NCBI GenBank assembly: GCA_018672315.1
Contig: CP076053.1
Span: 917,827-981,826 of the forward strand
Direction: 5' to 3'
DNA length: 64,000 nt
Origin: Nocardioidaceae bacterium
GTDB taxonomy: Bacteria; Actinomycetota; Actinomycetes; Propionibacteriales; Nocardioidaceae
The notes under the pieces are model-generated. The model was not told the origin of the DNA and ran no database searches. It saw nothing but the letters and a program-made list of their open reading frames with translations. The position numbers were made by a program, and so were the translations under genes. Below, one piece after another: positions 1 to 64,000 of the stretch. Every line of letters begins with the position of its first letter. The stretch's first letter is position 1.

Positions 1-36
1 CGCTCCCACGCCTGACCCGGTCGCGTCCAGCGCCTC

Positions 37-1122
37 TCACCAGCCGTCGTACGCGCCGTGCATCGTGACGCCCCCAGCTTCGGCCTCGCCCGCGTCGCGG
101 ACCTCGCCGAGGACCCAGGTGTCGACCCCGTGCCCGGTCAGCAGCGCCTGGGCGGCATCGACCTGGTCGGCGGGGAGCAGCGCCACCATGCCGACTCCAC
201 AGTTCAGCGTGCGCTCGAGGTCGGCGAGCTCGACGTCGCCCACGCGGCGCACGAGGTCGAAGACGGGAGCGGGCGTCCAGCTGGCACGGTCGAGGTGCGC
301 GTGCAGCTCCTCGGGCAGCACCCGCGCGAGGTTCTCGGCCAGACCTCCACCGGTCACGTGGCTCATGGCGTGCACGCCGACCGAGCGCGTCAGGTCCACG
401 CATGCCTTCGCGTACACCCGGGTCGGCTCCAGGAGCTCCTCCCCCAGCGTGCGGCCGAGCTCGGGCACGTCACGGTCCAGGCTCCAGCCGGCCCGCTCGA
501 GCAGCACGTGGCGCACCAGCGAGTAGCCGTTGGAGTGCAGCCCCGAGGAGGCCATCGCGAGCACCACGTCGCCTGGGCGTACGCGGCCCGGCCCGAGCAG
601 GCGCTCGGCCTCCACCACGCCGGTGGTGGAGCCGGCGACGTCGTATTCGTCCGGCCCGAGGAGCCCTGGGTGCTCCGCGGTCTCGCCGCCCACGAGCGCA
701 CAGCCGGCCGCCACGCACGCCTCGGCGATGCCCTGGACGATGCTGGCGATGCGCTCCGGCACGACGCGGCCGGTCGCGATGTAGTCGGTGAGGAACAACG
801 GCTCCGCCCCGCACACCACCAGGTCGTCCACGAGCATCCCGACCAGGTCGAAGCCGATCGTGTGGTGGGTGTCCATCGCCTGGGCGATCGCGACCTTCGT
901 CCCGACGCCGTCGGCGGAGGAGGCGAGCAGCGGTCGGTCGTACGCCTTCAGCGCCGAGGCGTCGAAGAGCCCCGCGAAGCCGCCGATGCCACCGATCATC
1001 TCGGGCCGTCGAGCCTTCTCGACCCAGACCTTCATCAGCTCCACGGCCTTGTCGCCGGCGTCGATGGAGACACCGGCGGCCTCGTACGTCGCGCCGTCTC
1101 GCTGCGGGTCGCTCTGACTCAC
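37..1122 (-). CDS. purM: Phosphoribosylformylglycinamidine cyclo-ligase
   Basis: AIR synthetase, fifth step of de novo purine synthesis: closes FGAM to 5-aminoimidazole ribonucleotide using ATP, in the cytosol. The 361-residue product has the family's N-terminal GVSIDAGDKAVELM segment, the glycine-rich GGIGGFAGLFD motif and SSADGVGTKV, and near the middle GLHSNGYSLVR and HVTGGGLAENL, all in the usual order. Length fits the bacterial family (about 345-360). The open frame runs further upstream, but the GTG at 1122 (VSQSDPQRDG) is chosen because GGGAG lies a few bases before it and because longer versions would run into purF. It follows purF by 37 bases on the same strand, so the two are probably cotranscribed. 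Confidence 0.97.
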   Translation of the reverse strand: MSQSDPQRDGATYEAAGVSIDAGDKAVELMKVWVEKARRPEMIGGIGGFAGLFDASALKAYDRPLLASSADGVGTKVAIAQAMDTHHTIGFDLVGMLVDDLVVCGAEPLFLTDYIATGRVVPERIASIVQGIAEACVAAGCALVGGETAEHPGLLGPDEYDVAGSTTGVVEAERLLGPGRVRPGDVVLAMASSGLHSNGYSLVRHVLLERAGWSLDRDVPELGRTLGEELLEPTRVYAKACVDLTRSVGVHAMSHVTGGGLAENLARVLPEELHAHLDRASWTPAPVFDLVRRVGDVELADLERTLNCGVGMVALLPADQVDAAQALLTGHGVDTWVLGEVRDAGEAEAGGVTMHGAYDGW

Positions 1123-1159
1123 GGGGACTCCCGTCGGTGGTGGGGGCGTCGGTGGGGGC

Positions 1160-2716
1160 TCAGGGGTGCCGCAGGGAGGCGGTGCTGCCGCCGCCCGGGG
1201 TGACGGTCGCGAGACCGTCGACGTCGATGTGGGCACGGCCGTCGGACTCGAGCAGGCTCTTGCCGAGCAGAGCCGGCTCCGGCAGGGCCACGGGGTACTC
1301 CCCGTCGAAGCAGGCACGGCAGAGGTTGTCGTACGGGGTGTTCGTCGCCTCGACGAGCTGCTCGAGGGAGACGTAGCCGAGGGAGTCCGCGCCGATGCTG
1401 CGGCAGATCTCCTCGGTGTTCAGGCCGTTGGCGATCAGCTCGGCCCGGGTGGCGAAGTCGATGCCGTAGAAGCAGGGCCACTTCACCGGCGGCGCGGAGA
1501 TGCGGACGTGGATCTCGGCCGCGCCGGCCTCGCGCAGCATGCGGATCAGGGAGCGCTGCGTGTTGCCGCGGACGATGGTGTCGTCGACGACCACGAGGCG
1601 CTTGCCCTCGATGACGTCGCGCAACGGGTTGAGCTTCAACCGGATGCCGAGCTGTCGGATGGTGTCGCTGGGCTGGATGAAGGTGCGACCGACGTAGGAG
1701 TTCTTCACCAGGCCGGTGCCGTACGGGATGCCGGACTCCTCGGCGTACCCGATCGCCGCGGGCGTGCCCGACTCCGGCACCGGGATGACGAGGTCGGCCT
1801 CGGCCGGGAAGTCCCGCGCGAGGCGACGCCCGATCTCCACACGCACCGAGTGCACGCGCTGGTCGTTCATGCGGGTGTCGGGGCGGGCGAGGTAGACGAA
1901 CTCGAAGAGACAGTGCTTCGGCGCCTTCTCGGCGAACGTGCGCGTACGCAGGCCGTCGGCGTCGATGACGACCATCTCGCCGGGCTCGACCTCCCGCACG
2001 TAGGAGGCACCGACGATGTCGAGCGCCGCGGTCTCGCTCGCGACGACCCAGCCGCGCTCGAGACGACCCAGCACCAGCGGGCGGATGCCCTGGGGGTCCC
2101 GGGCCGCGTAGAGGGTGTGCTCGTCCATCCAGACCAGCGAGAAGGCGCCGCGGACGAGCGGCAGCAGCTCGGCGGCCCGGTCCTCGAGGGACTCGTGCGG
2201 GTGGTGCGCCAGCAGGCCGGTCAGCACCGAGGAGTCGTTGGTCGAGAACTCCTTCATCCTCAGCTCAATCTCACCGGAGTCGCTCGGCAGCTCGGCGAGC
2301 ATCGCCGCCAGCTCGGAGGTGTTGATCAGGTTGCCGTTGTGCCCCAGGGCCAGCGATCCGTGTGCGGTGGGCCGGAAGGTCGGCTGCGCGTTGTTCCAGG
2401 TCGAGGCGCCGGTGGTGGAGTAGCGGCTGTGTCCGATCGCGAGGTTGCCCTGGAGGGTGGCGAGCGTCGGCTCGTCGAAGACCTGGCTGACCAGGCCCAT
2501 GTCCTTGTAGACGAGGATCTGACGGCCGTTGCTCACCGCGATGCCGGCGGACTCCTGACCGCGGTGCTGCAGGGCGTACAGGCCGTAGTAGGTGAGCTTC
2601 GCGACCTCCTCGCCGGGCGCCCACACCCCGAAGACGCCACAGGCGTCCTGAGGACCGAGATCGGTCGGGTCGAGGGCGGTGGTCAGGCGGCCGTCGCCGC
2701 CGCGTCTCCCGGGCAC
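1160..2716 (-). CDS. purF: Amidophosphoribosyltransferase
   Basis: First committed step of purine synthesis: PRPP plus glutamine gives phosphoribosylamine. The 518-residue protein has the Ntn-type glutaminase start ACGVFGVW with nucleophile Cys26, so residues 1-25 look like a processed propeptide. The C-terminal phosphoribosyltransferase half carries the PRPP loop VVVDDTIVRGNT. Cysteines in KHCLFEFVY, PCFYGIDF and CRACFDGEYP match the four ligands of the 4Fe-4S cluster known in Bacillus-type PurF, which suggests an oxygen-sensitive, cluster-bearing enzyme. The GTG start is supported by a TAGGCT hexamer seven bases upstream. It leads the purF-purM pair and is divergent from rocD. Confidence 0.97.
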   Translation of the reverse strand: MPGRRGGDGRLTTALDPTDLGPQDACGVFGVWAPGEEVAKLTYYGLYALQHRGQESAGIAVSNGRQILVYKDMGLVSQVFDEPTLATLQGNLAIGHSRYSTTGASTWNNAQPTFRPTAHGSLALGHNGNLINTSELAAMLAELPSDSGEIELRMKEFSTNDSSVLTGLLAHHPHESLEDRAAELLPLVRGAFSLVWMDEHTLYAARDPQGIRPLVLGRLERGWVVASETAALDIVGASYVREVEPGEMVVIDADGLRTRTFAEKAPKHCLFEFVYLARPDTRMNDQRVHSVRVEIGRRLARDFPAEADLVIPVPESGTPAAIGYAEESGIPYGTGLVKNSYVGRTFIQPSDTIRQLGIRLKLNPLRDVIEGKRLVVVDDTIVRGNTQRSLIRMLREAGAAEIHVRISAPPVKWPCFYGIDFATRAELIANGLNTEEICRSIGADSLGYVSLEQLVEATNTPYDNLCRACFDGEYPVALPEPALLGKSLLESDGRAHIDVDGLATVTPGGGSTASLRHP

Positions 2717-2723
2717 ACGGACC

Positions 2724-2729
2724 AGCCTA
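2724..2729 (-). promoter_or_regulatory. purF: -10 hexamer of a leaderless purF promoter
   Basis: TAGGCT on the minus strand, seven bases before the purF GTG. This is the spacing expected if transcription starts at the initiation codon. No convincing -35 box is visible. Inferred from spacing only. Confidence 0.5.
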
Positions 2730-2799
2730 ACGGCCGCCCTCGGCTGCCTGCGAGCCCGACGGGTTAGCCCTGCGCGGCGGCCTGTGACACCGTGGGGAC

Positions 2800-4068
2800 A
2801 TGACTGCCACGACCTCCGACAGCACCACCGTCGAGCACCCGGCGGGCGGTCCCGACCTCGGCGGGAGCCTCGACAGCGCGGGCCACATCGCGCTCACCGA
2901 GAAGCACGCGGCCCACAACTACCATCCCCTGCCCGTCGTGCTCGCCTCGGGCGAGGGGGCGTGGGTGACCGACGTCGAGGGGCGCCGCTACCTCGACTGC
3001 CTCGCCGGCTACTCGGCGCTGAACTTCGGGCACTCCCACCCACGACTGCTCGCGCGGGCCCAGCAGCAGCTGTCGACGCTGACGCTGACCTCGCGCGCCT
3101 TCTTCAACGACCAGCTCGGCCCGTTCACCCGCGACCTCGCCGCGCTCGCCGGCAAGGACATGGTGCTGCCGATGAACACCGGCGCCGAGGCCGTCGAGAC
3201 CGCCGTGAAGGTCGCCCGCAAGTGGGGCTACCGCACCAAGGGCATCACCGACGGCGCGGCGAAGATCGTGGTCATGGCCGGCAACTTCCACGGTCGCACC
3301 ACCACGATCATCAGCTTCAGCAACGACGAGGTCGCCCGCAAGGAGTACGCGCCGTACACCCAGGGCTTCGCGATGGTCCCCTACGGCGACGTCGAGGCGC
3401 TGCGCGAGGCGATGGACGACGACGTCGTCGCCGTGCTGCTCGAGCCGATCCAGGGCGAGGGCGGCGTGGTGATCCCGCCGGAGGGCTTCCTCCGCGACGT
3501 GCGCGCGGTCTGCTCCGAGCACGGTGCGCTGATGATCGCCGACGAGATCCAGTCGGGTCTGGCGCGCACGGGACGCACCTTCGCCTGCGACCACGAGGAC
3601 GTCGTGCCCGACATGTACGTGCTCGGCAAGGCGCTGGGCGGCGGTCTCTACCCCGTCTCCGCCGTCGTCGCCGACGAGTCCGTGCTCGGTGTGATCTCCC
3701 CCGGCACCCACGGGTCGACCTTCGGCGGCAACCCGCTGGCAGCGGCCGTCGGGCACGAGGTCGTGCAGATGCTCGGTGAGGGCGCGTTCCAGGCCCGCGC
3801 GGCCGAGCTCGGCGAGCGGTTGGAGAAGGGCCTGACGGCCTACGTCGGCAAGGGTCTCGACGCCGTGCGCGTCCGCGGCCTGTGGGCCGGCGCCGACATC
3901 ACCGACGACGTGATGACCGGCCGTGATGTCACCGAGGGGCTGCTGGCCCGGGGCATCCTCAGCAAGGAGGCGCACGGGCAGACGGTGCGCCTGGCGCCGC
4001 CGATCGTGGCCGACGAGGACGACATCGACCGCCTGGTCGCCGCCTTCGGCGACGTGCTGGGGGCCTGA
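2800..4068 (+). CDS. rocD: Ornithine-oxo-acid aminotransferase
   Basis: Class III PLP-dependent transaminase of 422 residues, predicted to convert ornithine and 2-oxoglutarate to glutamate semialdehyde and glutamate (arginine/ornithine catabolism, proline formation). Visible motifs are NTGAEAVETAVKVARKWGY, the FHGRTTTIIS segment, ADEIQSGLARTGR with the PLP-binding aspartate, and the Schiff-base lysine in VLGKALGGGLYP. LEPIQGEGGV and STFGGNPLA are also typical. The N-terminal 30 residues are low in complexity and divergent. It stands alone, divergent from purF and convergent with the coiled-coil gene 30 bases downstream. Acetylornithine or GABA aminotransferases are the alternatives, but the overall pattern fits RocD best. 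Confidence 0.9.
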   Translation: MTATTSDSTTVEHPAGGPDLGGSLDSAGHIALTEKHAAHNYHPLPVVLASGEGAWVTDVEGRRYLDCLAGYSALNFGHSHPRLLARAQQQLSTLTLTSRAFFNDQLGPFTRDLAALAGKDMVLPMNTGAEAVETAVKVARKWGYRTKGITDGAAKIVVMAGNFHGRTTTIISFSNDEVARKEYAPYTQGFAMVPYGDVEALREAMDDDVVAVLLEPIQGEGGVVIPPEGFLRDVRAVCSEHGALMIADEIQSGLARTGRTFACDHEDVVPDMYVLGKALGGGLYPVSAVVADESVLGVISPGTHGSTFGGNPLAAAVGHEVVQMLGEGAFQARAAELGERLEKGLTAYVGKGLDAVRVRGLWAGADITDDVMTGRDVTEGLLARGILSKEAHGQTVRLAPPIVADEDDIDRLVAAFGDVLGA

Positions 4069-4098
4069 CCTCACGAGCGCACGCCGCGCTCGATCCCG

Positions 4099-5043
4099 TC
4101 AGTCGATCAGTGCGTCCGCTGTGGCGTCGCGGAGACGTCGCGCCTCCTGCAGGTCGCCCTCCGTCTCGGCGTACGCCCCGCGCAGTCGCTGCAGGACGCT
4201 GTCCACCTCGTGGCGCATGTGCGTGACGCGGTCGGAGGCGTCGGCGATGCGGTTGCGGACGGTCCAGTCGCTGACGATGTTGTCGAAGAACGTGTCGAAG
4301 AAGGACAGTCCGACCGAGATCCGGAGATCGGCGACCGGCCCCTCACCGACATCGGCGAGCTCGCGTGAGAGCGCGGCGAGGTCACGGTCCGCAGCCTGCA
4401 GCAGGGCCTGTGCGCGGTCGAGCCGGTCGTACTTCACCGCGTCGCTGATCATCCCGCCACCGAAGAACGTGTCGTAGGTCGACCACGAGCCGGCCGAACC
4501 GAGCACCTCCTCAGCCCGGGCGAGGCTGATGGAGGCTGACTGAGCCGCCTCGCGCGCCTCGGCGATCTCCTGCAGCCGGTCGCGCAGGAACCCCACCCGT
4601 GCGGCGACGTCCGCCGCCTCCTGCGCGGCCGCGCCGTCGGCGGCCGCCGCCCGCTGCAGCACCTCCCCGCGCAGGGCGTCGCGCTGCGTCGACACGTCAC
4701 CGAGCGCGTCGGCTCGCCGCTCCAGGTCGACCGCCTCGTCCGCCAGCCGGTCGCGGTCGTGCCGCGCACGCGCCAGGTCGTACGCGGCTCGCTCGGACTC
4801 GGCGGCTTCGCGGGACAGGTCGGTGTCGCGCGAGCCGCGGATGGTCGCCAGGAGCCGGGTGGGGCTCCACGACTCGAGCTTCGCGACGTCGTCGGCCTCC
4901 GCCTCGGACCGCTCGACAGCGGCCGCCATCGTCCGCTCGGCCTCCTCCAGCTCACGGCGGGTGCGGCCCAGCCGGGCTCGCAGCCGTTGCTGCTCGGCCT
5001 CGTCCCGCGCCAGCTCCTCGGCACGCGCACGCAGCGAGCCCAT
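4099..5043 (-). CDS. Coiled-coil protein of unknown function, downstream of ptsH
   Basis: 314 residues, not recognised. Residues 1-170 are rich in Glu, Arg, Ala and Leu in heptad-like spacing, indicating a long coiled coil (for example RARLGRTRRELEEAERTM). A less charged centre contains WSTYDTFFGGGMISDAVKY and, after a second helical stretch, VGLSFFDTFFDNIVSDWTV, so the motif D-T-F-F occurs twice. The C-terminus is again helical. No signal peptide or membrane segment is seen, so it is probably cytosolic. The ATG has GGAGGG about 6 bases upstream. It begins 14 bases after the ptsH stop on the same strand and is therefore probably cotranscribed with it. A structural or scaffold role is possible; no enzymatic motif is visible. 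Confidence 0.75.
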   Translation of the reverse strand: MGSLRARAEELARDEAEQQRLRARLGRTRRELEEAERTMAAAVERSEAEADDVAKLESWSPTRLLATIRGSRDTDLSREAAESERAAYDLARARHDRDRLADEAVDLERRADALGDVSTQRDALRGEVLQRAAAADGAAAQEAADVAARVGFLRDRLQEIAEAREAAQSASISLARAEEVLGSAGSWSTYDTFFGGGMISDAVKYDRLDRAQALLQAADRDLAALSRELADVGEGPVADLRISVGLSFFDTFFDNIVSDWTVRNRIADASDRVTHMRHEVDSVLQRLRGAYAETEGDLQEARRLRDATADALID

Positions 5044-5057
5044 GCGGTTCCCTCCGA

Positions 5058-5315
5058 TCAGGCGTCGAGGTCCTTCTCGACCATCGCGGCGATCTCCTCG
5101 ACGTGCGCCTTCTCCTCGCCGGAGACGACGACCTGGTCGCCCTGGGCCGCACCGAGCGTCATGATCATCAGCGCCGAGCTGGCGTCGACGGGCTCGTCGT
5201 CGGGGGTGCCGATGAACAGGTCGGAGCCGAGCTCGGCCGCGCGGTCGGCGATCAGGCCGGCAGGGCGGGCGTGCAGGCCGACGGCCGATCCGACGGTGAC
5301 GGTCTTGCTGGCCAT
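5058..5315 (-). CDS. ptsH: Phosphocarrier protein HPr
   Basis: 85-residue PTS phosphocarrier. GLHARPA places the phosphorylated His at position 15, and the Ser equivalent to the regulatory Ser46 of Gram-positive HPr aligns with Ser47 in DASSALMIMTLG. It passes phosphate from enzyme I (ptsI, 9.4 kb) to the EIIA domain of FruA. The ATG has a strong GGAGGA ribosome-binding site. It is the fourth gene of the fruR-fruK-fruA-ptsH set but is separated from fruA by 127 bases containing a hairpin, so it may also have its own promoter or be made in different amounts from FruA. No HPr kinase is present in the window. Confidence 0.96.
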   Translation of the reverse strand: MASKTVTVGSAVGLHARPAGLIADRAAELGSDLFIGTPDDEPVDASSALMIMTLGAAQGDQVVVSGEEKAHVEEIAAMVEKDLDA

Positions 5316-5405
5316 GAGGAGTCCTCCAGGTCGTGGCGGGTGGGTGTCGCTGGGTCGCAGCAGTGGGTCAGACCGTACGACGGGCGTCGTCGTGGCGACC
5401 CGGGT

Positions 5406-5438
5406 GGTGGCGGGCAGTCTTGCCGACCGCCCGCCACC
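5406..5438 (-). terminator. Intercistronic hairpin between fruA and ptsH
   Basis: A perfect 10-bp stem (GGTGGCGGGC at 5406-5415 pairing with GCCCGCCACC at 5429-5438) with a 13-base loop, lying just after the fruA stop codon. There is no T-run, as is usual in high-GC actinobacteria. It could terminate part of the fruRKA transcripts or stabilise the 3' end of processed mRNA. Confidence 0.5.
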
Positions 5439-5442
5439 GACG

Positions 5443-7515
5443 CTAGACCGCCACGGCTTCGCGCGCCGCCGGAGTCGTGACCGCCGCGGGTCGACGACCC
5501 ATCGACTTCAGCGCCACGACGGCGAGGGCGGCGACCACGGTGCCGACGGCGAGCGCGATGAGGAAGCCGAGGATCCCGTCGACGGCGAACGGCAGCACGA
5601 AGATGCCGCCGTGCGGCGCCCGCAGCCCGACGTCGAGCGCCTGGGAGAGGCCGCCGGTGACACCGGCGCCGAGCATGACCGCCGGGATGACACGCAGCGG
5701 GTCTGCCGCGGCGAACGGGATCGCCCCCTCGGAGATGAACGAGGCGCCCAGGAGCCAGGCGGCCTTGCCGTTCTCGCGCTCCGCCTGGTTGAACAGCTGG
5801 GGCCGGACGACGGTCGCCAGGGCGAGCGCCAGCGGCGGCACCATGCCTGCGAGCATGACCGCGGCCATGATCTTGAGCTGCGGGGCGTCCGTGGCCGTCG
5901 CCGCCGCGGCGAGGCCGGTGGTGGCGAAGGTGTAGGCCACCTTGTTGAGGGGGCCGCCGAGGTCGAAGGCCATCATCAGGCCGAGGATGACGCCGAGCAG
6001 GATCGCCGAGGTGCCGGTCATCGAGTTCAGGCCGTCGGTGAGGCCCTGCATCAGGGCGGCGAGCGGGCGGCCGAGCACGACGACCATCACGAACCCGGTG
6101 ATGAGCGTGGCGCCCAGCGGGATGACCAGCACCGGCATCAGGCCGCGGGCCCAGGCCGGGACCTTCCAGCCGGAGATCCACTTCGCGACCACACCCGCGA
6201 GGACACCGCCGATGATGCCGCCCAGGAAGCCGGTCGAGAGCGTGCCGGCGAGGGCGCCCATCACGAAACCGGGTGCGATGCCCGGACGGTCCGCGATGGC
6301 GTACGCGATGTAGCCCGCCAGAGCCGGCACGAGGAAGCCGAACGCGGCTGCTCCGAGGGCGAAGAACAACGCCCCGAGGTAGGCCATCAGGCTGCTGCCG
6401 AACAGCGCGTGGTCGAGGCCGAGCTCCGCCACGTCCGGCAGGTTGAACAGCGAGTTGTTGGTCGCGATGTCGACGCCAGGACCGGTGATCTCGTACCCGC
6501 CGAACAGGAAGCCCAGGGCGATCAGCAGACCGCCCGCGGCGACGAACGGGATCATGTAGGAGACGCCGGTCATCAGGACCCGCCGGGTGCGTGCGCCCCA
6601 GGACTCGTTGTCGCCGCCCCCGGTCGCGGTCGAGGCGGCATCTCCACCGCCTCCCCCCTCGACGCGTCGGGCAGACGGGTCGTGGGCGGCACGCAGCGCG
6701 TCGCTGATCATGCCGTCGCTGTCGTCGATGGCGCGCTTGACGCCGGAGGAGACCAGGGGCTTCCCGGCGAAGCGGGCGCGGTCGCGTACGCCCACGTCGA
6801 CAGCGAAGATCACCGCGTCGGCGGCCGCGATCGTCTCGGGCGGCAGCGGCGTGGCGCCGGCCGATCCCTGGGTCTCGACGTCGAGGCGTACGCCGGCGCG
6901 CCCGGCGGCGGCCTCCAGCGCCTCGGCGGCCATGTAGGTGTGCGCGATGCCGGTCGGGCAGGCGGTCACCGCGACCAGCCGGCGCACCTCGGAGCTCGCC
7001 TGCGCGGGGACGGCGGGCGCCGCCGGGGCGCCCGGGGCGGGCGCGGCGGCACCCGTCTCGGAGGGGATGGTGACGACGTCCTGGATCAGCGCGACGGCGG
7101 CCTCGGGGGTCGCCGCGGCACGAAGGCCCTCGACGAAGTCCTTCTTCACCAGGGAGCGGGCCAGCTGGGTGAGGATCTTCAGGTGCGTCTGGCCGCCTCC
7201 GGCCGGGGCGCAGATCAGGAACGCGAGGTCGGCGGCGCCGTCCTTGGCGCCGAAGTCGACCGTCGGTGCCAGCCGTGCGAAGACCAGGGTGGGCTCGGTG
7301 ACCGCCTCGGTGCGGCAGTGAGGGATCGCGATGCCGCCGGGCATGCCGGTGGCCGAGGTCTCCTCGCGGGCCAAGGCGTCGGCGGCGAGGCGCTCGACGT
7401 CCTCGGTCCGTCCGGCCTCGCCCGCCACCGCGGCGAGGGCACGGATGACCTCGTGCTTGTCGTGCCCCAGCGCGGCATCGAGCCGCACCAGGGTCGGGGT
7501 GATCAGGTCTGTCAT
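5443..7515 (-). CDS. fruA: Fructose-specific PTS enzyme IIABC
   Basis: 690-residue fused permease that imports fructose and phosphorylates it to fructose 1-phosphate. Domain order: EIIA (about 1-150) with the phosphorylated His66 in GIAIPHCRTE; an Ala/Pro-rich linker; EIIB (about 175-275) with Cys186 in VAVTACPTGIAHTYMAAEA; then a charged linker and a membrane EIIC domain (about 325-680) with the typical ISEGAIPFAAADP segment and repeated hydrophobic helices. The ATG overlaps the fruK stop by four bases, implying translational coupling. The stretch of Gly and Ser between EIIB and EIIC is a linker. The three-in-one arrangement is normal for actinobacterial FruA. Confidence 0.97.
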   Translation of the reverse strand: MTDLITPTLVRLDAALGHDKHEVIRALAAVAGEAGRTEDVERLAADALAREETSATGMPGGIAIPHCRTEAVTEPTLVFARLAPTVDFGAKDGAADLAFLICAPAGGGQTHLKILTQLARSLVKKDFVEGLRAAATPEAAVALIQDVVTIPSETGAAAPAPGAPAAPAVPAQASSEVRRLVAVTACPTGIAHTYMAAEALEAAAGRAGVRLDVETQGSAGATPLPPETIAAADAVIFAVDVGVRDRARFAGKPLVSSGVKRAIDDSDGMISDALRAAHDPSARRVEGGGGGDAASTATGGGDNESWGARTRRVLMTGVSYMIPFVAAGGLLIALGFLFGGYEITGPGVDIATNNSLFNLPDVAELGLDHALFGSSLMAYLGALFFALGAAAFGFLVPALAGYIAYAIADRPGIAPGFVMGALAGTLSTGFLGGIIGGVLAGVVAKWISGWKVPAWARGLMPVLVIPLGATLITGFVMVVVLGRPLAALMQGLTDGLNSMTGTSAILLGVILGLMMAFDLGGPLNKVAYTFATTGLAAAATATDAPQLKIMAAVMLAGMVPPLALALATVVRPQLFNQAERENGKAAWLLGASFISEGAIPFAAADPLRVIPAVMLGAGVTGGLSQALDVGLRAPHGGIFVLPFAVDGILGFLIALAVGTVVAALAVVALKSMGRRPAAVTTPAAREAVAV

Positions 7516-8558
7516 GCGGTCCCTCCCGGGGTGGTGGCGAGCTCGAGCTCGCGGACGGTGACCAGGTCGATGTCGACCTGCTCTGGTGCGGGGATCGTGG
7601 TGCCGGGGAGCCCGGCTGCGGCAGCGCCCCAGGCGACGGCCGAGGCCAGGCGCTCCGGCGGGGTGCCGCCCTCAAGGGCGGCGCGCAGGTAGCCGAAGAG
7701 GCTGCAGTCGCCGGCGCCGACGGTGCTGAGCACGGTCGTGGGTGGCGGCGTGGCGTGCCAGGAGCGCGTACGGCCGGAGGCGTCGGTGGTGACCAGCACG
7801 GCGCCGCGGGCGCCGAGCGTGGCGAGCACGACACCGACGCCGTGCTCGAGGAGCCGGGTGGCGGCGGCGGCGGCGGCGTACGCGTCGGCTTCGAGCTCCT
7901 CGCCGGTCGCGGTGCCACCGAGGCTGCGCACGAGCGCGGCGAGCTCCTCCCCGTTCGGCTTCAGCAGGTCCGGCGCCACAGCGGCCGCGCGGGCCGGGTC
8001 GGCGATCGCGCGTCCCAGCGCCGCGAGCGGGGCGTCGCTGGTGTCGATCGCGACGTACGCGCCCCGGTCGCGCAGACCCGGGACGAGGTCGACGTACCAG
8101 TCGGTCGGGGCACCGGGCGGCAGGGAGCCGGCCAGCACGACCCAGGACGGTCCGGCGTCGAGCCCCGGGCGCGTCCGGGTGGTCTCGAGCGTCTCTTCGA
8201 CGGCGTCGGCGAGGGCGCCGAGGAGGTGGGAGTCGACGGGCCCACCGGGGGTGTTGACCTTCGTCGTCGTCCCGTCGGGCTCGGTGAGGGTGAGGTTGAC
8301 GCGGACGGGCCCCGCCGGCACCGCACGGCAGGCGATGCCGTCGCCGCGCAGACCGGTCAGGAAGGGGTCCTGCTCGGCCGCCGGCAGCACGGCGACGGTG
8401 GGGACACCTGCCTGCGTGGCCGCGCGGGAGATGTTGACGCCCTTGCCGCCGGCCTGGCTGCCCACACCGGTGGCTCGCAGCACGGCGCCCCGCTCCAGGG
8501 GGCCGGCGAGGTCGACGGTGCGGTCGACGCTCGGGTTCGCGGTGAGGGTGATGATCAC
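7512..8558 (-). CDS. fruK: 1-phosphofructokinase
   Basis: 348-residue PfkB/ribokinase-fold sugar kinase that converts fructose 1-phosphate to fructose 1,6-bisphosphate. It opens with MIITLTANPSVDRTVDL, typical of FruK, then has the substrate motif QAGGKGVNISRAA around residue 40 and the anion-hole/catalytic motif VGAGD (catalytic Asp284). The GTG start overlaps the fruR stop by four bases, and its own end overlaps fruA by four, so the three genes are tightly coupled. The residue after GAGD is Cys rather than the commoner Ser, a minor variation. It receives the product of the FruA transport reaction. Confidence 0.96.
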   Translation of the reverse strand: MIITLTANPSVDRTVDLAGPLERGAVLRATGVGSQAGGKGVNISRAATQAGVPTVAVLPAAEQDPFLTGLRGDGIACRAVPAGPVRVNLTLTEPDGTTTKVNTPGGPVDSHLLGALADAVEETLETTRTRPGLDAGPSWVVLAGSLPPGAPTDWYVDLVPGLRDRGAYVAIDTSDAPLAALGRAIADPARAAAVAPDLLKPNGEELAALVRSLGGTATGEELEADAYAAAAAATRLLEHGVGVVLATLGARGAVLVTTDASGRTRSWHATPPPTTVLSTVGAGDCSLFGYLRAALEGGTPPERLASAVAWGAAAAGLPGTTIPAPEQVDIDLVTVRELELATTPGGTA

Positions 8559-9319
8559 GCGACCAGCACCTCCACCCCGGCCTGCTCGAGACGCTCGACC
8601 AGCGCGTCGCTGATGCCCGCGTCGGTGACGAGCGTGTCGACGTCGGCGAGGTCGGCGAAGCGCACGGTGGACTCCTGCTCGAGCTTGGTGGAGTCGGCGA
8701 GCACGACGACCTTGCGTGCCGCGCGTACGAGGGCGCGCTTCGTGGCCGCCTCGTCGTGGTCGGGGGTCGTGAGGCCCTGCTCGAGGCCGAGCGCGTTGGT
8801 GGCGACCAGGGCGAGGTCGACGCGCAACCGCGAGAGCGCCTCGACCGTGTCGGCGCCGACTGCCGCCTGGGTGGTGCTGCGGACGCGGCCGGGCAGGAGC
8901 CGCAGCTCGCAGCCGGCGTGCTCGCCCAACGTGGCGGCGACAGGCAGCGCATGGGTGATGATCGTCAGCCTCGCCGTCGCGGGCACGGTCGCGGCGAAGC
9001 GCGCGGTGGTCGTGCCGGCGTCGACCAGCACCGAGCCCGCAGCGGGGAGCAGGTCGACGGCGCGGTCGGCGATCGCCTGCTTCTGCGCGGCGCGTTCCTC
9101 GGTGCGGACCGGCACGGGTCGTTCGGTGACCAGGGGTGTGCCCGAGCCGACGGCGCCACCGTGGACCCGTCGCAGGTGACCGCCCCGCTCGAGCATGAGC
9201 AGGTCACGGCGCACGGTCTCGGCGCTCACGCCGAAGCGCGAGGCCAGGTCGACGACGGCGCAGCGGCCGGCGCTGGCGACCTCCTCGACGATCGCGCTCT
9301 GACGCTCCTCGGCGTACAT
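8555..9319 (-). CDS. fruR: DeoR-family regulator of the fructose operon
   Basis: 254-residue repressor with an N-terminal winged helix-turn-helix (residues about 3-57; VVDLASRFGVSAETVRRDLLMLE is the recognition region) and a C-terminal sugar-phosphate-binding DeoR domain (about 75-240; VDAGTTTARFA and VVLADSTK are typical effector-site motifs). It heads the fruR-fruK-fruA set with four-base overlap into fruK and is divergent from ptsI, so it most likely controls both sides of the shared 98-base intergenic region. The probable inducer is fructose 1-phosphate or fructose 1,6-bisphosphate, judging from known family members. The ATG is preceded by AGGAG. Confidence 0.92.
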   Translation of the reverse strand: MYAEERQSAIVEEVASAGRCAVVDLASRFGVSAETVRRDLLMLERGGHLRRVHGGAVGSGTPLVTERPVPVRTEERAAQKQAIADRAVDLLPAAGSVLVDAGTTTARFAATVPATARLTIITHALPVAATLGEHAGCELRLLPGRVRSTTQAAVGADTVEALSRLRVDLALVATNALGLEQGLTTPDHDEAATKRALVRAARKVVVLADSTKLEQESTVRFADLADVDTLVTDAGISDALVERLEQAGVEVLVA

Positions 9320-9417
9320 GCCCGCTCCTGACTGATCACGTGGTTTTCTGTGGCTTCTCTCGCAGTTTTGCCGCCCGGGATGTTGACTGTCAAGGGTTTC
9401 GGGCCTAGAAATGTGAC
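9320..9417. promoter_or_regulatory. Divergent fruR / ptsI control region
   Basis: 98 bases between two divergent PTS operons. On the plus strand TTGACT (9383-9388) and TAGAAA (9406-9411) are exactly 17 bases apart, and the -10 box ends six bases before the ptsI ATG, so the message should be leaderless. The -35 box sits inside the perfect 11-base palindrome TTGACTGTCAA (9383-9393), a plausible operator. Nearby GTGGTTTTCT / GTGGCTTCTCT (about 9342-9361) form an imperfect direct repeat, the kind of arrangement DeoR-type proteins bind. Confidence 0.65.
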
Positions 9418-11112
9418 ATGCACCCCAACGAGTCCACAGAGATCCACACAGGCCGACTGACCGGGACGCCTGTCGTCCCGGGCACGACGCTCGCGCCGGT
9501 CCTGGTGGTCCGCACCGCGATCGACGTCCGCGCCCTGAAGCGGTTCCGCGCGACGCGCATGGATCTCGAGGCGTCCCTCGAGGCGTACGACGAGGCGGTC
9601 GCGACGGTGCACGCCGGTCTCCTGGCTCGCGCCGAGCTGACCTCCGGGTCGGCCGCCGGCGTGCTCACCGCGACCGCGGGACTGGTGCGCGACAAGGGCC
9701 TGCGCAGCGCGGTGCGCAAGAACCTGGTCGCCGGGCACCACCTGATGGACGCGCTCGAGGCCGCCGTCGAGCAGTTCGCCACGCTCTTCACGCAGATGGG
9801 CGGACTGATGGCCGAGCGGGTGACCGACCTGCGCGACATCAACCGCCGCCTGCTGGCGCGGCTGGCCGGCCAGCCGGAGCCCGGCCTGCCGGTCCCTGAG
9901 GTGGCGTCGGTGATGGTGGCCGAGGACCTGGCCCCGGCCGACACCGCCGGCCTGGACCCGACCCTGGTCGCCGCGCTCGTCACCGAGCGGGGCGGACCCA
10001 CCAGCCACACCGCGATCATCGCCCGGCAGCTCGGTATCCCGTGCGTCGTCGCCGCCGCGGGCGTCATGGAGCTGACCGACGGCACGCCGGTGATGGTCGA
10101 CGGCACGACCGGTGAGATCGTGCTCGACCCCGACCCGGCGATGGCCGAGAAGCGCATCGAGGGCGACCGGCTGCAGCGCGCGGCCGCCGAGGCGTGGACG
10201 GGCCCGGGACGTACGGCCGACGGCACCCGCGTGGAGATCCTCGCCAACGTCGCGGACGCGTCGTCCGCGGCGTCCGCAGCGCAGGCCCCGGTCGAGGGGG
10301 TGGGCCTGTTCCGCACCGAGCTGTGCTTCCTGGACCGCAAGGACGAGCCCGACGTCGCCGAGCAGACCGACGTGTACGCACGCGTGCTCGAGCACTTCGT
10401 CGACGCCGACCACGTGGTCGTCCGCACCCTCGACGCGGGCTCGGACAAGCCGGTCGCCTTCGCCACGCACGAGGGCGAGGAGAACCCGGCACTGGGCGTA
10501 CGTGGCCTGCGGCTCTCCTTCTCCGACCCCGGGCTCCTCGAGCGTCAGGTCGAGGCGATCGCCGGCGCGGCCTCGCGCACGGACGCGCCGACCTGGGTGA
10601 TGGCGCCGATGGTGGCGACCGTCGCCGAGGCGCGCGACTTCGCGACCGTGGTGCGCGGGCACGGCCTGCAGGCGGGCGTGATGGTCGAGGTGCCCAGCGC
10701 GGCGCTGCTGGCCCCGCGCATCCTCGCCGAGGTCGACTTCCTGTCCATCGGCACCAACGACCTCACCCAGTACGCCATGGCCGCCGACCGCATGGCAGGC
10801 GACCTCGCGCACCTCACCGACCCGTGGCAGCCGGCCGTGCTGCGCCTGATCGAGATGACGGCACGGGCGGGGCGCGAGGCCGGCAAGCCGGTCGGCGTGT
10901 GCGGCGAGGCGGCAGCCGACCCGCTGCTCGCCGCCGTCATGGTCGGCATGGGCGTGACGTCGCTGTCGATGGCGGCGGCCGCCGTACGCCCCGTGGGTGC
11001 CCGTCTGGCCTCGGTCACCGACGCGCAGTGCGCCGAGGCCGCGAAGGCTGCCCTCGAGGCGGGCGACCCCACCGAGGCGCGGGAGGCCGTACGCCTCGTG
11101 CTCGACGCCTGA
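9418..11112 (+). CDS. ptsI: PTS enzyme I (phosphoenolpyruvate-protein phosphotransferase)
   Basis: 564-residue general PTS enzyme that takes phosphate from PEP and passes it to HPr. It contains the HPr-binding helical insert (about 40-150), the phosphorylated His197 in RGGPTSHTAIIAR, the PEP-binding barrel with GLFRTELCFLDR, SIGTNDLTQYAMA and the active-site Cys495 in VGVCGEAAADP. The first 20 residues are poorly conserved. The ATG at 9418 is the predicted transcription start, so the mRNA would lack a ribosome-binding site. With ptsH and fruA it completes a full phosphorelay within 6 kb, which suggests that this locus holds the organism's main or only general PTS proteins. Confidence 0.97.
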   Translation: MHPNESTEIHTGRLTGTPVVPGTTLAPVLVVRTAIDVRALKRFRATRMDLEASLEAYDEAVATVHAGLLARAELTSGSAAGVLTATAGLVRDKGLRSAVRKNLVAGHHLMDALEAAVEQFATLFTQMGGLMAERVTDLRDINRRLLARLAGQPEPGLPVPEVASVMVAEDLAPADTAGLDPTLVAALVTERGGPTSHTAIIARQLGIPCVVAAAGVMELTDGTPVMVDGTTGEIVLDPDPAMAEKRIEGDRLQRAAAEAWTGPGRTADGTRVEILANVADASSAASAAQAPVEGVGLFRTELCFLDRKDEPDVAEQTDVYARVLEHFVDADHVVVRTLDAGSDKPVAFATHEGEENPALGVRGLRLSFSDPGLLERQVEAIAGAASRTDAPTWVMAPMVATVAEARDFATVVRGHGLQAGVMVEVPSAALLAPRILAEVDFLSIGTNDLTQYAMAADRMAGDLAHLTDPWQPAVLRLIEMTARAGREAGKPVGVCGEAAADPLLAAVMVGMGVTSLSMAAAAVRPVGARLASVTDAQCAEAAKAALEAGDPTEAREAVRLVLDA

Positions 11113-11134
11113 GACGCCTCCGCCGCCCGCTCCT

Positions 11135-11220
11135 GAACGCCCGCGTATGCGGGTGTTCCCGGACTCACGCGGGAGTACAGACCCGCGCAGGTACCTGAAC
11201 GCCCGCGTACGCGGGCGTTC
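11135..11220. repeat. Pair of 24-bp palindromes between convergent genes
   Basis: Positions 11135-11158 and 11197-11220 carry nearly identical 24-base palindromes with the arm GAACGCCCGCGT. The second copy is perfect; the first has T in place of C at two positions and keeps pairing through G-U in RNA. A third small inverted repeat (ACTC/GAGT) lies between them. They sit between the ptsI stop and the M20 peptidase stop, so they probably act as a bidirectional terminator for both genes. Confidence 0.8.
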
Positions 11221-11250
11221 GGGCCGGGGTCAGGCGGGGGGCGGCCTGGG

Positions 11251-12609
11251 TCAGAGGTCGGCGACGCGCTGCAGCAGGAGGGCCTCGGCGAGGCAGACCC
11301 GCTCGAACTCCGCGAGGTGCAGCCCCTCGTTCGCTCCGTGCGCGCGGGTGTCGGGGTCCTCGACGCCGGTCACCAGCACCGCCGCGTCGGGGAACGCCTC
11401 GGTGAACGCGGCGATGAACGGGATCGACCCGCCGATGCCCATGTCGACCGGCCGCGTGCCGTCCCAGGCGTCGGCGAACGCCTCGCGGGCGGCGTCGTAC
11501 GCAGGACCCGTGGCGTCGATGCTGATCGGCTGCCCGGTGTCGCCGGGGGTGATCGTGACCTCGGCCCCGTACGGCGTGTGCTGTTCCAGGTGCCGCACGA
11601 GCGCCGCGAGGGCGTCCTCGGCGTCGTCGCCGGGGGCCACCCGCATCGACACCTTCGCGCGGGCCACCGGGATCAGGGTGTTGGACGCATCGGCGACCCG
11701 GGGCGCGTCGAGCGCGACGACGCTGATCGCCGGTCGGGTCCACAGCCGCTCGACGACCGGCCCCTCCCCCAGGGTCTCGACGCCGTCGAGGATCCCGGAC
11801 TCGGCGCGCCAGCGCTCCTCGGGGTAGTCGACCTCGGCGGCCGGGTAGCTGCCCACGCCGGCCACGGCCACGGCGCCCGTCTCGTCGTGCAGGGTCGCCA
11901 GCAGGCGGACGAGGCTCGTCAGCGCGTCGGGCACCAGGCCGCCCCAGATGCCGGAGTGCACCGCGTGGTCGAGCGTGCGCAGCTCCACGACGCAGTCGGC
12001 GAGACCGCGCAGGCCGGTGGTGAGAGCAGGCACGCCGATGTCCCAGTTGGTCGAGTCCGCGATCACCATGACGTCGGCGGCCAGCCGGTCGCGGTGCGCC
12101 TCGAGGAACGCCGCCAGGGTCGGCGAGCCGATCTCCTCCTCGCCCTCGACGAGCACGGTCACCCCGAGCGGCAGCTCGCCGTGCACGGCACGGTGGGCAC
12201 GCAGCGCGGCGAGGTGCGCGGCGATGCCGGCCTTGTCGTCGGCTGCCCCCCGGCCGTAGAGCCGCTCGCCCCGCTCGGTCGGCTCGAAGGGTGCGGAGTC
12301 CCAGTCGGCCTCGCCGCCGACCGGCTGCACGTCGTGGTGGGCGTACAGCAGGATCGTCGGCGCGCCGTCCGGCGCGGGCGAGGTGCCGAGCACGGCCGGG
12401 GCGCCGCCGTCGACGGTCAGGATCTCGACCTCGAGCCCCTCGGCGCGCAGCAGCGCAGCCGTGGCCTCCGCGGACCGCTGCACGTCACCCGCGTGCGCGG
12501 GAGAGGCGGAGACCGACGGGATGCGTACGAGGTCCTCCAGGTCGGCGCGTACGCCGGGAAGGAGATCCGTCACGGCGTCGCGGAGCCGCTGCGTGGTGTC
12601 ATTGCTCAT
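11251..12609 (-). CDS. M20 family dipeptidase / metallopeptidase
   Basis: 452-residue zinc peptidase of the M20/M25/M40 family (CNDP-like dipeptidases). Metal-site motifs are LYAHHDVQPVG, YGRGAADDKAG and the catalytic pair in VEGEEEIGSP; the lid domain includes HSGIWGGLVPDAL, and GGSIPFI near the C-terminus is the conserved glycine-rich part. No signal peptide, so it is cytosolic. The ATG (MSNDTTQ) is chosen over a GTG nine bases upstream because TAGGGT sits seven bases before it. Exact substrate cannot be told; cytosolic di- or tripeptides are usual for the group. Confidence 0.9.
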   Translation of the reverse strand: MSNDTTQRLRDAVTDLLPGVRADLEDLVRIPSVSASPAHAGDVQRSAEATAALLRAEGLEVEILTVDGGAPAVLGTSPAPDGAPTILLYAHHDVQPVGGEADWDSAPFEPTERGERLYGRGAADDKAGIAAHLAALRAHRAVHGELPLGVTVLVEGEEEIGSPTLAAFLEAHRDRLAADVMVIADSTNWDIGVPALTTGLRGLADCVVELRTLDHAVHSGIWGGLVPDALTSLVRLLATLHDETGAVAVAGVGSYPAAEVDYPEERWRAESGILDGVETLGEGPVVERLWTRPAISVVALDAPRVADASNTLIPVARAKVSMRVAPGDDAEDALAALVRHLEQHTPYGAEVTITPGDTGQPISIDATGPAYDAAREAFADAWDGTRPVDMGIGGSIPFIAAFTEAFPDAAVLVTGVEDPDTRAHGANEGLHLAEFERVCLAEALLLQRVADL

Positions 12610-12616
12610 GACGACC

Positions 12617-12622
12617 ACCCTA
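12617..12622 (-). promoter_or_regulatory. -10 hexamer of a leaderless promoter (M20 peptidase)
   Basis: TAGGGT on the minus strand, seven bases before the ATG at 12609. It overlaps the region where an upstream GTG start would need its ribosome-binding site and so favours the ATG. Confidence 0.5.
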
Positions 12623-12663
12623 AGAGTCGTTCAGGAGCGGCTCCGCAGCACCGCTGCGTCGCC

Positions 12664-13143
12664 TCACATCCGGCTGGCGCCGTCCTTGATCGCGGCGCGG
12701 ATGCGCTGGTACGTGCCGCACCGGCAGATGTTGCGGATGGCGTCGAGGTCGGCCTCGGTGACCTGACGCCGCTCCTCACGGGTGCGCCTGACCAGCGCCA
12801 CCGCCTCCATGATCTGGCCCGGCTGGCAGTAGCCGCACTGGGAGACGTCGTGGTCGATCCAGGCCTGCTGCATCGGGTGCAGCCCGCCGCCGACGGTCTT
12901 CGGCAGGCCCTCGATGGTGGTGATCTCGTCGCGGGGGCCGAGCTTGCCGACCGGGATCGAGCACGGGTTCACGGCCTTGCCGTTGACGTGCGAGGTGCAG
13001 GCCTTGCAGACGTTGATGCCGCAGCCGTACTTCGGGCCGGTGACGCCGAGGCGGTCACGCAGCACCCACAGCAGGCGCTCGTTCTTGCCGGCGCGGACGG
13101 TGACCTTCTGGCCGTTGACGCGGAGCGTGCGCTTCTTGGGCAC
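12664..13143 (-). CDS. 2Fe-2S small subunit of a molybdenum hydroxylase (isoquinoline oxidoreductase alpha-like)
   Basis: 159-residue electron-transfer subunit of the xanthine oxidase family. The plant-ferredoxin-type cluster is bound by the cysteines of YGCGINVCKAC plus Cys in NPCSIPVG; the second cluster, near the molybdenum site, by CGYCQPGQ and ICRCGTYQRI. The short form without FAD or long C-terminus is that of IorA-type small subunits. It follows the large subunit gene after 67 bases and is the second gene of a two-gene operon. There is no FAD (medium) subunit here, so electrons probably leave to a cytochrome or quinone rather than to NAD. Confidence 0.93.
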   Translation of the reverse strand: MPKKRTLRVNGQKVTVRAGKNERLLWVLRDRLGVTGPKYGCGINVCKACTSHVNGKAVNPCSIPVGKLGPRDEITTIEGLPKTVGGGLHPMQQAWIDHDVSQCGYCQPGQIMEAVALVRRTREERRQVTEADLDAIRNICRCGTYQRIRAAIKDGASRM

Positions 13144-13163
13144 GGTGTCCTCCAGCTTCCTGA

Positions 13164-13184
13164 GAGTTCGAGTTCGAGTTCGAG
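13164..13184. repeat. GAGTTC hexamer repeat between hydroxylase subunit genes
   Basis: Three and a half perfect copies of GAGTTC lie between the stop of the large subunit and the start of the small subunit, just upstream of the small-subunit start region. Such a simple repeat can gain or lose units by slippage. Confidence 0.85.
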
Positions 13185-13210
13185 GGACGGTGACAGTGGC
13201 TCAGCGGGGC

Positions 13211-15595
13211 TCAGCGGGCGAACCGCAGGCCGTTCTTCGGCGAGGGCGGCACCGGCGGCACGAACGTCTTCGGCTTGAAGGCGATCTCGTCGCGGTGGTT
13301 GATGGGGAAGTACGTCGGCGTGCGGCCGATCGCGGCCCCGTACGCACACGCCACGGCCGAGCAGGTCGCGGCGACACCGGCCTCGCCGGCACCGCCCGGC
13401 TCCTCGATGTCGGTGTCGATGATGTGGATGTCCACGCGCGGCGGCGTGTTCCACTGCCGGGTGTAGAAGTAGTTGTCCCAGCTGGCCTCGAGGAAGCGCC
13501 CGTTGCGCAGGTGCATCGAGGAGGTCAGCGCCATGGCGATGCCGTCGTTGATGCCGCCCATCATCTGGGCCTCGAGACCCTTCGGGTTGACCACCTGACC
13601 GGCGTCGACGGCGAAGGTGACGCGGCGTACGCGTGGCCCGGTGACGGCGTCGCGGATGTCGCGGTCGACGGTGCGCGGACGCATGTCGAGCTCGACGAGT
13701 GCCGCGGTGACGCCCTTGTACTCCTTGTGGATCGCGATGCCCTGGTGCACGCCCTTGGGCAGCCGTCGACCCCAGCCGCCCTCCTTGGCGACCTTGTTGA
13801 GCACCGTGCGGGTGCGGTCGTCCTTCACGAACTTGCGGCGGAAGGCGAGCCGGTCCATGCCCATCTCGCGCGCCATCTCGTCCATCGTCAGCTCGACGGC
13901 CATGCGGACGTCGGGTGAGTAGATGTTGCGCATCGACCCGGTGTTGAAGCGCAGGTCGGTCTCGCCGAGCAGCTGGGTGACCGCACCGAAGTTGAACGGC
14001 ACCTCCTGGGTGAGGACGAAGACCGTCTGGGCGTACCCGAGGTTGCCGGTGCCGGCAGGCAGCTTCGCCGCGGTGGCGGAGATGATGTCGCCCAGGCCGT
14101 GCCGGTAGTCGGTCTCGACGCTGGTGTGGCGCTGGTCGAACTGGATCACCTCGTCGCCGACCATCGTGGCGCGCACGCGCGAGATCGCCATGGGGTGGGC
14201 ACGACCCTGGCGGGGCTCGTCGGCGCGGTGCCACATCAGCTTCACCGGCTTGCCGATCTTCTTGCTGATCCGTGCCGCCTCGAGCGCCGCGTCGAAGAAC
14301 AGCTTGCGACCGAACGAGCCGCCCGCCTGCATGACGGTGAACTCGACCTGGTCCTGGCGCATGCCGAGGTCGTTCGCGATCTCCTGCTGCGCCACGATCG
14401 GCGACTTGCACGGACCCCAGATGCGCGCCCGGCCGGGCTTCACATCGGCGATCGCACCATTGGGCTCCAGCGAGGAGTTGCTCTTGAAGTAGAACGTGAA
14501 GCGGTTGTCGATCACCTTCGTGCCCGGGAGCGCGTCGAGCGGCAGGTCGGGGACGGGCAGCTCGCTGCTGCGCAGACGACGCACGATGTCCTTGTCGGAC
14601 AGGCCCTCCACCGACCCGGGGTTCCAGTCGACCTTCAGCGCGCGGATCGCCTCGATGCACTGCCCGAAGGTCTTCGCGCGCACCGCGACGCCGGTCGGGA
14701 TCTTCACCACGTGGGTGACCCCCGGCATCTTCAGGACCTTCTTCTTGTTGCGGATCCTGCGCGGCGAGCCGTTCAGCGTCGGCGGGCGGGCCACCATCGT
14801 CGGCTTCGCGCCCTTCACCTTCTTGTCCATCGCGTAGACCTTGGTGCCGGTCACCGCCTCACGGGCGTCGGTACGGCCACGCGGGGTGCCGATCACGCGG
14901 AAGTCCGCCGGGCTCTTCAGCACGACGTTGACCGCCTGCGTCTCGATCGCGGCCGCGCTCGTGGTGAGCTCGGCGTAGGAGAACGAGCCCGACGGGCCCG
15001 AGACGACGCCGTCGCGCGTGGTCAGCGACTCGACCGCGTCGCCCAGCAGGTCCGAGGCCGCCTGCACCAGCGCCAGCTTGGCGGCGGCGGCGGCGATGCG
15101 GATCGGCACGTAGGTCGAGATCGTGGTGTTGGACGCAGCCGTCAGCTGGTTGAAGTTCAGCTCGGGACGCGCCGGCGCGAGCGTGACGTCCACCTTGTCC
15201 AGCGGCAGGTCCAGCTCCTCGGCGATCAGCATCGCGGTGGAGGTGACGATGCCCTGGCCGACCTCGGCGCGCGGCAGCTCGAAGGAGGCCGTGCCGTCGC
15301 GCTCGATCTTCACGGTGATGAGGTTCGCCGTCGGCCGCGCGGCATCGGTGAGGAACTCGTTGAGGTCGTAGAGCTCGGCCACCTGCGGCGGCGAGGGGAC
15401 GACGGCGTCCGCGGAGGACCCGAGCCACCCGGCACCCAGGTCGGCTGCCGCGACCACGGTCGAGGCAGCCACCACCCACCCCATGAAGCCCCGCCGGCTG
15501 ACGCCCAGGGCGGCCTGCGCCTGCGCGTCGAGCACCTGCTCCTGCGACTCCTCGAGCGCCTGGTCCGCTGCCTGGTTCTCCTGCACGTGCGTCAC
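13211..15595 (-). CDS. Tat-exported molybdopterin-binding subunit of an aldehyde/isoquinoline-type oxidoreductase
   Basis: 794-residue large subunit of a molybdenum hydroxylase (IorB-like, xanthine dehydrogenase family). The N-terminus contains a twin-arginine signal SRRGFMGWVVAAS followed by a hydrophobic stretch, so the enzyme is exported folded with its cofactor. Two molybdopterin-binding halves follow; QAGGSFGRKLF and the C-terminal GEAGVAATCSAVACA (position of the usual catalytic Glu region) are visible. GTG at 15595 is preferred to an earlier start because a full AGGAGG lies five bases upstream and it brings the Tat motif to about residue 32. The small subunit has no signal and probably travels with it. 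Substrate (aldehyde or N-heterocycle) cannot be deduced. Confidence 0.9.
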   Translation of the reverse strand: MTHVQENQAADQALEESQEQVLDAQAQAALGVSRRGFMGWVVAASTVVAAADLGAGWLGSSADAVVPSPPQVAELYDLNEFLTDAARPTANLITVKIERDGTASFELPRAEVGQGIVTSTAMLIAEELDLPLDKVDVTLAPARPELNFNQLTAASNTTISTYVPIRIAAAAAKLALVQAASDLLGDAVESLTTRDGVVSGPSGSFSYAELTTSAAAIETQAVNVVLKSPADFRVIGTPRGRTDAREAVTGTKVYAMDKKVKGAKPTMVARPPTLNGSPRRIRNKKKVLKMPGVTHVVKIPTGVAVRAKTFGQCIEAIRALKVDWNPGSVEGLSDKDIVRRLRSSELPVPDLPLDALPGTKVIDNRFTFYFKSNSSLEPNGAIADVKPGRARIWGPCKSPIVAQQEIANDLGMRQDQVEFTVMQAGGSFGRKLFFDAALEAARISKKIGKPVKLMWHRADEPRQGRAHPMAISRVRATMVGDEVIQFDQRHTSVETDYRHGLGDIISATAAKLPAGTGNLGYAQTVFVLTQEVPFNFGAVTQLLGETDLRFNTGSMRNIYSPDVRMAVELTMDEMAREMGMDRLAFRRKFVKDDRTRTVLNKVAKEGGWGRRLPKGVHQGIAIHKEYKGVTAALVELDMRPRTVDRDIRDAVTGPRVRRVTFAVDAGQVVNPKGLEAQMMGGINDGIAMALTSSMHLRNGRFLEASWDNYFYTRQWNTPPRVDIHIIDTDIEEPGGAGEAGVAATCSAVACAYGAAIGRTPTYFPINHRDEIAFKPKTFVPPVPPSPKNGLRFAR

Positions 15596-15693
15596 TGGGG
15601 CCTCCTGCCCGGCGCAGCCGCTGCCCGGAGGGCGTGGCGGCGCATCGTGTTCTCGTGTGTGTGCCGCTACCGACAACGAGCGTCTGTGGTGGC

Positions 15694-15708
15694 GGTCACG
15701 GCCTGACC
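15694..15708. promoter_or_regulatory. Inverted repeat GGTCA-N5-TGACC upstream of the hydroxylase operon
   Basis: A 5-bp perfect inverted repeat sharing the GGTCA half-site with the longer palindrome 36 bases further upstream. Possible secondary operator. Confidence 0.4.
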
Positions 15709-15744
15709 AGACATTAGGTGAGAATCAGACAGGGCGCATCGGTC

Positions 15745-15762
15745 ACTGACCGATTGGTCAGT
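15745..15762. promoter_or_regulatory. TetR-type operator palindrome
   Basis: ACTGACCGATTGGTCAGT: perfect 7-bp arms around GATT, about 150 bases upstream of the molybdenum hydroxylase start. The TGACC...GGTCA pattern resembles known TetR-family operators. No TetR gene lies in the window, so the regulator must be encoded elsewhere. Confidence 0.6.
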
Positions 15763-15797
15763 CCAGATTCCGCCATCGGGCGTCGGGATCGAGTCCC

Positions 15798-16157
15798 TCA
15801 CGCCAGCGGCAGCCACGGCGTGAGGTCCGAGCGCTCCCCCGAGGCGCGTACCCGCCCGGCCGCGTACGCCTGCTCCCAGCTCGTCTCCCCCAGGGCCAGC
15901 GCAAGCCAGGTCGCGGCCTCGGTCTCCACCACGGCCGGTGGCGTGCCACGGGTGTGGCGTACGCCGGGAATGCACTGCACCGCGGCGTACGGGGGCACCC
16001 GCACCTCGACCGCCGCACCCGGTGCGCGCTGCGCCAGCACCGCGAGGAAGTGCTTCACCAAGGTGCGCGTCGCTGCGCGATCGGCCGTGCCCGCACGGTG
16101 AGAAGCGAGCGCGTCACGGAGCTCGTCGGGATCGGCGGTGCGTACGCGGAAAGCCAC
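15798..16157 (-). CDS. Bacterial SCP-type (sterol carrier fold) protein
   Basis: 119-residue protein that resembles the small sterol-carrier-protein orthologues often found near purF/purL in actinobacteria (Mycobacterium Rv0807 type). Seen: an N-terminal helix ALASHRAGTADRAATRTLVKH cut by loops, then EVRVPPYAAVQCIPG and the SCP-like ending TWLALALGETSWEQAYAAGRVRASG. A role in binding a lipid or other hydrophobic ligand is inferred from the fold only. The GTG start has TAGGCT six bases upstream. It is on the same strand as purSQL but separated from purL by the oppositely oriented DUF1906 gene. Confidence 0.75.
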   Translation of the reverse strand: MAFRVRTADPDELRDALASHRAGTADRAATRTLVKHFLAVLAQRAPGAAVEVRVPPYAAVQCIPGVRHTRGTPPAVVETEAATWLALALGETSWEQAYAAGRVRASGERSDLTPWLPLA

Positions 16158-16163
16158 CCGAGG

Positions 16164-16169
16164 AGCCTA
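16164..16169 (-). promoter_or_regulatory. -10 hexamer of a leaderless promoter (SCP-type gene)
   Basis: TAGGCT on the minus strand, six bases from the GTG start; no ribosome-binding site fits in between. Confidence 0.5.
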
Positions 16170-16333
16170 GGCCCGCCCGAGAACTGTGCGGACCGCTGCG
16201 ATCGCGACCGTTTCGCCCGCATCGACCCACGGGCCCGACAACCGGGTTAGCCTGCTCCGGTTCGTGTCACGCCAGTCACGTCTGCCACTCGAGCCCCACC
16301 CGTCACACGCCGCACCGATCTCTGGAGACCTCC

Positions 16334-17674
16334 TTGCGACGCTTCCTCCGTCACGCGCGTACGAGCGCCGTCGCCCTGGCGGGCGCAGCCCTGCTGACCT
16401 CCGGGCTCACGCTCGGCCTCACCGGCTCCAGCAGCGCTGCCGGTGTGAGCGTGCACCCGGGCGACTTCACCGGCTACGGCTTCGACCGGTGCATGACCCC
16501 CACCCAGGCCGAGATGGACCGTTGGTGGGAGAGCTCGCCGTACCAGGCGGTCGGGGTCTACACCTCGGGCCGCAACCGCTACTGCGCCGACCAGCCGGAC
16601 CTCACCCGCGAGTGGGTCGCCCGTCAGTCCCAGACCGGCTGGCGCATCCTGCCGATCACGGTCGGGCGCCAGGCTGCGTGCTCGCCGGTGGATCGCTACA
16701 AGAGCTGGGCGCGCATCTCCAACAACCGCACCCGCGGCTTCGCCCAGGCCCGCGCCCAGGGCGTGGAGGAGTCCGCCGAGTCCGTGGCCGCCGTGCAGGC
16801 GCTCGGCATCGCCAAGGGCTCGACGCTGTGGCTCGACATCGAGTGGTACGACCGCTCCAAGACGCGCTGCGACAAGTCCACGCTCGCCTTCATCGAGTCG
16901 TGGTCCGAGGCCACCCGGGACGCGGGCTACGTCGCCGGCATGTACTCCTCGGCCTCGGCCGCGATCCTCTCGGCCAGCCGACGTCTCGACGCCGACCCCT
17001 CCTGGGCCGGCCCCGACCAGCTGTGGTTCGCCTGGGGCAACAAGCAGGCCGACGTCGAGCTGGGCCCCTACGGCGACGAGCGCCACTGGCCGAAGGGCCT
17101 GATGCACCAGTACGAGCTGGACGTGCTGGCCACCTACGGGGGCCTCGGCATGCACATCGACAAGAACTGGATCGACCTCGGCAAGGGCACGCGGCCGGGA
17201 CGCCAGGGCAAGCGGTGCCGCACCAGCCTCGACCACGCGACCTACCCGCGGCTCGCCCAGGGCTCCGTCGACGAGCGCGTCGAGGCGATGCAGTGCCACC
17301 TGCGCCACGCGGGCTACTACAAGGGCCGCATCCGCCCCGAGTTCCTGCCCCGGCTGACCAGCGCGCTCGTGAGCTACCAGACCGACCGCGGGCTGCGTGC
17401 CGACGGCACGACGAACCGGCGCACGTGGGTCTCGCTGCTCGCCCGCGGCACGAACCGCACCGAGGTGGACGTCGTCAAGATCGGGTCCGGCGGTCCCGCG
17501 GTGTGGCGGCTGCAGCGCGCGCTGAACGCGACGCGTCGCGCCGTGCCGATCACCGGTGTGTTCGGCTTCGACACGATGAACGCCGTCACGCGCTACCAGA
17601 AGCGTCGCGGACTGCCCCAGACCGGCGTCGCGGACACCGCCACCTGGCAGCGGCTGCTCGCCGGCTGGTCCTGA
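16334..17674 (+). CDS. Secreted DUF1906 glycosidase-like protein with two peptidoglycan-binding domains
   Basis: 446-residue exported protein. A Sec-type signal (about 1-37, positively charged start then ALAGAALLTSGLTLGLTG) precedes a DUF1906 domain, a TIM-barrel hydrolase-like family (FTGYGFDRCMTPTQAEMDRW, LWLDIEWYD with acidic residues that could be catalytic, YVAGMYSSASA, HQYELDV). Two PG_binding_1 repeats follow (about 305-370 and 380-445; each ends in a TxxTWxxLL-like motif). It probably acts on or binds the cell wall. The TTG start is chosen because GGAGA lies five bases before it and the signal peptide begins there; the open frame continues upstream without sense. A TAGCCT at 16248-16253 could be its -10, giving a leader of about 75 bases. 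Its stop is nine bases from the purL stop. Confidence 0.85.
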   Translation: MRRFLRHARTSAVALAGAALLTSGLTLGLTGSSSAAGVSVHPGDFTGYGFDRCMTPTQAEMDRWWESSPYQAVGVYTSGRNRYCADQPDLTREWVARQSQTGWRILPITVGRQAACSPVDRYKSWARISNNRTRGFAQARAQGVEESAESVAAVQALGIAKGSTLWLDIEWYDRSKTRCDKSTLAFIESWSEATRDAGYVAGMYSSASAAILSASRRLDADPSWAGPDQLWFAWGNKQADVELGPYGDERHWPKGLMHQYELDVLATYGGLGMHIDKNWIDLGKGTRPGRQGKRCRTSLDHATYPRLAQGSVDERVEAMQCHLRHAGYYKGRIRPEFLPRLTSALVSYQTDRGLRADGTTNRRTWVSLLARGTNRTEVDVVKIGSGGPAVWRLQRALNATRRAVPITGVFGFDTMNAVTRYQKRRGLPQTGVADTATWQRLLAGWS

Positions 17675-17683
17675 CCGGTCGCC

Positions 17684-19972
17684 TCAGCCGAGGACGGCCG
17701 GCAGCGTCGCGGTCCAGGTCGCCCGCAGCTGCTCCACCGAGACGCTGAACAGGTCGTCCTCACCCGAGCGCACCACGAGCTCCTCACCGCCGGTCTCGCC
17801 GAGCCGGGTGACGCGTACGCCGTGCTCGCCGGCGAGCCGCTCGACCTCGTCCAGCGACGCGGTGTCCACGGCCACGAGGGCGCGTGCGGTCGACTCGCTG
17901 AGCAGCGCGACGGCCGGCTCGGGGTGCACCCGGGCGACGTCGATCGTGGCGCCGACCTCGTGGCGGAGGCACGCCTCGGCGAGTGCCTGACCGAGACCTC
18001 CGTCGGACAGGTCGTGCGCGGCGGCCAGCAGCCCACCCTGCCCCGCCTCGACGAGCAGGGCGGCCAGCGACTTCTCGGCGCCCAGGTCGACCTGCGGCGG
18101 CGTGCCGCCGAGGTGACCGTGCACGACGTGCGCCCACTCCGAGCCCGACAGCTCCTCCCCGGTGACACCCAGCAGCAGCACGGTCTGGTGCGCCGCGGCG
18201 AACCCCGAGCGCGTACGCCGCGTCACGTCCTCGACGACGCCGAGCACGGCGACGACGGGGGTCGGCAGGATCGCCGTGTCGCCGGTCTGGTTGTAGAGCG
18301 AGACGTTGCCGCCGGTGACGGGCACACCGAGCGCGAGGCAGGCGTCCTTCAGCCCCCGGCACGCCTCTGCGAACTGCCACATCACGTCGGGGTCCTCGGG
18401 CGACCCGAAGTTCAGGCAGTCGCTGACCGCCAGCGGCTGCGCACCGGTGGTCGCGACGTTGCGGTAGCTCTCCGCCAGCGCGAGCTGCGCCCCGGCGTAC
18501 GGGTCGAGCTTGGCGAACCGGCCGTTGCAGTCGGTGGAGACCGCGACGCCGAGGTTCGTGGCGGGGTCGACCCGCACCATGCCGGCGTCCTCGGGCTGGG
18601 CGAGCACGGAGTTGCCGCGCACGTAGCGGTCGTACTGGTCCGTCACCCACGACCGGTCGCACAGGTTGGGGGACCCGAGCAGACGCAGCAGCGTCTCGCG
18701 CAGCTCCTCGCCGCCTGCAGGTCGGCGCAGCGACTCGGCGCGGTCGGCCTGCAGGTCGTCCTGCCAGGCGGGTCGTGCGTACGGACGCTCGTACGTCGGC
18801 CCGTCGTGGGCGACCGACCGCGGCGGCACGTCGACGACGGTCTCCCCGTGCCAGGTGATCTCGAGGCGGTCGCCGTCGGTGACCTCCCCGACGACCACGG
18901 CCTCGACGTCCCATCGCGCACAGATCGCGAGGAACGCCTCGACGTCGCCGGGCTCGACGACGGCCATCATGCGCTCCTGGCTCTCGCTCATGAGGATCTC
19001 CTCCGGGCTGAGCGTGGAGTCGCGCAGCGGCACGCGGTCGAGCTCGACGCTCATGCCGCCGTCGCCCGCACTGGCCAGCTCTGAGGTGGCGCAGGAGAGG
19101 CCGGCGCCGCCGAGGTCCTGGATGCCGGCGACGAGACCGGCGCCGAAGAGCTCGAGGGTGCACTCGATGAGCAGCTTCTCCATGAAGGGGTCGCCGACCT
19201 GCACGCTGGGGCGCTTCGCGGGGCCGTCTGCGTCGAAGGTCTCCGAGGCCAGCACCGAGACGCCGCCGATCCCGTCGCCGCCGGTGCGCGCGCCGTACAG
19301 GATGACCTGGTTGCCGACACCGGACGCCTTGGCGAGGTGGAGGTCCTCGTGGCGCAGCACCCCGACACACAGGGCGTTGACCAGGGGGTTGCCGAGGTAG
19401 GTCTCGTCGAAGACGACCTCACCACCGATGTTGGGCAGGCCCAGGCAGTTGCCGTAGCCGCCGACGCCCGCCACGATCCCGGGCAGGACACGGGCGGTGT
19501 CCTCGGCCTCGAGCGGCCCGAAGCGCAGGGGGTCCATCACCGCGACCGGACGGGCGCCCATCGCGAGGATGTCGCGCACGATGCCCCCGATGCCGGTCGC
19601 CGCGCCCTGGTACGGCTCGACGAACGAGGGGTGGTTGTGCGACTCGACCTTGAAGGTCACCGCGTAGCCCTGGCCGATGTCGACGACACCCGCGTTCTCA
19701 CCGATGCCGGCGAGCATCCGGCCGACGCCGGGCTCCTGCGCGCGGATCTGGTGCGACAGGTCGCCGAACTGCTTCAGGTGCACCTTCGTCGACTTGTACG
19801 AGCAGTGCTCGGACCACATCACGGAGTACATCGCGAGCTCGGCGGCGGTCGGCCGACGACCGAGGATCTCGCGGATCCGGGCGTACTCGTCGGCCTTCAG
19901 CCCGAGGTCGGCCCACGGCTGCGTGCGGTCGGGGTCGCCCGCCGCGACGCTCACGGTGTCGACGCCGCTCAC
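17684..19972 (-). CDS. purL: Phosphoribosylformylglycinamidine synthase subunit PurL
   Basis: 762-residue small-type PurL that with PurQ and PurS makes FGAM from FGAR, ATP and glutamine. Seen: [16 protein letters not shown] near residue 50, the glycine-rich [37 protein letters not shown] and [11 protein letters not shown]. Length matches the three-subunit type (about 740-760), not the 1,300-residue fused enzyme. The GTG at 19972 overlaps the purQ stop by four bases (GTGA), fixing the start; the much longer open frame upstream is just purQ read-through in a shifted frame. Third gene of purS-purQ-purL. Confidence 0.97.
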
Positions 19973-20637
19973 GAGGCCACCTTCTCCAGCAGCGAGGTGA
20001 AGAAGCCCAGGCCGTCCGTGCCGGGGCCGGTGAGGTCCTCGACGCAGTGCTCCGGGTGCGGCATCAGGCCGACGACGTTGCCGGCGGCGTTGGTGATGCC
20101 GGCGATGTCGCGCAGCGACCCGTTGGGGTTGCCGCCGACGTAGCGCACGACGACGCGACCGTCGCCCTCGAGCGCGTCGAGCACCGACTCCTCGGCGACG
20201 AAGCACCCCTCGCCGTTCTTCAGCACGATCGTCAGCTCCTGACCCGGCGCGTACGCCCGTGTCCAGTCCGTCGTCGCGTTCTCCACGCGCAGCCGCTGGT
20301 CGCGACACACGAACTGCATGCGCTCGTTGCGGATCAGCGCACCCGGCAGCAGGTGGGACTCGCACAGCACCTGGAACCCGTTGCAGATGCCGAGCACCGG
20401 CAGCCCGTCGCGAGCCCCGTCGACGATCCGCTCCATGACCGGTGCGAAGCGAGAGATCGCCCCGCAGCGCAGGTAGTCGCCGTAGGAGAACCCACCGGGC
20501 AGCACCACGGCGTCGACACCGTGGAGGTCGGCGTCGCCGTGCCACAGCGCGACGGGCTCGTGGCCCCCGAGGCGTACGGCGCGCGCCGCGTCGACGTCGT
20601 CGAGCGAGCCGGGGAACGTGACGACACCGACCCTCAC
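19969..20637 (-). CDS. purQ: Phosphoribosylformylglycinamidine synthase, glutaminase subunit PurQ
   Basis: 222-residue class I glutamine amidotransferase that supplies ammonia to PurL. It has [18 protein letters not shown], the nucleophile elbow [11 protein letters not shown] (Cys around 88) and the His-Glu pair in [10 protein letters not shown]. The GTG start at 20637 overlaps the purS stop by four bases. Translation of purS, purQ and purL is thus coupled through GTGA-type overlaps, in keeping with a fixed complex of the three proteins. Confidence 0.96.
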
Positions 20638-20888
20638 GCGTCCGGCCCCTCGACGTGCACCTCGTAGTCCTCGATGACCGGGTTGCTGAGCAGGGTCTCG
20701 GCCATGCGTCGCACGTCCTCCAGTCGCGCCGGGGTCATCTCTCCGTCGAGCTCCAGCTCGAACCGCTTGCCCTGGCGCACGTCCAGGACGCCGGAGAAGC
20801 CGAGCCGGGGCAGCGCACCGGCGACGGCCTTGCCCTGCGGGTCGAGGATCTCGGGCTTGGGCATGACGTCGACGACGACACGGGCCAC
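20634..20888 (-). CDS. purS: Phosphoribosylformylglycinamidine synthase subunit PurS
   Basis: 84-residue bridging subunit that holds PurQ and PurL together and helps channel ammonia. [23 protein letters not shown] and the ending [14 protein letters not shown] are typical. The GTG has AGGAG five bases upstream, and that site overlaps a TAGGAG hexamer. First gene of the purSQL operon; the stretch to the sensor kinase stop downstream of the opposite flank (20889-20933) holds the promoter. Confidence 0.94.
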
Positions 20889-20933
20889 GGGGGCTCCTAG
20901 CGGGTCGGGGGCTGGACGGCAGACGGGCCGATC

Positions 20934-22520
20934 CTAGTGCTCCGCGGCACCGACCTCGGCGGCGGCGTCCCTCGGCGGCTCCCCGCCGTCCACGGGCACC
21001 CACCACTCCACGACGGTGCCGCCGGGCTCCCCGTCGTATGCCCGCGACCCGCCTCCCAGGGCGCGCGCCCGGGCGGTCATGTTCGCCAGGCCCGAGCGCC
21101 GGTCGACCGTGGCGGGCAGGCCCACCCCGTCGTCGGTGACCCGCAGCACCACCCCGCGGCCCGTCGCCTCCAGCTCGACGACGACGGACCCCGCAGCCGC
21201 GTGACGCATCACGTTGGAGAGGCACTCGCGCAGCACCGCCGAGACCTGGTCGAGCACCTCACCGTGCGCCACGGTGTCGACCGGGCCCGAGGTGCGCACG
21301 ACCGGGGTGAACCCGAGCAGCGGGATGTATTCGCGCACGATGCCGCGCACGGTGTCGCGCGCCTGGCTGCCGGGCGCCTGCTTGAGATCGAAGATCGTGC
21401 CGCGGATGTCGGTGATCGTGAGGTCGAGGTCGGTGATCGCCTCGTGCAGCCGGGTCCCGGAGAGCTCGTCGGTGAGGTGTCGCCCCAGGCCCTTGAGCCG
21501 CAGGCCGGTGGCGAAGAGCCGTTGGATCACCACGTCGTGGAGGTCACGGGCGATGCGGTCGCGGTCGCTGATCAGCATGAGCTCCTGCCGGTCGGCGACG
21601 GCCTGCGCACGGTCCAGGGCCAGGGCCGTCTGGTCGGCGAAGCTGCCCAACGCCTCGGTCTCGTCGGACCGGAGGCCGTCGCTGCGCTCGAGGAGGCACA
21701 TCAGGACGCCCGAGAAGGACAGGTGGGCGTTGAGCGGCACGAGCACCATCAGCCGGTCGCGACCGTCGGGCACGAGCACCACGTCGGTCTCGGCCGTCGC
21801 CGCGAGCACCTGCGGGTCGACGCGGAAGAGCAGGTCCGGCACCGTGCGGGCCGCGGGCCCGGCGACCGCGAGGATGTCGGGCCTCCCGTGGCCCGACTCC
21901 TGCAGCACGGCCACGGCGCTCGCGCCGATCATGCGTACGGCCGCCTGAGCGACGTGGGCGAGTCCCTCGTCGACGCGGGTCGGGGGTGCGAGCACCTCGG
22001 CGATGCTCGCGGTCGCCTCGAGCGCGCGCAGACGTCGTTGCCGGCCGTCCTCGCGACGCACCTGGTCCACGCGCACCTCCGCCGCGCGGACGAGCACGTC
22101 GAGGTCGACGACGTCGGCGTCGACGAACGGACGGTCCGCGCCCCGCATCAGGTGGAGGCGTGCGACCACGTCGCCGCCGACGTGGATCGGGTGCAGCGCC
22201 CACGCCTTCCCGGCCGCGGCCCGCCGCCCGGTCCCGGCGACCAGGCAGGTCGGCGCCTCGTGCCGCGAGAGGCTCGCGTACGCCCGTCTCGCCCTCTCGA
22301 CCGCCGCGTCCGCGGCCTCACCCGCCGGAAGGCCCGAGCCCGCCATCAGGTCGAACACCCGACCTCCGAGGCCGAACCTGCCGAGCACCGCGGCATCGGC
22401 GTCGAGGAGGGTTGCGGCGTGGTCGACGAGAACGTCCCACAGCTGCGCCTCCTCGACACAGCCGGCGATGTCGAGGGCGGCCTCGAGCAGCGCGGGCCGT
22501 GAGGCGGACGGCGATCTCAC
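20934..22520 (-). CDS. Two-GAF sensor histidine kinase (DosS/DevS-like)
   Basis: 528-residue cytosolic kinase. Two GAF-type sensor domains (about 10-150 and 165-310) precede a HisKA_3 dimerisation domain with the phosphorylated His328 in [19 protein letters not shown] and an ATPase domain with [12 protein letters not shown] (N box) and VTDDGVGLP (G1 box). The order and the H-box closely resemble mycobacterial DosS/DosT, which sense oxygen, NO or redox with a heme GAF. Whether the first GAF has a heme His cannot be decided by eye. The GTG is set by TAGAGT seven bases upstream. No response regulator lies beside it, so it is an orphan here. It is divergent from a universal stress gene, a common DosR target. 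Confidence 0.88.
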
Positions 22521-22527
22521 CCTGTCG

Positions 22528-22533
22528 ACTCTA
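22528..22533 (-). promoter_or_regulatory. -10 hexamer of a leaderless promoter (sensor kinase)
   Basis: TAGAGT on the minus strand seven bases before the GTG start. It lies in the 49-base gap between the kinase and the divergent stress-protein gene. Confidence 0.45.
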
Positions 22534-22569
22534 CGGCGCTGCCACCCCGTGAGCAGGCAGGATGGCTCC

Positions 22570-23073
22570 GTGACAGACCGCACGACGCAGGACGAGGACC
22601 GCGACGCACAGAGTGATGTCGAGACCGACCACGGGCGCACCGGTCGCGTGGTGGTCGGGGCCGACGTCTCGGCGCTGGGCAGCGCGGCGCTGCTGTGGGC
22701 GATGCGCCGCGCGCGGCGCGGCGACGGCCACGTCATGGTGCTGGACTCCCGACCTCACGACGACACCTCCGACGCCGACGCGTCGGAGGCCGCCGACGCG
22801 GCGCGCAAGGGACAGCGGTGGGAGGTGCAGGCCTGGGCCTCGGAAGTCCTCATGGGGGTCGGCACGCGGGTCCCGGTGCTGGTCTCGACCACGGAGGGCC
22901 GCCTCGAGCTCGCCCTGGCCGGGGCCGGCAGCCGGGCCGACCTGGTCGTGTTCGGGGGCGAGGAGGACGGCTCCGGTCCGCTCGACCCGGCCGTGCTGCT
23001 GCGGTTCTGTCCGTGCCCCGTGGTCCGCGTCGACCGGCACCAGCAGGCCACCTGGCTGGGCGCGACCCGCTGA
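22570..23073 (+). CDS. Universal stress protein-like protein
   Basis: 167-residue protein with a USP-like alpha/beta fold: RVVVGADVSALGSAALLWAMRRARRG near the N-terminus, then GRLELALAGAGSRADLVVFGG and the C-terminal CPCPVVRVDRH. About 30 acidic residues precede the domain. The canonical ATP-binding G-x2-G-x9-G-S/T is not clear, so it may be a non-ATP-binding form. GTG start with AGGA upstream. Divergent from the DosS-like kinase and followed after 20 bases by the GH13 gene on the same strand. Confidence 0.75.
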   Translation: MTDRTTQDEDRDAQSDVETDHGRTGRVVVGADVSALGSAALLWAMRRARRGDGHVMVLDSRPHDDTSDADASEAADAARKGQRWEVQAWASEVLMGVGTRVPVLVSTTEGRLELALAGAGSRADLVVFGGEEDGSGPLDPAVLLRFCPCPVVRVDRHQQATWLGATR

Positions 23074-23081
23074 GGGCTCGG

Positions 23082-23087
23082 TAGCGT
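23082..23087 (+). promoter_or_regulatory. -10 hexamer of a leaderless promoter (GH13 gene)
   Basis: TAGCGT six bases before the ATG at 23094, just after the stress-protein stop. It gives the GH13 gene a start of its own despite the short gap. Confidence 0.5.
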
Positions 23088-23093
23088 CGGCGC

Positions 23094-25337
<2,244 letters not shown>

Positions 25338-25358
25338 GGTCGGGCGGCCCGGCCCTGC

Positions 25359-26063
25359 TCAGAGCAGCCAGCGCGCCAGCAGGGTGCCGTTCTCCTCGAG
25401 GAGCAGCCCGAGCCGGAGGTCGACCGAGACGTCCGGGCCGCTGGCCATGCGGCTGTGCTCGCCGGCGACGACCTTCGGCGCGACCGACGCGCACACCTCG
25501 TCGAGCGCGCCTGCGTCGAGGGCGTCACCGAGCACGTGGGGGCCGCCCTCGACCAGCACGCGGTGCCAGCCGCGGTCGGTGAGCTCCGTACGCAACGTGC
25601 TTGCGTCGACGTCGTCCTCCCCGCACACGACGACGTGCTCCTCCCCGAGCTCGCGGCGGGCGTCGGCGAGGCCGTCGGAGGAGGCGACCGTCGCCATCAG
25701 CACGGCCCCCCGCTCGGCGCCCTGCAGGCTCTCGGGCACCTCGGCGGAGCGGGAGACGAGCACGATCGGCTTCTCGTTCACCGCGTACTCCTCCTCCCTC
25801 GCCGTGCCGGCGCCGACCACGATGACCTCGGCCCAGTCCCTCAGCACGCCGAAGACGCGACCGTCGGCGTCGGTGCGGATCGACACCGACAGGCCGTCCG
25901 CGCCGGTGATGGCCCCGTCGACGGAGGAGATGAAGTTCGAGCGCCACCAGGAGCCGTCGCCGTGGCGCGAGGTCTGCCTCTCCGTCGCGTACGCCGCAGC
26001 CACGGCCTCCTCGGTCAGGTCGGCGCCGGCGACGTCGGTGGTGGTGTTGAGCAGGACCTGCAC
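25359..26063 (-). CDS. RibD C-terminal (pyrimidine reductase) family protein
   Basis: 234-residue DHFR-fold reductase of the RibD-C family. RSNFISSVDGAITGADG near the start, VFGVLRDWAEVIVVGAGTAREE, VEGGPHVLGDAL and the ending GLLLEENGTLLARW are the family marks. Members reduce a pyrimidine intermediate of riboflavin synthesis or serve as NAD(P)H-dependent reductases of other pteridine-like molecules. No deaminase domain is fused, unlike RibD itself. GTG start with AGGAG five bases upstream. It is divergent from the PPOX gene and convergent with GH13 (21-base gap). Confidence 0.88.
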   Translation of the reverse strand: MQVLLNTTTDVAGADLTEEAVAAAYATERQTSRHGDGSWWRSNFISSVDGAITGADGLSVSIRTDADGRVFGVLRDWAEVIVVGAGTAREEEYAVNEKPIVLVSRSAEVPESLQGAERGAVLMATVASSDGLADARRELGEEHVVVCGEDDVDASTLRTELTDRGWHRVLVEGGPHVLGDALDAGALDEVCASVAPKVVAGEHSRMASGPDVSVDLRLGLLLEENGTLLARWLL

Positions 26064-26130
26064 GGAGGCTCCTCGGGACGGGAACGAGATCGGTGACGGG
26101 AGAGATCGGGTCGGGGAGACCGTGCCCCAC

Positions 26131-26136
26131 TAGGGT
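26131..26136 (+). promoter_or_regulatory. -10 hexamer of a leaderless promoter (PPOX gene)
   Basis: TAGGGT six bases before the ATG at 26143; no room for a ribosome-binding site. Confidence 0.55.
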
Positions 26137-26142
26137 CCTGCC

Positions 26143-26628
26143 ATGCCCAGGACCATCGCGACCACCACCGACGTCGACCGGGAGTCGCTGCTCGACTTCG
26201 TGCGCCCCCGGCACAAGTTCGTGCTCATCACGCCGCGACGCGACGGCCGCACGCAGTCCTCACCCGTCACCGGTGGGGTCGACCCCGAGGGACGCCTCGT
26301 CGTCGCCTCCTACCCGCAGCGGGCCAAGGTGCGCAACGTGCGTCGGCACGGATCCGCCGCCGTGCTGGTTCTCTCCGACGACTTCGAGGACGCCTGGGTG
26401 CACGTCGACGGCCCGTGCGAGGTGCTCGACGCCGTCGGCGAGGACGGTCAGCCGGACGAGGCGGCGCTCGACGCGTTCGTCGACTACTTCCGGGCCGTGG
26501 CCGGCGAGCACGACGACTGGCAGGAGTACCGGCAGGCGATGGTCGCGCAGGGCAAGTCGCTGCTGCGGCTCACACCGGAGTCGTGGAGTCCGGTCGCGAC
26601 GGGCGGATTCCCGCCGGAGCTCGCCTGA
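26143..26628 (+). CDS. PPOX-class F420-dependent oxidoreductase-like protein
   Basis: 161-residue split-barrel flavin/deazaflavin-binding protein. Seen: KFVLITPRRDGRTQSSPVTG (strand that binds cofactor phosphate), YPQRAKVRNVRRHGSAAVLV, WVHVDGPCEVLD and the characteristic C-terminal TGGFPP. Actinobacterial members of this class mostly use coenzyme F420. Leaderless promoter. The last 59 bases overlap, tail to tail, the 3' end of the GNAT gene on the other strand, so transcripts of the two genes would be complementary there. Confidence 0.85.
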   Translation: MPRTIATTTDVDRESLLDFVRPRHKFVLITPRRDGRTQSSPVTGGVDPEGRLVVASYPQRAKVRNVRRHGSAAVLVLSDDFEDAWVHVDGPCEVLDAVGEDGQPDEAALDAFVDYFRAVAGEHDDWQEYRQAMVAQGKSLLRLTPESWSPVATGGFPPELA

Positions 26629-27787
26629 CCCGTGCCGCGGCCTCCCCGAGCGCGTGGGCGGTGCGGGCGCGAGCGGCCAGCCAGCGCGGCAGACGACGGA
26701 CGACCGACCGGCCGAGGGAACCCCTGGTGGAGACCGCGAGCGTCACCAGCTCACGCCGTCCCGAGGTCAAGGAGGTGCCGAGTCGGCTGTCGGCGTCGGT
26801 GCAGCTGTCGAGCACACGGACACCGTCCTCGAGCAGCGCGAAGCTCTCGACGGCCACGAGCCACCCCGGCGAGAACTCCGCGTACGCCTCGTCGTAGGTG
26901 GTCTTCCACCACGAGACCACGTCGCGGTCGCGCACCAGCGCGGCGACGGCCACCGGGCGCGAGCCGTCGTGCAGGGCCGGCAGATGCAGCACGCCGCGGT
27001 CCAGTGCCGCGAGGCACGCCTCGACGAAGAAGGCCGCCTCGGGCGGACGCACCGCCATCGCTCCGCCGTCCTCGCCCTTCCACCCGGCACGCTCGAGGGC
27101 GAGGAAGTGGGCCAGGTCGGCGCGTACGCGGGCACGGCGTGCGTCCGTGTCCTCGCCGGGGCGCCGGCGGGCGAGGTCCTCGACGACGAGCTGCGTGCCG
27201 ACCTTCGCGTCGAGTCGGCGACGCTGCCGACGCAGCTCGCGACGGCGCTTGGAGGAGAGGTCGACGTGCAGCCTCTCGCCGTCGCGGGCGCTGGAGAGTC
27301 CGCGGTCGGTGCGGCGTACGACGACACCGTCCTGGCCGAGTCGATCGGCCACCGCCAGCACCTGCTCCGCGACGCCGGTGTCGACCTGCCGCATGACGAG
27401 CCAGCGGTCCCCGGCGGTCGCGACGAGCCCGAACAGCTCGGCCCAGTCCTCCTCCTCGGCGTCGGGGCTGATCAGGGGGGTGCCGAGGAACGCCTGCTCG
27501 TGCTCCCAGGTCGTGGCTCCGCGCACGGGGTGGTGCCACGGGCGGGTACGCAGCTGCAGCGGCACGAGGAGACGCCACCGCCCGCCCCGACTCACCACGG
27601 CCAGGCCGACCCGGTCGCGCGCGAGGTGGCGCAGGGCAGGGAGCAGCAGCTCGGGGGTGAGGAACACGTTGGGCACCTGGGCCCGCGCGGACAGCTCGCG
27701 CCACCGCCGCTGCGTCTCCGCGTCGTCCCGGGCACCGGGGTCGCAGGCGGTCAGCACCTCGGCGGGGGTCAGCAGCCGGGCGCTCAT
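26570..27787 (-). CDS. BioF2/CelD-type GNAT acyltransferase, copy 1
   Basis: 405 residues, Acetyltransf_6 (BioF2-like, COG5653) family, related to CelD and Fem-type transferases that use acyl-CoA or acyl-tRNA. Two GNAT-like halves: the N-terminal VFLTPELLLPALRHL and FLGTPLISPDA, a basic hinge KRRRELRRQRRRL, then LERAGWKGEDGGAM and WKTTYDEAYAEFSPG with VLDSCTDADS near the end. No membrane segment. ATG start with four-base overlap to copy 2 upstream. Shares the LExxGWK-xxDGGAM block with two other genes nearby, so it arose by duplication. Substrate unknown. Confidence 0.85.
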   Translation of the reverse strand: MSARLLTPAEVLTACDPGARDDAETQRRWRELSARAQVPNVFLTPELLLPALRHLARDRVGLAVVSRGGRWRLLVPLQLRTRPWHHPVRGATTWEHEQAFLGTPLISPDAEEEDWAELFGLVATAGDRWLVMRQVDTGVAEQVLAVADRLGQDGVVVRRTDRGLSSARDGERLHVDLSSKRRRELRRQRRRLDAKVGTQLVVEDLARRRPGEDTDARRARVRADLAHFLALERAGWKGEDGGAMAVRPPEAAFFVEACLAALDRGVLHLPALHDGSRPVAVAALVRDRDVVSWWKTTYDEAYAEFSPGWLVAVESFALLEDGVRVLDSCTDADSRLGTSLTSGRRELVTLAVSTRGSLGRSVVRRLPRWLAARARTAHALGEAAARVRRAPAGIRPSRPDSTTPV

Positions 27788-28899
27788 CGGCGTCCCAGTC
27801 GAGCGTCGAGCCGCAGCCGGAACTCGTGCCAGCGCGGGGCGGTGCGTACGGCGGCGTTGCCGGTCGCCGTGCCGAGACCGACCAGCAGCGTCGTGAGCGT
27901 ACGGCTGTCCTCGGTGAGCTGTGCGGCGAGCTGGTGGCCCGGCACCGTGCACGTGTCGAGCACCGAGGCGCCGCTCTCGGCGAAGGCGGTCAGGCTGCGC
28001 ACGGCGACCTGCACACCAGGCGTGCCGGAGGCGTACGCCTCGTCGTAGGCGATCTTCCACCAGTAGAAGGTGTGCGCGTCGTGCACGAGCAGCGCCATCG
28101 CCGCGATGGCGCCCTGCGGTCCCTGCACCGCCCAGGCCTGCAACGCCCCCCGCGCCGCGAGACCGTCGACCGACTCACGGAAGAACGTCGCCTCGTGGTG
28201 GTCGAGGGCCATCGCGCCGCCGTCGGGCGCCTTCCAGCCCGACGCCTCCAGGCTCAGGAAGGCCTCGGCCACTCGACCCGGGGTCCACCGGTCACCCACC
28301 AGCAGGTCGCGGACGACGGGCTCACCGCCGAGCTGGTCGCCCAGCCGGCGGAACCTGCGGCGCAGCTCGCGTCGCCGCTTGCCTGAGAGGACGCGGGTCA
28401 CCGGGTCGGAGTCCTCGTGCCGTCGGGCCATGGCGCGCTCATGGGTGAGCACGCGACGGGCGAGGGCGCCGCGTCGTGCCGCGGCGCGCTGCAGCTGCGC
28501 GGCGTGGTCGGCGTGGAGGAGGTGGGCGACCCACCACCGGGAGCCGAGTCCGGCGACCGCGTCGAGCAGGACGTCCCAGTGCTCCGGGGCCGCCTCGGGG
28601 TGGGCCAGGGGCGACCCGAAGGGCATCTGTCGGTGCTCGAGGGTCTGCGCCGCCGCGACCGGATGGCGGTAGAAGGGACGCCGTGCCTCCACCGGCACCG
28701 CGAGCATCCAGCGGCCGGCGTCGTCGCGCACCACGACCAGGCGGGTCCCCGACGTCGCGAGGTGTCGCAGGGCGGGCAGCAGCAGGTCGGGCCCGTGGAA
28801 GACGTTGCCGATGCTCGAGGTCTCACTCAGCGACCGCCACGCCAGCAGGTGGTCCGCGCTCACGTCCTCGGCGCGGAGCAGGAGGCTGTCGGGACTCAC
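27784..28899 (-). CDS. BioF2/CelD-type GNAT acyltransferase, copy 2
   Basis: 371 residues, same family and layout as copies 1 and 3: NVFHGPDLLLPALRHLA, FGSPLAHPEA, basic hinge KRRRELRRRFRRL, LEASGWKAPDGGAM, WWKIAYDEAYASGTPG and VLDTCTVPGHQ. The C-terminal arm is shorter than in copy 1. GTG at 28899 has AGGAG nine bases upstream; longer frames through the divergent glycosidase promoter are not credible. First gene of a two-gene unit with copy 1 (ATG overlaps its stop by four bases). Divergent from the secreted glycosidase (165 bases). Confidence 0.85.
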   Translation of the reverse strand: MSPDSLLLRAEDVSADHLLAWRSLSETSSIGNVFHGPDLLLPALRHLATSGTRLVVVRDDAGRWMLAVPVEARRPFYRHPVAAAQTLEHRQMPFGSPLAHPEAAPEHWDVLLDAVAGLGSRWWVAHLLHADHAAQLQRAAARRGALARRVLTHERAMARRHEDSDPVTRVLSGKRRRELRRRFRRLGDQLGGEPVVRDLLVGDRWTPGRVAEAFLSLEASGWKAPDGGAMALDHHEATFFRESVDGLAARGALQAWAVQGPQGAIAAMALLVHDAHTFYWWKIAYDEAYASGTPGVQVAVRSLTAFAESGASVLDTCTVPGHQLAAQLTEDSRTLTTLLVGLGTATGNAAVRTAPRWHEFRLRLDARLGRR

Positions 28900-29064
28900 G
28901 AGGCGACGCTCCTGGGAGGACTCGGGGGGCACACGGTCGTGCGGCGACCATTCTGGCGGCTGTCGTTGGCAGGCGCTGCAAGACTGGCCGCATCCTCCTC
29001 GAGGCCCCGGGGGCGGCACGCACCGGCGACCCCCACGGCCCTGTCCCACGGATCGGAGCAGCGA

Positions 29065-30153
29065 GTGAGACGGCTCACGGCCCTGCTCGGCGCGCTCGCC
29101 CTGCTCGTGGTCGGAGTGCTCGGCGTCCGCGCCCTCGCCTCCCCGACGACCGTGGCCGACGTCGGCTTCCCGCGCTGCGCGGGACCGATGGTCGGCGCGC
29201 AGGTCCACGCGATCTGGTCCGACGTGGACAGCGAGAGCCGCGCCGAGATCCTCGACGGGATGGTCGAGCTCGGGGTCCGCACGGTGCGCATCGACGTCTC
29301 CTGGGCACAGCTCGAGCCCGTGCAGTTCGAGTACGACCAGGAGGCCGTCGACCGGCTGCAGCGGGTCGTCGACCAGGTCACCGAGCGAGGTCTCGATCCG
29401 CTGGTGATGCTGTGGCTGACGCCGGGCTGGGCGAACAGCGACCGCGGCGAACGGGTGCCGCCCTCGGACCCGATCGCATACGGCCAGATCATGGCCTGGG
29501 CGGTGCAGCGATTCCCCGAGGTGCGCGACTGGCAGGTGTGGAACGAGCCGAACTCCGAGGACTTCCTCGTCGGGGCCGACCCGGTGGCGTACGCGGGTCT
29601 GCTCGAGGAGGCGTTCCACCAGGCGCACCGGGCCCGCGGTGACGTCCGCATCATCTTCGGTGGTACCTCCTACCAGGACACGAGCTGGATCGAGCAGGTG
29701 TACGCCGCGGGGGCCCACGGCCACTTCGACGTGATGTCGACCCACGCGTACCAGGCTGTCGGCGACGAGCCCCCTGAGCTCGAGGCGGCCTCCGGCGAGG
29801 ACTCGCAGTACCGCCTGCGCGGTGTCGAGGCCGTGCGCGAGCTGATGGTCGCGAACGGCGACGCCCGGGTCCCGGTGTGGTTCACCGAGTTCGGGTGGAG
29901 CGCCTTCGACAGCCCCGAGGACGCCACCGGCACCGACCGCGGGGTGACCGAGGCGGAGCAGGCGGACTACCTCGTCCGAGCCCTGCGGCTGATGCGCGAG
30001 GAGTACCCGTACGTGGAGCGTGCCTACTGGTACAACGCCCGCGACCGTGACTCCGGCGACGAGCGCATCGATTCCTTCGGGCTGCTGCGCCGCGACCTCA
30101 CGCCCAAGCCGGTCGCCGAGGCCCTCACGGACTACCTGCGCGGCTGCGGCTGA
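29065..30153 (+). CDS. Secreted or membrane-anchored clan-A glycoside hydrolase (GH5/GH39-like)
   Basis: 362 residues. An N-terminal signal or anchor (RRLTALLGALALLVVGVLGV) precedes a (beta/alpha)8 barrel. Acid/base Glu161 is in WQVWNEPNSEDF and nucleophile Glu275 in VWFTEFGWSA, the two strands that define clan A retaining glycosidases; THAYQ before it and AYWYNARDRDSGDE after it are usual for GH39/GH5-type barrels. It should cut beta-linked polysaccharide outside the membrane. GTG start with GGAG seven bases upstream. Placed between the GNAT pair and the JmjC gene, it is the only exported protein of the cassette and could trim the surface product. Substrate cannot be told. Confidence 0.82.
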   Translation: MRRLTALLGALALLVVGVLGVRALASPTTVADVGFPRCAGPMVGAQVHAIWSDVDSESRAEILDGMVELGVRTVRIDVSWAQLEPVQFEYDQEAVDRLQRVVDQVTERGLDPLVMLWLTPGWANSDRGERVPPSDPIAYGQIMAWAVQRFPEVRDWQVWNEPNSEDFLVGADPVAYAGLLEEAFHQAHRARGDVRIIFGGTSYQDTSWIEQVYAAGAHGHFDVMSTHAYQAVGDEPPELEAASGEDSQYRLRGVEAVRELMVANGDARVPVWFTEFGWSAFDSPEDATGTDRGVTEAEQADYLVRALRLMREEYPYVERAYWYNARDRDSGDERIDSFGLLRRDLTPKPVAEALTDYLRGCG

Positions 30154-30166
30154 GGGCCGGTCCGTC

Positions 30167-31006
30167 TCAGCGCACCACGCGCTTCGCGCGCTGCGCCAGG
30201 CGGAAGGAGCCGAGCTTGAGCCGGTCGACGCCGTTGCGGGCACCGGGCTCCTTCGGTGACATGCCGGTGCGTCGCACGTAGGAGTTGATGCGGTGCAGCA
30301 GCGCCTCGTCGGTGAGACCCTGGGTGTTCCAGGTGACCGACAGCGAGATGGAGGGCGCGGGCCCGTTCTTCACGATGTGCGGGGTGTACGGCGGCACGAA
30401 CACGCCGCGGCCCGGTGAGAGCGGGTGGTCGGTCCGCGTGGCGAGCGGGGCGTCGAGGTTGCGGTGGCCGCCGGCACGCAGGCGCTCCGCCTCGACCTGC
30501 CGGTCCTCCCGGTTGCGCCAGGTGCCGGTGGTCATCGTCTTCTCGCCCTGCACCTGGAGCAGCACGTTGTACTCCGGGTCGATGTGGGTCGGGGTGACCG
30601 AGCCGGGCGAGGACAGGAACACGAATCCCTCGCGGGAGATGGAGAGGTCCTCACCGGTGACCAGCGTCTCGATCTCGTCGAGGCACTCGTCGAGCAGGGC
30701 GGCGTAGCGCGGGTCCTGCTCGATGTTCTTCAGCACGGCCCAGGCGCCGTTCTCGGGGATCGTCATCACCAGGTCCCGGATCGGCATGTCGAGGCTGGGT
30801 GCGTTGCCGTCGGCGACCACGTCGGGCAGGTCACCGATGTTGTGCTCGACCGAGGACTCCGGCAGCGAGGCCGCGAGGTCCGCCAGGGCCTCCAGTGTCA
30901 GGAGCTCGTGGGAGGTCAGGTGGTGGTCGATCTCGTACGGCGACATGTCCGCGCCGGCGGCACGGAGCGCCTCCCGTGAGGTCTGGTCGAGCTGCAGCAG
31001 GGACAT
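30167..31006 (-). CDS. JmjC/cupin-type Fe(II) oxygenase
   Basis: 279 residues, cupin-like (JmjC-type) 2-oxoglutarate-dependent oxygenase fold. The iron facial triad is visible: His141 and Asp143 in TPTHIDPEYNVLLQVQG, and His210 in FVPPYTPHIVKNG. A helical first domain (1-120) precedes the double-stranded beta helix. No signal. ATG with GAGGAG upstream; follows GNAT copy 3 by 44 bases on the same strand, so the pair form an operon. In known systems such enzymes hydroxylate proteins, peptides or small molecules. Convergent with the glycosidase, 13 bases between the stops. Confidence 0.82.
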   Translation of the reverse strand: MSLLQLDQTSREALRAAGADMSPYEIDHHLTSHELLTLEALADLAASLPESSVEHNIGDLPDVVADGNAPSLDMPIRDLVMTIPENGAWAVLKNIEQDPRYAALLDECLDEIETLVTGEDLSISREGFVFLSSPGSVTPTHIDPEYNVLLQVQGEKTMTTGTWRNREDRQVEAERLRAGGHRNLDAPLATRTDHPLSPGRGVFVPPYTPHIVKNGPAPSISLSVTWNTQGLTDEALLHRINSYVRRTGMSPKEPGARNGVDRLKLGSFRLAQRAKRVVR

Positions 31007-31050
31007 GTGGATCTCCTCGAGACGTAGGGACGGAGCTGGTCGTGGGGGTG

Positions 31051-32283
31051 TCAGGCCTGGTGCCGGCCCCGGGGCCGGTCGGGCCGGTGCGTCCTGATGG
31101 CAACGAGCGCCCGCCGCGCACGGTCACGCAGGCGCAGCCAGGGCACCAGCGTGCCGACGGACACGGTGCCGCGGGCAGGCCCGAGGCCGACGGCGACGGT
31201 GGCGATCCGTCGACGGTCCGGGTGCAGCCGTTCGGCCATGTCGTGCCCGGGCTTGGCGCAGGAGTCGAGCACGTCGGCGCCGGAGTCGTGGAAGCTGCTG
31301 AAGCAGTCCAGGGTCAGCTGCACGCCGGGCGAGTAGGCGGACCAGCGCTCGTCGTACGCGATCTTCCACGTCGACACCGTCGCTCCGCTGCGAACGTTGA
31401 CGCCCATCGCGGCGGGACTCCCGTCCCCGACGCGAAGGCACAGCAGCTGCAGGTCACCGCGCGACGCCAGCGCGACGCAGGCCTCCTCGAAGAAGCGCGC
31501 CTGGTCGTCGTGGGAGGCCATGGCGCCGCCGTCGGCGCCCTTCCAGCCCTTCGCCTCCAGGTCGAGGAACTGGCGCGCGGCGTCGCGTACGTCATCCGCG
31601 CCCGCGCCCTCGGCGAGGTCGACGGTCTCCACGCCGTCGGCCTCGTCGCCGAGCCGGCGGCGGAGCCGACGCAGTTCCTTGCGGTTCTTGCCGGAGATCG
31701 TGAGGGTCGCGTAGTCGTTCGACTCCCGCCGTCGGGTGACGGCGCGTCGGTGGTCGTCGATGCGACGCGTGGGGAGACCCAGCCGCGCCGCCGCCTGCTC
31801 GAGCCGTCGGGCGCAGGACCCGTCGAGGTCGGTGGCGAGCCAGGCGGCCGCGCCGGTGCCCGCGACCGCCCGGACCAGGGCGGACCACTCGGCGTCGGTC
31901 GCGTCGGGCAGCACCAGGGGGGACCCGAGGAACGCCTGGCTGTGCTGCCAGGTCCCACGCATCCTCACCGGGTGACGCCACGGACGCGACGGACTCGCCA
32001 GGGGGACGGCCAGCACCCATCGACGTCCGTCCTCCTCCCCGTGGTCGTCGCGCTCGACGACGAGCAGCTCGACGCCGGCGGCGTCGTCGAGGAGCCGCCA
32101 CGCCGGCAGGAGCATGTCGGGGCCGAAGAACACGTTCGTGCAGGAGGAGACGGCCGCCTCCTCCGCGAGGCGGCGCCACAGGCGATGCTCCCTCTCGCCG
32201 ATCTCCTCGACGGTGAGCACCCGGGCCGCCACGCCCACGGGCGGTCCGACGGCGCTGACAGCGCCGACGAGCAGGTGGCTCAC
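31051..32283 (-). CDS. BioF2/CelD-type GNAT acyltransferase, copy 3
   Basis: 410 residues, third member of the local Acetyltransf_6 set: TNVFFGPDMLLPAWRLLDD, AFLGSPLVLPDA, hinge KNRKELRRLRRRL, LEAKGWKGADGGAM, STWKIAYDERWSAYSPG and VLDSCAKPGHDM. It is closer to copy 2 in the PGH motif and to copy 1 in the FLG(T/S)PL motif. Its N-terminus is about 20 residues longer than the others and hydrophobic. GTG start with GGAG six bases upstream. Lead gene of the pair with the JmjC oxygenase. Confidence 0.85.
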   Translation of the reverse strand: MSHLLVGAVSAVGPPVGVAARVLTVEEIGEREHRLWRRLAEEAAVSSCTNVFFGPDMLLPAWRLLDDAAGVELLVVERDDHGEEDGRRWVLAVPLASPSRPWRHPVRMRGTWQHSQAFLGSPLVLPDATDAEWSALVRAVAGTGAAAWLATDLDGSCARRLEQAAARLGLPTRRIDDHRRAVTRRRESNDYATLTISGKNRKELRRLRRRLGDEADGVETVDLAEGAGADDVRDAARQFLDLEAKGWKGADGGAMASHDDQARFFEEACVALASRGDLQLLCLRVGDGSPAAMGVNVRSGATVSTWKIAYDERWSAYSPGVQLTLDCFSSFHDSGADVLDSCAKPGHDMAERLHPDRRRIATVAVGLGPARGTVSVGTLVPWLRLRDRARRALVAIRTHRPDRPRGRHQA

Positions 32284-32436
32284 ACGTGGCTCCTCGGTCC
32301 GGGTGACGCGGTGGCGTCCTGTCGTACGTTCCCAGATCAGGACGGTCTACGTCAGGAGACCGCGGGATGGGGGTTCGTACGGTCCGGTGTGCCCCGTGTT
32401 GTCCGCCCCGTGGCCCGGGGAGCCCGTGACCAGAAG

Positions 32437-32463
32437 AGCCCCGGGGAACTCGTCCCCGGGGCT
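32437..32463 (-). terminator. Hairpin terminator after tRNA-Tyr
   Basis: AGCCCCGGGG and CCCCGGGGCT form a perfect 10-bp stem with a seven-base loop, just downstream of the tRNA on its strand, followed by a short pyrimidine run (TCTTCT). Confidence 0.8.
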
Positions 32464-32469
32464 CGTCGG

Positions 32470-32552
32470 TGGCAGGTGAAGGATTCGAACCTTCGAAGGC
32501 AAAAGCCGACGGATTTACAGTCCGCTCCCATTGGCCGCTCGGGCAACCTGCC
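32470..32552 (-). tRNA. tRNA-Tyr (anticodon GTA)
   Basis: 83 bases on the minus strand including the discriminator A. Acceptor arm GGCAGGT pairs with ACCTGCC; the anticodon loop reads CTGTAAA; a long variable arm marks the class II tRNA expected for bacterial tyrosine; the T arm has GGTTCGAATCC. The encoded 3' end continues A-CC-G, so full CCA is added after transcription. Single gene. Confidence 0.97.
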
Positions 32553-32644
32553 AGGTCGCCACCCCGGCTTGTGGGCCGGCGCGACAGACAGGAAGGATAG
32601 CGCAGACCGATCTCCGCGCACGAACCCGGGAGGGACCTCCGCTC

Positions 32645-33136
32645 ATGGCCGACTCGTCGTTCGACATCGTCAGCAAGATCGACCGTCAGGAGGTCGACAA
32701 CGCCCTCTCCCAGGCCGCCAAGGAGGTCTCGCAGCGCTACGACTTCCGTGGCACGGGCGCCGAGATCAGCTGGTCGGGTGAGAAGGCGATCGAGATCAAG
32801 GCGAACGCCGAGGAGCGCGCCAAGGCCGTGCTCGAGGTCTTCAAGGAGAAGCTGGTCAAGCGTGGCCAGTCGCTGAAGATCCTCGACGACGGCGAGCCGC
32901 GTCAGTCCGGCAAGGAGACCCGCATCTCCATCGCACTGAAGGAGGGCATCACCACCGAGGACGCGAAGAAGATCGGCAAGCTCATCCGTGACGAGGGGCC
33001 CAAGGGCGTCAAGGCGCAGGTGCAGGGCGACGAGCTGCGCGTGAGCTCGAAGAAGCGCGACGACCTGCAGGCCGTGCAGGCGCTGGTGAAGCAGCAGGAC
33101 TACGACTTCGCGGTGCAGTTCACCAACTACCGCTGA
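32645..33136 (+). CDS. YajQ family nucleotide-binding protein
   Basis: 163-residue member of the YajQ/DUF520 family with two RNP-like alpha/beta domains. [20 protein letters not shown] at the start, [14 protein letters not shown], and the ending [17 protein letters not shown] are diagnostic. Family members bind cyclic di-GMP or nucleic acid in other bacteria. Starts at the ATG with GGGAGGG about ten bases upstream. Commonly sits near tRNA genes in actinobacteria; divergent from tRNA-Tyr here. Confidence 0.94.
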
Positions 33137-33270
33137 GGCTCTCGCCCACGAGTCCCGGTTCCAGGGGCGACCGACGTCGCCGCGGGTCCTCAGGTGACGT
33201 ACGCACGGGATTCACCGGAGAGCCATCTAGAGGGCACCGCCCCGTCGCCTGACGCGCGCATGCTCGGCTC

Positions 33271-33390
33271 ATGTCGATCACTCCCACGCCCCGCCCAGGG
33301 CGGCGGCTGCCGTACCACCATCGCCGCGTGCTCGCGGCGTCGATGACGCTCGGGTTCGCGGTCGGCCTGGTGGCCGGCGCACCTCGCTGA
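33271..33390 (+). CDS. Possible 39-residue small protein
   Basis: ATG to TGA frame with a basic N-terminus (PRPGRRLPYHHRR) followed by one hydrophobic stretch (VLAASMTLGFAVGLVAGA), the shape of a small membrane or signal-type peptide. No clear ribosome-binding site and not recognised. May be chance, because such frames are common at this GC content. Confidence 0.25.
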   Translation: MSITPTPRPGRRLPYHHRRVLAASMTLGFAVGLVAGAPR

Positions 33391-33433
33391 CCCACGACGC
33401 CTGACGCCCGGCAGCTCACCCCCGGAACCGTCA

Positions 33434-33484
33434 CTCCACCCCCTTCGCACCCGGGGTGGAGCACCCGCACCGGGGGTGGAGCAC
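33434..33484. terminator. Repeat hairpin downstream of phoD
   Basis: CTCCACCCC (33434-33442) pairs with GGGGTGGAG (33453-33461) around a ten-base loop. GGGGTGGAGCAC recurs at 33473-33484, offering a second partner. Placed 13 bases after the phoD stop (minus strand). Confidence 0.65.
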
Positions 33485-33496
33485 GGACAGGACCCT

Positions 33497-35851
33497 TCAG
33501 CGCAGTGACACCGTCGCCGGGAAGCCCGGGTAGGGCGAGGCGCCGGCTCGCGTCGGGTCGACGTCGTCGGGCCATGCGGCCACGGTCGCCTGCCGACCGG
33601 AGACGTCCACGTCGACGATGCCGTAGCCCTCGTTGAGGCGGCCGCGCTGGCCGTACACGCCGGTGCCGCCGTAGGCACGCTCGTACGCCGACCGCGTCGT
33701 GCTCGGCTGCACGATCGCGGCGACGCGGACGGCGTTGCCGAACGCGTCGGTCCACCGGTCGGGCAGCCGGCGTCGACCGCCCGGCTCGAACCACCGCTGG
33801 AACCCCGCCCCGACCGCGGGCGACGCGAACTGCCACGGGCCCCCGTCGGGGTGCAGGTGCTGCACCAGCGACCCCATGTGCTGGTCCCCCGCCACCATGA
33901 GCACGCCGTGGCCGGCGAGCACGTCGATGGCGCGGTCCCGCGCCGGGCGGGGCCACCCCCCGGAGTCCTTGTCGGGGTCGGGTCGCCCGTCGACCCCGGT
34001 CTGCACGCACGCGTACACGGTCTGGCTCAGCATCACCTTGGGCCGCGACGAACCGCTCACCCACTGCGCGAGGAAGCGCTCCTGCGCCGCACCGAGCATG
34101 TCCAGCTGGGTGTCGGGGCGCGGGTCGCTCGGGGCCGACTTGAAGGTGCGGTCCTCCACGATCGCGAGGTCGACGCCGCCGTAGGTGAACGAGGCGTAGT
34201 ACGGCCGCACCCCGTCGCCGACGGGTGTGTCGTCGGCCGGGGGAGGGTTGTGCCCGCACTGCATCTGCGTCAGCGCGTTGACCCAGTCGATGCTGCGGGT
34301 GAAGCCGCCGGACGCCGGCCCCCGCGGCGCGCGTACGCCACCTGCTCCCCACAGGTTCGGCTGGTAGACGTCGTGGTCGTCGACCAGCACCACCGTGGGG
34401 ATGCGGCGGGTCAGCTCCCCGAACGCCTGGCACCACAGCAGGTAGCGGCCCATCACGTCGAGCAGGTCCGCGTCCTCCGGCTCGGCACCGGCCGGGGTGT
34501 CCTCGTAGAACTGGTCGCCGTGCGCGACGAGCAGGTCGGGCCGCTGGACGGCCAGCCCCGCGACCGTGCCGGCGAAGGGGAACCAGAGGTTCTGCGGGGA
34601 GTACAGACCGATCCGGCGCTCGCCGGGCAGGCGCGGACGCACACCGAGGATGCCGCGGGTGGCGAGGTCGACCAGCCGGAACGTCGCCCGGGCGCACGAG
34701 ATGCTGCCGAGCCGCAGCGACCCGCGGGGCTCGGCGGGCACCGTGCCCTCGTACGAGGCACCGGGGGTGCCCTCGTAGCCGGTCGCCACGACCCGGAAGT
34801 CGGTCGCGGACGCGCTCGGCCACACCACGTCGAAGCGCGCACAGAAGCCGGGCTCGACCGGGCTGGTCGCGACGGGCAGCCAGCCGCCGAGCGCGCGGCG
34901 CTCGAGGCGCACGGGACCCGCGTGGTCGGGGTCGACGGGCGTCAGCTGGGCGGTGAGCCGCAGCCGCCCGGAGGTGCGTGTGAAGAGCGTCGACACGATC
35001 GGACCGACGCCGCGGTCGGGGTGCCGTGCGACACCACGTCCCCGGGCGGTGAAGTCGCTGAACCAGTGCCTGGCGCCGGACCCGTCGAGCTCGCTGGAGA
35101 CGAGGCCGAGCCCGCCGCGCACCGCTCCCCGGGGCACGGTGGTGGTCAGCCGGGAGAGGACCCTCCCGCCGGCGGCGTCGCGCGCGGTGATCACCAGGCG
35201 TACGCGCCGCGCGCCCGTGGGCAGCACCTGCACCTGCAGACGCACCCGCTCCCCCGTACGCCGCGACCGTCCCGCGGTGCCGGTGGCGAGCACGGGATAG
35301 CTCAGCGGGTCCACGGCCCCGCGCCCACGCCGGCGGTCGGTGGCCTCGCGACGGTGGTCGCGCAGGCGTACGCGCCCGTCGGCCTCGTACGTCGCGAACA
35401 GCCCCCCGCCCGTGCCCGACGCGGGACCCACGAGCGCGCGGGCGCGGGGATCGAGCCCCCGCGTGCCGGTGCCGAGGAGCAGCCCGGAGAACCCGCGGCC
35501 GCGCTGCAGGGTGCCGGTGACCACCGAGACGGTCGCCCGGCCCCCGGTGAGGTCTTCGGTGAGCCGGTTCACCACGCGGCCGGTCCGCCGGCGGGCGGGT
35601 GCGTGCTGCTCGATCCGCCCGTCGACGGCGAGCCAGTCACCGGGGCGCACCGACCACCAGGACCGGCCGAGCCAGACCATCGGCGGGGTGCTCCCGGCAG
35701 CCGCAGCGGCGGGGCTCCGCAGCCCAGCCTGCGCGAGCGGGCTCAGCGTCGTGCCGGCGAGGGCGGCACCGGAGGCGGCGAGCAGCCGCCGCCGACCGAG
35801 CAAGTACTGCCACCAGACGGCGGGGTCCCGCGGGGGCGCAGTCGTCGTCAC
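33497..35851 (-). CDS. Tat-exported PhoD-family phosphatase, copy 1
   Basis: 784 residues. Twin-arginine signal GRRRLLAASGAALAGTTL near residue 20, then about 270 residues of beta-rich domain (LGTGTRGLDPRARALVG, TYEADGRVRLRD), a PhoD N-domain, and the metallophosphatase core: AHGDQFYEDTP, LVDDHDVYQPNLWG and GDQHMGSLVQH, which supply the metal ligands. PhoD enzymes are Ca/Fe-dependent phosphodiesterase-phosphomonoesterases that release phosphate outside the cell. GTG at 35851 is chosen because TACCCT sits six bases upstream and it gives the same length as copy 2. A start at 35920 (four-base overlap with copy 2's stop) is possible but puts the Tat motif 43 residues in. Confidence 0.88.
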   Translation of the reverse strand: MTTTAPPRDPAVWWQYLLGRRRLLAASGAALAGTTLSPLAQAGLRSPAAAAAGSTPPMVWLGRSWWSVRPGDWLAVDGRIEQHAPARRRTGRVVNRLTEDLTGGRATVSVVTGTLQRGRGFSGLLLGTGTRGLDPRARALVGPASGTGGGLFATYEADGRVRLRDHRREATDRRRGRGAVDPLSYPVLATGTAGRSRRTGERVRLQVQVLPTGARRVRLVITARDAAGGRVLSRLTTTVPRGAVRGGLGLVSSELDGSGARHWFSDFTARGRGVARHPDRGVGPIVSTLFTRTSGRLRLTAQLTPVDPDHAGPVRLERRALGGWLPVATSPVEPGFCARFDVVWPSASATDFRVVATGYEGTPGASYEGTVPAEPRGSLRLGSISCARATFRLVDLATRGILGVRPRLPGERRIGLYSPQNLWFPFAGTVAGLAVQRPDLLVAHGDQFYEDTPAGAEPEDADLLDVMGRYLLWCQAFGELTRRIPTVVLVDDHDVYQPNLWGAGGVRAPRGPASGGFTRSIDWVNALTQMQCGHNPPPADDTPVGDGVRPYYASFTYGGVDLAIVEDRTFKSAPSDPRPDTQLDMLGAAQERFLAQWVSGSSRPKVMLSQTVYACVQTGVDGRPDPDKDSGGWPRPARDRAIDVLAGHGVLMVAGDQHMGSLVQHLHPDGGPWQFASPAVGAGFQRWFEPGGRRRLPDRWTDAFGNAVRVAAIVQPSTTRSAYERAYGGTGVYGQRGRLNEGYGIVDVDVSGRQATVAAWPDDVDPTRAGASPYPGFPATVSLR

Positions 35852-35857
35852 GGGGCC

Positions 35858-35863
35858 AGGGTA
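35858..35863 (-). promoter_or_regulatory. Possible -10 hexamer of an internal leaderless promoter (phoD copy 1)
   Basis: TACCCT on the minus strand six bases before the GTG at 35851, between the two phoD genes. Confidence 0.35.
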
Positions 35864-35916
35864 GGCAACGGATCGGCGGCGTACGCCGTTCTTGCGGGGT
35901 CCACGCCGAGGGGACG

Positions 35917-38271
35917 TCACGCGTCGGGCTCAGCGGGCTCCTCGAGCGACACCGTGATCGGGAAGCCCGGGTAGGGACTGCCAGACCTCGCCCCGCGAGC
36001 CGGCGGCCAGATGGCGAGCTCGGCGCGCTGGGACGTCGGGTCGATCCGGACGACGCCGTAGCCCCGACGCTGGAATCGCTGCTGCCCGTAGGCGCCGGCC
36101 AGGCCCGGGAAGGCCTGCGCGTACTCCCGGCGGGTGATGACGGGTTGGACGACCGCGAGGACCCGGACGCGGTTGCCGAAGGCGTCGGTCCAGGGCCCGG
36201 TGACGTCGTCCTGGTCGCCACGCGGCTCGAACCAGCGCTGGAACGTGGTGGCGACCGCGGGTGCCGCGAACTGGTAGGGCCCTCCCGCAGGGTGCTGGTG
36301 ACGAAGCACCGCGCCGCTGTGCTGGTCCCCGGCGACCATGAGCACCCGGCGACCCGCGAGCGAGTCGATGACGCGGTCTCGCGCGGGCTTGGGCCAGCCG
36401 TTGGCGTCCTGGTCGGGCACCGGCTCGGAGAACGCGTCGGTGTTCAGGGCGACGAAGCTGGTCTGGCTGAGCACCACCTTCGGCCGCCCCGAGTCATCGG
36501 CTGCCCACCGCGCGAGCATCTGCTCCTGGTCGGCACCGAGCTGCGGCAGCTCGACCTCGGGTCGCGGGTCGCGCGGGCTCGCCTTGAACTTGCGGTCCTC
36601 GAGCAGCGCGAAGTCGACTCCGCCGTAGGTGAAGGTCGTGTAGTACGTCCGCAGCCCGTCCCCGACGGTGCGTCGTCGGTACGGCACCGGGTTGTGCCCG
36701 CACTGCATGGTCTGGAGCCGATTCACCCACGACGTGCTGCGGATGTAGCCGCCGTCCGCGTGGTCCTCGACGCGTACGCCCCCGGCTCCCCACAGATTGG
36801 GCTGGTAGACGTCGTGGTCATCGACCAGGACGACCGTGGGCGTGCGTCGTGTGACGTCGCGAAAGGCCCAGCACCACAGCAGGTAGCGACCCAGGATGTC
36901 GAAGAGCTGCCCGTCCTCACGCTGGTAGCGGGTCGGTGAGCTCTCGTAGTACTGGTCGCCGTGGGCGACGACCAGGTCCGGTCGCAGCAGCACGAGCGGG
37001 TCCGCCACGTCGTCGAACGGGAACCACACGTTGCGCCGCGAGTAGAGACCGAGGAACTGCTCGCCGGGACGGGTGGGAGCACCACTGCTGGGGCCGTCGA
37101 CGGGGCGGTGCGTCGCCTTGGCGCACGACATGCTGCCGATCACCACGTCGCGGCCGACGGGCTCGGCGGGCACCACCCCGTACAGCGGCCTCGCGGGGTA
37201 GGAGCTCAACCGCAGCCGGAAGATCGAATCCGCGCTGCTGCCCCACCCCGGCACGTCGAAGCGAGCGATGAACGCCGGGAGCACCGGGCTCGTGGCGACC
37301 TTCTGCCACGTGTCGCCGACCTTGCGCTCCAGCGTGACGACGCCCGAGCGTGACGGATCGACCGGCATCAGCTGAGCGGTCATGCGCAGCCTGCCGCCCA
37401 CGCAGGTGAACAGGGTGCTCACGAGAGGTCCGAGCCTGCGGCGGGCGTCGACGTCGACGCCGGGGCCCTGCGCCCTGAAGTCCTCGAACCAGTGCCGCGC
37501 CCCTGAGCGCGACCGGTCGGAGGAGACGAGCGCGACGCCGCCGAGCACGCGGCGCCTCGGCACCACCGTCCGCAGGACGCTCAGCACCCTGTCGCGCCGT
37601 ACGTCCCGGGCCGTCACCACCAGCCGGCGACGTCCGCCGCCGGCCCGGCGTATGCGCACCAGGAGCTCGACGTCCTCCGCACGGGATCGGCGGTGGCGCA
37701 CCCGACGGTTCCCGGTCGCAAGCACCTCGTACGCGAACTGAGCCCGCTCGTCGGTGTGGTCGCGCAGGCGCACCCGGCCGTCCGACTCGTAGGTGGCCAT
37801 GAGGCCGCCGCCGACGCCGGACGCGCTGCCGAGCACGGCACGTGCCCGGGTGTCCTCACCGCGGACGCCGGTGCCGAGGACGATGCCGGAGAACCCGGCA
37901 CCCGTGCGCGCCGTCCCCGTGCGCACACGCAGCACGGCGGGGCCGCCGGTCAGCTCCGCGCTGAGGTTGCTCGCGATGCGTCCGCGACGGTCCGCCGCCG
38001 GCGCCACGTTCTCGATGCGGCCTCCGCGGGCCACCCAGTCACCCGGTCGGTTGGTCCACCAGTCCGGTCCCAGCCAGTGCTGCGTGACCGGGCCTCCGAC
38101 CGCGCCGGCCGCCGACGGAGCGAACGTCGCGGCGGCACCGCGTGCGTACACGGGTCGGGACGAGCCGTCGACGAGAGGCACGAAGGTCGTCAGACCCACT
38201 GCCGTCAGACCACGCACGACCGCGCGCCGCCCGAGAGGCAGCGAGGCGGCCGCTGCTCCACGCTCCGACAT
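35917..38271 (-). CDS. Tat-exported PhoD-family phosphatase, copy 2
   Basis: 784 residues, clearly paralogous to copy 1: signal GRRAVVRGLTAVGLTTFV near residue 14, the same extra N-terminal domain (VLGTGVRGEDTRARAVLG, TYESDGRVRLRD), then AHGDQYYESSP, LVDDHDVYQPNLWG and GDQHSGAVLRH. Typical PhoD is about 500-560 residues, so both copies carry roughly 250 extra. ATG start. Leads a two-gene unit; divergent from the amidohydrolase. Phosphate starvation control is likely for this family, but no clear Pho box was seen. Confidence 0.9.
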   Translation of the reverse strand: MSERGAAAASLPLGRRAVVRGLTAVGLTTFVPLVDGSSRPVYARGAAATFAPSAAGAVGGPVTQHWLGPDWWTNRPGDWVARGGRIENVAPAADRRGRIASNLSAELTGGPAVLRVRTGTARTGAGFSGIVLGTGVRGEDTRARAVLGSASGVGGGLMATYESDGRVRLRDHTDERAQFAYEVLATGNRRVRHRRSRAEDVELLVRIRRAGGGRRRLVVTARDVRRDRVLSVLRTVVPRRRVLGGVALVSSDRSRSGARHWFEDFRAQGPGVDVDARRRLGPLVSTLFTCVGGRLRMTAQLMPVDPSRSGVVTLERKVGDTWQKVATSPVLPAFIARFDVPGWGSSADSIFRLRLSSYPARPLYGVVPAEPVGRDVVIGSMSCAKATHRPVDGPSSGAPTRPGEQFLGLYSRRNVWFPFDDVADPLVLLRPDLVVAHGDQYYESSPTRYQREDGQLFDILGRYLLWCWAFRDVTRRTPTVVLVDDHDVYQPNLWGAGGVRVEDHADGGYIRSTSWVNRLQTMQCGHNPVPYRRRTVGDGLRTYYTTFTYGGVDFALLEDRKFKASPRDPRPEVELPQLGADQEQMLARWAADDSGRPKVVLSQTSFVALNTDAFSEPVPDQDANGWPKPARDRVIDSLAGRRVLMVAGDQHSGAVLRHQHPAGGPYQFAAPAVATTFQRWFEPRGDQDDVTGPWTDAFGNRVRVLAVVQPVITRREYAQAFPGLAGAYGQQRFQRRGYGVVRIDPTSQRAELAIWPPARGARSGSPYPGFPITVSLEEPAEPDA

Positions 38272-38433
38272 GTCACCTCACGCTCGACGGGCGGTCCGAG
38301 GACCTGATCGACGCCGGTACCGTACAGCAGCTCGCCACGTATGCGGCGTTCGTCCGCTATGTCGGAGCGTGGCTGCCGGGCCGATCGGTCGTGTCGGGCG
38401 GTTCCGGCAGCGCCGGCCGGGCAGGCTGGCGGG

Positions 38434-39552
38434 ATGCGGTTCCCAGCTCACGTGATCGACCCGCACATCCACCAGTGGGACCCCTTCACCACGCCCCGGG
38501 TGGTCTCGAAGGAGGCGCGGCTGCTGCGGCCGCTGCCCCGGGTGCCGCGCGCAGCGCGGTGGCTGCTGCCCCTCGCCGACCGCGAGTTCGCGGGAGACCC
38601 GCACCACCTGCTGCGCCCCTACCTGCCGGCCGACTACCTCTCCGACACCCGCGGAACAGGTCGCGGGGGCGACAGCGCCGGTGCGGTGCCGGTGGGGACG
38701 GTCGTGCACGTCGAGGCCTCCTGGGACGCGGCCGGACCCTTCGAGACCGTCGAGGAGACCCGCTGGGTCGCGAGTCTCCCGTGGGAGCGCGACGGGGCGC
38801 CCAGGCTCGGCGGCATCGTCGTCGCGGTCGACCCCCGCAGCGAGGAGGCGGGCGCGGTCCTCGACGCGCACCTCGATGCCTCTCCTCTCGTCCGCGGAGT
38901 GCGCTTCAAGACCACCCACCACCCCGACCCCGGCGTCCGTGACTTCACCGACACCGCCGGTCTGCTCGCGGACCCGACGCTGCGCGACGGCTTCGCTGCC
39001 GTCGCCGAGCGCGGCCTCTCCAGCGAGCTGTGGTGCTATGCCCACCAGCTGCCCGACGCGCTGCCGCTCGTCGACGCCTATCCCGAGACGACCTTCGTGC
39101 TGGACCACCACGGCACGCCGGCGGGCGTGCTCGGACCGGTCGGTGCCGGGACCGGACGCGACGCCCGACGGCGTCGCGGGCTGCTCGAGCGCTGGCGCGA
39201 CGCCGTCGCCGCCCTCGGCGCCCGCCCCAACGTCGTCGCGAAGCAGTCCGGGCTCGGCATGGGCGCGCTCGGCTCCCCGACCGGCGAGGTGGCTCGTCCC
39301 CGCACGGTCGGCTCCGCGGCGTACGATGCCCTGCTCGAGGCCGCCGCACCGCTGGTGCGGCACACGCACGACGTCTTCGGCTCCGACCGCACCATGTGGG
39401 CCTCGAACTTCCCGGTGGACAAGCCGCGGATGACGCTCCCCGCGACCGTACGGATCGTGCTCGACGCGCTCGGTGCGGACGCCGACCCCCAGGCGCTGCT
39501 GCACGATGTCGCGGTGCGCGTCTACCGCCTCGACACCGGTCCGCCCGACTGA
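38434..39552 (+). CDS. Amidohydrolase-2 family metal-dependent hydrolase
   Basis: 372-residue TIM-barrel hydrolase of the amidohydrolase-related (COG3618-like) group. The H-x-H motif is in VIDPHIHQWDPF, with ELWCYAHQLP and TTFVLDHHGTP as later metal or substrate-site strands and FGSDRTMWASNFPVD as the terminal aspartate region. Members open lactones or decarboxylate aromatic acids. About 40 residues (LADREFAGDPHHLLRPYL...) form an insertion near the start. The ATG is preceded by a GGCGGG run rather than a good ribosome-binding site. Substrate unknown. Divergent from phoD copy 2, 105 bases before korA. Confidence 0.82.
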   Translation: MRFPAHVIDPHIHQWDPFTTPRVVSKEARLLRPLPRVPRAARWLLPLADREFAGDPHHLLRPYLPADYLSDTRGTGRGGDSAGAVPVGTVVHVEASWDAAGPFETVEETRWVASLPWERDGAPRLGGIVVAVDPRSEEAGAVLDAHLDASPLVRGVRFKTTHHPDPGVRDFTDTAGLLADPTLRDGFAAVAERGLSSELWCYAHQLPDALPLVDAYPETTFVLDHHGTPAGVLGPVGAGTGRDARRRRGLLERWRDAVAALGARPNVVAKQSGLGMGALGSPTGEVARPRTVGSAAYDALLEAAAPLVRHTHDVFGSDRTMWASNFPVDKPRMTLPATVRIVLDALGADADPQALLHDVAVRVYRLDTGPPD

Positions 39553-39644
39553 GATGGGCGACAGGTCGCCGTGGCGTGTCACGTCTCACGCCGCCGGGGC
39601 CGTCCACGGGCTGAGCAGCCTGGGGTGACCCCCTCCGGCCGCAC

Positions 39645-39650
39645 TATCGT
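39645..39650 (+). promoter_or_regulatory. -10 hexamer of a leaderless promoter (korA)
   Basis: TATCGT seven bases before the GTG at 39658; no -35 box seen. Confidence 0.5.
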
Positions 39651-39657
39651 TGAGCAG

Positions 39658-41556
39658 GTGACGACGCAGGAGAAGACCGACCCCACGGCGGAGGTCCAGC
39701 AGCTCGACCGGGTCATCATCCGGTTCGCCGGCGACTCCGGCGACGGCATGCAGCTGACCGGCGACCGCTTCACCCAGGAGACCGCGAGCTTCGGCAACGA
39801 CCTGTCGACGCTGCCGAACTTCCCGGCCGAGATCCGCGCACCGCAGGGCACGATGGCGGGCGTCTCGAGCTTCCAGGTGCACTTCGCCGACCACGACATC
39901 CTCACCCCCGGCGACCGCCCCGACGTGCTCGTCGCGATGAACCCGGCGGCGCTCAAGGCCAACGTCGGCGACCTGCCGGCCGGCGGCACGCTCATCGTGG
40001 ACACCGCCGACTTCACCTCGCGCAACCTGACGAAGGCCGGGTACGAGCAGAACCCGCTCGAGGACGGCTCGCTGGCCGATTTCGCCGTCCACGAGGTCGA
40101 CCTGACCGGCATGACGGTGGGAGCGGTGAAGGAGTTCGGGCTGTCCCGCAAGGACGCCTCGCGGGCCAAGAACATGTTCGCGCTGGGCCTGCTGTCGTGG
40201 ATGTACGGCCGCCCCACCGAGGGCACCGAGGGCTTCCTCGAGCGCAAGTTCGCGGGCAAGCCCGACATCCGCGACGCCAACCTCACCGCGTTCCGCGCCG
40301 GCTGGGCGTTCGGTGAGACCACCGAGGCGTTCGCCGTGCGCTACGAGGTCAAGCCCGCCCAGATCGCCCCCGGCACCTACCGCAACGTCACCGGCAACAC
40401 AGCGCTGGCGTACGGGCTGGTCGCGGGGGCCGTACAGGCGGGCCTGCCGCTGTTCCTCGGCACCTACCCGATCACCCCGGCCTCCGACATCCTCCACGAG
40501 CTCAGCAAGCACAAGAGCCTGGGCGTCACGACGTTCCAGGCCGAGGACGAGATCGCCGGCGTCGGCGCCGCGCTCGGTGCGTCCTACGGCGGTGCGCTGG
40601 GCGTGACCTCCACCTCCGGCCCCGGTGTCGCCCTCAAGGCCGAGACCATCGGCCTCGCGGTGATGACCGAGCTGCCGCTGGTCATCGTCGACGTGCAGCG
40701 CGGCGGGCCCTCGACGGGTCTGCCCACCAAGACCGAGCAGGCCGACCTGCTGCAGGCGATGTTCGGCCGCAACGGCGAGTCGCCGCTGCCGGTGGTGGCG
40801 CCGAAGTCGCCGGCGGACTGCTTCGACGCCGCGATCGAGGCCTGCCGCCTCGCGATCACCTACCGCACGCCGGTGATGCTGCTCTCCGACGGATACCTCG
40901 CCAACGGCTCGGAGCCGTGGTCGCTGCCCGACGCCGAGGACCTGCCCGTCATCGACCCGGCGTACGCGACCGAGCCGAACCACGAGAAGACCGTCAAGGG
41001 CGAGACGGTGCCGGACTTCTGGCCCTACCTGCGCGACCCCGAGACGTTGGCCCGGCCGCTCGCGGTGCCGGGCACCGCGGGTCTCGAGCACCGCATCGGC
41101 GGCCTGGAGAAGGGCGAGGGCCACGGCAACATCTCCTACGACCCGGCCAACCACGAGCTGATGGTGCGTACGCGTGCCGCCAAGGTCGCCGGCATCGCCA
41201 AGGGTCTGCCGCCGCTGGAGGTCGACGACCCCTCGGGCGAGGCACGCACGCTGGTGATCGGCTGGGGCTCGACGTACGGCCCGATCGGTGCCGCCGTACG
41301 CCGGGTGCGACGCCGTGGCCACCACGTGGCCCAAGTGCACCTGCGCCACGTCAACCCGTTCCCCGCCGACCTCGGCGACATCCTGCGCCGCTACGACACC
41401 GTGCTCGTGCCCGAGATGAACCTCGGTCAGCTGCGCATGCTGCTGCGCGCGGAGTACCTCGTCGACGCCATCGGCTTCAACCAGGTCAACGGCATGCCGA
41501 TCAAGGCCGCCGACCTCGAGACCGCGATCCTCGACCTCCTGAAGGACGCCTCATGA
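39658..41556 (+). CDS. korA: 2-oxoglutarate:ferredoxin oxidoreductase, fused gamma-alpha subunit
   Basis: 632 residues. The N-terminal gamma domain (about 15-200; VIIRFAGDSGDGMQLTGDRF) is fused to the alpha domain (about 210-560; FLGTYPITPASDILHEL, QAEDEIAGVGAALGASYGG, VQRGGPSTGLPTKTEQADL), with a C-terminal transketolase-like part (VIGWGSTYGPIGAAV). With KorB it oxidises 2-oxoglutarate to succinyl-CoA and reduces ferredoxin, as an alternative to the NAD-linked complex in the citric acid cycle. Oxygen-tolerant versions are known in Mycobacterium. The start is set by TATCGT seven bases upstream. ATGA overlap to korB. Confidence 0.96.
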   Translation: MTTQEKTDPTAEVQQLDRVIIRFAGDSGDGMQLTGDRFTQETASFGNDLSTLPNFPAEIRAPQGTMAGVSSFQVHFADHDILTPGDRPDVLVAMNPAALKANVGDLPAGGTLIVDTADFTSRNLTKAGYEQNPLEDGSLADFAVHEVDLTGMTVGAVKEFGLSRKDASRAKNMFALGLLSWMYGRPTEGTEGFLERKFAGKPDIRDANLTAFRAGWAFGETTEAFAVRYEVKPAQIAPGTYRNVTGNTALAYGLVAGAVQAGLPLFLGTYPITPASDILHELSKHKSLGVTTFQAEDEIAGVGAALGASYGGALGVTSTSGPGVALKAETIGLAVMTELPLVIVDVQRGGPSTGLPTKTEQADLLQAMFGRNGESPLPVVAPKSPADCFDAAIEACRLAITYRTPVMLLSDGYLANGSEPWSLPDAEDLPVIDPAYATEPNHEKTVKGETVPDFWPYLRDPETLARPLAVPGTAGLEHRIGGLEKGEGHGNISYDPANHELMVRTRAAKVAGIAKGLPPLEVDDPSGEARTLVIGWGSTYGPIGAAVRRVRRRGHHVAQVHLRHVNPFPADLGDILRRYDTVLVPEMNLGQLRMLLRAEYLVDAIGFNQVNGMPIKAADLETAILDLLKDAS

Positions 41557-42665
41557 CCATCGACATCGGACTGCCCACCGTCGGCCCCTCCGGCACCGCC
41601 GGGGTGCCGGCCCGCGCCGAGGAGCAGGTGCTCACCGGCAAGGACTTCACCTCCGACCAGGAGGTGCGCTGGTGCCCCGGGTGCGGCGACTACGCCGTGC
41701 TGAAGGCCGTGCAGGGCTTCCTGCCCGACCTGGGTCTGCGCCGCGAGAACATCGTGTTCGTCTCGGGCATCGGCTGCTCGAGCCGCTTCCCGTACTACCT
41801 CGACACGTACGGGATGCACTCCATCCACGGCCGCGCCCCCGCCATCGCGACCGGGCTCGCCACCGCGCGGGAGGACCTGTCGGTCTGGGTCGTCACCGGT
41901 GACGGCGACGCGCTGTCGATCGGCGGCAACCACCTGATCCACACGTTGCGCCGCAACGTGAACATGACGATCCTCCTGTTCAACAACCGCATCTACGGTC
42001 TGACCAAGGGGCAGTACTCCCCGACCTCGGAGCCCGGCAAGGTCACCAAGTCCACCCCGATGGGGTCGGTCGACCAGCCGTTCAACCCGGTCTCGCTCGC
42101 GCTGGGCGCGGAGGCGACCTTCGTGGCGCGTACGGTCGACTCGGACCGCAAGCACCTGACCTCGGTGCTCTCCGCCGCCGCCGCGCACCGCGGCACCTCG
42201 CTGGTCGAGATCTACCAGAACTGCCCGATCTTCAACGACAACGCCTTCGACGCGATCACCAACCGCGACACCAGGGCCGAGGCCGTCATCCCGCTCGAGC
42301 ACGGACAGCCGATCCGCTTCGGCACCCCCGGCGAGGACGGGGCCGGCCGGCTCGGCGTCCGCCGCACCGCCGACGGCGGGGTGGAGGTCGTCGAGGTGGC
42401 GGACGTCGGTGAGGACGCGCTGCTGGTGCACGACGCGCACGACGAGGACCCGACCACGGCGTACGCGCTCTCCCGCCTGACCGACGCCGGGGTGCTGCAC
42501 CGCAGCCCGATCGGCATCTTCCGCCAGGTCGAGCGGGGCACCTACGACGACCAGGCGCGCGAGCAGGTGCAGGTCGCCTCCGCCGGGACGGGACTGGACA
42601 GCGCCGAGCGCAAGCAGGCGCTCATGGGCCTGGTGCACGGCAGCGACACCTGGACGGTCGTCTGA
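41553..42665 (+). CDS. korB: 2-oxoglutarate:ferredoxin oxidoreductase, beta subunit
   Basis: 370 residues, thiamine-diphosphate subunit. RWCPGCGDYAVL and SGIGCSSRFPYYL bind the 4Fe-4S cluster and cofactor; GDGDALSIGGNHLIH with NNRIYGLTKGQ is the TPP-Mg motif. VEIYQNCPIFND carries a further conserved Cys. The last 80 residues are variable. Translation is coupled to korA by a four-base overlap. The gene is followed by a cluster of short repeats that probably ends the transcript. Confidence 0.96.
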   Translation: MTIDIGLPTVGPSGTAGVPARAEEQVLTGKDFTSDQEVRWCPGCGDYAVLKAVQGFLPDLGLRRENIVFVSGIGCSSRFPYYLDTYGMHSIHGRAPAIATGLATAREDLSVWVVTGDGDALSIGGNHLIHTLRRNVNMTILLFNNRIYGLTKGQYSPTSEPGKVTKSTPMGSVDQPFNPVSLALGAEATFVARTVDSDRKHLTSVLSAAAAHRGTSLVEIYQNCPIFNDNAFDAITNRDTRAEAVIPLEHGQPIRFGTPGEDGAGRLGVRRTADGGVEVVEVADVGEDALLVHDAHDEDPTTAYALSRLTDAGVLHRSPIGIFRQVERGTYDDQAREQVQVASAGTGLDSAERKQALMGLVHGSDTWTVV

Positions 42666-42727
42666 CCGCGAGAGGTCACTCCCCGCGAGAGGTCACTCCC
42701 CGCGAGAGGTCACTTCTCGCGAGAGGG
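42666..42727. repeat. Three 17-bp tandem repeats and a palindrome after korB
   Basis: CCGCGAGAGGTCACT occurs at 42666, 42683 and 42700, each 17 bases apart, followed by TCTCGCGAGA (42715-42724). CGCGAGA (42701-42707) can pair with TCTCGCG (42715-42721) around a seven-base loop. Likely terminator of korAB. Confidence 0.75.
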
Positions 42728-42835
42728 ATGGACCGCGGCGTCTGCTCATCCGGTGTTCACCTGGTGAAGGCGCGCAGGACACCGTCGCGGTCTGGGATGG
42801 CGGAGTCGTCAGTCTCCGTCCGGAAGGTCCGCCCC

Positions 42836-44995
42836 GTGTCCCCTCGTACGCTCCTCCCGCTCACCCCCATCGGTGCCCGAGCACCACGCCACGGCTCCCG
42901 CTCGCACATGACGTGCGAGTTCCGCTGCGGCAACGCCTGTGACAAGCCCGTCCCCAACACCTCCGACAACCTCGAGTTCCGCGACGTGGCGGCGGCGGCG
43001 CTGGCCCGCCGCTCGGTGTTGAAGGGTGCCGGGGCCGGCCTCGGCGTGCTGGCGGTCGCCGGGGTCAACGCAGCACCCGCCGCCGCCGCGCCGGGCTCGG
43101 GCGGTCCCGGCGGGAAGGGCAGGGGCAAGCCCGGCAAGGGCAGGAAGCCCCGCGGCCGGGGCGTCGCCACCGCGTCGTTCGCGGTCGTGCCGCCGAACAC
43201 CAACGACAAGGTCACGGTCCCGAAGGGCTACACCGCCGACGTGGTCATCTCCTGGGGCGACCCCGTGTTGCCCGACGCCCCCCGTTTCGACGTGGACGAC
43301 CAGTCGGGCGAGGCCGCTGCGAAGCAGTTCGGCTACAACAACGACTACGTCGGCGTCTTCCCCCTCGAGGACTCCCGGGGTCGTGGGGGCAGGGGCGGCA
43401 AGGGACGCAAGCGCCGCCGCGGCGGCAAGCCTGCGCGGACCGGCAACGACGCGCTCCTCGTGGTCAACCACGAGTACACCAACGACGTCATCATGTTCCC
43501 CGAGGGCCGCTACAGCACCGCGGAGATCGCCGAGATCACCAAGGCCAGCGTGGGCATGGCCGTCGTCGAGATGAAGCGGGCCGGTGACAGCGGCAGGTAC
43601 CGCACGCGCAACCACCGTGCCGCGCGCCTGAACCGCCGCATCACCGCCGACACCCCCTTCCGGGTCACCGGGCCTGCGGCGGGCGACCCGCGGCTGCGCA
43701 CGTCCGCGGACCCGTCGGGACGCCGCGTCCTCGGCACCTTCGCCAACTGCGCCGGCGGCATGACCCCGTGGGGCACGGTGCTCTCGGGCGAGGAGAACTT
43801 CAACGGCTACTTCGACGCCTCGGGCGAGCTCGACAGCCGGTACGCGGAGTCCTACGGCCGCTACGGCATCGACGGCAGCGGTCGCGGCTGGAGCGAGGTC
43901 GACGACCGGTTCGACCTCACCACGGAGCCGAACGAGCCGTTCCGGTTCGGGTGGGTCGTCGAGCTCGACCCGATGGACCCGACCTCGACACCGCGGAAGC
44001 ACTCGATGCTCGGTCGCTTCAAGCACGAGGGAGCCAATGTCACCGTCGCTCGCGACGGTCGCGTCGTGGCGTACATGGGCGACGACGAGCGCGGTGACTA
44101 CATCTACCGCTTCGTGTCCCGCGACCGCTTCGACTCCCGGCCCGGGAAGGCCGCACGCCGCCGCAACCTCACCCTGCTCAGCCACGGCACCCTCTCCGTC
44201 GCGCGCTTCGACGGCGACGGCACCGAGGACGGCGTGTACGACGGCGCCGGCGAGTGGCTTCCGCTGACCAGCGACACCACGTCCTTCGTGCCCGGCATGA
44301 GCGTCGCCGACGTCCTCATCGACACCCGGCTGGCAGCCGACACCGTCGGCCCGACCAAGATGGACCGTCCCGAGGACATCGAGCCCAGCCCGGTGAACGG
44401 GAGGGTCTACTGCGCCCTGACCAACAACTCCCAGCGCGGGTCCCGCTTCGAGGTCGACGAGGCGAACCCGTTGGCGACGAGCTCGGTGCGTGACGAGCTC
44501 GGCGCTCCGCTGCGGGAGACGACGGGCAACCGCAACGGGTACGTCCTGGAGATCACCCCGCGCCGCGGCGACGACACCGCCGACACCTTCACCTGGGACC
44601 TGATGCTCGTCTGTGGCGACCCGGGCGCCCAGGAGACCTACTTCGCCGGGTTCCCGAAGCAGCTCGTCAGCCCGATCTCCTGCCCCGACAACGTCGCCTT
44701 CGACGATGTCGGCAACCTGTGGGTCGCGACCGACGGCAACGTGCTCGGCTCGCACGACGGGCTGTTCCGCGTGCCGGTCGAGGGGCCGAAGCGGGGCCAC
44801 GTGGAGCAGTTCCTGACGGTGCCCACGGGCGCGGAGTGCTGCGGTCCTCTCATCACCGACAACGGAGCCGCGGTCTGGATCGCCGTCCAGCACCCCGGTG
44901 AGTCCGACGGTGCGACCTTCACGGCGCCGGCCTCGACCTGGCCCGGGACGACGGACTTCCCGCGCCCCTCGGTGGTCGTCACCCACCGTTCCTGA
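42836..44995 (+). CDS. PhoX-type Tat-exported phosphatase (DUF839)
   Basis: 719 residues. Near the N-terminus MTCEFRCGNACDKPVPNTSDN, the hallmark of actinobacterial PhoX-like proteins, then a Tat signal ARRSVLKGAGAGLGVLAVAG. The rest is a DUF839 beta-propeller: SWGDPVLPDAPRFD, LVVNHEYTN, GGMTPWGTVLSGEENFNGYF, MDRPEDIEPSPV and FLTVPTGAECCGPLI. Basic-Gly linkers (about residues 100-125 and 195-225) rich in Gly, Lys and Arg interrupt the domain. PhoX is a Ca/Fe phosphatase exported folded. The GTG is set by GGAAGG eight bases upstream. Single gene between two repeat clusters. Confidence 0.92.
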   Translation: MSPRTLLPLTPIGARAPRHGSRSHMTCEFRCGNACDKPVPNTSDNLEFRDVAAAALARRSVLKGAGAGLGVLAVAGVNAAPAAAAPGSGGPGGKGRGKPGKGRKPRGRGVATASFAVVPPNTNDKVTVPKGYTADVVISWGDPVLPDAPRFDVDDQSGEAAAKQFGYNNDYVGVFPLEDSRGRGGRGGKGRKRRRGGKPARTGNDALLVVNHEYTNDVIMFPEGRYSTAEIAEITKASVGMAVVEMKRAGDSGRYRTRNHRAARLNRRITADTPFRVTGPAAGDPRLRTSADPSGRRVLGTFANCAGGMTPWGTVLSGEENFNGYFDASGELDSRYAESYGRYGIDGSGRGWSEVDDRFDLTTEPNEPFRFGWVVELDPMDPTSTPRKHSMLGRFKHEGANVTVARDGRVVAYMGDDERGDYIYRFVSRDRFDSRPGKAARRRNLTLLSHGTLSVARFDGDGTEDGVYDGAGEWLPLTSDTTSFVPGMSVADVLIDTRLAADTVGPTKMDRPEDIEPSPVNGRVYCALTNNSQRGSRFEVDEANPLATSSVRDELGAPLRETTGNRNGYVLEITPRRGDDTADTFTWDLMLVCGDPGAQETYFAGFPKQLVSPISCPDNVAFDDVGNLWVATDGNVLGSHDGLFRVPVEGPKRGHVEQFLTVPTGAECCGPLITDNGAAVWIAVQHPGESDGATFTAPASTWPGTTDFPRPSVVVTHRS

Positions 44996-45000
44996 CCCGC

Positions 45001-45066
45001 CGAGAGGGCACAGAATCACGCCGTGAGCGTGATTTTGTGCCCTCTCGCCGTCATTTTGTGCCCTCT
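45001..45066. terminator. Bidirectional terminator with a 21-bp stem
   Basis: Arms at 45001-45021 and 45027-45047 pair over 21 positions (one becomes G-U in RNA) around a five-base loop; ATTTTGTGCCCTCT at 45053-45066 repeats the right arm. On the plus strand ATTTTGTG supplies some T. Lies between phoX and the convergent permease gene and can serve both. Confidence 0.85.
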
Positions 45067-45071
45067 GGGCG

Positions 45072-45992
45072 TCAGGCGGCGACGGGGGCGACCGCGCTGC
45101 GGCGTACGGCCCGTCGCTGCCGGCGGTGGTGACGCAGCGACTCCGCGCTGAAGAGCACCAGCGCCAGCCAGACGAGAGCGAACCCGATCCAGCGTCCCCG
45201 GGTCATCTCCTCGGAGAACACCACGACACCGATCAGGAACTGCAGGATCGGGGTGACGTACTGCAGGAACCCGATGACCGTCAGCGGCACGCGCGTGGCC
45301 GCTCCGCCGAAGCAGAGCAGCGGCACCGCGGTGACGACCCCGAGCGTCAGCAGGAGCAGCACGTGCACGGTGCCCTCGGAGGTGAACGTGCCCTCGCCGG
45401 TGCGGTTCAGCACGAGCAGGTACGCCAATGCGATCGGCGCCAGCAGCATGGTCTCGACGGTCAGTCCCTCGACAGCGCCGCGGTTCGCGCGCTTCTTTGC
45501 GAGCCCGTACGTGCCGAAGCTGAACGCCAGGGCCAGCGAGACCCACGGCGGCTCACCGATCTCGACCGTCAGGACGACGACGGCTGCCGTCGCCAGGGCC
45601 AACGCCGCCCACTGCAGGCCCCGCAGCCGCTCGGCGAAGAACACGACGCCCAGCAGCACGCTGACCAGCGGGTTGATGAAGTAGCCGAGCGACGCCTCGA
45701 CGACGTGCTCGTTGGTCGTCGCCCAGATGTAGACGCCCCAGTTGACGCCGATGACCACCGCCGCCGTGCCGAGCCACAGCAGCGCGCGCGGCTCGCGCAG
45801 CAGTGCGACCAGCTGGCGCCGGCGACGCAGCACCAGGACGACGACGGTCATCGTCACCAACGACCAGACGATGCGGTGGGCCAGCACCTCGACCGCCCCG
45901 GCCGGCTCCATCAGCGGGAAGTAGAGCGGGAACAGCCCCCACATCGCGTACGCGGAGAAGCCGAGCAGCAGCCCCTTGCGTGTCTCGCTCAC
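45072..45992 (-). CDS. rarD: EamA/DMT transporter, RarD-type
   Basis: 306-residue membrane permease with about ten hydrophobic helices in two EamA halves. MSETRKGLLLGFSAYAMWG at the start, LAHRIVWS, NWGVYIWATTNEHVVEASLGYFINPL and GFLQYVTPILQFLIGV are typical of RarD-like transporters (YP-type chloramphenicol-sensitive protein group). The ending is a basic tail. The GTG is six bases from TAACCT. Substrate of RarD is not known for certain. It stands alone, 48 bases downstream of the polyprenyl synthase stop on the same strand order. Confidence 0.9.
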   Translation of the reverse strand: MSETRKGLLLGFSAYAMWGLFPLYFPLMEPAGAVEVLAHRIVWSLVTMTVVVLVLRRRRQLVALLREPRALLWLGTAAVVIGVNWGVYIWATTNEHVVEASLGYFINPLVSVLLGVVFFAERLRGLQWAALALATAAVVVLTVEIGEPPWVSLALAFSFGTYGLAKKRANRGAVEGLTVETMLLAPIALAYLLVLNRTGEGTFTSEGTVHVLLLLTLGVVTAVPLLCFGGAATRVPLTVIGFLQYVTPILQFLIGVVVFSEEMTRGRWIGFALVWLALVLFSAESLRHHRRQRRAVRRSAVAPVAA

Positions 45993-45998
45993 CGGCTC

Positions 45999-46004
45999 AG
46001 GTTA
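45999..46004 (-). promoter_or_regulatory. -10 hexamer of a leaderless promoter (rarD)
   Basis: TAACCT on the minus strand six bases before the GTG at 45992, in the short gap after the polyprenyl synthase gene. Confidence 0.45.
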
Positions 46005-46040
46005 GTGGCGATGCGCAACCGACCGTGAATCGTGGACGCC

Positions 46041-47030
46041 TCAGGCGGAGCGCTCGGTCAGCACCGTCGCGAAGTTGTCCAGGGCCTCGCGGACACCCTC
46101 GTTGGGCACCACCTCGAGCAGCCTGCGCGCCGCCTCGGCCTCGGCGGCCACGTACGCGCGGGCCTGGTCCATCGCCGGGTGGGCACGCAGCAGCGAGAGC
46201 GCCTCGGCGTGCTCCGCGTCGTCGCTCAACGGGCGTCCGAGCAGGGACTTCAACCGGTCGTCGGCCGGGTCCTCGGAACGCATCGCCAGCAGCATCGGCA
46301 GCGTCAGCACGCCCTCGCGCAGGTCGGTGCCCGGCGTCTTGCCCGACTCCTCGGACTCGCTCGCGACGTCGAGGATGTCGTCGGAGAGCTGGAAGGCTGC
46401 GCCGATGCGCTCCCCGTACGCCGCCAACGCCTCCTCGACCTCCCGCGAGGCACGGGCGAACCGAGCGCCGTAGAGCGCGGAGGTCGCGATCAGCGACCCG
46501 GTCTTGCCGGCGATCACCCGCAGGTAGTGCTCGAGCGGGTCCTGACCCTCGGCCGGGCCGGCCGTCTCGAGGATCTGTCCCTCCACCAGGCGGCCGAAGG
46601 TCTGCGCCTGGATGCGTACGGCGTCCGGGCCGAGCTCGGCGGTCAGCTCCGAGGACTTCGCGAAGAGGAAGTCGCCGGTGAGGATCGCCAGCAGGTTGTC
46701 CCAGCGCGCGTTCGCCGAGTCGGCCCCACGGCGTACGTCGGCCTCGTCCATCACGTCGTCGTGGTAGAGCGAGGCCAGGTGGGTGAGCTCGACGACGCAG
46801 GCCGAGGTGATGACCCCGTCGCCCAGGGGATCGCCGGTCTCCGCGGCCAGCAGTACCATCAGCGGCCTGAAGCGCTTGCCGCCTGCGGCGAGCAGGTGCT
46901 GGGCGGCGTCGGTGACGAAGTCGGTGCTCGCGACCGTGTGACGGTGCAGCTCCGCCTCGACCTCGGCCATCCGGTCCACCAGGCGCTGCTTCAGCTCCTC
47001 GTCGACGACGGGGAGCGCGAGATCGGTCAC
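46041..47030 (-). CDS. Polyprenyl diphosphate synthase (menaquinone side chain)
   Basis: 329-residue trans-prenyltransferase. GGKRFRPLMVLL, the first Asp-rich motif DDVMDEADVRR and the second DDILDVASESEESGKTPGTD are complete. Residue spacing before the first motif (LTHLASLYHDDVMD) is that of medium/long-chain synthases, so a hepta- to nonaprenyl chain for menaquinone is likely. Its GTG overlaps the nuoN stop by four bases, so it is the last gene of the nuo operon and links quinone tail supply to complex I. Confidence 0.92.
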   Translation of the reverse strand: MTDLALPVVDEELKQRLVDRMAEVEAELHRHTVASTDFVTDAAQHLLAAGGKRFRPLMVLLAAETGDPLGDGVITSACVVELTHLASLYHDDVMDEADVRRGADSANARWDNLLAILTGDFLFAKSSELTAELGPDAVRIQAQTFGRLVEGQILETAGPAEGQDPLEHYLRVIAGKTGSLIATSALYGARFARASREVEEALAAYGERIGAAFQLSDDILDVASESEESGKTPGTDLREGVLTLPMLLAMRSEDPADDRLKSLLGRPLSDDAEHAEALSLLRAHPAMDQARAYVAAEAEAARRLLEVVPNEGVREALDNFATVLTERSA

Positions 47031-48655
47031 CGGATGAACTCACCCGCGTTGCCGATGAGGTCGAGCACCGGACCCGGCACGATGCCGAGCACCAGGGTGA
47101 CCGCGAAGCCGACCGTGATCGCGACCAGCGTGAGTGCGCTCGGGGCGGTGACCGTCGGCCCGGCCCCCACGGGCTCGTCGAAGTACATGGTCACGATGAG
47201 CCGGATGTAGAAGTAGCCGGCGACCGCGGACATGACCACGGCGACCACGACGACCGGCCAGGCACCCCCGGACAGGGCCGAGGCGAACACGGCCCACTTG
47301 CCGGTGAAGCCGGAGGTCAGCGGGATGCCCGCCATCGCCAGCAGGAAGAAGGCGAAGACGCCCGCGAGCACCGGCGCCTCCTTGCCGAGCCCGGCCCACC
47401 GGGAGAGGTGGTTGGCCTCGCCACCGGAGTCGCGCACCAGTGTCACGACACCGAAGGCACCGAGGGTCATGAAGCCGTACGTCACCAGGTAGAACAGCAC
47501 CGCCTGCACCGAGGTGATGCTCGTGCCGCCGACCTCGGAGAGCTGCTGGACGCCCAGCAGCCCGGTGAGGATGAAGCCGGCGTGGGCGATCGAGGAGTAC
47601 GCCAGGAGCCGCTTGACGTCGGCCTGGGTCAGCGCCAGCACGACACCGACCACCATCGTCAGGATGGCGACGGCCCAGAACAGCGGCAGCCAGTCCCACC
47701 GCGCCGGCCCGAAGGCGACGTAGAAGAGACGGAGCATGGCACCGAAGGCGGCGACCTTCGTGGCGGCGGCCATGAAACCGGTCACCGCCGTCGGAGCGCC
47801 CTGGTAGACGTCGGGCGTCCAGGTGTGGAACGGCACGGCGGAGACCTTGAAGAACAGGCCGACCGCCATCAGCGCGATGCCACCGAGGAGCAGCCCCGGG
47901 TTGCCACTGGTGCCCTCGATCGCGGCGGCGATGCCGGCGTACTCCATCGTGCCGGCGTAGCCGTAGATCAGGGCGATGCCGTAGACGAAGAAGCCGGAGG
48001 AGAAGGCGCCGAGCAGGAAGTACTTCATCGCCGACTCCTGGCTGAGCAGACGACGACGACGCGCCAGGCCGCAGAGCAGGTACAGCGGGAGGCTGAAGAC
48101 CTCCAGCGCCACGAAGAGCAGCAGCAGGTTGTTGGCCGCGGGGAAGATCATCATGCCGCCGACCGCGAACATCAGCAGTGGGAAGACCTCAGTGTGCTCG
48201 AGCTGCTTGACCGACGCCTCACGCTCGGCCTGGCTGCCCGGCAGCGCCGCTGCCTGACCGGCGAAGGCCGTGACGCCGCCGTCGAGGCTGCGCTCGGCGA
48301 AGAGCATCACGCTGATCAGCCCGAGCACGAGCAGCAGGCCCCACATGATGAGCGTCGGCCCGTCGATGGCCACCGATCCCAGTCCGGTCACCGAACCGAA
48401 CGCGTCGGCGCCGTCGACCGCAGCGGCGCCGGTGGCGACGTACACGGTCAGTGCCAGGGCCGCCAGCATGCCGACACCGGCCAGCGCGAGGTGGCTGGCG
48501 TAGCGGGCGGACCGAGGGACGAAGCCCTCGACGAGCACACCGACCACGGCGACTCCGAGCACGACGAACAGCGGCGAGAGCGCGACGTAGTCGAGCTCGG
48601 GTGCCTGGAAGTCGGCGGCGCGCACCAGAGCGCCGCCTGCTGTCAGGGCGGTCAC
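47027..48655 (-). CDS. nuoN: NADH-quinone oxidoreductase subunit N
   Basis: 542-residue antiporter-like membrane subunit of complex I. About 14 hydrophobic helices; FPLLMFAVGGMMIFPAANN, HTWTPDVYQGAPTAVTGFMA and SSIAHAGFILTGL are typical, with the conserved Glu and Lys of the proton channel in the middle helices. Four-base overlap with nuoM upstream and with the prenyl synthase downstream. GTG start. Confidence 0.95.
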   Translation of the reverse strand: MTALTAGGALVRAADFQAPELDYVALSPLFVVLGVAVVGVLVEGFVPRSARYASHLALAGVGMLAALALTVYVATGAAAVDGADAFGSVTGLGSVAIDGPTLIMWGLLLVLGLISVMLFAERSLDGGVTAFAGQAAALPGSQAEREASVKQLEHTEVFPLLMFAVGGMMIFPAANNLLLLFVALEVFSLPLYLLCGLARRRRLLSQESAMKYFLLGAFSSGFFVYGIALIYGYAGTMEYAGIAAAIEGTSGNPGLLLGGIALMAVGLFFKVSAVPFHTWTPDVYQGAPTAVTGFMAAATKVAAFGAMLRLFYVAFGPARWDWLPLFWAVAILTMVVGVVLALTQADVKRLLAYSSIAHAGFILTGLLGVQQLSEVGGTSITSVQAVLFYLVTYGFMTLGAFGVVTLVRDSGGEANHLSRWAGLGKEAPVLAGVFAFFLLAMAGIPLTSGFTGKWAVFASALSGGAWPVVVVAVVMSAVAGYFYIRLIVTMYFDEPVGAGPTVTAPSALTLVAITVGFAVTLVLGIVPGPVLDLIGNAGEFIR

Positions 48656-50181
48656 TGGCCGGCCTCCGTTCCACCCGCGACAGCGGGCGCAGGATCGGTG
48701 ACGCCGACGTAGGAGAGCGTGTCGGCCACCGACGGGTTGATCACGTCGAGCAGGGGCTGGGGGTAGAACCCGAGCAGCACGATGAGGAGCACCAGCGGGG
48801 CCAGCGCGGAGACCTCACGCACCCGCAGGTCCGCCATGCCCTCCACCGCCGGGACCGTCGGCCCGGTCATGGTGCGTTGGTACATCAGCAGGATGTAGAG
48901 CGCGGCCAGGATGATCGCCGGCACCACGACCGCCGCGAGCAGCGGCGAGTAGACGAACGCCCCCACCATGACGAGCAGCTCGGAGACGAACGGAGCGAGC
49001 CCCGGCAGGCTCAGCGAGCTCAGCCCCGCGACGAGCATCAGGCCCGCCAGCACCGGCGCGACCTTCTCCACCCCGCCGAAGTCGCTGATCAGCTGCGACC
49101 CGCGTCTCTTGATCAGGAACCCGGTCACCAGGAACAGCGCGGCCGTGGAGAGCCCGTGGTTGAACATGTAGAGGATCGCCCCGGCGTGCCCCTGGCTGTT
49201 GAACACGAAGATGCCGAGCACGATGAAGCCGAAGTGGCTGATCGAGGTGTAGGCGATGAGGCGGGGGATGTTGTTCTGCCCGATCGCGAGCAGGGCGCCG
49301 TACAGGATCGACGTGGCGGCGAGCGCCAGCACCACCGGCGTCGCCCAGCGCGAGGCCTCGGGGAAGAGCCCGAGGCAGAAGCGGAGCATGCCGAAGGTGC
49401 CGATCTTGTCGAGGATCGAGACCAGCAGCACCGAGGTGCCCGGGGTGCCCTGCGACGTCGCGTCGGGCAGCCAGGTGTGCACCGGGAACATCGGGGCCTT
49501 CACCGCGAACGCGATGAAGAAGCCGACGAACAGCCACCGGCCGGTCGTCTCCTCGATGGGCAGCTGGGACAGCTCCCGCAGCAGGTACGTCGGCCCGCCC
49601 TCGGAGTCGGCGGAGACGACGTAGAGGCCGATCACCGCGGCCAGCATGATGAGGCCGCCGAAGAGCGAGTAGATGAGGAACTTCAGTGCCGCGTGCGCGC
49701 GCTCGGGGCCGCCGAACCCGCCGATCAGGAAGTAGATCGGGATGAGCGTGGCCTCGAAGAGCACGTAGAAGAGGAAGACGTCGGTCGCGGCGAACACGCC
49801 GATGGCGAGACCCTCCAGGGCGAGCATCCACCCGAAGAACGCGTTGGTCGACCACCGGCCCTCGTCCGCGTCGTCCCAGGACGCCAGCATCACCAGCGGC
49901 GTGAGGATGACGGTCAGCAGCACCATCGCGAGGCCGAGGCCGTCCACGCCCAGCGCGTAGTAGGCGCCGAACGCCTGGATCCAGACGTGCTCCTCGACGA
50001 ACTGCATGCCGCCGCCGACGTCGTACTGCGTGGTCATCGCGACGACGACGCCGAGCGTCACCACCGAGACTCCCAGCGCGATCAGCTTGGGCAGCCGGCT
50101 GCCGCTGCGCGGCAGCAGCGCCACGACGGCGCCACCGACCAGCGGCAGCAGCAGCGCTGCGGTCAACCAGGGAAAGCTCAC
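48652..50181 (-). CDS. nuoM: NADH-quinone oxidoreductase subunit M
   Basis: 509-residue membrane proton-pumping subunit. LALEGLAIGVFAATDVFLFYVLFEATLIPIYFL contains the conserved Glu; KAPMFPVHTWLPDA, SISHFGFIVLGIF and LFLVTGFLIKRRGSQ follow. About 14 helices. GTG start. It is 61 bases downstream of nuoL rather than overlapping; that gap has an ACTTCTGAAGT palindrome at 50191-50201. Confidence 0.95.
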   Translation of the reverse strand: MSFPWLTAALLLPLVGGAVVALLPRSGSRLPKLIALGVSVVTLGVVVAMTTQYDVGGGMQFVEEHVWIQAFGAYYALGVDGLGLAMVLLTVILTPLVMLASWDDADEGRWSTNAFFGWMLALEGLAIGVFAATDVFLFYVLFEATLIPIYFLIGGFGGPERAHAALKFLIYSLFGGLIMLAAVIGLYVVSADSEGGPTYLLRELSQLPIEETTGRWLFVGFFIAFAVKAPMFPVHTWLPDATSQGTPGTSVLLVSILDKIGTFGMLRFCLGLFPEASRWATPVVLALAATSILYGALLAIGQNNIPRLIAYTSISHFGFIVLGIFVFNSQGHAGAILYMFNHGLSTAALFLVTGFLIKRRGSQLISDFGGVEKVAPVLAGLMLVAGLSSLSLPGLAPFVSELLVMVGAFVYSPLLAAVVVPAIILAALYILLMYQRTMTGPTVPAVEGMADLRVREVSALAPLVLLIVLLGFYPQPLLDVINPSVADTLSYVGVTDPAPAVAGGTEAGQ

Positions 50182-50242
50182 GACGCCACCACTTCTGAAG
50201 TCGTCTCGGGCAGGGGGAACGGACGGGACACGCGGCCCGGGC

Positions 50243-52186
50243 TCATGCGACGGTCACCAGGGCGATGGCCAGCACCAGCACCAGCGCGCCGCCGAGCAGA
50301 CCCGCGGCGTAGGAGCGTACGAAGCCGTTCTGCAGGCGCCGGGCCGCATCGGAGAGGCCGCCCATGCCGAGCGACCCACCCTCGACCGCCCCGTCGACGA
50401 CCTTCTCGTCGAAGGTGGCGAGGCCACCGACCAGCGCCTGACCGGGCCGCATGAAGATCTCCTCGTTGACCAGGTCGCCGTAGAGGTCGGCCCGCGCCGC
50501 GCGGGTGAGCTCGGAGACGTCCTGCGGCTGCTCGCGGGGGATCTCCTTGCGCCCGAACAGCATCCAGGCCACCGCGATGCCGATCGCGACGGTCACCGTG
50601 ACGATGGTCGTCAGCACCCAGATCGGCACGAACAGCTCGGCCTCGCCGTGCTCGCCGACGACCGGCGCCAGCCACTCGGAGATCCAGTCCCCGAGGATCA
50701 GCAGACCGCCGATGGCGGCGGCGACACCGAGCACGATCAGCGGGATGGTCATCGTCAGCGGCGACTCGTGCGGGTGGACCTTCTCGTCCCAGCGCTTCTT
50801 GCCGCCGAAGGTCATGATCATCAGCCGCGTCATGTAGAACGCCGTGACGCCGGCGCCGATCAGCGCGGCGGCGCCCGCCACGTAGCTGACCTCGAACGCG
50901 GCCTCGATGATCTTGTCCTTGGACCAGAAGCCCGAGAAGCCCGGGAAGCCGATGATGGCGAGGTAGCCCGCCGCGAACGTGACGAACGTGATCGGCATGG
51001 CCTTGCGCAGCGCACCGTAGTGGCGCATGTCGACGTCGTCGTCCATCGCGTGCATCACCGAACCGGCGCCGAGGAACATCTGCGCCTTGAAGAAGCCGTG
51101 GGTGATGAGGTGGAAGATCGCGTACGCGTACCCGACCACGCCGAGACCGGCGGCCAGCATCATGTAGCCGATCTGGCTCATCGTCGAGCCGGCGAGCACC
51201 TTCTTGATGTCGTCCTTGGCGCAACCGATCACCGCACCCCACAGCAGCGTCACGCAGCCGACGACGACCACGACCGTCTGCGCCGAGGGGGTGTACTCGA
51301 AGATGAAGTTCGAGCGGACGACCAGGTAGACCCCGGCAGTGACCATGGTCGCGGCGTGGATGAGGGCCGAGACCGGGGTCGGTCCTTCCATCGCGTCCAG
51401 CAGCCACGACTGCAGCGGCACCTGGGCGGACTTGCCGCAGGCCGCGAGCAGCAGCAGCAGCCCGACCGCCGTCATCACGCCCTGGGACGCCTCGCCGGCC
51501 ATCGCGGAGATCTCGGCGAAGGAGGTCGTGCCGAAGGTGGCGAAGAGCAGGCCGACGGCCAGCACGAGACCCATGTCGCCGACACGGTTGACCACGAACG
51601 CCTTCTTGGCCGCCACCGCCGCGGAGGTCTTGTGCTGCCAGAACCCGATGAGCAGGTAGGAGGCGAGACCCACGCCCTCCCAGCCGAGGAAGACGCCGAG
51701 GTAGTCGCCTGCCATGACCAGCATCAGCATCGCGGCGACGAAGAGGTTGAGGTACCCGAAGAAGCGGCGGCGGCGTACGTCGTGCTCCATGTAGCCGATC
51801 GAGTACAGGTGGATCAGCGAGCCGACGCCGGTGATCAGGAGCACGAAGAGCACCGAGAGCGGGTCGAGCAGCAGGCTCAGCTGCACGGTCCAGTCGCCGG
51901 TGGCGAACCAGGTGAAGACGGTCTGGCTGACCGTGCGCTCCCCCTCCTCGAGGCCCTGGAGGCCGAGGAAGGCGAGGAGGCCGAGCACGAACGAGCCGGC
52001 CGTGGTCGCGGTGCCGAGCAGGTGACCGAAGGCGTCGGTGCGCCGACCGCCCACCAGCAGCACGACGGCGCCTGCCAGGGGCAGGAGAATGATCAGCCAC
52101 AGGAGGCCGAGCACACCCGTGCCCGCGACGGGCTCGAGGACCGGAGGGGCACCGCCCTCGGCCAGGGGAATCAACAGGTTCGACAC
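50243..52186 (-). CDS. nuoL: NADH-quinone oxidoreductase subunit L
   Basis: 647-residue membrane subunit with the long lateral helix at the C-terminus. Motifs: [90 protein letters not shown], and the [16 protein letters not shown] loop. GTG start. Follows nuoK after 13 bases. Confidence 0.96.
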
Positions 52187-52199
52187 GTCAGGTGCCCTC

Positions 52200-52499
52200 T
52201 CAGTACTTCAGCAGGCTGGCGTCGTCGACAGAGGCGGAACGACGGGTGCGGTAGATCGTCATGATGATGGCGAGCCCGACGACCACCTCGGCGGCGGCCA
52301 CGACCATGATCAGCAGCGCGCCGACCTGGCCGTCGAGGTTGCCGTGCACCTTGGCGAAGGTGACCAGCGCGAGGTTCGTCGCGTTGAGCATCAGCTCGAC
52401 GCACATGAAGACCACGATCGCGTTGCGGCGCACCAGCACGCCCACCGCGCCGATGCTGAACAGCAGCGCGGACAGGACGAGGTACGGCTCGGGGCTCAC
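52200..52499 (-). CDS. nuoK: NADH-quinone oxidoreductase subunit K
   Basis: 99-residue, three-helix membrane subunit. [38 protein letters not shown] has the conserved Glu of the second helix; [21 protein letters not shown] the third. GTG start, four-base overlap with nuoJ. Confidence 0.95.
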
Positions 52500-53308
52500 T
52501 GCAGCTCCTCCGTCGTGCCGCCGGCGCCACCGCGTCGGGCGCGGTGGGTGCCCTGGGTCTTCTCGTGGTTCATCTCGCGCGTCAGCTCCTCGAGGTCGTC
52601 GGCGAGGTCGGCGGCCGGACGCATGTCACCACGCGCCGTCAGCGAGGCCGACACCGACGCGCTGGCCGGGGTGCCGTCGGGGAGCAGAGCGGGCGTGTCG
52701 ACCGCGTTGTGCCGCGCGTAGACGCCGGGACTCGGCATGGCGCCGAGCGAGGCGCCGGTCTCGGCGAAGTCGCGCATCCGCTGGCGCGACCGGTCGGCCT
52801 GGGTGAGCTTGGGCTCGAGACGCTCGCGGTGGGCGAGCACCATCGCGCCCACCGACGCCGTGATCAGCAGGGCCGCGGTCAGCTCGAAGGCGATGACGTA
52901 GCGGCTGAACAGCAGCGAGGCGAGACCCTCGACGTTGCCGAGCTCGGCGTCCTCGAAGCCCACGACGGCAGCGAAGCCGACCTGTGACACGGCGATGACG
53001 ACCGAGGCGCCGAAGACCAGGCCCAGGACCGCGGCAGCCAGACGCTGGCCCGGGATCGTCTCCACGAGGGAGTCCGAGGCGTCCACGCCCACGAGCATCA
53101 GCACGAAGATGAAGAGCATCAGGATCGCGCCGGTGTAGACGATGATCTGGATCGCGAACAGGAAGGGCGCGTCCAGCGTCAGGTACATCACCGCCAGCAT
53201 CACCATGACCGAGGCGAGCAGCAGCGCGGAGTGCACCGCCTTGCGGACCAGCACCACGCCGAGTGCCGCAGCCACCATGAACGGTGCCAGCAGCCAGAAG
53301 CCGATCAT
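52496..53308 (-). CDS. nuoJ: NADH-quinone oxidoreductase subunit J
   Basis: 270 residues: five helices (1-165; [47 protein letters not shown] is the family core) and a hydrophilic tail of about 100 residues (rich in Arg, Ala, Glu), longer than in Escherichia coli but usual in actinobacteria. ATG with four-base overlap to nuoI. Confidence 0.93.
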
Positions 53309-53907
53309 CCGAAGGTCTCCTCAGCGTCCTTGCCCGGCGTCGCCGACCAGGTGCCCGGCGTCGTGGCGGGCTGCTCGACGCCCTCCTTGTAGGTGCCGCG
53401 GTAGTAGTCCTTCTCGGTCTCCCCGAGCCGCATCGGGTGCGGCGGCTGCTCCATGCCGGGCAGCATCGGGGCGAGCAGGTCGGACTTCTCCCAGATCAGG
53501 TCCTTGCGGCTGTCGTTGGCGAGCTCGTACTCGTTGGTCATCGTCAGCGCGCGCGTCGGGCAGGCCTCGATGCAGAGTCCGCACAGGATGCACCGCAGGT
53601 AGTTGATCTGGTAGACGCGGCCGTACCGCTCACCGGGGCTGAAGCGCTCGTCCTCGGAGTTGGAGTCGCCCTCGACGTAGATCGCGTCGGCCGGGCAGGC
53701 CCAGGCGCAGAGCTCGCAGCCGATGCACTTCTCCAGTCCGTCGGGCCACCGGTTGAGCTGGTGGCGGCCGTGGAACCGCGGTGCGGTCGGCTTCTTCTCC
53801 TTCGGGTACTCCTCGGTGACGACCTTGCGGAACATCGTCCGGAACGTCACGCCGAACCCGGCGACCGGGTCGACGACCTGCTCCTTGAGGTCTGAGAAGA
53901 ACGACAT
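53305..53907 (-). CDS. nuoI: NADH-quinone oxidoreductase subunit I
   Basis: 200-residue ferredoxin-like subunit that carries two 4Fe-4S clusters (N6a, N6b): [17 protein letters not shown] and [17 protein letters not shown]. The C-terminal 50 residues have an acidic Pro/Gln-rich tail. ATG overlaps the nuoH stop by one base (TGATG). Confidence 0.96.
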
Positions 53908-55244
53908 CAGACGGTCTCCTTCGAAGCCTTGCGGCTTCCCTTGGGGCCGGGGGGGATGGTGCCGGTACGACCCGAGCGCTCGCTCGGTGCCTCACCGGTC
54001 CAGTGCTGGCGGGCGGAGTCCATCGGCGGCACGGGGTAGCCGCCTGCGAAGCGGTCGAATTCCGTGTCGATCGGCTCGCCGTGCGGTCCCTCCTCGGCGA
54101 TCGTGGAGGTGCCGGAGAGGAACAGGTAGCCGAGGACGACCGCGACCAGCGCGCCGAAGCCGCCGAGCAGCCAGCGGTTCACGTCCTCGTTCGCCCCGTC
54201 GGTGACGGTGAGACGCAGCGCGGCGACCACGGCGGTCCACCCCAGCGCGAACGGGATCAGGCGCTTCCAGCCGAACTCCATGAACTGGTCGTAGCGCAGC
54301 CGCGGCAGGGTGCCGCGCAGCCAGATGAAGATGAACATGAAGAACATGACCTTGCCGAGGAACCAGATCACCGGCACGTAGCCCTGGTTGGACCCCTCCC
54401 ACAGCTGGCTGATCGGCCAGGGGGCCATCCAGCCGCCGAGGAAGAGCGTCGCGGCGAGCGCGGAGACGGTGACCATGTTGATGTACTCGGCGAGGAAGAA
54501 CAGCGCGAACTTCAGCGAGCTGTACTCGGTGTGGAAGCCACCGACGAGCTCGCCCTCTGCCTCCGGCAGGTCGAAGGGGGCGCGGTTGGTCTCCCCCACC
54601 ATCGCGATCACGAAGATCACGAAGGAGGGGATCAGCACGAAGGCGAACCAGCGTCCTTCCTGGGCTGCGACGATGTCGGAGGTCGACATCGACCCGGCGT
54701 AGATGAAGACGGCGATCAGGCTCAGGCTCATCGCGATCTCGTAGGAGATCATCTGCGCCGAGGACCGCAGCCCGCCCAGCAGGGAGTACGTCGAGCCCGA
54801 GCTCCACCCGGCCAGCACGATGCCGTAGATCTCGATGGAGGCGACGGCGAGGATGAACAGCACCGCCACCGGCATGTCGGTGACCTGCAGCGGGGTGAGG
54901 ATGTCGGTGAACGGGACCCGCACCTCGGGGCCGAGCGGGATCACCGCGATGCTGAGGAACGCGGTCGTGGCGGCGATGGTCGGTGCCAGCAGGTAGACGA
55001 TCTTGTCCGCGCCCTTGGGGATGATGTCTTCCTTCAGGGCGAGCTTCACCCCGTCCGCCAGGCTCTGCAGCAGACCGGCCGGACCGTGCATGTTGGGGCC
55101 GATGCGGTGCTGCATGCGGGCGACCACGCGTCGCTCGAACCAGATGTTGAACAGCGTCAGCAGCACCAGCAGCACGAACGCGGCGAGGCACTTCAGCGCG
55201 ATGACCCACACGGGGTCCTGCCCGAAGGCGTCGAGACCGGTCAC
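53907..55244 (-). CDS. nuoH: NADH-quinone oxidoreductase subunit H
   Basis: 445-residue membrane subunit forming the quinone site. [63 protein letters not shown] and [20 protein letters not shown] are diagnostic. The C-terminal 70 residues are an additional hydrophilic tail rich in Gly, Ser and Lys. GTG at 55244 is the start because it overlaps the nuoG stop by four bases; the longer upstream frame is a shadow. Confidence 0.96.
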
Positions 55245-57691
55245 GAGGTGCTCCTCTCGAGGCGGACCGGGGTGCCTGCCGGTCCGACGGTGCTGTGCAC
55301 GGCGGTGCCACCGGAGTGGGCGGGCGCCCACACCATGTCATCGGCCGCCTCCGGGGCGAGGAGGACCGGCAGCGTCACCGCGCCACGGTCGGAGGTGATC
55401 GTCACCGGGTCGCCCTCGGCGAGGCCGTGGGCCTTCGCCGTCGCCGCCGAGACGACGGCGACGGGACGCCGCGCGGTGGCGCGCAGGTGCTCCTCGCCGT
55501 CCTGCATGCGTCCGTCGTCGATCATCTGCTTCCAGCTCGCGAGCACGACCGTCTCGCGCGGGGCCGTTCCCGGCTCGTGGCGCGGGGCGGGCAGTCGGTC
55601 GCCGTCCCAGTCGGTGAAGTCCAGCAGCCGGGTGCGGGCCTGGTCGGTCGTACGGAAACCGATGCTGCGGCCCATCTCCTCGGAGATGCCGGCCAGCACC
55701 CGGGTGTCGGGCATCGCGGACGGCTTGGCCATCACGGCGTCGAAGGGGCGCGTACGCCCCTCCCAGGTGACGAAGGTGCCGGCCTTCTCCGCGACGGGGG
55801 CCACGGGCAGCACGACGTCGGCGCGCTCGGTGACCTCCGAGGCGCGCAGCTCGAGGCTCACCACGAACTCGGCGGCGTCGATGGCAGCGCGCGCACCGGC
55901 GGGGTCGGCGAGGTCGACGGGGTCGACACCGCCGATGACCAGGCCCTTGAGCACACCCTCGCGCAGCGCGGCGAGGATCGCCTCACCGTCGCGGCCAGGA
56001 GTCTCGGGGAGCGTGTCCACACCCCAGGCCGCGGCCGCGTCGACCCGCGCCTGGACGTCGCCGACCGGTCGGCCACCGGGGAGCAGGGTGGGCAGGCAGC
56101 CTGCCTCGAGCGCCCCACGGTCGCCGGCGCGACGCGGCACCCAGGCGAGCCGGGCTCCCGTACGCTCCGCGAGCGCGGCCGCGGCCGAGAGCGCACCCGG
56201 CACGCCCGCCAGCCGCTCGCCGACAAGGATGACGGCACCCTCGTCGAGCACGACCTGGTCGTGCTGCTCGGCGGTGTCGAGCGTGGCGAGCACCTGGGCC
56301 TCGTCACCGGGGCGGGTGGGGATCAGGCGGGTGCTGGCCTTCTCCATGCCTCGGGTGGTGTGGGAGGAGATCGACCAGACGCTCGTACCCTTCTTCGCCG
56401 CCTTGCGCAGACGCAGGAAGATCAGGCCGGCCTCGTCCTCGGGCTCCAGCCCCGCGAGCACGACGGTGCGGGCGCCCTCGAGTGCGGCGTAGTCGACGTC
56501 GCGACGGCCGACGACGACCGAACCGAGGAACTCGGTCTCCTCCGCGGAGTGGGGTCGGGCACGGAAGTCGATGTCGTTGGTGCCCAGCCCGATGCGGGCG
56601 AACGCCGACCAGGCCAGCGCGTCCTCGGCCGTGAGGCGGCCACCGGGCAGCAGGCCGACGGCGCCGGCCCGCTCGAGTCCCTTCGCGGCGACGTGGAACG
56701 CCTCGGCCCAGGAGGCCACGCGCAGCTCGCCCGTGTCGGTGTCACGCACCATCGGCCGGGTCAGGCGGTCCTCGCCCATGGCGTAGCGGAAGGCGAAGCG
56801 GTCCTTGTCCGAGCACCACTCCTCGTTGACGTCGGCGTCGAGACCGGAGAGGCGGCGCATCACCTTGAAGCGGCGGTGGTCAGTGCGCAGCGCAGCGCCA
56901 CAGGCGTCGTGCTCACCGACCGAGGGGGTCGAGACCAGGTCGAAGGGGCGCGACCGGAAACGGTAGTCGGCGCTGGTCAGCGCGCCGACCGGGCAGATCT
57001 GGATCGTGTTGCCCGACCAATAGCTCTCGAAGGGCTGCTGCTCGTAGATGCCGACCTGCTGCAGCGCACCGCGCTCGACCAGCGCGATGAAGGGGTCACC
57101 GGCGATCTGCTCGGAGAAGCGGGTGCAGCGCGCGCAGAGCACGCAGCGCTCGCGGTCGAGCAGCACCTGGGCGGAGATGTTGATCGGCTTGGGGAAGGTG
57201 CGCTTGGTGCCGTTGTTCTCGTGGAAGCGCGACTCGCCGGTGCCGTGCGACAGCGACTGGTTCTGCAGGGGGCACTCGCCGCCCTTGTCGCACACGGGGC
57301 AGTCCAGCGGGTGGTTGACCAGCAGGAACTCGAGCACGCCCTCCTGGGCCTTCTTCGCGCCCTCGGAGGAGAGGTGGGTGTTGACGACCATGCCCTCGGT
57401 CGCCGCGATCGTGCAGGACGCCTGCGGCTTCATGCGCCCGGGGGGACCCTGCATCGTCTGCAGCTCGCCGTCCCGACCCGGTGTCGCCACCTCGACCAGG
57501 CACTGGCGGCAGGCGCCGACCGGCTCGAGCAGCGGGTGGTCGCAGAAACGCGGGATCTCGACCCCGACCTGCTCGGCGGCACGGATGACCAGCGTGCCCT
57601 TCGGCACGCTCACCTCGATGCCGTCGATGGTCAGCGTGACCAGGTTCTCGGCCTCGACGGCCTTGCCTGTGCGGTCGTTGGTCACCGTCAT
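55241..57691 (-). CDS. nuoG: NADH-quinone oxidoreductase subunit G
   Basis: 816 residues. N-terminal 2Fe-2S domain ([17 protein letters not shown]), the H-x3-C-x2-C 4Fe-4S region ([17 protein letters not shown]), a second cysteine set ([17 protein letters not shown]) and a molybdopterin-oxidoreductase-like C-terminal domain that has lost its cofactor. [16 protein letters not shown]-like Cys spacing ([10 protein letters not shown]) is for a further cluster. Overlaps nuoF by four bases. Confidence 0.95.
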
Positions 57692-59034
57692 GCAGACGCT
57701 CCCGCGATCTGGGCCTCACGGCGCGCGTCGAGCCCCGCGGGGTCGGCGTGCAGCGTGGACGCGTGGTGGTCGAAGGGGCACCCGCCGTGACGCAGGTGCT
57801 CGAGGAACTCCTCGCGGAAGTACTCCACCGCCGAGGTGATCGGGCTCGTCGCCCCGTCGCCGAGGGCGCAGAACGAGCGGCCGAGGATGTTGTCGCACTG
57901 GTCGAGCAGGAGGTCGATGTCCTCCTCCTTGCCCATGCCCTTCTCGAGCTGGGCGAGGGTCTGCACCAGCCACCACGTGCCCTCGCGGCACGGGGTGCAC
58001 TTGCCGCACGACTCGTGCTTGTAGAACTCGGTCCACCGCAGCACCGCACGGACGACGCAGGTCGTCTCGTCGAAGATCTGCAGGGCTCGGGTGCCGAGCA
58101 TCGAGCCCGCCTCGCCGACGGCCTCGTAGTCCAGCGGCACGTCGAGGTGCTCCTCGGTGAGGATCGGCGTCGACGACCCGCCGGGCGTCCAGAACTTCAG
58201 CCGGTGACCTTCGCGCATGCCGCCGGCGAGGTCGATGAGCTCGCGCAGGGTGATGCCCAGCGGCGCCTCGAACTGACCGGGCGTCCTCACGTGGCCCGAC
58301 AGCGAGTAGAGGACGAACCCGGTGGACTTCTCGGTGCCGAGACCGGAGAACCAGTCGGCGCCGTTGGCGATGATCGCAGGCACGCTGGCGATCGACTCGA
58401 CGTTGTTGATGACGGTCGGGCAGGCGTACAGGCCGGCGACGGCCGGGAACGGCGGCCGCAGTCGCGGTTGACCGCGGCGCCCCTCGAGGGAGTCGAGCAG
58501 TGCCGTCTCCTCACCGCAGATGTACGCCCCGGCGCCGGCGTGCACGACGACGTCGAGGTCGTAGCCGGTGCCGTGGATGTCACGCCCGAGGTGGCCCTTC
58601 GCGTACGCCTCGGCGACCGCCTGCTGCAGCCGGCGGACGACGTGGAGGATCTCGCCGCGCACGTAGATGAAGGCGACGTTGGCGCCGATCGCGAAGCTCG
58701 AGATCGCGACGCCCTCCACCAGGGTGTGGGGGCTCGCCATCATCAGCGGGGTGTCCTTGCAGGTGCCCGGCTCGGACTCGTCCGCGTTGACGACCAGGTA
58801 CTTCGGGTTCGGGTTGTCCTTGGGGATGAAGCCCCACTTCATGCCGGTGGGGAAGCCCGCACCGCCCCGGCCGCGCAGACCGGAGTCCTTCACGGCGGCG
58901 ATGATGTCGTCCGGCGCCATGCCGAGCGCCTTGTCGAAGGCCCGGTAGCCGCCGCGGGCCTCGTAGTTCTCGATCTTCCAGGGGTGCTCGTCGCCCCAGT
59001 TGGCGCTGAGCACGGGGGTCAGGGTGTCGGTCAC
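57688..59034 (-). CDS. nuoF: NADH-quinone oxidoreductase subunit F
   Basis: 448-residue NADH dehydrogenase subunit with FMN and a 4Fe-4S cluster. [15 protein letters not shown] and [16 protein letters not shown] form the NADH/FMN region; [20 protein letters not shown] is the FMN site; [13 protein letters not shown] binds the cluster. GTG start overlaps nuoE by four bases. Confidence 0.97.
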
Positions 59035-59837
59035 GGGTTGCCGCCCTTCTCCGTGTCGGTGTCGACCTCGACGTCGGACTCCTGGATCTGGGTCTCGGCG
59101 TACGAACGGTCGGCGTAGCTGTCCGCGGACGCCTGCTGGGCGTCCTCGGTGGCCACGGCGTTGCTCGCGTGGCCCTCGGGAAGCGATCCGGGGTAGTCCC
59201 CGTCGGGTGCGGTCCAGCCGCGCTCGGTCGCGATGCGCAGACCCAGCAGCGACGGTGCGCCCGCCGCGGGACCCTCGTCGGCGCGACCGTCGGGGAAGCC
59301 GGCGAGCACGCGCTCGGCCTGCTTCCAGGTGCACAGGCGGGCGCCCCTGGTCGAGGCGACCTCCTTGCCGGCCCGCAGGTCCTCGACGAGGTCGACCGCC
59401 GTGTCGGGCGTCATGTTGTCCATGAACTCCCAGTTCACGGTCATGACCGGGGCGTAGTCGCAGGCTGCGTTGCACTCGACGTGCTCGAGGGTGATCCTGC
59501 CGTCCTCGCTGGTCTCGTCGTTGCCGACGTCGAGGTGGTCCTTGAGCCGCTCGAAGATCTCGTCGCCACCCATCACCGCGCACAGGGTGTTGGTGCAGAC
59601 CCCGACGAGGTAGTCGCCGACCTGGTGCCGCTTGTACATCGTGTAGAAGGTCGCGACGCCGCTTGCCTCGGCCGGCGTGATGTCGAGGATCTCCGCGCAC
59701 ACCGCGATGCCCTCGGCGGTGACCTGGCCCTCGACCGACTGCACGAGGTGCAGCATCGGCAGCAGGCCCGACCGGGCCTGGGGGTAGCGTGCCGCGATCT
59801 CGCGCAGCTCCGCGACGGTCGTCTCGCTCAGGCTCAT
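59031..59837 (-). CDS. nuoE: NADH-quinone oxidoreductase subunit E
   Basis: 268-residue thioredoxin-fold subunit. Four cysteines for the 2Fe-2S cluster lie in [14 protein letters not shown] and [11 protein letters not shown]. Residues 1-165 are the usual NuoE; about 100 extra residues at the C-terminus (Glu/Asp/Ser/Thr-rich, low complexity) exceed the common length of about 160-250. ATG overlaps nuoD by four bases. Confidence 0.95.
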
Positions 59838-61213
59838 CGGTCGACGCCTCCCATCACCGGGTCGATCGAGGCGATCGCGACGATGACGTCGGCGACCTGG
59901 CCACCCTCGGCCAGGATCGAGGTCGCCTGCAGGTTGTTGAAGCTCGGGTCGCGGAAGTGCGCACGGTAGGGCCGCGTGCCGCCGTCGGAGACCACGTGGG
60001 CACCGAGCTCGCCACGGGGGCTCTCGACCGGCACGTACGCCTGCCCCGACGGCACCCGGAAGCCCTCGGTGACCAGCTTGAAGTGGTGGATCAGAGCCTC
60101 CATCGACTCGCCCATGATGTGCTTGATGTGCTCGGCGGAGTTGCCCATGCCGTCGGAGCCGATCGCGAGCTGGCTCGGCCAGGCGATCTTCTTGTCGGCG
60201 ACCATGACCGGCTGACCGGCGGACTTCTCCAGCCGCTCGACGCACTGCTCGACGATCTTCAGCGACTCGAACATCTCGTCGACCCGGATGCGGAAGCGGC
60301 CGTAGGAGTCGCAGGTGTCGCGGGTCGGCACGTCGAAGTCATAGGTCTCGTAGCCGCAGTACGGCTGCGTCTTGCGCAGGTCCCAGGCGTAGCCGGTGGA
60401 CCGGAGCATCGGACCGGAGATGCCGAGGGCCATGCAGCCGGCCAGGTCGAGGTAGCCGACGTCGACGAGACGGCCCTTGAAGATCGGGTTCGCGTTGCAC
60501 AGCGCCTCGATCTCGGGGAGACGCTTGCGCATCAGGGCGATGAAGTCCTTGATGCGGCCGATCGCGTCGTCGGGCAGGTCCTGGGCGACGCCGCCGGGGC
60601 GGATGTACGCGTGGTTCATCCGCAGGCCGGTGATGAGCTCGAAGAGGTCGAGCACCTGCTCGCGCTCGCGGAACCCGATCGTCATGACCGTCAGGGCCCC
60701 GAGCTCCATGCCTCCGGTGGCGATGGCCACGAGGTGGGAGGAGATGCGGTTGAGCTCCATCATCAGCACGCGGATCTCGCTGGCGCGCTGCGGGATGTCG
60801 TCCTCGATGCCGAGGAGCCGCTCCACCCCCAGGGAGTACGTCGCCTCGTTGAAGAACGGGGAGAGGTAGTCCATGCGGGTGCAGAACGTGACGCCCTGCA
60901 CCCAGGTGCGGAACTCCATGTTCTTCTCGATGCCGGTGTGCAGGTAGCCGATGCCGCAGCGGGCCTCGGTGACCGTCTCGCCGTCGAGCTCGAGGATCAG
61001 GCGGAGCACACCGTGGGTGGAGGGGTGCTGCGGGCCCATGTTGACCACGACCCGCTCCTCGGCCTGCTCGCCGATGGCCTGGGAGACCGAGTCCCAGTCC
61101 TGACCGGTGACGGTGAAGACGCGGCCCTGCGTCGTCTCGCTCGAGGAGGCGGCCGAGGGGTCGGCGTACGCGTCGGAGGTGGTCGAGCCCGGGGAATCGT
61201 GCGTGGTGCTCAT
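59834..61213 (-). CDS. nuoD: NADH-quinone oxidoreductase subunit D
   Basis: 459 residues, 49-kDa-like subunit facing the quinone. [33 protein letters not shown] and [14 protein letters not shown] are conserved, as are [25 protein letters not shown] and the terminal [10 protein letters not shown]. About 50 polar residues (Ser, Thr, Gln-rich) precede the domain. ATG overlaps the nuoC stop by one base. Confidence 0.97.
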
Positions 61214-61986
61214 CAGTTGTAGCTCCTCCGCTGGTCCGGGGGCGGGACGGTGCCGCCCTTGTACTCCACCGGGATGCCGCCCAGCGGGTAGTCCTTGCGC
61301 TGCGGGTGGCCCGGCCAGTCGTCGGGCATCTGGATGCGGGTCAGCGCCGGGTGGCCCTCGAACACGATGCCGAAGAAGTCCCAGGTCTCGCGCTCGTGCC
61401 AGTCGTTGGTCGGGTAGACCGCGACCAGGGACGGGATCGTCGGGTCGGTGTCGGGCGCCACGACCTCGAGGCGCAGCCGACGGTTGTGGGTCATCGACAG
61501 CAGGTGGTAGACCGCGTGCAGCTCGCGGTCGCGGTCGTCGGGGAAGTGCACCCCCGAGACGCCGCCGCACCACTCGAAGCGCAGGTCGGGGTCGTCGCGC
61601 AGCACCTGGGCGACCGCGACGAGGTGCTGACGGCGTACGAAGACCGTCATCTCGTCGCGGTGGATGACGACCTTCTCGATGGCCTCGTCGGCGGCGCCGG
61701 CCTCCATGGAGCGGCGCAGTCCCGCCTCGAGCGCGTCGGCGACCTCGTCGTGCACGCCACCGAACGGGCGCGGCGTGGCGCCCGGCATGACCACCGTGGT
61801 GACGAGTCCGGCGTAGCCCGTGGTGTCACCGGGGCCGTGCACGCCGAAGGACCCGTCGCGGGTGGCGACGACCTCGACGGAGGAGGTGGCAGGGTCGGCG
61901 GGCAGGTTCTGCCGGCCCTCACCGACGCCGCGGCCGGCGTTCTGGCTGCCGGAGGTCTCCGGCTCCTGGGGCATGTCGGGACTCAT
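61213..61986 (-). CDS. nuoC: NADH-quinone oxidoreductase subunit C
   Basis: 257 residues, 30-kDa subunit. [18 protein letters not shown] and the signature [40 protein letters not shown] are present. The N-terminal 75 residues are a variable Gly/Pro/Glu-rich extension. Overlaps nuoB by four bases. Confidence 0.95.
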
Positions 61987-62537
61987 CGGAGCAGGCCCCT
62001 CATCTCCTGGCTGGGCAGCTCGCGCAGCGCCGCGACCTCGAGCTCGTCGATCTGCTTGGTGCGGTGGGCGCCGAGCTTGGTGTCCTGCACCTTGTCGTGC
62101 AGCTTCAGGATCGCGTCGATGAGCATCTCGGGCCGCGGCGGGCAGCCCGGCAGGTACATGTCGACGGGCACGACGTGGTCGACGCCCTGGACGATCGCGT
62201 AGTTGTTGAACATGCCGCCCGAGGACGCGCACACGCCCATCGCCAGCACGTACTTCGGCTCCGCCATCTGGTCGTAGATCTGCCGCAGCACCGGGGCCAT
62301 CTTCTGACTCACCCGGCCCGCGACGATCATCAGGTCGGCCTGGCGCGGGGAGGCACGGAAGACCTCCATGCCGTAGCGCGCGAGGTCGTAGCGCGGCCCG
62401 CCCGAGGTCATCATCTCGATCGCGCAGCAGGCCAGCCCGAACGTGGCCGGCCAGAAGGACGCCTTGCGCATGTAGCCCGCGACGCCCTCGACGGTGGTGA
62501 GCAGGACGCCGCTGGGGAGCTTCTCCTCGATACCCAT
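61983..62537 (-). CDS. nuoB: NADH-quinone oxidoreductase subunit B
   Basis: 184-residue 4Fe-4S (N2) subunit. [22 protein letters not shown] holds the tandem cysteines; [17 protein letters not shown] and [10 protein letters not shown] supply the others. ATG at 62537 ([10 protein letters not shown]) matches the family N-terminus; a GTG nine bases upstream is an alternative. It is separated from nuoA by 133 bases, the only long gap in an otherwise overlapping operon. Confidence 0.97.
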
Positions 62538-62670
62538 CGAGATCACCCGACTTTCTGGTCGAACCGGACGCCGTGGTGCGGCGCTCGGCCTCGGTGCGCG
62601 CCGGTGCTGGACGCGCGAGATGCGTGCTGGGCAGCCGCGCTGTCGCGGGCTGCGTCCACGGAGGTGCCGA

Positions 62671-63030
62671 TCAGTCCCACTCCAGCCCGCCTCGACGCCA
62701 CTCGTAGCCGTAGGCGACGGTGATGTTGGCGAGGAACAGGATGATCGCGGCAAAGCCGAACCACGCGAGCTGGTCGAAGTAGACGGCCCACGGGATCAGG
62801 AACATCACCTCGACGTCGAAGATGATGAAGGTCATCGCGACCGTGTAGTACTTCACCGGGAAGCGGCCGCCGTCGTGCGCCTGCGGCGAGGGCTCGATGC
62901 CGCACTCGTAGGAGTCGAGCTTGGCGCGGTTGTAGCGCTTGGGGCCGGTCAGGCTGCTGACGGCCACGGAGAAGACCGCGAAGCCCGCCCCCAGGATCAG
63001 GAGTCCCAGGACCGGTGTGTAGAGGTCCAT
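62671..63030 (-). CDS. nuoA: NADH-quinone oxidoreductase subunit A
   Basis: 119-residue, three-helix membrane subunit and first gene of nuo[48 protein letters not shown] is the family core with conserved Cys and acidic residues. ATG with GAGGAG upstream. A TAGACT (63112-63117, minus strand) may be the -10 of the operon promoter, leaving a leader of about 80 bases. Confidence 0.96.
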
Positions 63031-63111
63031 CCGTCAGCTCCTCGTCGGTGGTTGCTGCCGCGTGCGCCCCCCGAGCCTCTCAGTGGCCCAGCGCACGGTT
63101 TGCCACCGTCG

Positions 63112-63117
63112 AGTCTA
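63112..63117 (-). promoter_or_regulatory. Possible -10 hexamer of the nuo operon promoter
   Basis: TAGACT on the minus strand in the 133-base gap between menG and nuoA; the -35 box is not convincing. Confidence 0.3.
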
Positions 63118-63163
63118 GGACGGACGTGGCACGCCTGCGACTCAGGGCACCCTCAGCGCGTCC

Positions 63164-63862
63164 TCAGGAGGGCGGCTTGACGCCCGTGTGCAGGGCGACG
63201 ATGCCGCCCGAGAGGTTCTGCCAGCGCACCTCGCCCCACCCGGCCTCGTCCAGCATCGCCGCCAGACCGCGCTGGTCCGGCCAGGCGCGGATCGACTCGG
63301 CGAGGTAGACGTACGCGTCGGGGGCCGAGGACACCTTGCGCGCCACCGCCGGGAGCGCCTTCATCAGGTACTCCAGGTAGACGGTGCGGAACGGTCTCCA
63401 GGTGGGGTCGGAGAACTCGCACACCACGAGCCGGCCCCCCGGCCGGGTCACCCGCGCCATCTCGCGCAGACCCGCTGCGGGGTCGACGATGTTGCGCAGC
63501 CCGAAGGAGATCGTGACCGCGTCGAAGGTCTCGTCCCCGAAGGGGAGCCTGGTGCCGTCGCCCGCGGTGAACGGGAGGTCGGGGCGGTTCTGCTTGCCCA
63601 CCCGCAGCATGCCGAGGGAGAAGTCGCACGGCACGACGGTGGCGCCGCGCTCGGCGAAGGGCTCCGAGGAGGTGCCGGTGCCGGCGGCGAGGTCGAGCAC
63701 ACGGTCGCCGTACGCCGGGTCGACCGCCTGCAGGACCTTCGTACGCCAGCGGCGGTCCTGCCCGAGCGAGAGCACGTCGTTGGTCAGGTCGTAGCGCTTG
63801 GCGACGCCGTCGAACATCGCGGCGACCTCGGCGGGCTGCTTGTCCAGGTCTGCGCGCGTCAC
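63164..63862 (-). CDS. menG: Demethylmenaquinone methyltransferase
   Basis: 232-residue class I SAM-dependent methyltransferase of the UbiE/MenG family: last step of menaquinone synthesis. [37 protein letters not shown] (SAM loop), [11 protein letters not shown]-type [29 protein letters not shown] and [15 protein letters not shown] are diagnostic. GTG start set by TAGGGT six bases upstream. Same strand as the nuo operon, whose enzyme uses its product. Confidence 0.96.
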
Positions 63863-63868
63863 GGGCCA

Positions 63869-63874
63869 ACCCTA
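63869..63874 (-). promoter_or_regulatory. -10 hexamer of a leaderless promoter (menG)
   Basis: TAGGGT on the minus strand six bases before the GTG. Confidence 0.55.
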
Positions 63875-63951
63875 GTCGGCCCGGGCGGCGTTCCCCCGCG
63901 GCCGTGACCGGCGGCACTCCCGGGCGCCTCCGGTGCAGGCCACCGGCGCAC

Positions 63952-63957
63952 TAGGCT
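63952..63957 (+). promoter_or_regulatory. -10 hexamer of a leaderless promoter (partial gene at window end)
   Basis: TAGGCT eight bases before the GTG at 63966. Confidence 0.45.
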
Positions 63958-63965
63958 CCGATCTC

Positions 63966-64000
63966 GTGACCGACGCCCCCGCCCCTCGGGGTCTCGCGGC
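63966..64000 (+). CDS. Start of an unidentified gene, cut by the window end
   Basis: Only 11 codons (VTDAPAPRGLA) are visible. Position, divergent from menG and near nuoA, is where actinobacteria often keep a geranylgeranyl reductase-type FAD enzyme, but nothing in these residues proves it. Confidence 0.4.
   Translation, partial: MTDAPAPRGLA

Follow-up and report, generated by a model that had tools for sequence, protein, structure and literature searches.

A conserved GNAT-JmjC oxygenase pair, associated with exopolysaccharide gene clusters in its relatives, lies in a five-gene cassette of a Nocardioidaceae bacterium

The genes described here lie in a window of 64,000 nucleotides (positions 917,827 to 981,826 of contig CP076053.1), the whole stretch of DNA that was analysed from a Nocardioidaceae bacterium. 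Open reading frames and Pfam matches agree with the content proposed by a first-pass annotation made from the sequence: three full-length Acetyltransf_6 paralogs (GNAT1 to GNAT3), a clan-A glycosidase, and a JmjC-type oxygenase (Table 1). All five genes have plausible starts and ribosome-binding sites in the window sequence. The GNAT and oxygenase genes form two operons, as had been proposed, with GNAT2 and GNAT1 overlapping by 4 bases (ATGA), GNAT3 and the oxygenase separated by 44 bases, and the glycosidase between them on the opposite strand. The divergent region between GNAT2 and the glycosidase is a possible shared promoter region. In addition, alignment of the three GNATs recovers the shared blocks reported earlier (LExxGWKxxDGGAMA, SxKxRxELRR..RR, and VLD[ST]C), and the cassette indeed contains no glycosyltransferase of its own. 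A single N-terminal hydrophobic segment occurs in the glycosidase, so this protein, annotated as exported, would be either membrane-anchored or exported. The other four proteins have no such segment, and GNAT3 and the oxygenase look like soluble cytosolic proteins.

Table 1. Features of the cassette, with positions in the window and the evidence for each assignment.
Feature	Positions	Strand	Description	Evidence
GNAT1	26570-27787	-	Acetyltransf_6 (BioF2-type) protein, 405 aa; lineage-specific duplicate	ORF, Pfam, alignment, tree
GNAT2	27784-28896	-	Acetyltransf_6 protein, 370 aa	ORF, Pfam, alignment, tree
Intergenic region	28897-29064	.	Divergent region between GNAT2 and glycosidase, 168 bases	Coordinates only
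Glycosidase	29065-30153	+	Membrane-anchored or exported clan-A (GH5/GH39-like) glycosidase, 362 aa	Pfam, motifs
JmjC	30167-31006	-	JmjC-type Fe(II)/2OG oxygenase, 279 aa	Pfam, predicted structure, active-site alignment
GNAT3	31051-32283	-	Acetyltransf_6 protein, 410 aa; retained partner of JmjC in relatives	Pfam, tree, model

Ordinary genes flank the cassette, with an F420-dependent PPOX protein and a RibD_C protein on one side and a tRNA-Tyr and a YajQ-like gene on the other, and no exopolysaccharide (EPS) machinery was seen near it within the window. Two other features of the surroundings were recorded. Adjoining the cassette are two tandem PhoD-like phosphatase genes with a 4-base overlap (33497-38271, minus strand), and at 23094-25337 (plus strand) there is a 747-aa protein whose sole match is a sub-threshold alpha-amylase (E 0.005).

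The three GNATs match Acetyltransf_6 (PF13480) with E values of 3e-17, 7e-16, and 7e-23; their scores are 63.5, 59.1, and 81.8 bits, where the family cut-off is 22. Their kinship extends well beyond the common motifs, with pairwise identities of about 40-46% over the whole length. Seven Acetyltransf_6 genes occur in the 3.6 Mb of the source genome, so a group of three inside 6 kb cannot be put down to chance; these three are duplicates. In our tree, GNAT1-3 form one clade (support 100/96) that is sister to the partner GNATs of Nocardioides, a grouping from which we conclude that GNAT1 and GNAT2 are, by sequence, duplicates of a GNAT3-like gene that arose in this lineage. GNAT1 lacks the PGH element that its two paralogs have after the VLDSC block. 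A fourth relative of these GNATs, at 1.88 Mb in the same genome (L026:8586-10654), directly precedes an APH-like kinase gene.

The structural model of GNAT3 (pLDDT 90.3) predicts a double-GNAT fold, and its top PDB matches are aminoacyl-tRNA-dependent transferases of the FemABX type and their like (Sba18/Sbb17, MprF, FemX, and PGS; TM about 0.5 on the query). A PDB sequence search with the GNAT profiles returned weak RimI matches only, and the Fem likeness therefore rests on fold comparison. Consistent with this likeness, the CoA pyrophosphate motif [QR]xxGx[GA] had no match in GNAT1, GNAT2, or GNAT3. The resemblance in fold makes hydroxy-aminoacylation possible. A contrary point comes from the alignment, in which a YK lysine that is conserved in the GNATs of EPS clusters, and that may correspond to Lys305 of FemX, is absent from GNAT1-3; in the window's group, an element of the type D-x-C-x-x-P-x-H takes its place. 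Two other leads were discarded. The NCBIfam label of BspF crotonyltransferase was rejected because the GNATs reach 92-129 bits where the cut-off demands 775. The tRNA-Tyr beside GNAT3 (32468-32552) was considered as the dedicated tRNA of a tRNA-dependent enzyme and is treated as a coincidence, since among 15 loci of relatives that were scanned, only one (L054, tRNA-Leu) has a tRNA near the pair; the tRNA of another (L069) is several kilobases off.

The oxygenase matches Pfam JmjC_2 just below the cut-off of that family. Its structural model (pLDDT 91.7) resembles YxbC (E 8.6e-12), NO66, FIH, and TYW5. H141, D143, and H210 align with the metal residues H199, D201, and H279 of FIH, and K156 aligns with its 2OG residue, K214. 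Across 20 sequences the three metal positions are invariant and position 156 is K or R. Because the active-site residues are intact by this alignment, the window's protein is probably an active hydroxylase. It shares the fold, metal triad, and 2OG lysine with YxbC, NO66, FIH, and YcfD; however, most of these are longer and their genomic context differs. The solved ribosomal oxygenases (YcfD/NO66), for example, which have C-terminal dimerisation and winged-helix parts, comprise 385-460 residues compared to 279 here.

Our results reveal that the oxygenase and its GNAT are kept together. A contig search with the single JmjC sequence gave no matches, and relatives were retrieved with a JmjC profile; all loci were gathered by JmjC similarity alone, except L078, which was found through its GNAT. 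An Acetyltransf_6 gene neighbors the oxygenase in 31 of 31 distinct loci, the window included, and the two are contiguous in all but one (L074, with one gene between them). By comparison, a gene picked at random would have a GNAT at 3 kb or less in about 1.4% of cases. As many of these loci are syntenic, the independent observations number fewer than 31, and we count roughly a dozen distinct neighborhoods. Ten loci, including the window, belong to the window's clade, whose oxygenases (about 45-64% identical) come from Nocardioides kribbensis, N. cremeus, N. litoris, several other genomes of the family, and Frankiales and Gaiellaceae MAGs. The other 21 form a distant clade (about 30-38%) from many Nocardioides, other Actinomycetota, Dormibacterota, and one Chloroflexi MAG. 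The GNAT precedes the oxygenase in tandem in the window's clade, often with a 4-base overlap, and the two genes mostly converge in the distant clade. Between the clades, the partner GNATs share about 20% identity. One JmjC gene that is more distant and falls in neither clade (L024) lacks a GNAT neighbor.

The first-pass annotation had read the five genes as one system and looked to conserved neighborhoods for support. That expectation was borne out for GNAT3 and the oxygenase and failed for the rest, which varies across relatives. The close pair is present in eight of 342 genomes of the family, and the complete five-gene set was found in none of the 341 genomes other than the source. A search for a close relative with the complete cassette was unsuccessful, as the genus is represented by one genome and the remaining family genomes lack the cassette. 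Nor does any other genome among the 342 carry extra copies like GNAT2 and GNAT1 beside the pair. The conserved system is a two-gene module, accompanied here by two lineage-specific GNAT copies and by a neighboring glycosidase of an EPS-linked family.

The surroundings of the relatives point to EPS. In the distant clade, 18 of the 19 loci with enough flanking sequence have Wzx and Wzy together with deacetylase or glycosyltransferase genes, and these lie in Actinomycetota and Dormibacterota; the remaining locus (L073) carries one deacetylase gene and one gene resembling a glycosyltransferase. Wzx is also matched on a short contig from Chloroflexi (L070). Within the window's clade, the pair of N. 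litoris (L053) adjoins Wzx, glycosyltransferase, Wzy, deacetylase, Wzz, and glycosidase genes, while the pairs of the other eight relatives stand alone. With only one of nine close relatives at an EPS cluster, the EPS link of this clade consists of that locus, co-occurrence, and homology. Pairs that mostly stand alone are what would be expected if the pair modified a macromolecule, with the oxygenase hydroxylating a protein or tRNA in the manner of FIH, NO66, YcfD, or TYW5, the GNAT acylating the same target, and the EPS clusters being an incidental location. Protein hydroxylases and TYW5 are also among the best fold matches of the oxygenase. Yet a core ribosome or tRNA modification would not be so patchily distributed (8 of 342 genomes), and the distant clade is nearly always found within EPS clusters; we regard a macromolecular target as rather unlikely.

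The glycosidase adds a second line of evidence. It has a Pfam Cellulase/GH39 match, and its two catalytic glutamates, in the motifs WNExN and TExGWS, are invariant across nine sequences. With 36-43% identity to the EPS-cluster enzymes, it is by sequence their paralog, and the source genome has only three copies of this family. In other genomes no glycosidase is adjacent to the close pair; that of N. litoris lies about 9 kb from one. Among the 342 genomes, 23 have the glycosidase family, and they include six of the eight genomes with the close pair (p = 1.2e-6 with no correction for relatedness). Since a number of these genomes are close relatives, the true weight is below that value. N. kribbensis (G133) has the pair and no glycosidase match at E<=1e-40. 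The earlier suggestion that the cassette tailors a surface glycan is reasonable on these grounds, with comparative support from the EPS clusters of relatives and from the glycosidase family.

How far the system extends is a separate question. The cassette could be a loose assembly in which GNAT3 and the oxygenase are one module, and GNAT1, GNAT2, and the glycosidase came to lie nearby through duplication and chance, with unrelated roles. The five-gene set is seen here alone, the glycosidase is on the opposite strand, and GNAT2 and GNAT1 form an operon of their own, apart from that of the pair. Nevertheless, GNAT1 and GNAT2 come from the same GNAT clade as GNAT3, and the glycosidase belongs to a family of EPS clusters with so few copies in the genome, which leaves such an assembly a distinct but minority possibility. 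It is compatible with an EPS role for the pair itself.

Recurring in other bacteria mostly inside gene clusters for sugar coats, the pair probably adds to the coat a chemical group that has yet to be described. We somewhat favor the interpretation that GNAT3 and the oxygenase are a cytosolic two-enzyme module that would acylate a building block of a Wzx/Wzy-type EPS and hydroxylate the product. The GNAT would most likely put an acyl group, perhaps an amino acid, on a sugar precursor linked to a nucleotide or a lipid, at an amine or a hydroxyl. With O2, Fe(II), and 2-oxoglutarate, the oxygenase would most likely hydroxylate either the sugar or the acyl group that it carries. GNAT1 and GNAT2 probably serve other acceptors or donors, and the membrane-anchored, EPS-type glycosidase would probably trim or release the same polymer, with the remaining EPS machinery located elsewhere in the genome. 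We infer the substrate, the order of the reactions, and the action of the window's genes on the genome's own EPS. That genome has the same machinery as the EPS clusters of relatives, with glycosyltransferases, Wzy, a deacetylase, Wzz, and a glycosidase at 99-107 kb, and its Wzx lies apart at 2.57 Mb. As an observation in its own right, the genes of this one apparent pathway are scattered: beyond the main cluster at 99-107 kb, Wzx is accompanied by another gene at its own site, and an EPS-type GNAT lies at 3.27 Mb.

Alternatively, the pair could tailor a small-molecule or peptide natural product unrelated to a surface polymer. 2OG oxygenases also occur in natural-product pathways. Fem-like GNATs have been found there as well (PMC12945691), but scaffold-building genes (NRPS, PKS, or RiPP) were not recognized around the window or in the neighborhoods of relatives, albeit without a dedicated search, and we find this alternative improbable.

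The nearest studied precedent is HfsK of the Caulobacter crescentus holdfast, a soluble GNAT that among solved structures most closely resembles Fem proteins (PMC5362036). It too has three paralogs in one genome, and its homologs are genetically coupled to EPS synthesis (PMC5362036), a coupling seen here for the distant-clade partners and for N. litoris. Its proposed role is to acylate amines that the deacetylase HfsH has exposed, and it is controlled by c-di-GMP, which binds through a C-terminal extension; unlike GNAT3, it has no JmjC partner described in the parts of that report considered here (PMC5362036). The wps-3 EPS cluster of Actinoplanes missouriensis combines Wzx/Wzy/Wzz, a polysaccharide deacetylase, a BioF2-like acetyltransferase, and oxygenase genes, but its oxygenases are an FAD monooxygenase and an intradiol dioxygenase rather than JmjC proteins (PMC13390465). 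Our literature search, which covered open-licence papers, turned up no account of a JmjC oxygenase in an EPS pathway. Orf11, a Fem-like GNAT that uses Gly-tRNA to make glycylthricin from streptothrisamine, shows that enzymes of this kind can aminoacylate an amino-sugar compound (PMC12945691). More speculatively, and with little confidence, GNAT-JmjC pairs across several phyla may form an undescribed module that transfers amino acids from aminoacyl-tRNA to EPS precursors and hydroxylates them. In that scheme, the clusters' own deacetylase, whose start seems to lack a signal peptide, would expose the amine. HfsK and other EPS-linked GNATs are known to affect adhesion. Strict pairing with an oxygenase would limit the chemistry to acylation and hydroxylation, and it points to specific genes and products to look for.

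Two further arrangements were observed near relatives of these GNATs. In one distant-clade locus, the EPS flippase is a protein of 916 aa with a fused N-terminal APH phosphotransferase-like domain (L064:13633-16383, the same protein as L020:4006-6756), and other Nocardioides loci of that clade have proteins of similar length in this position. A second recurring group consists of a GNAT, an ATP-grasp-like protein, and a kinase-like protein (L036:8148-11665, L039:8271-11788, L079:7647-11263, and L075:4879-9710). The L075 version has an extra Acetyltransf_6 gene and lies directly beside a Wzx EPS cluster, and in three genomes the group adjoins genes of the trehalose/glycogen type.
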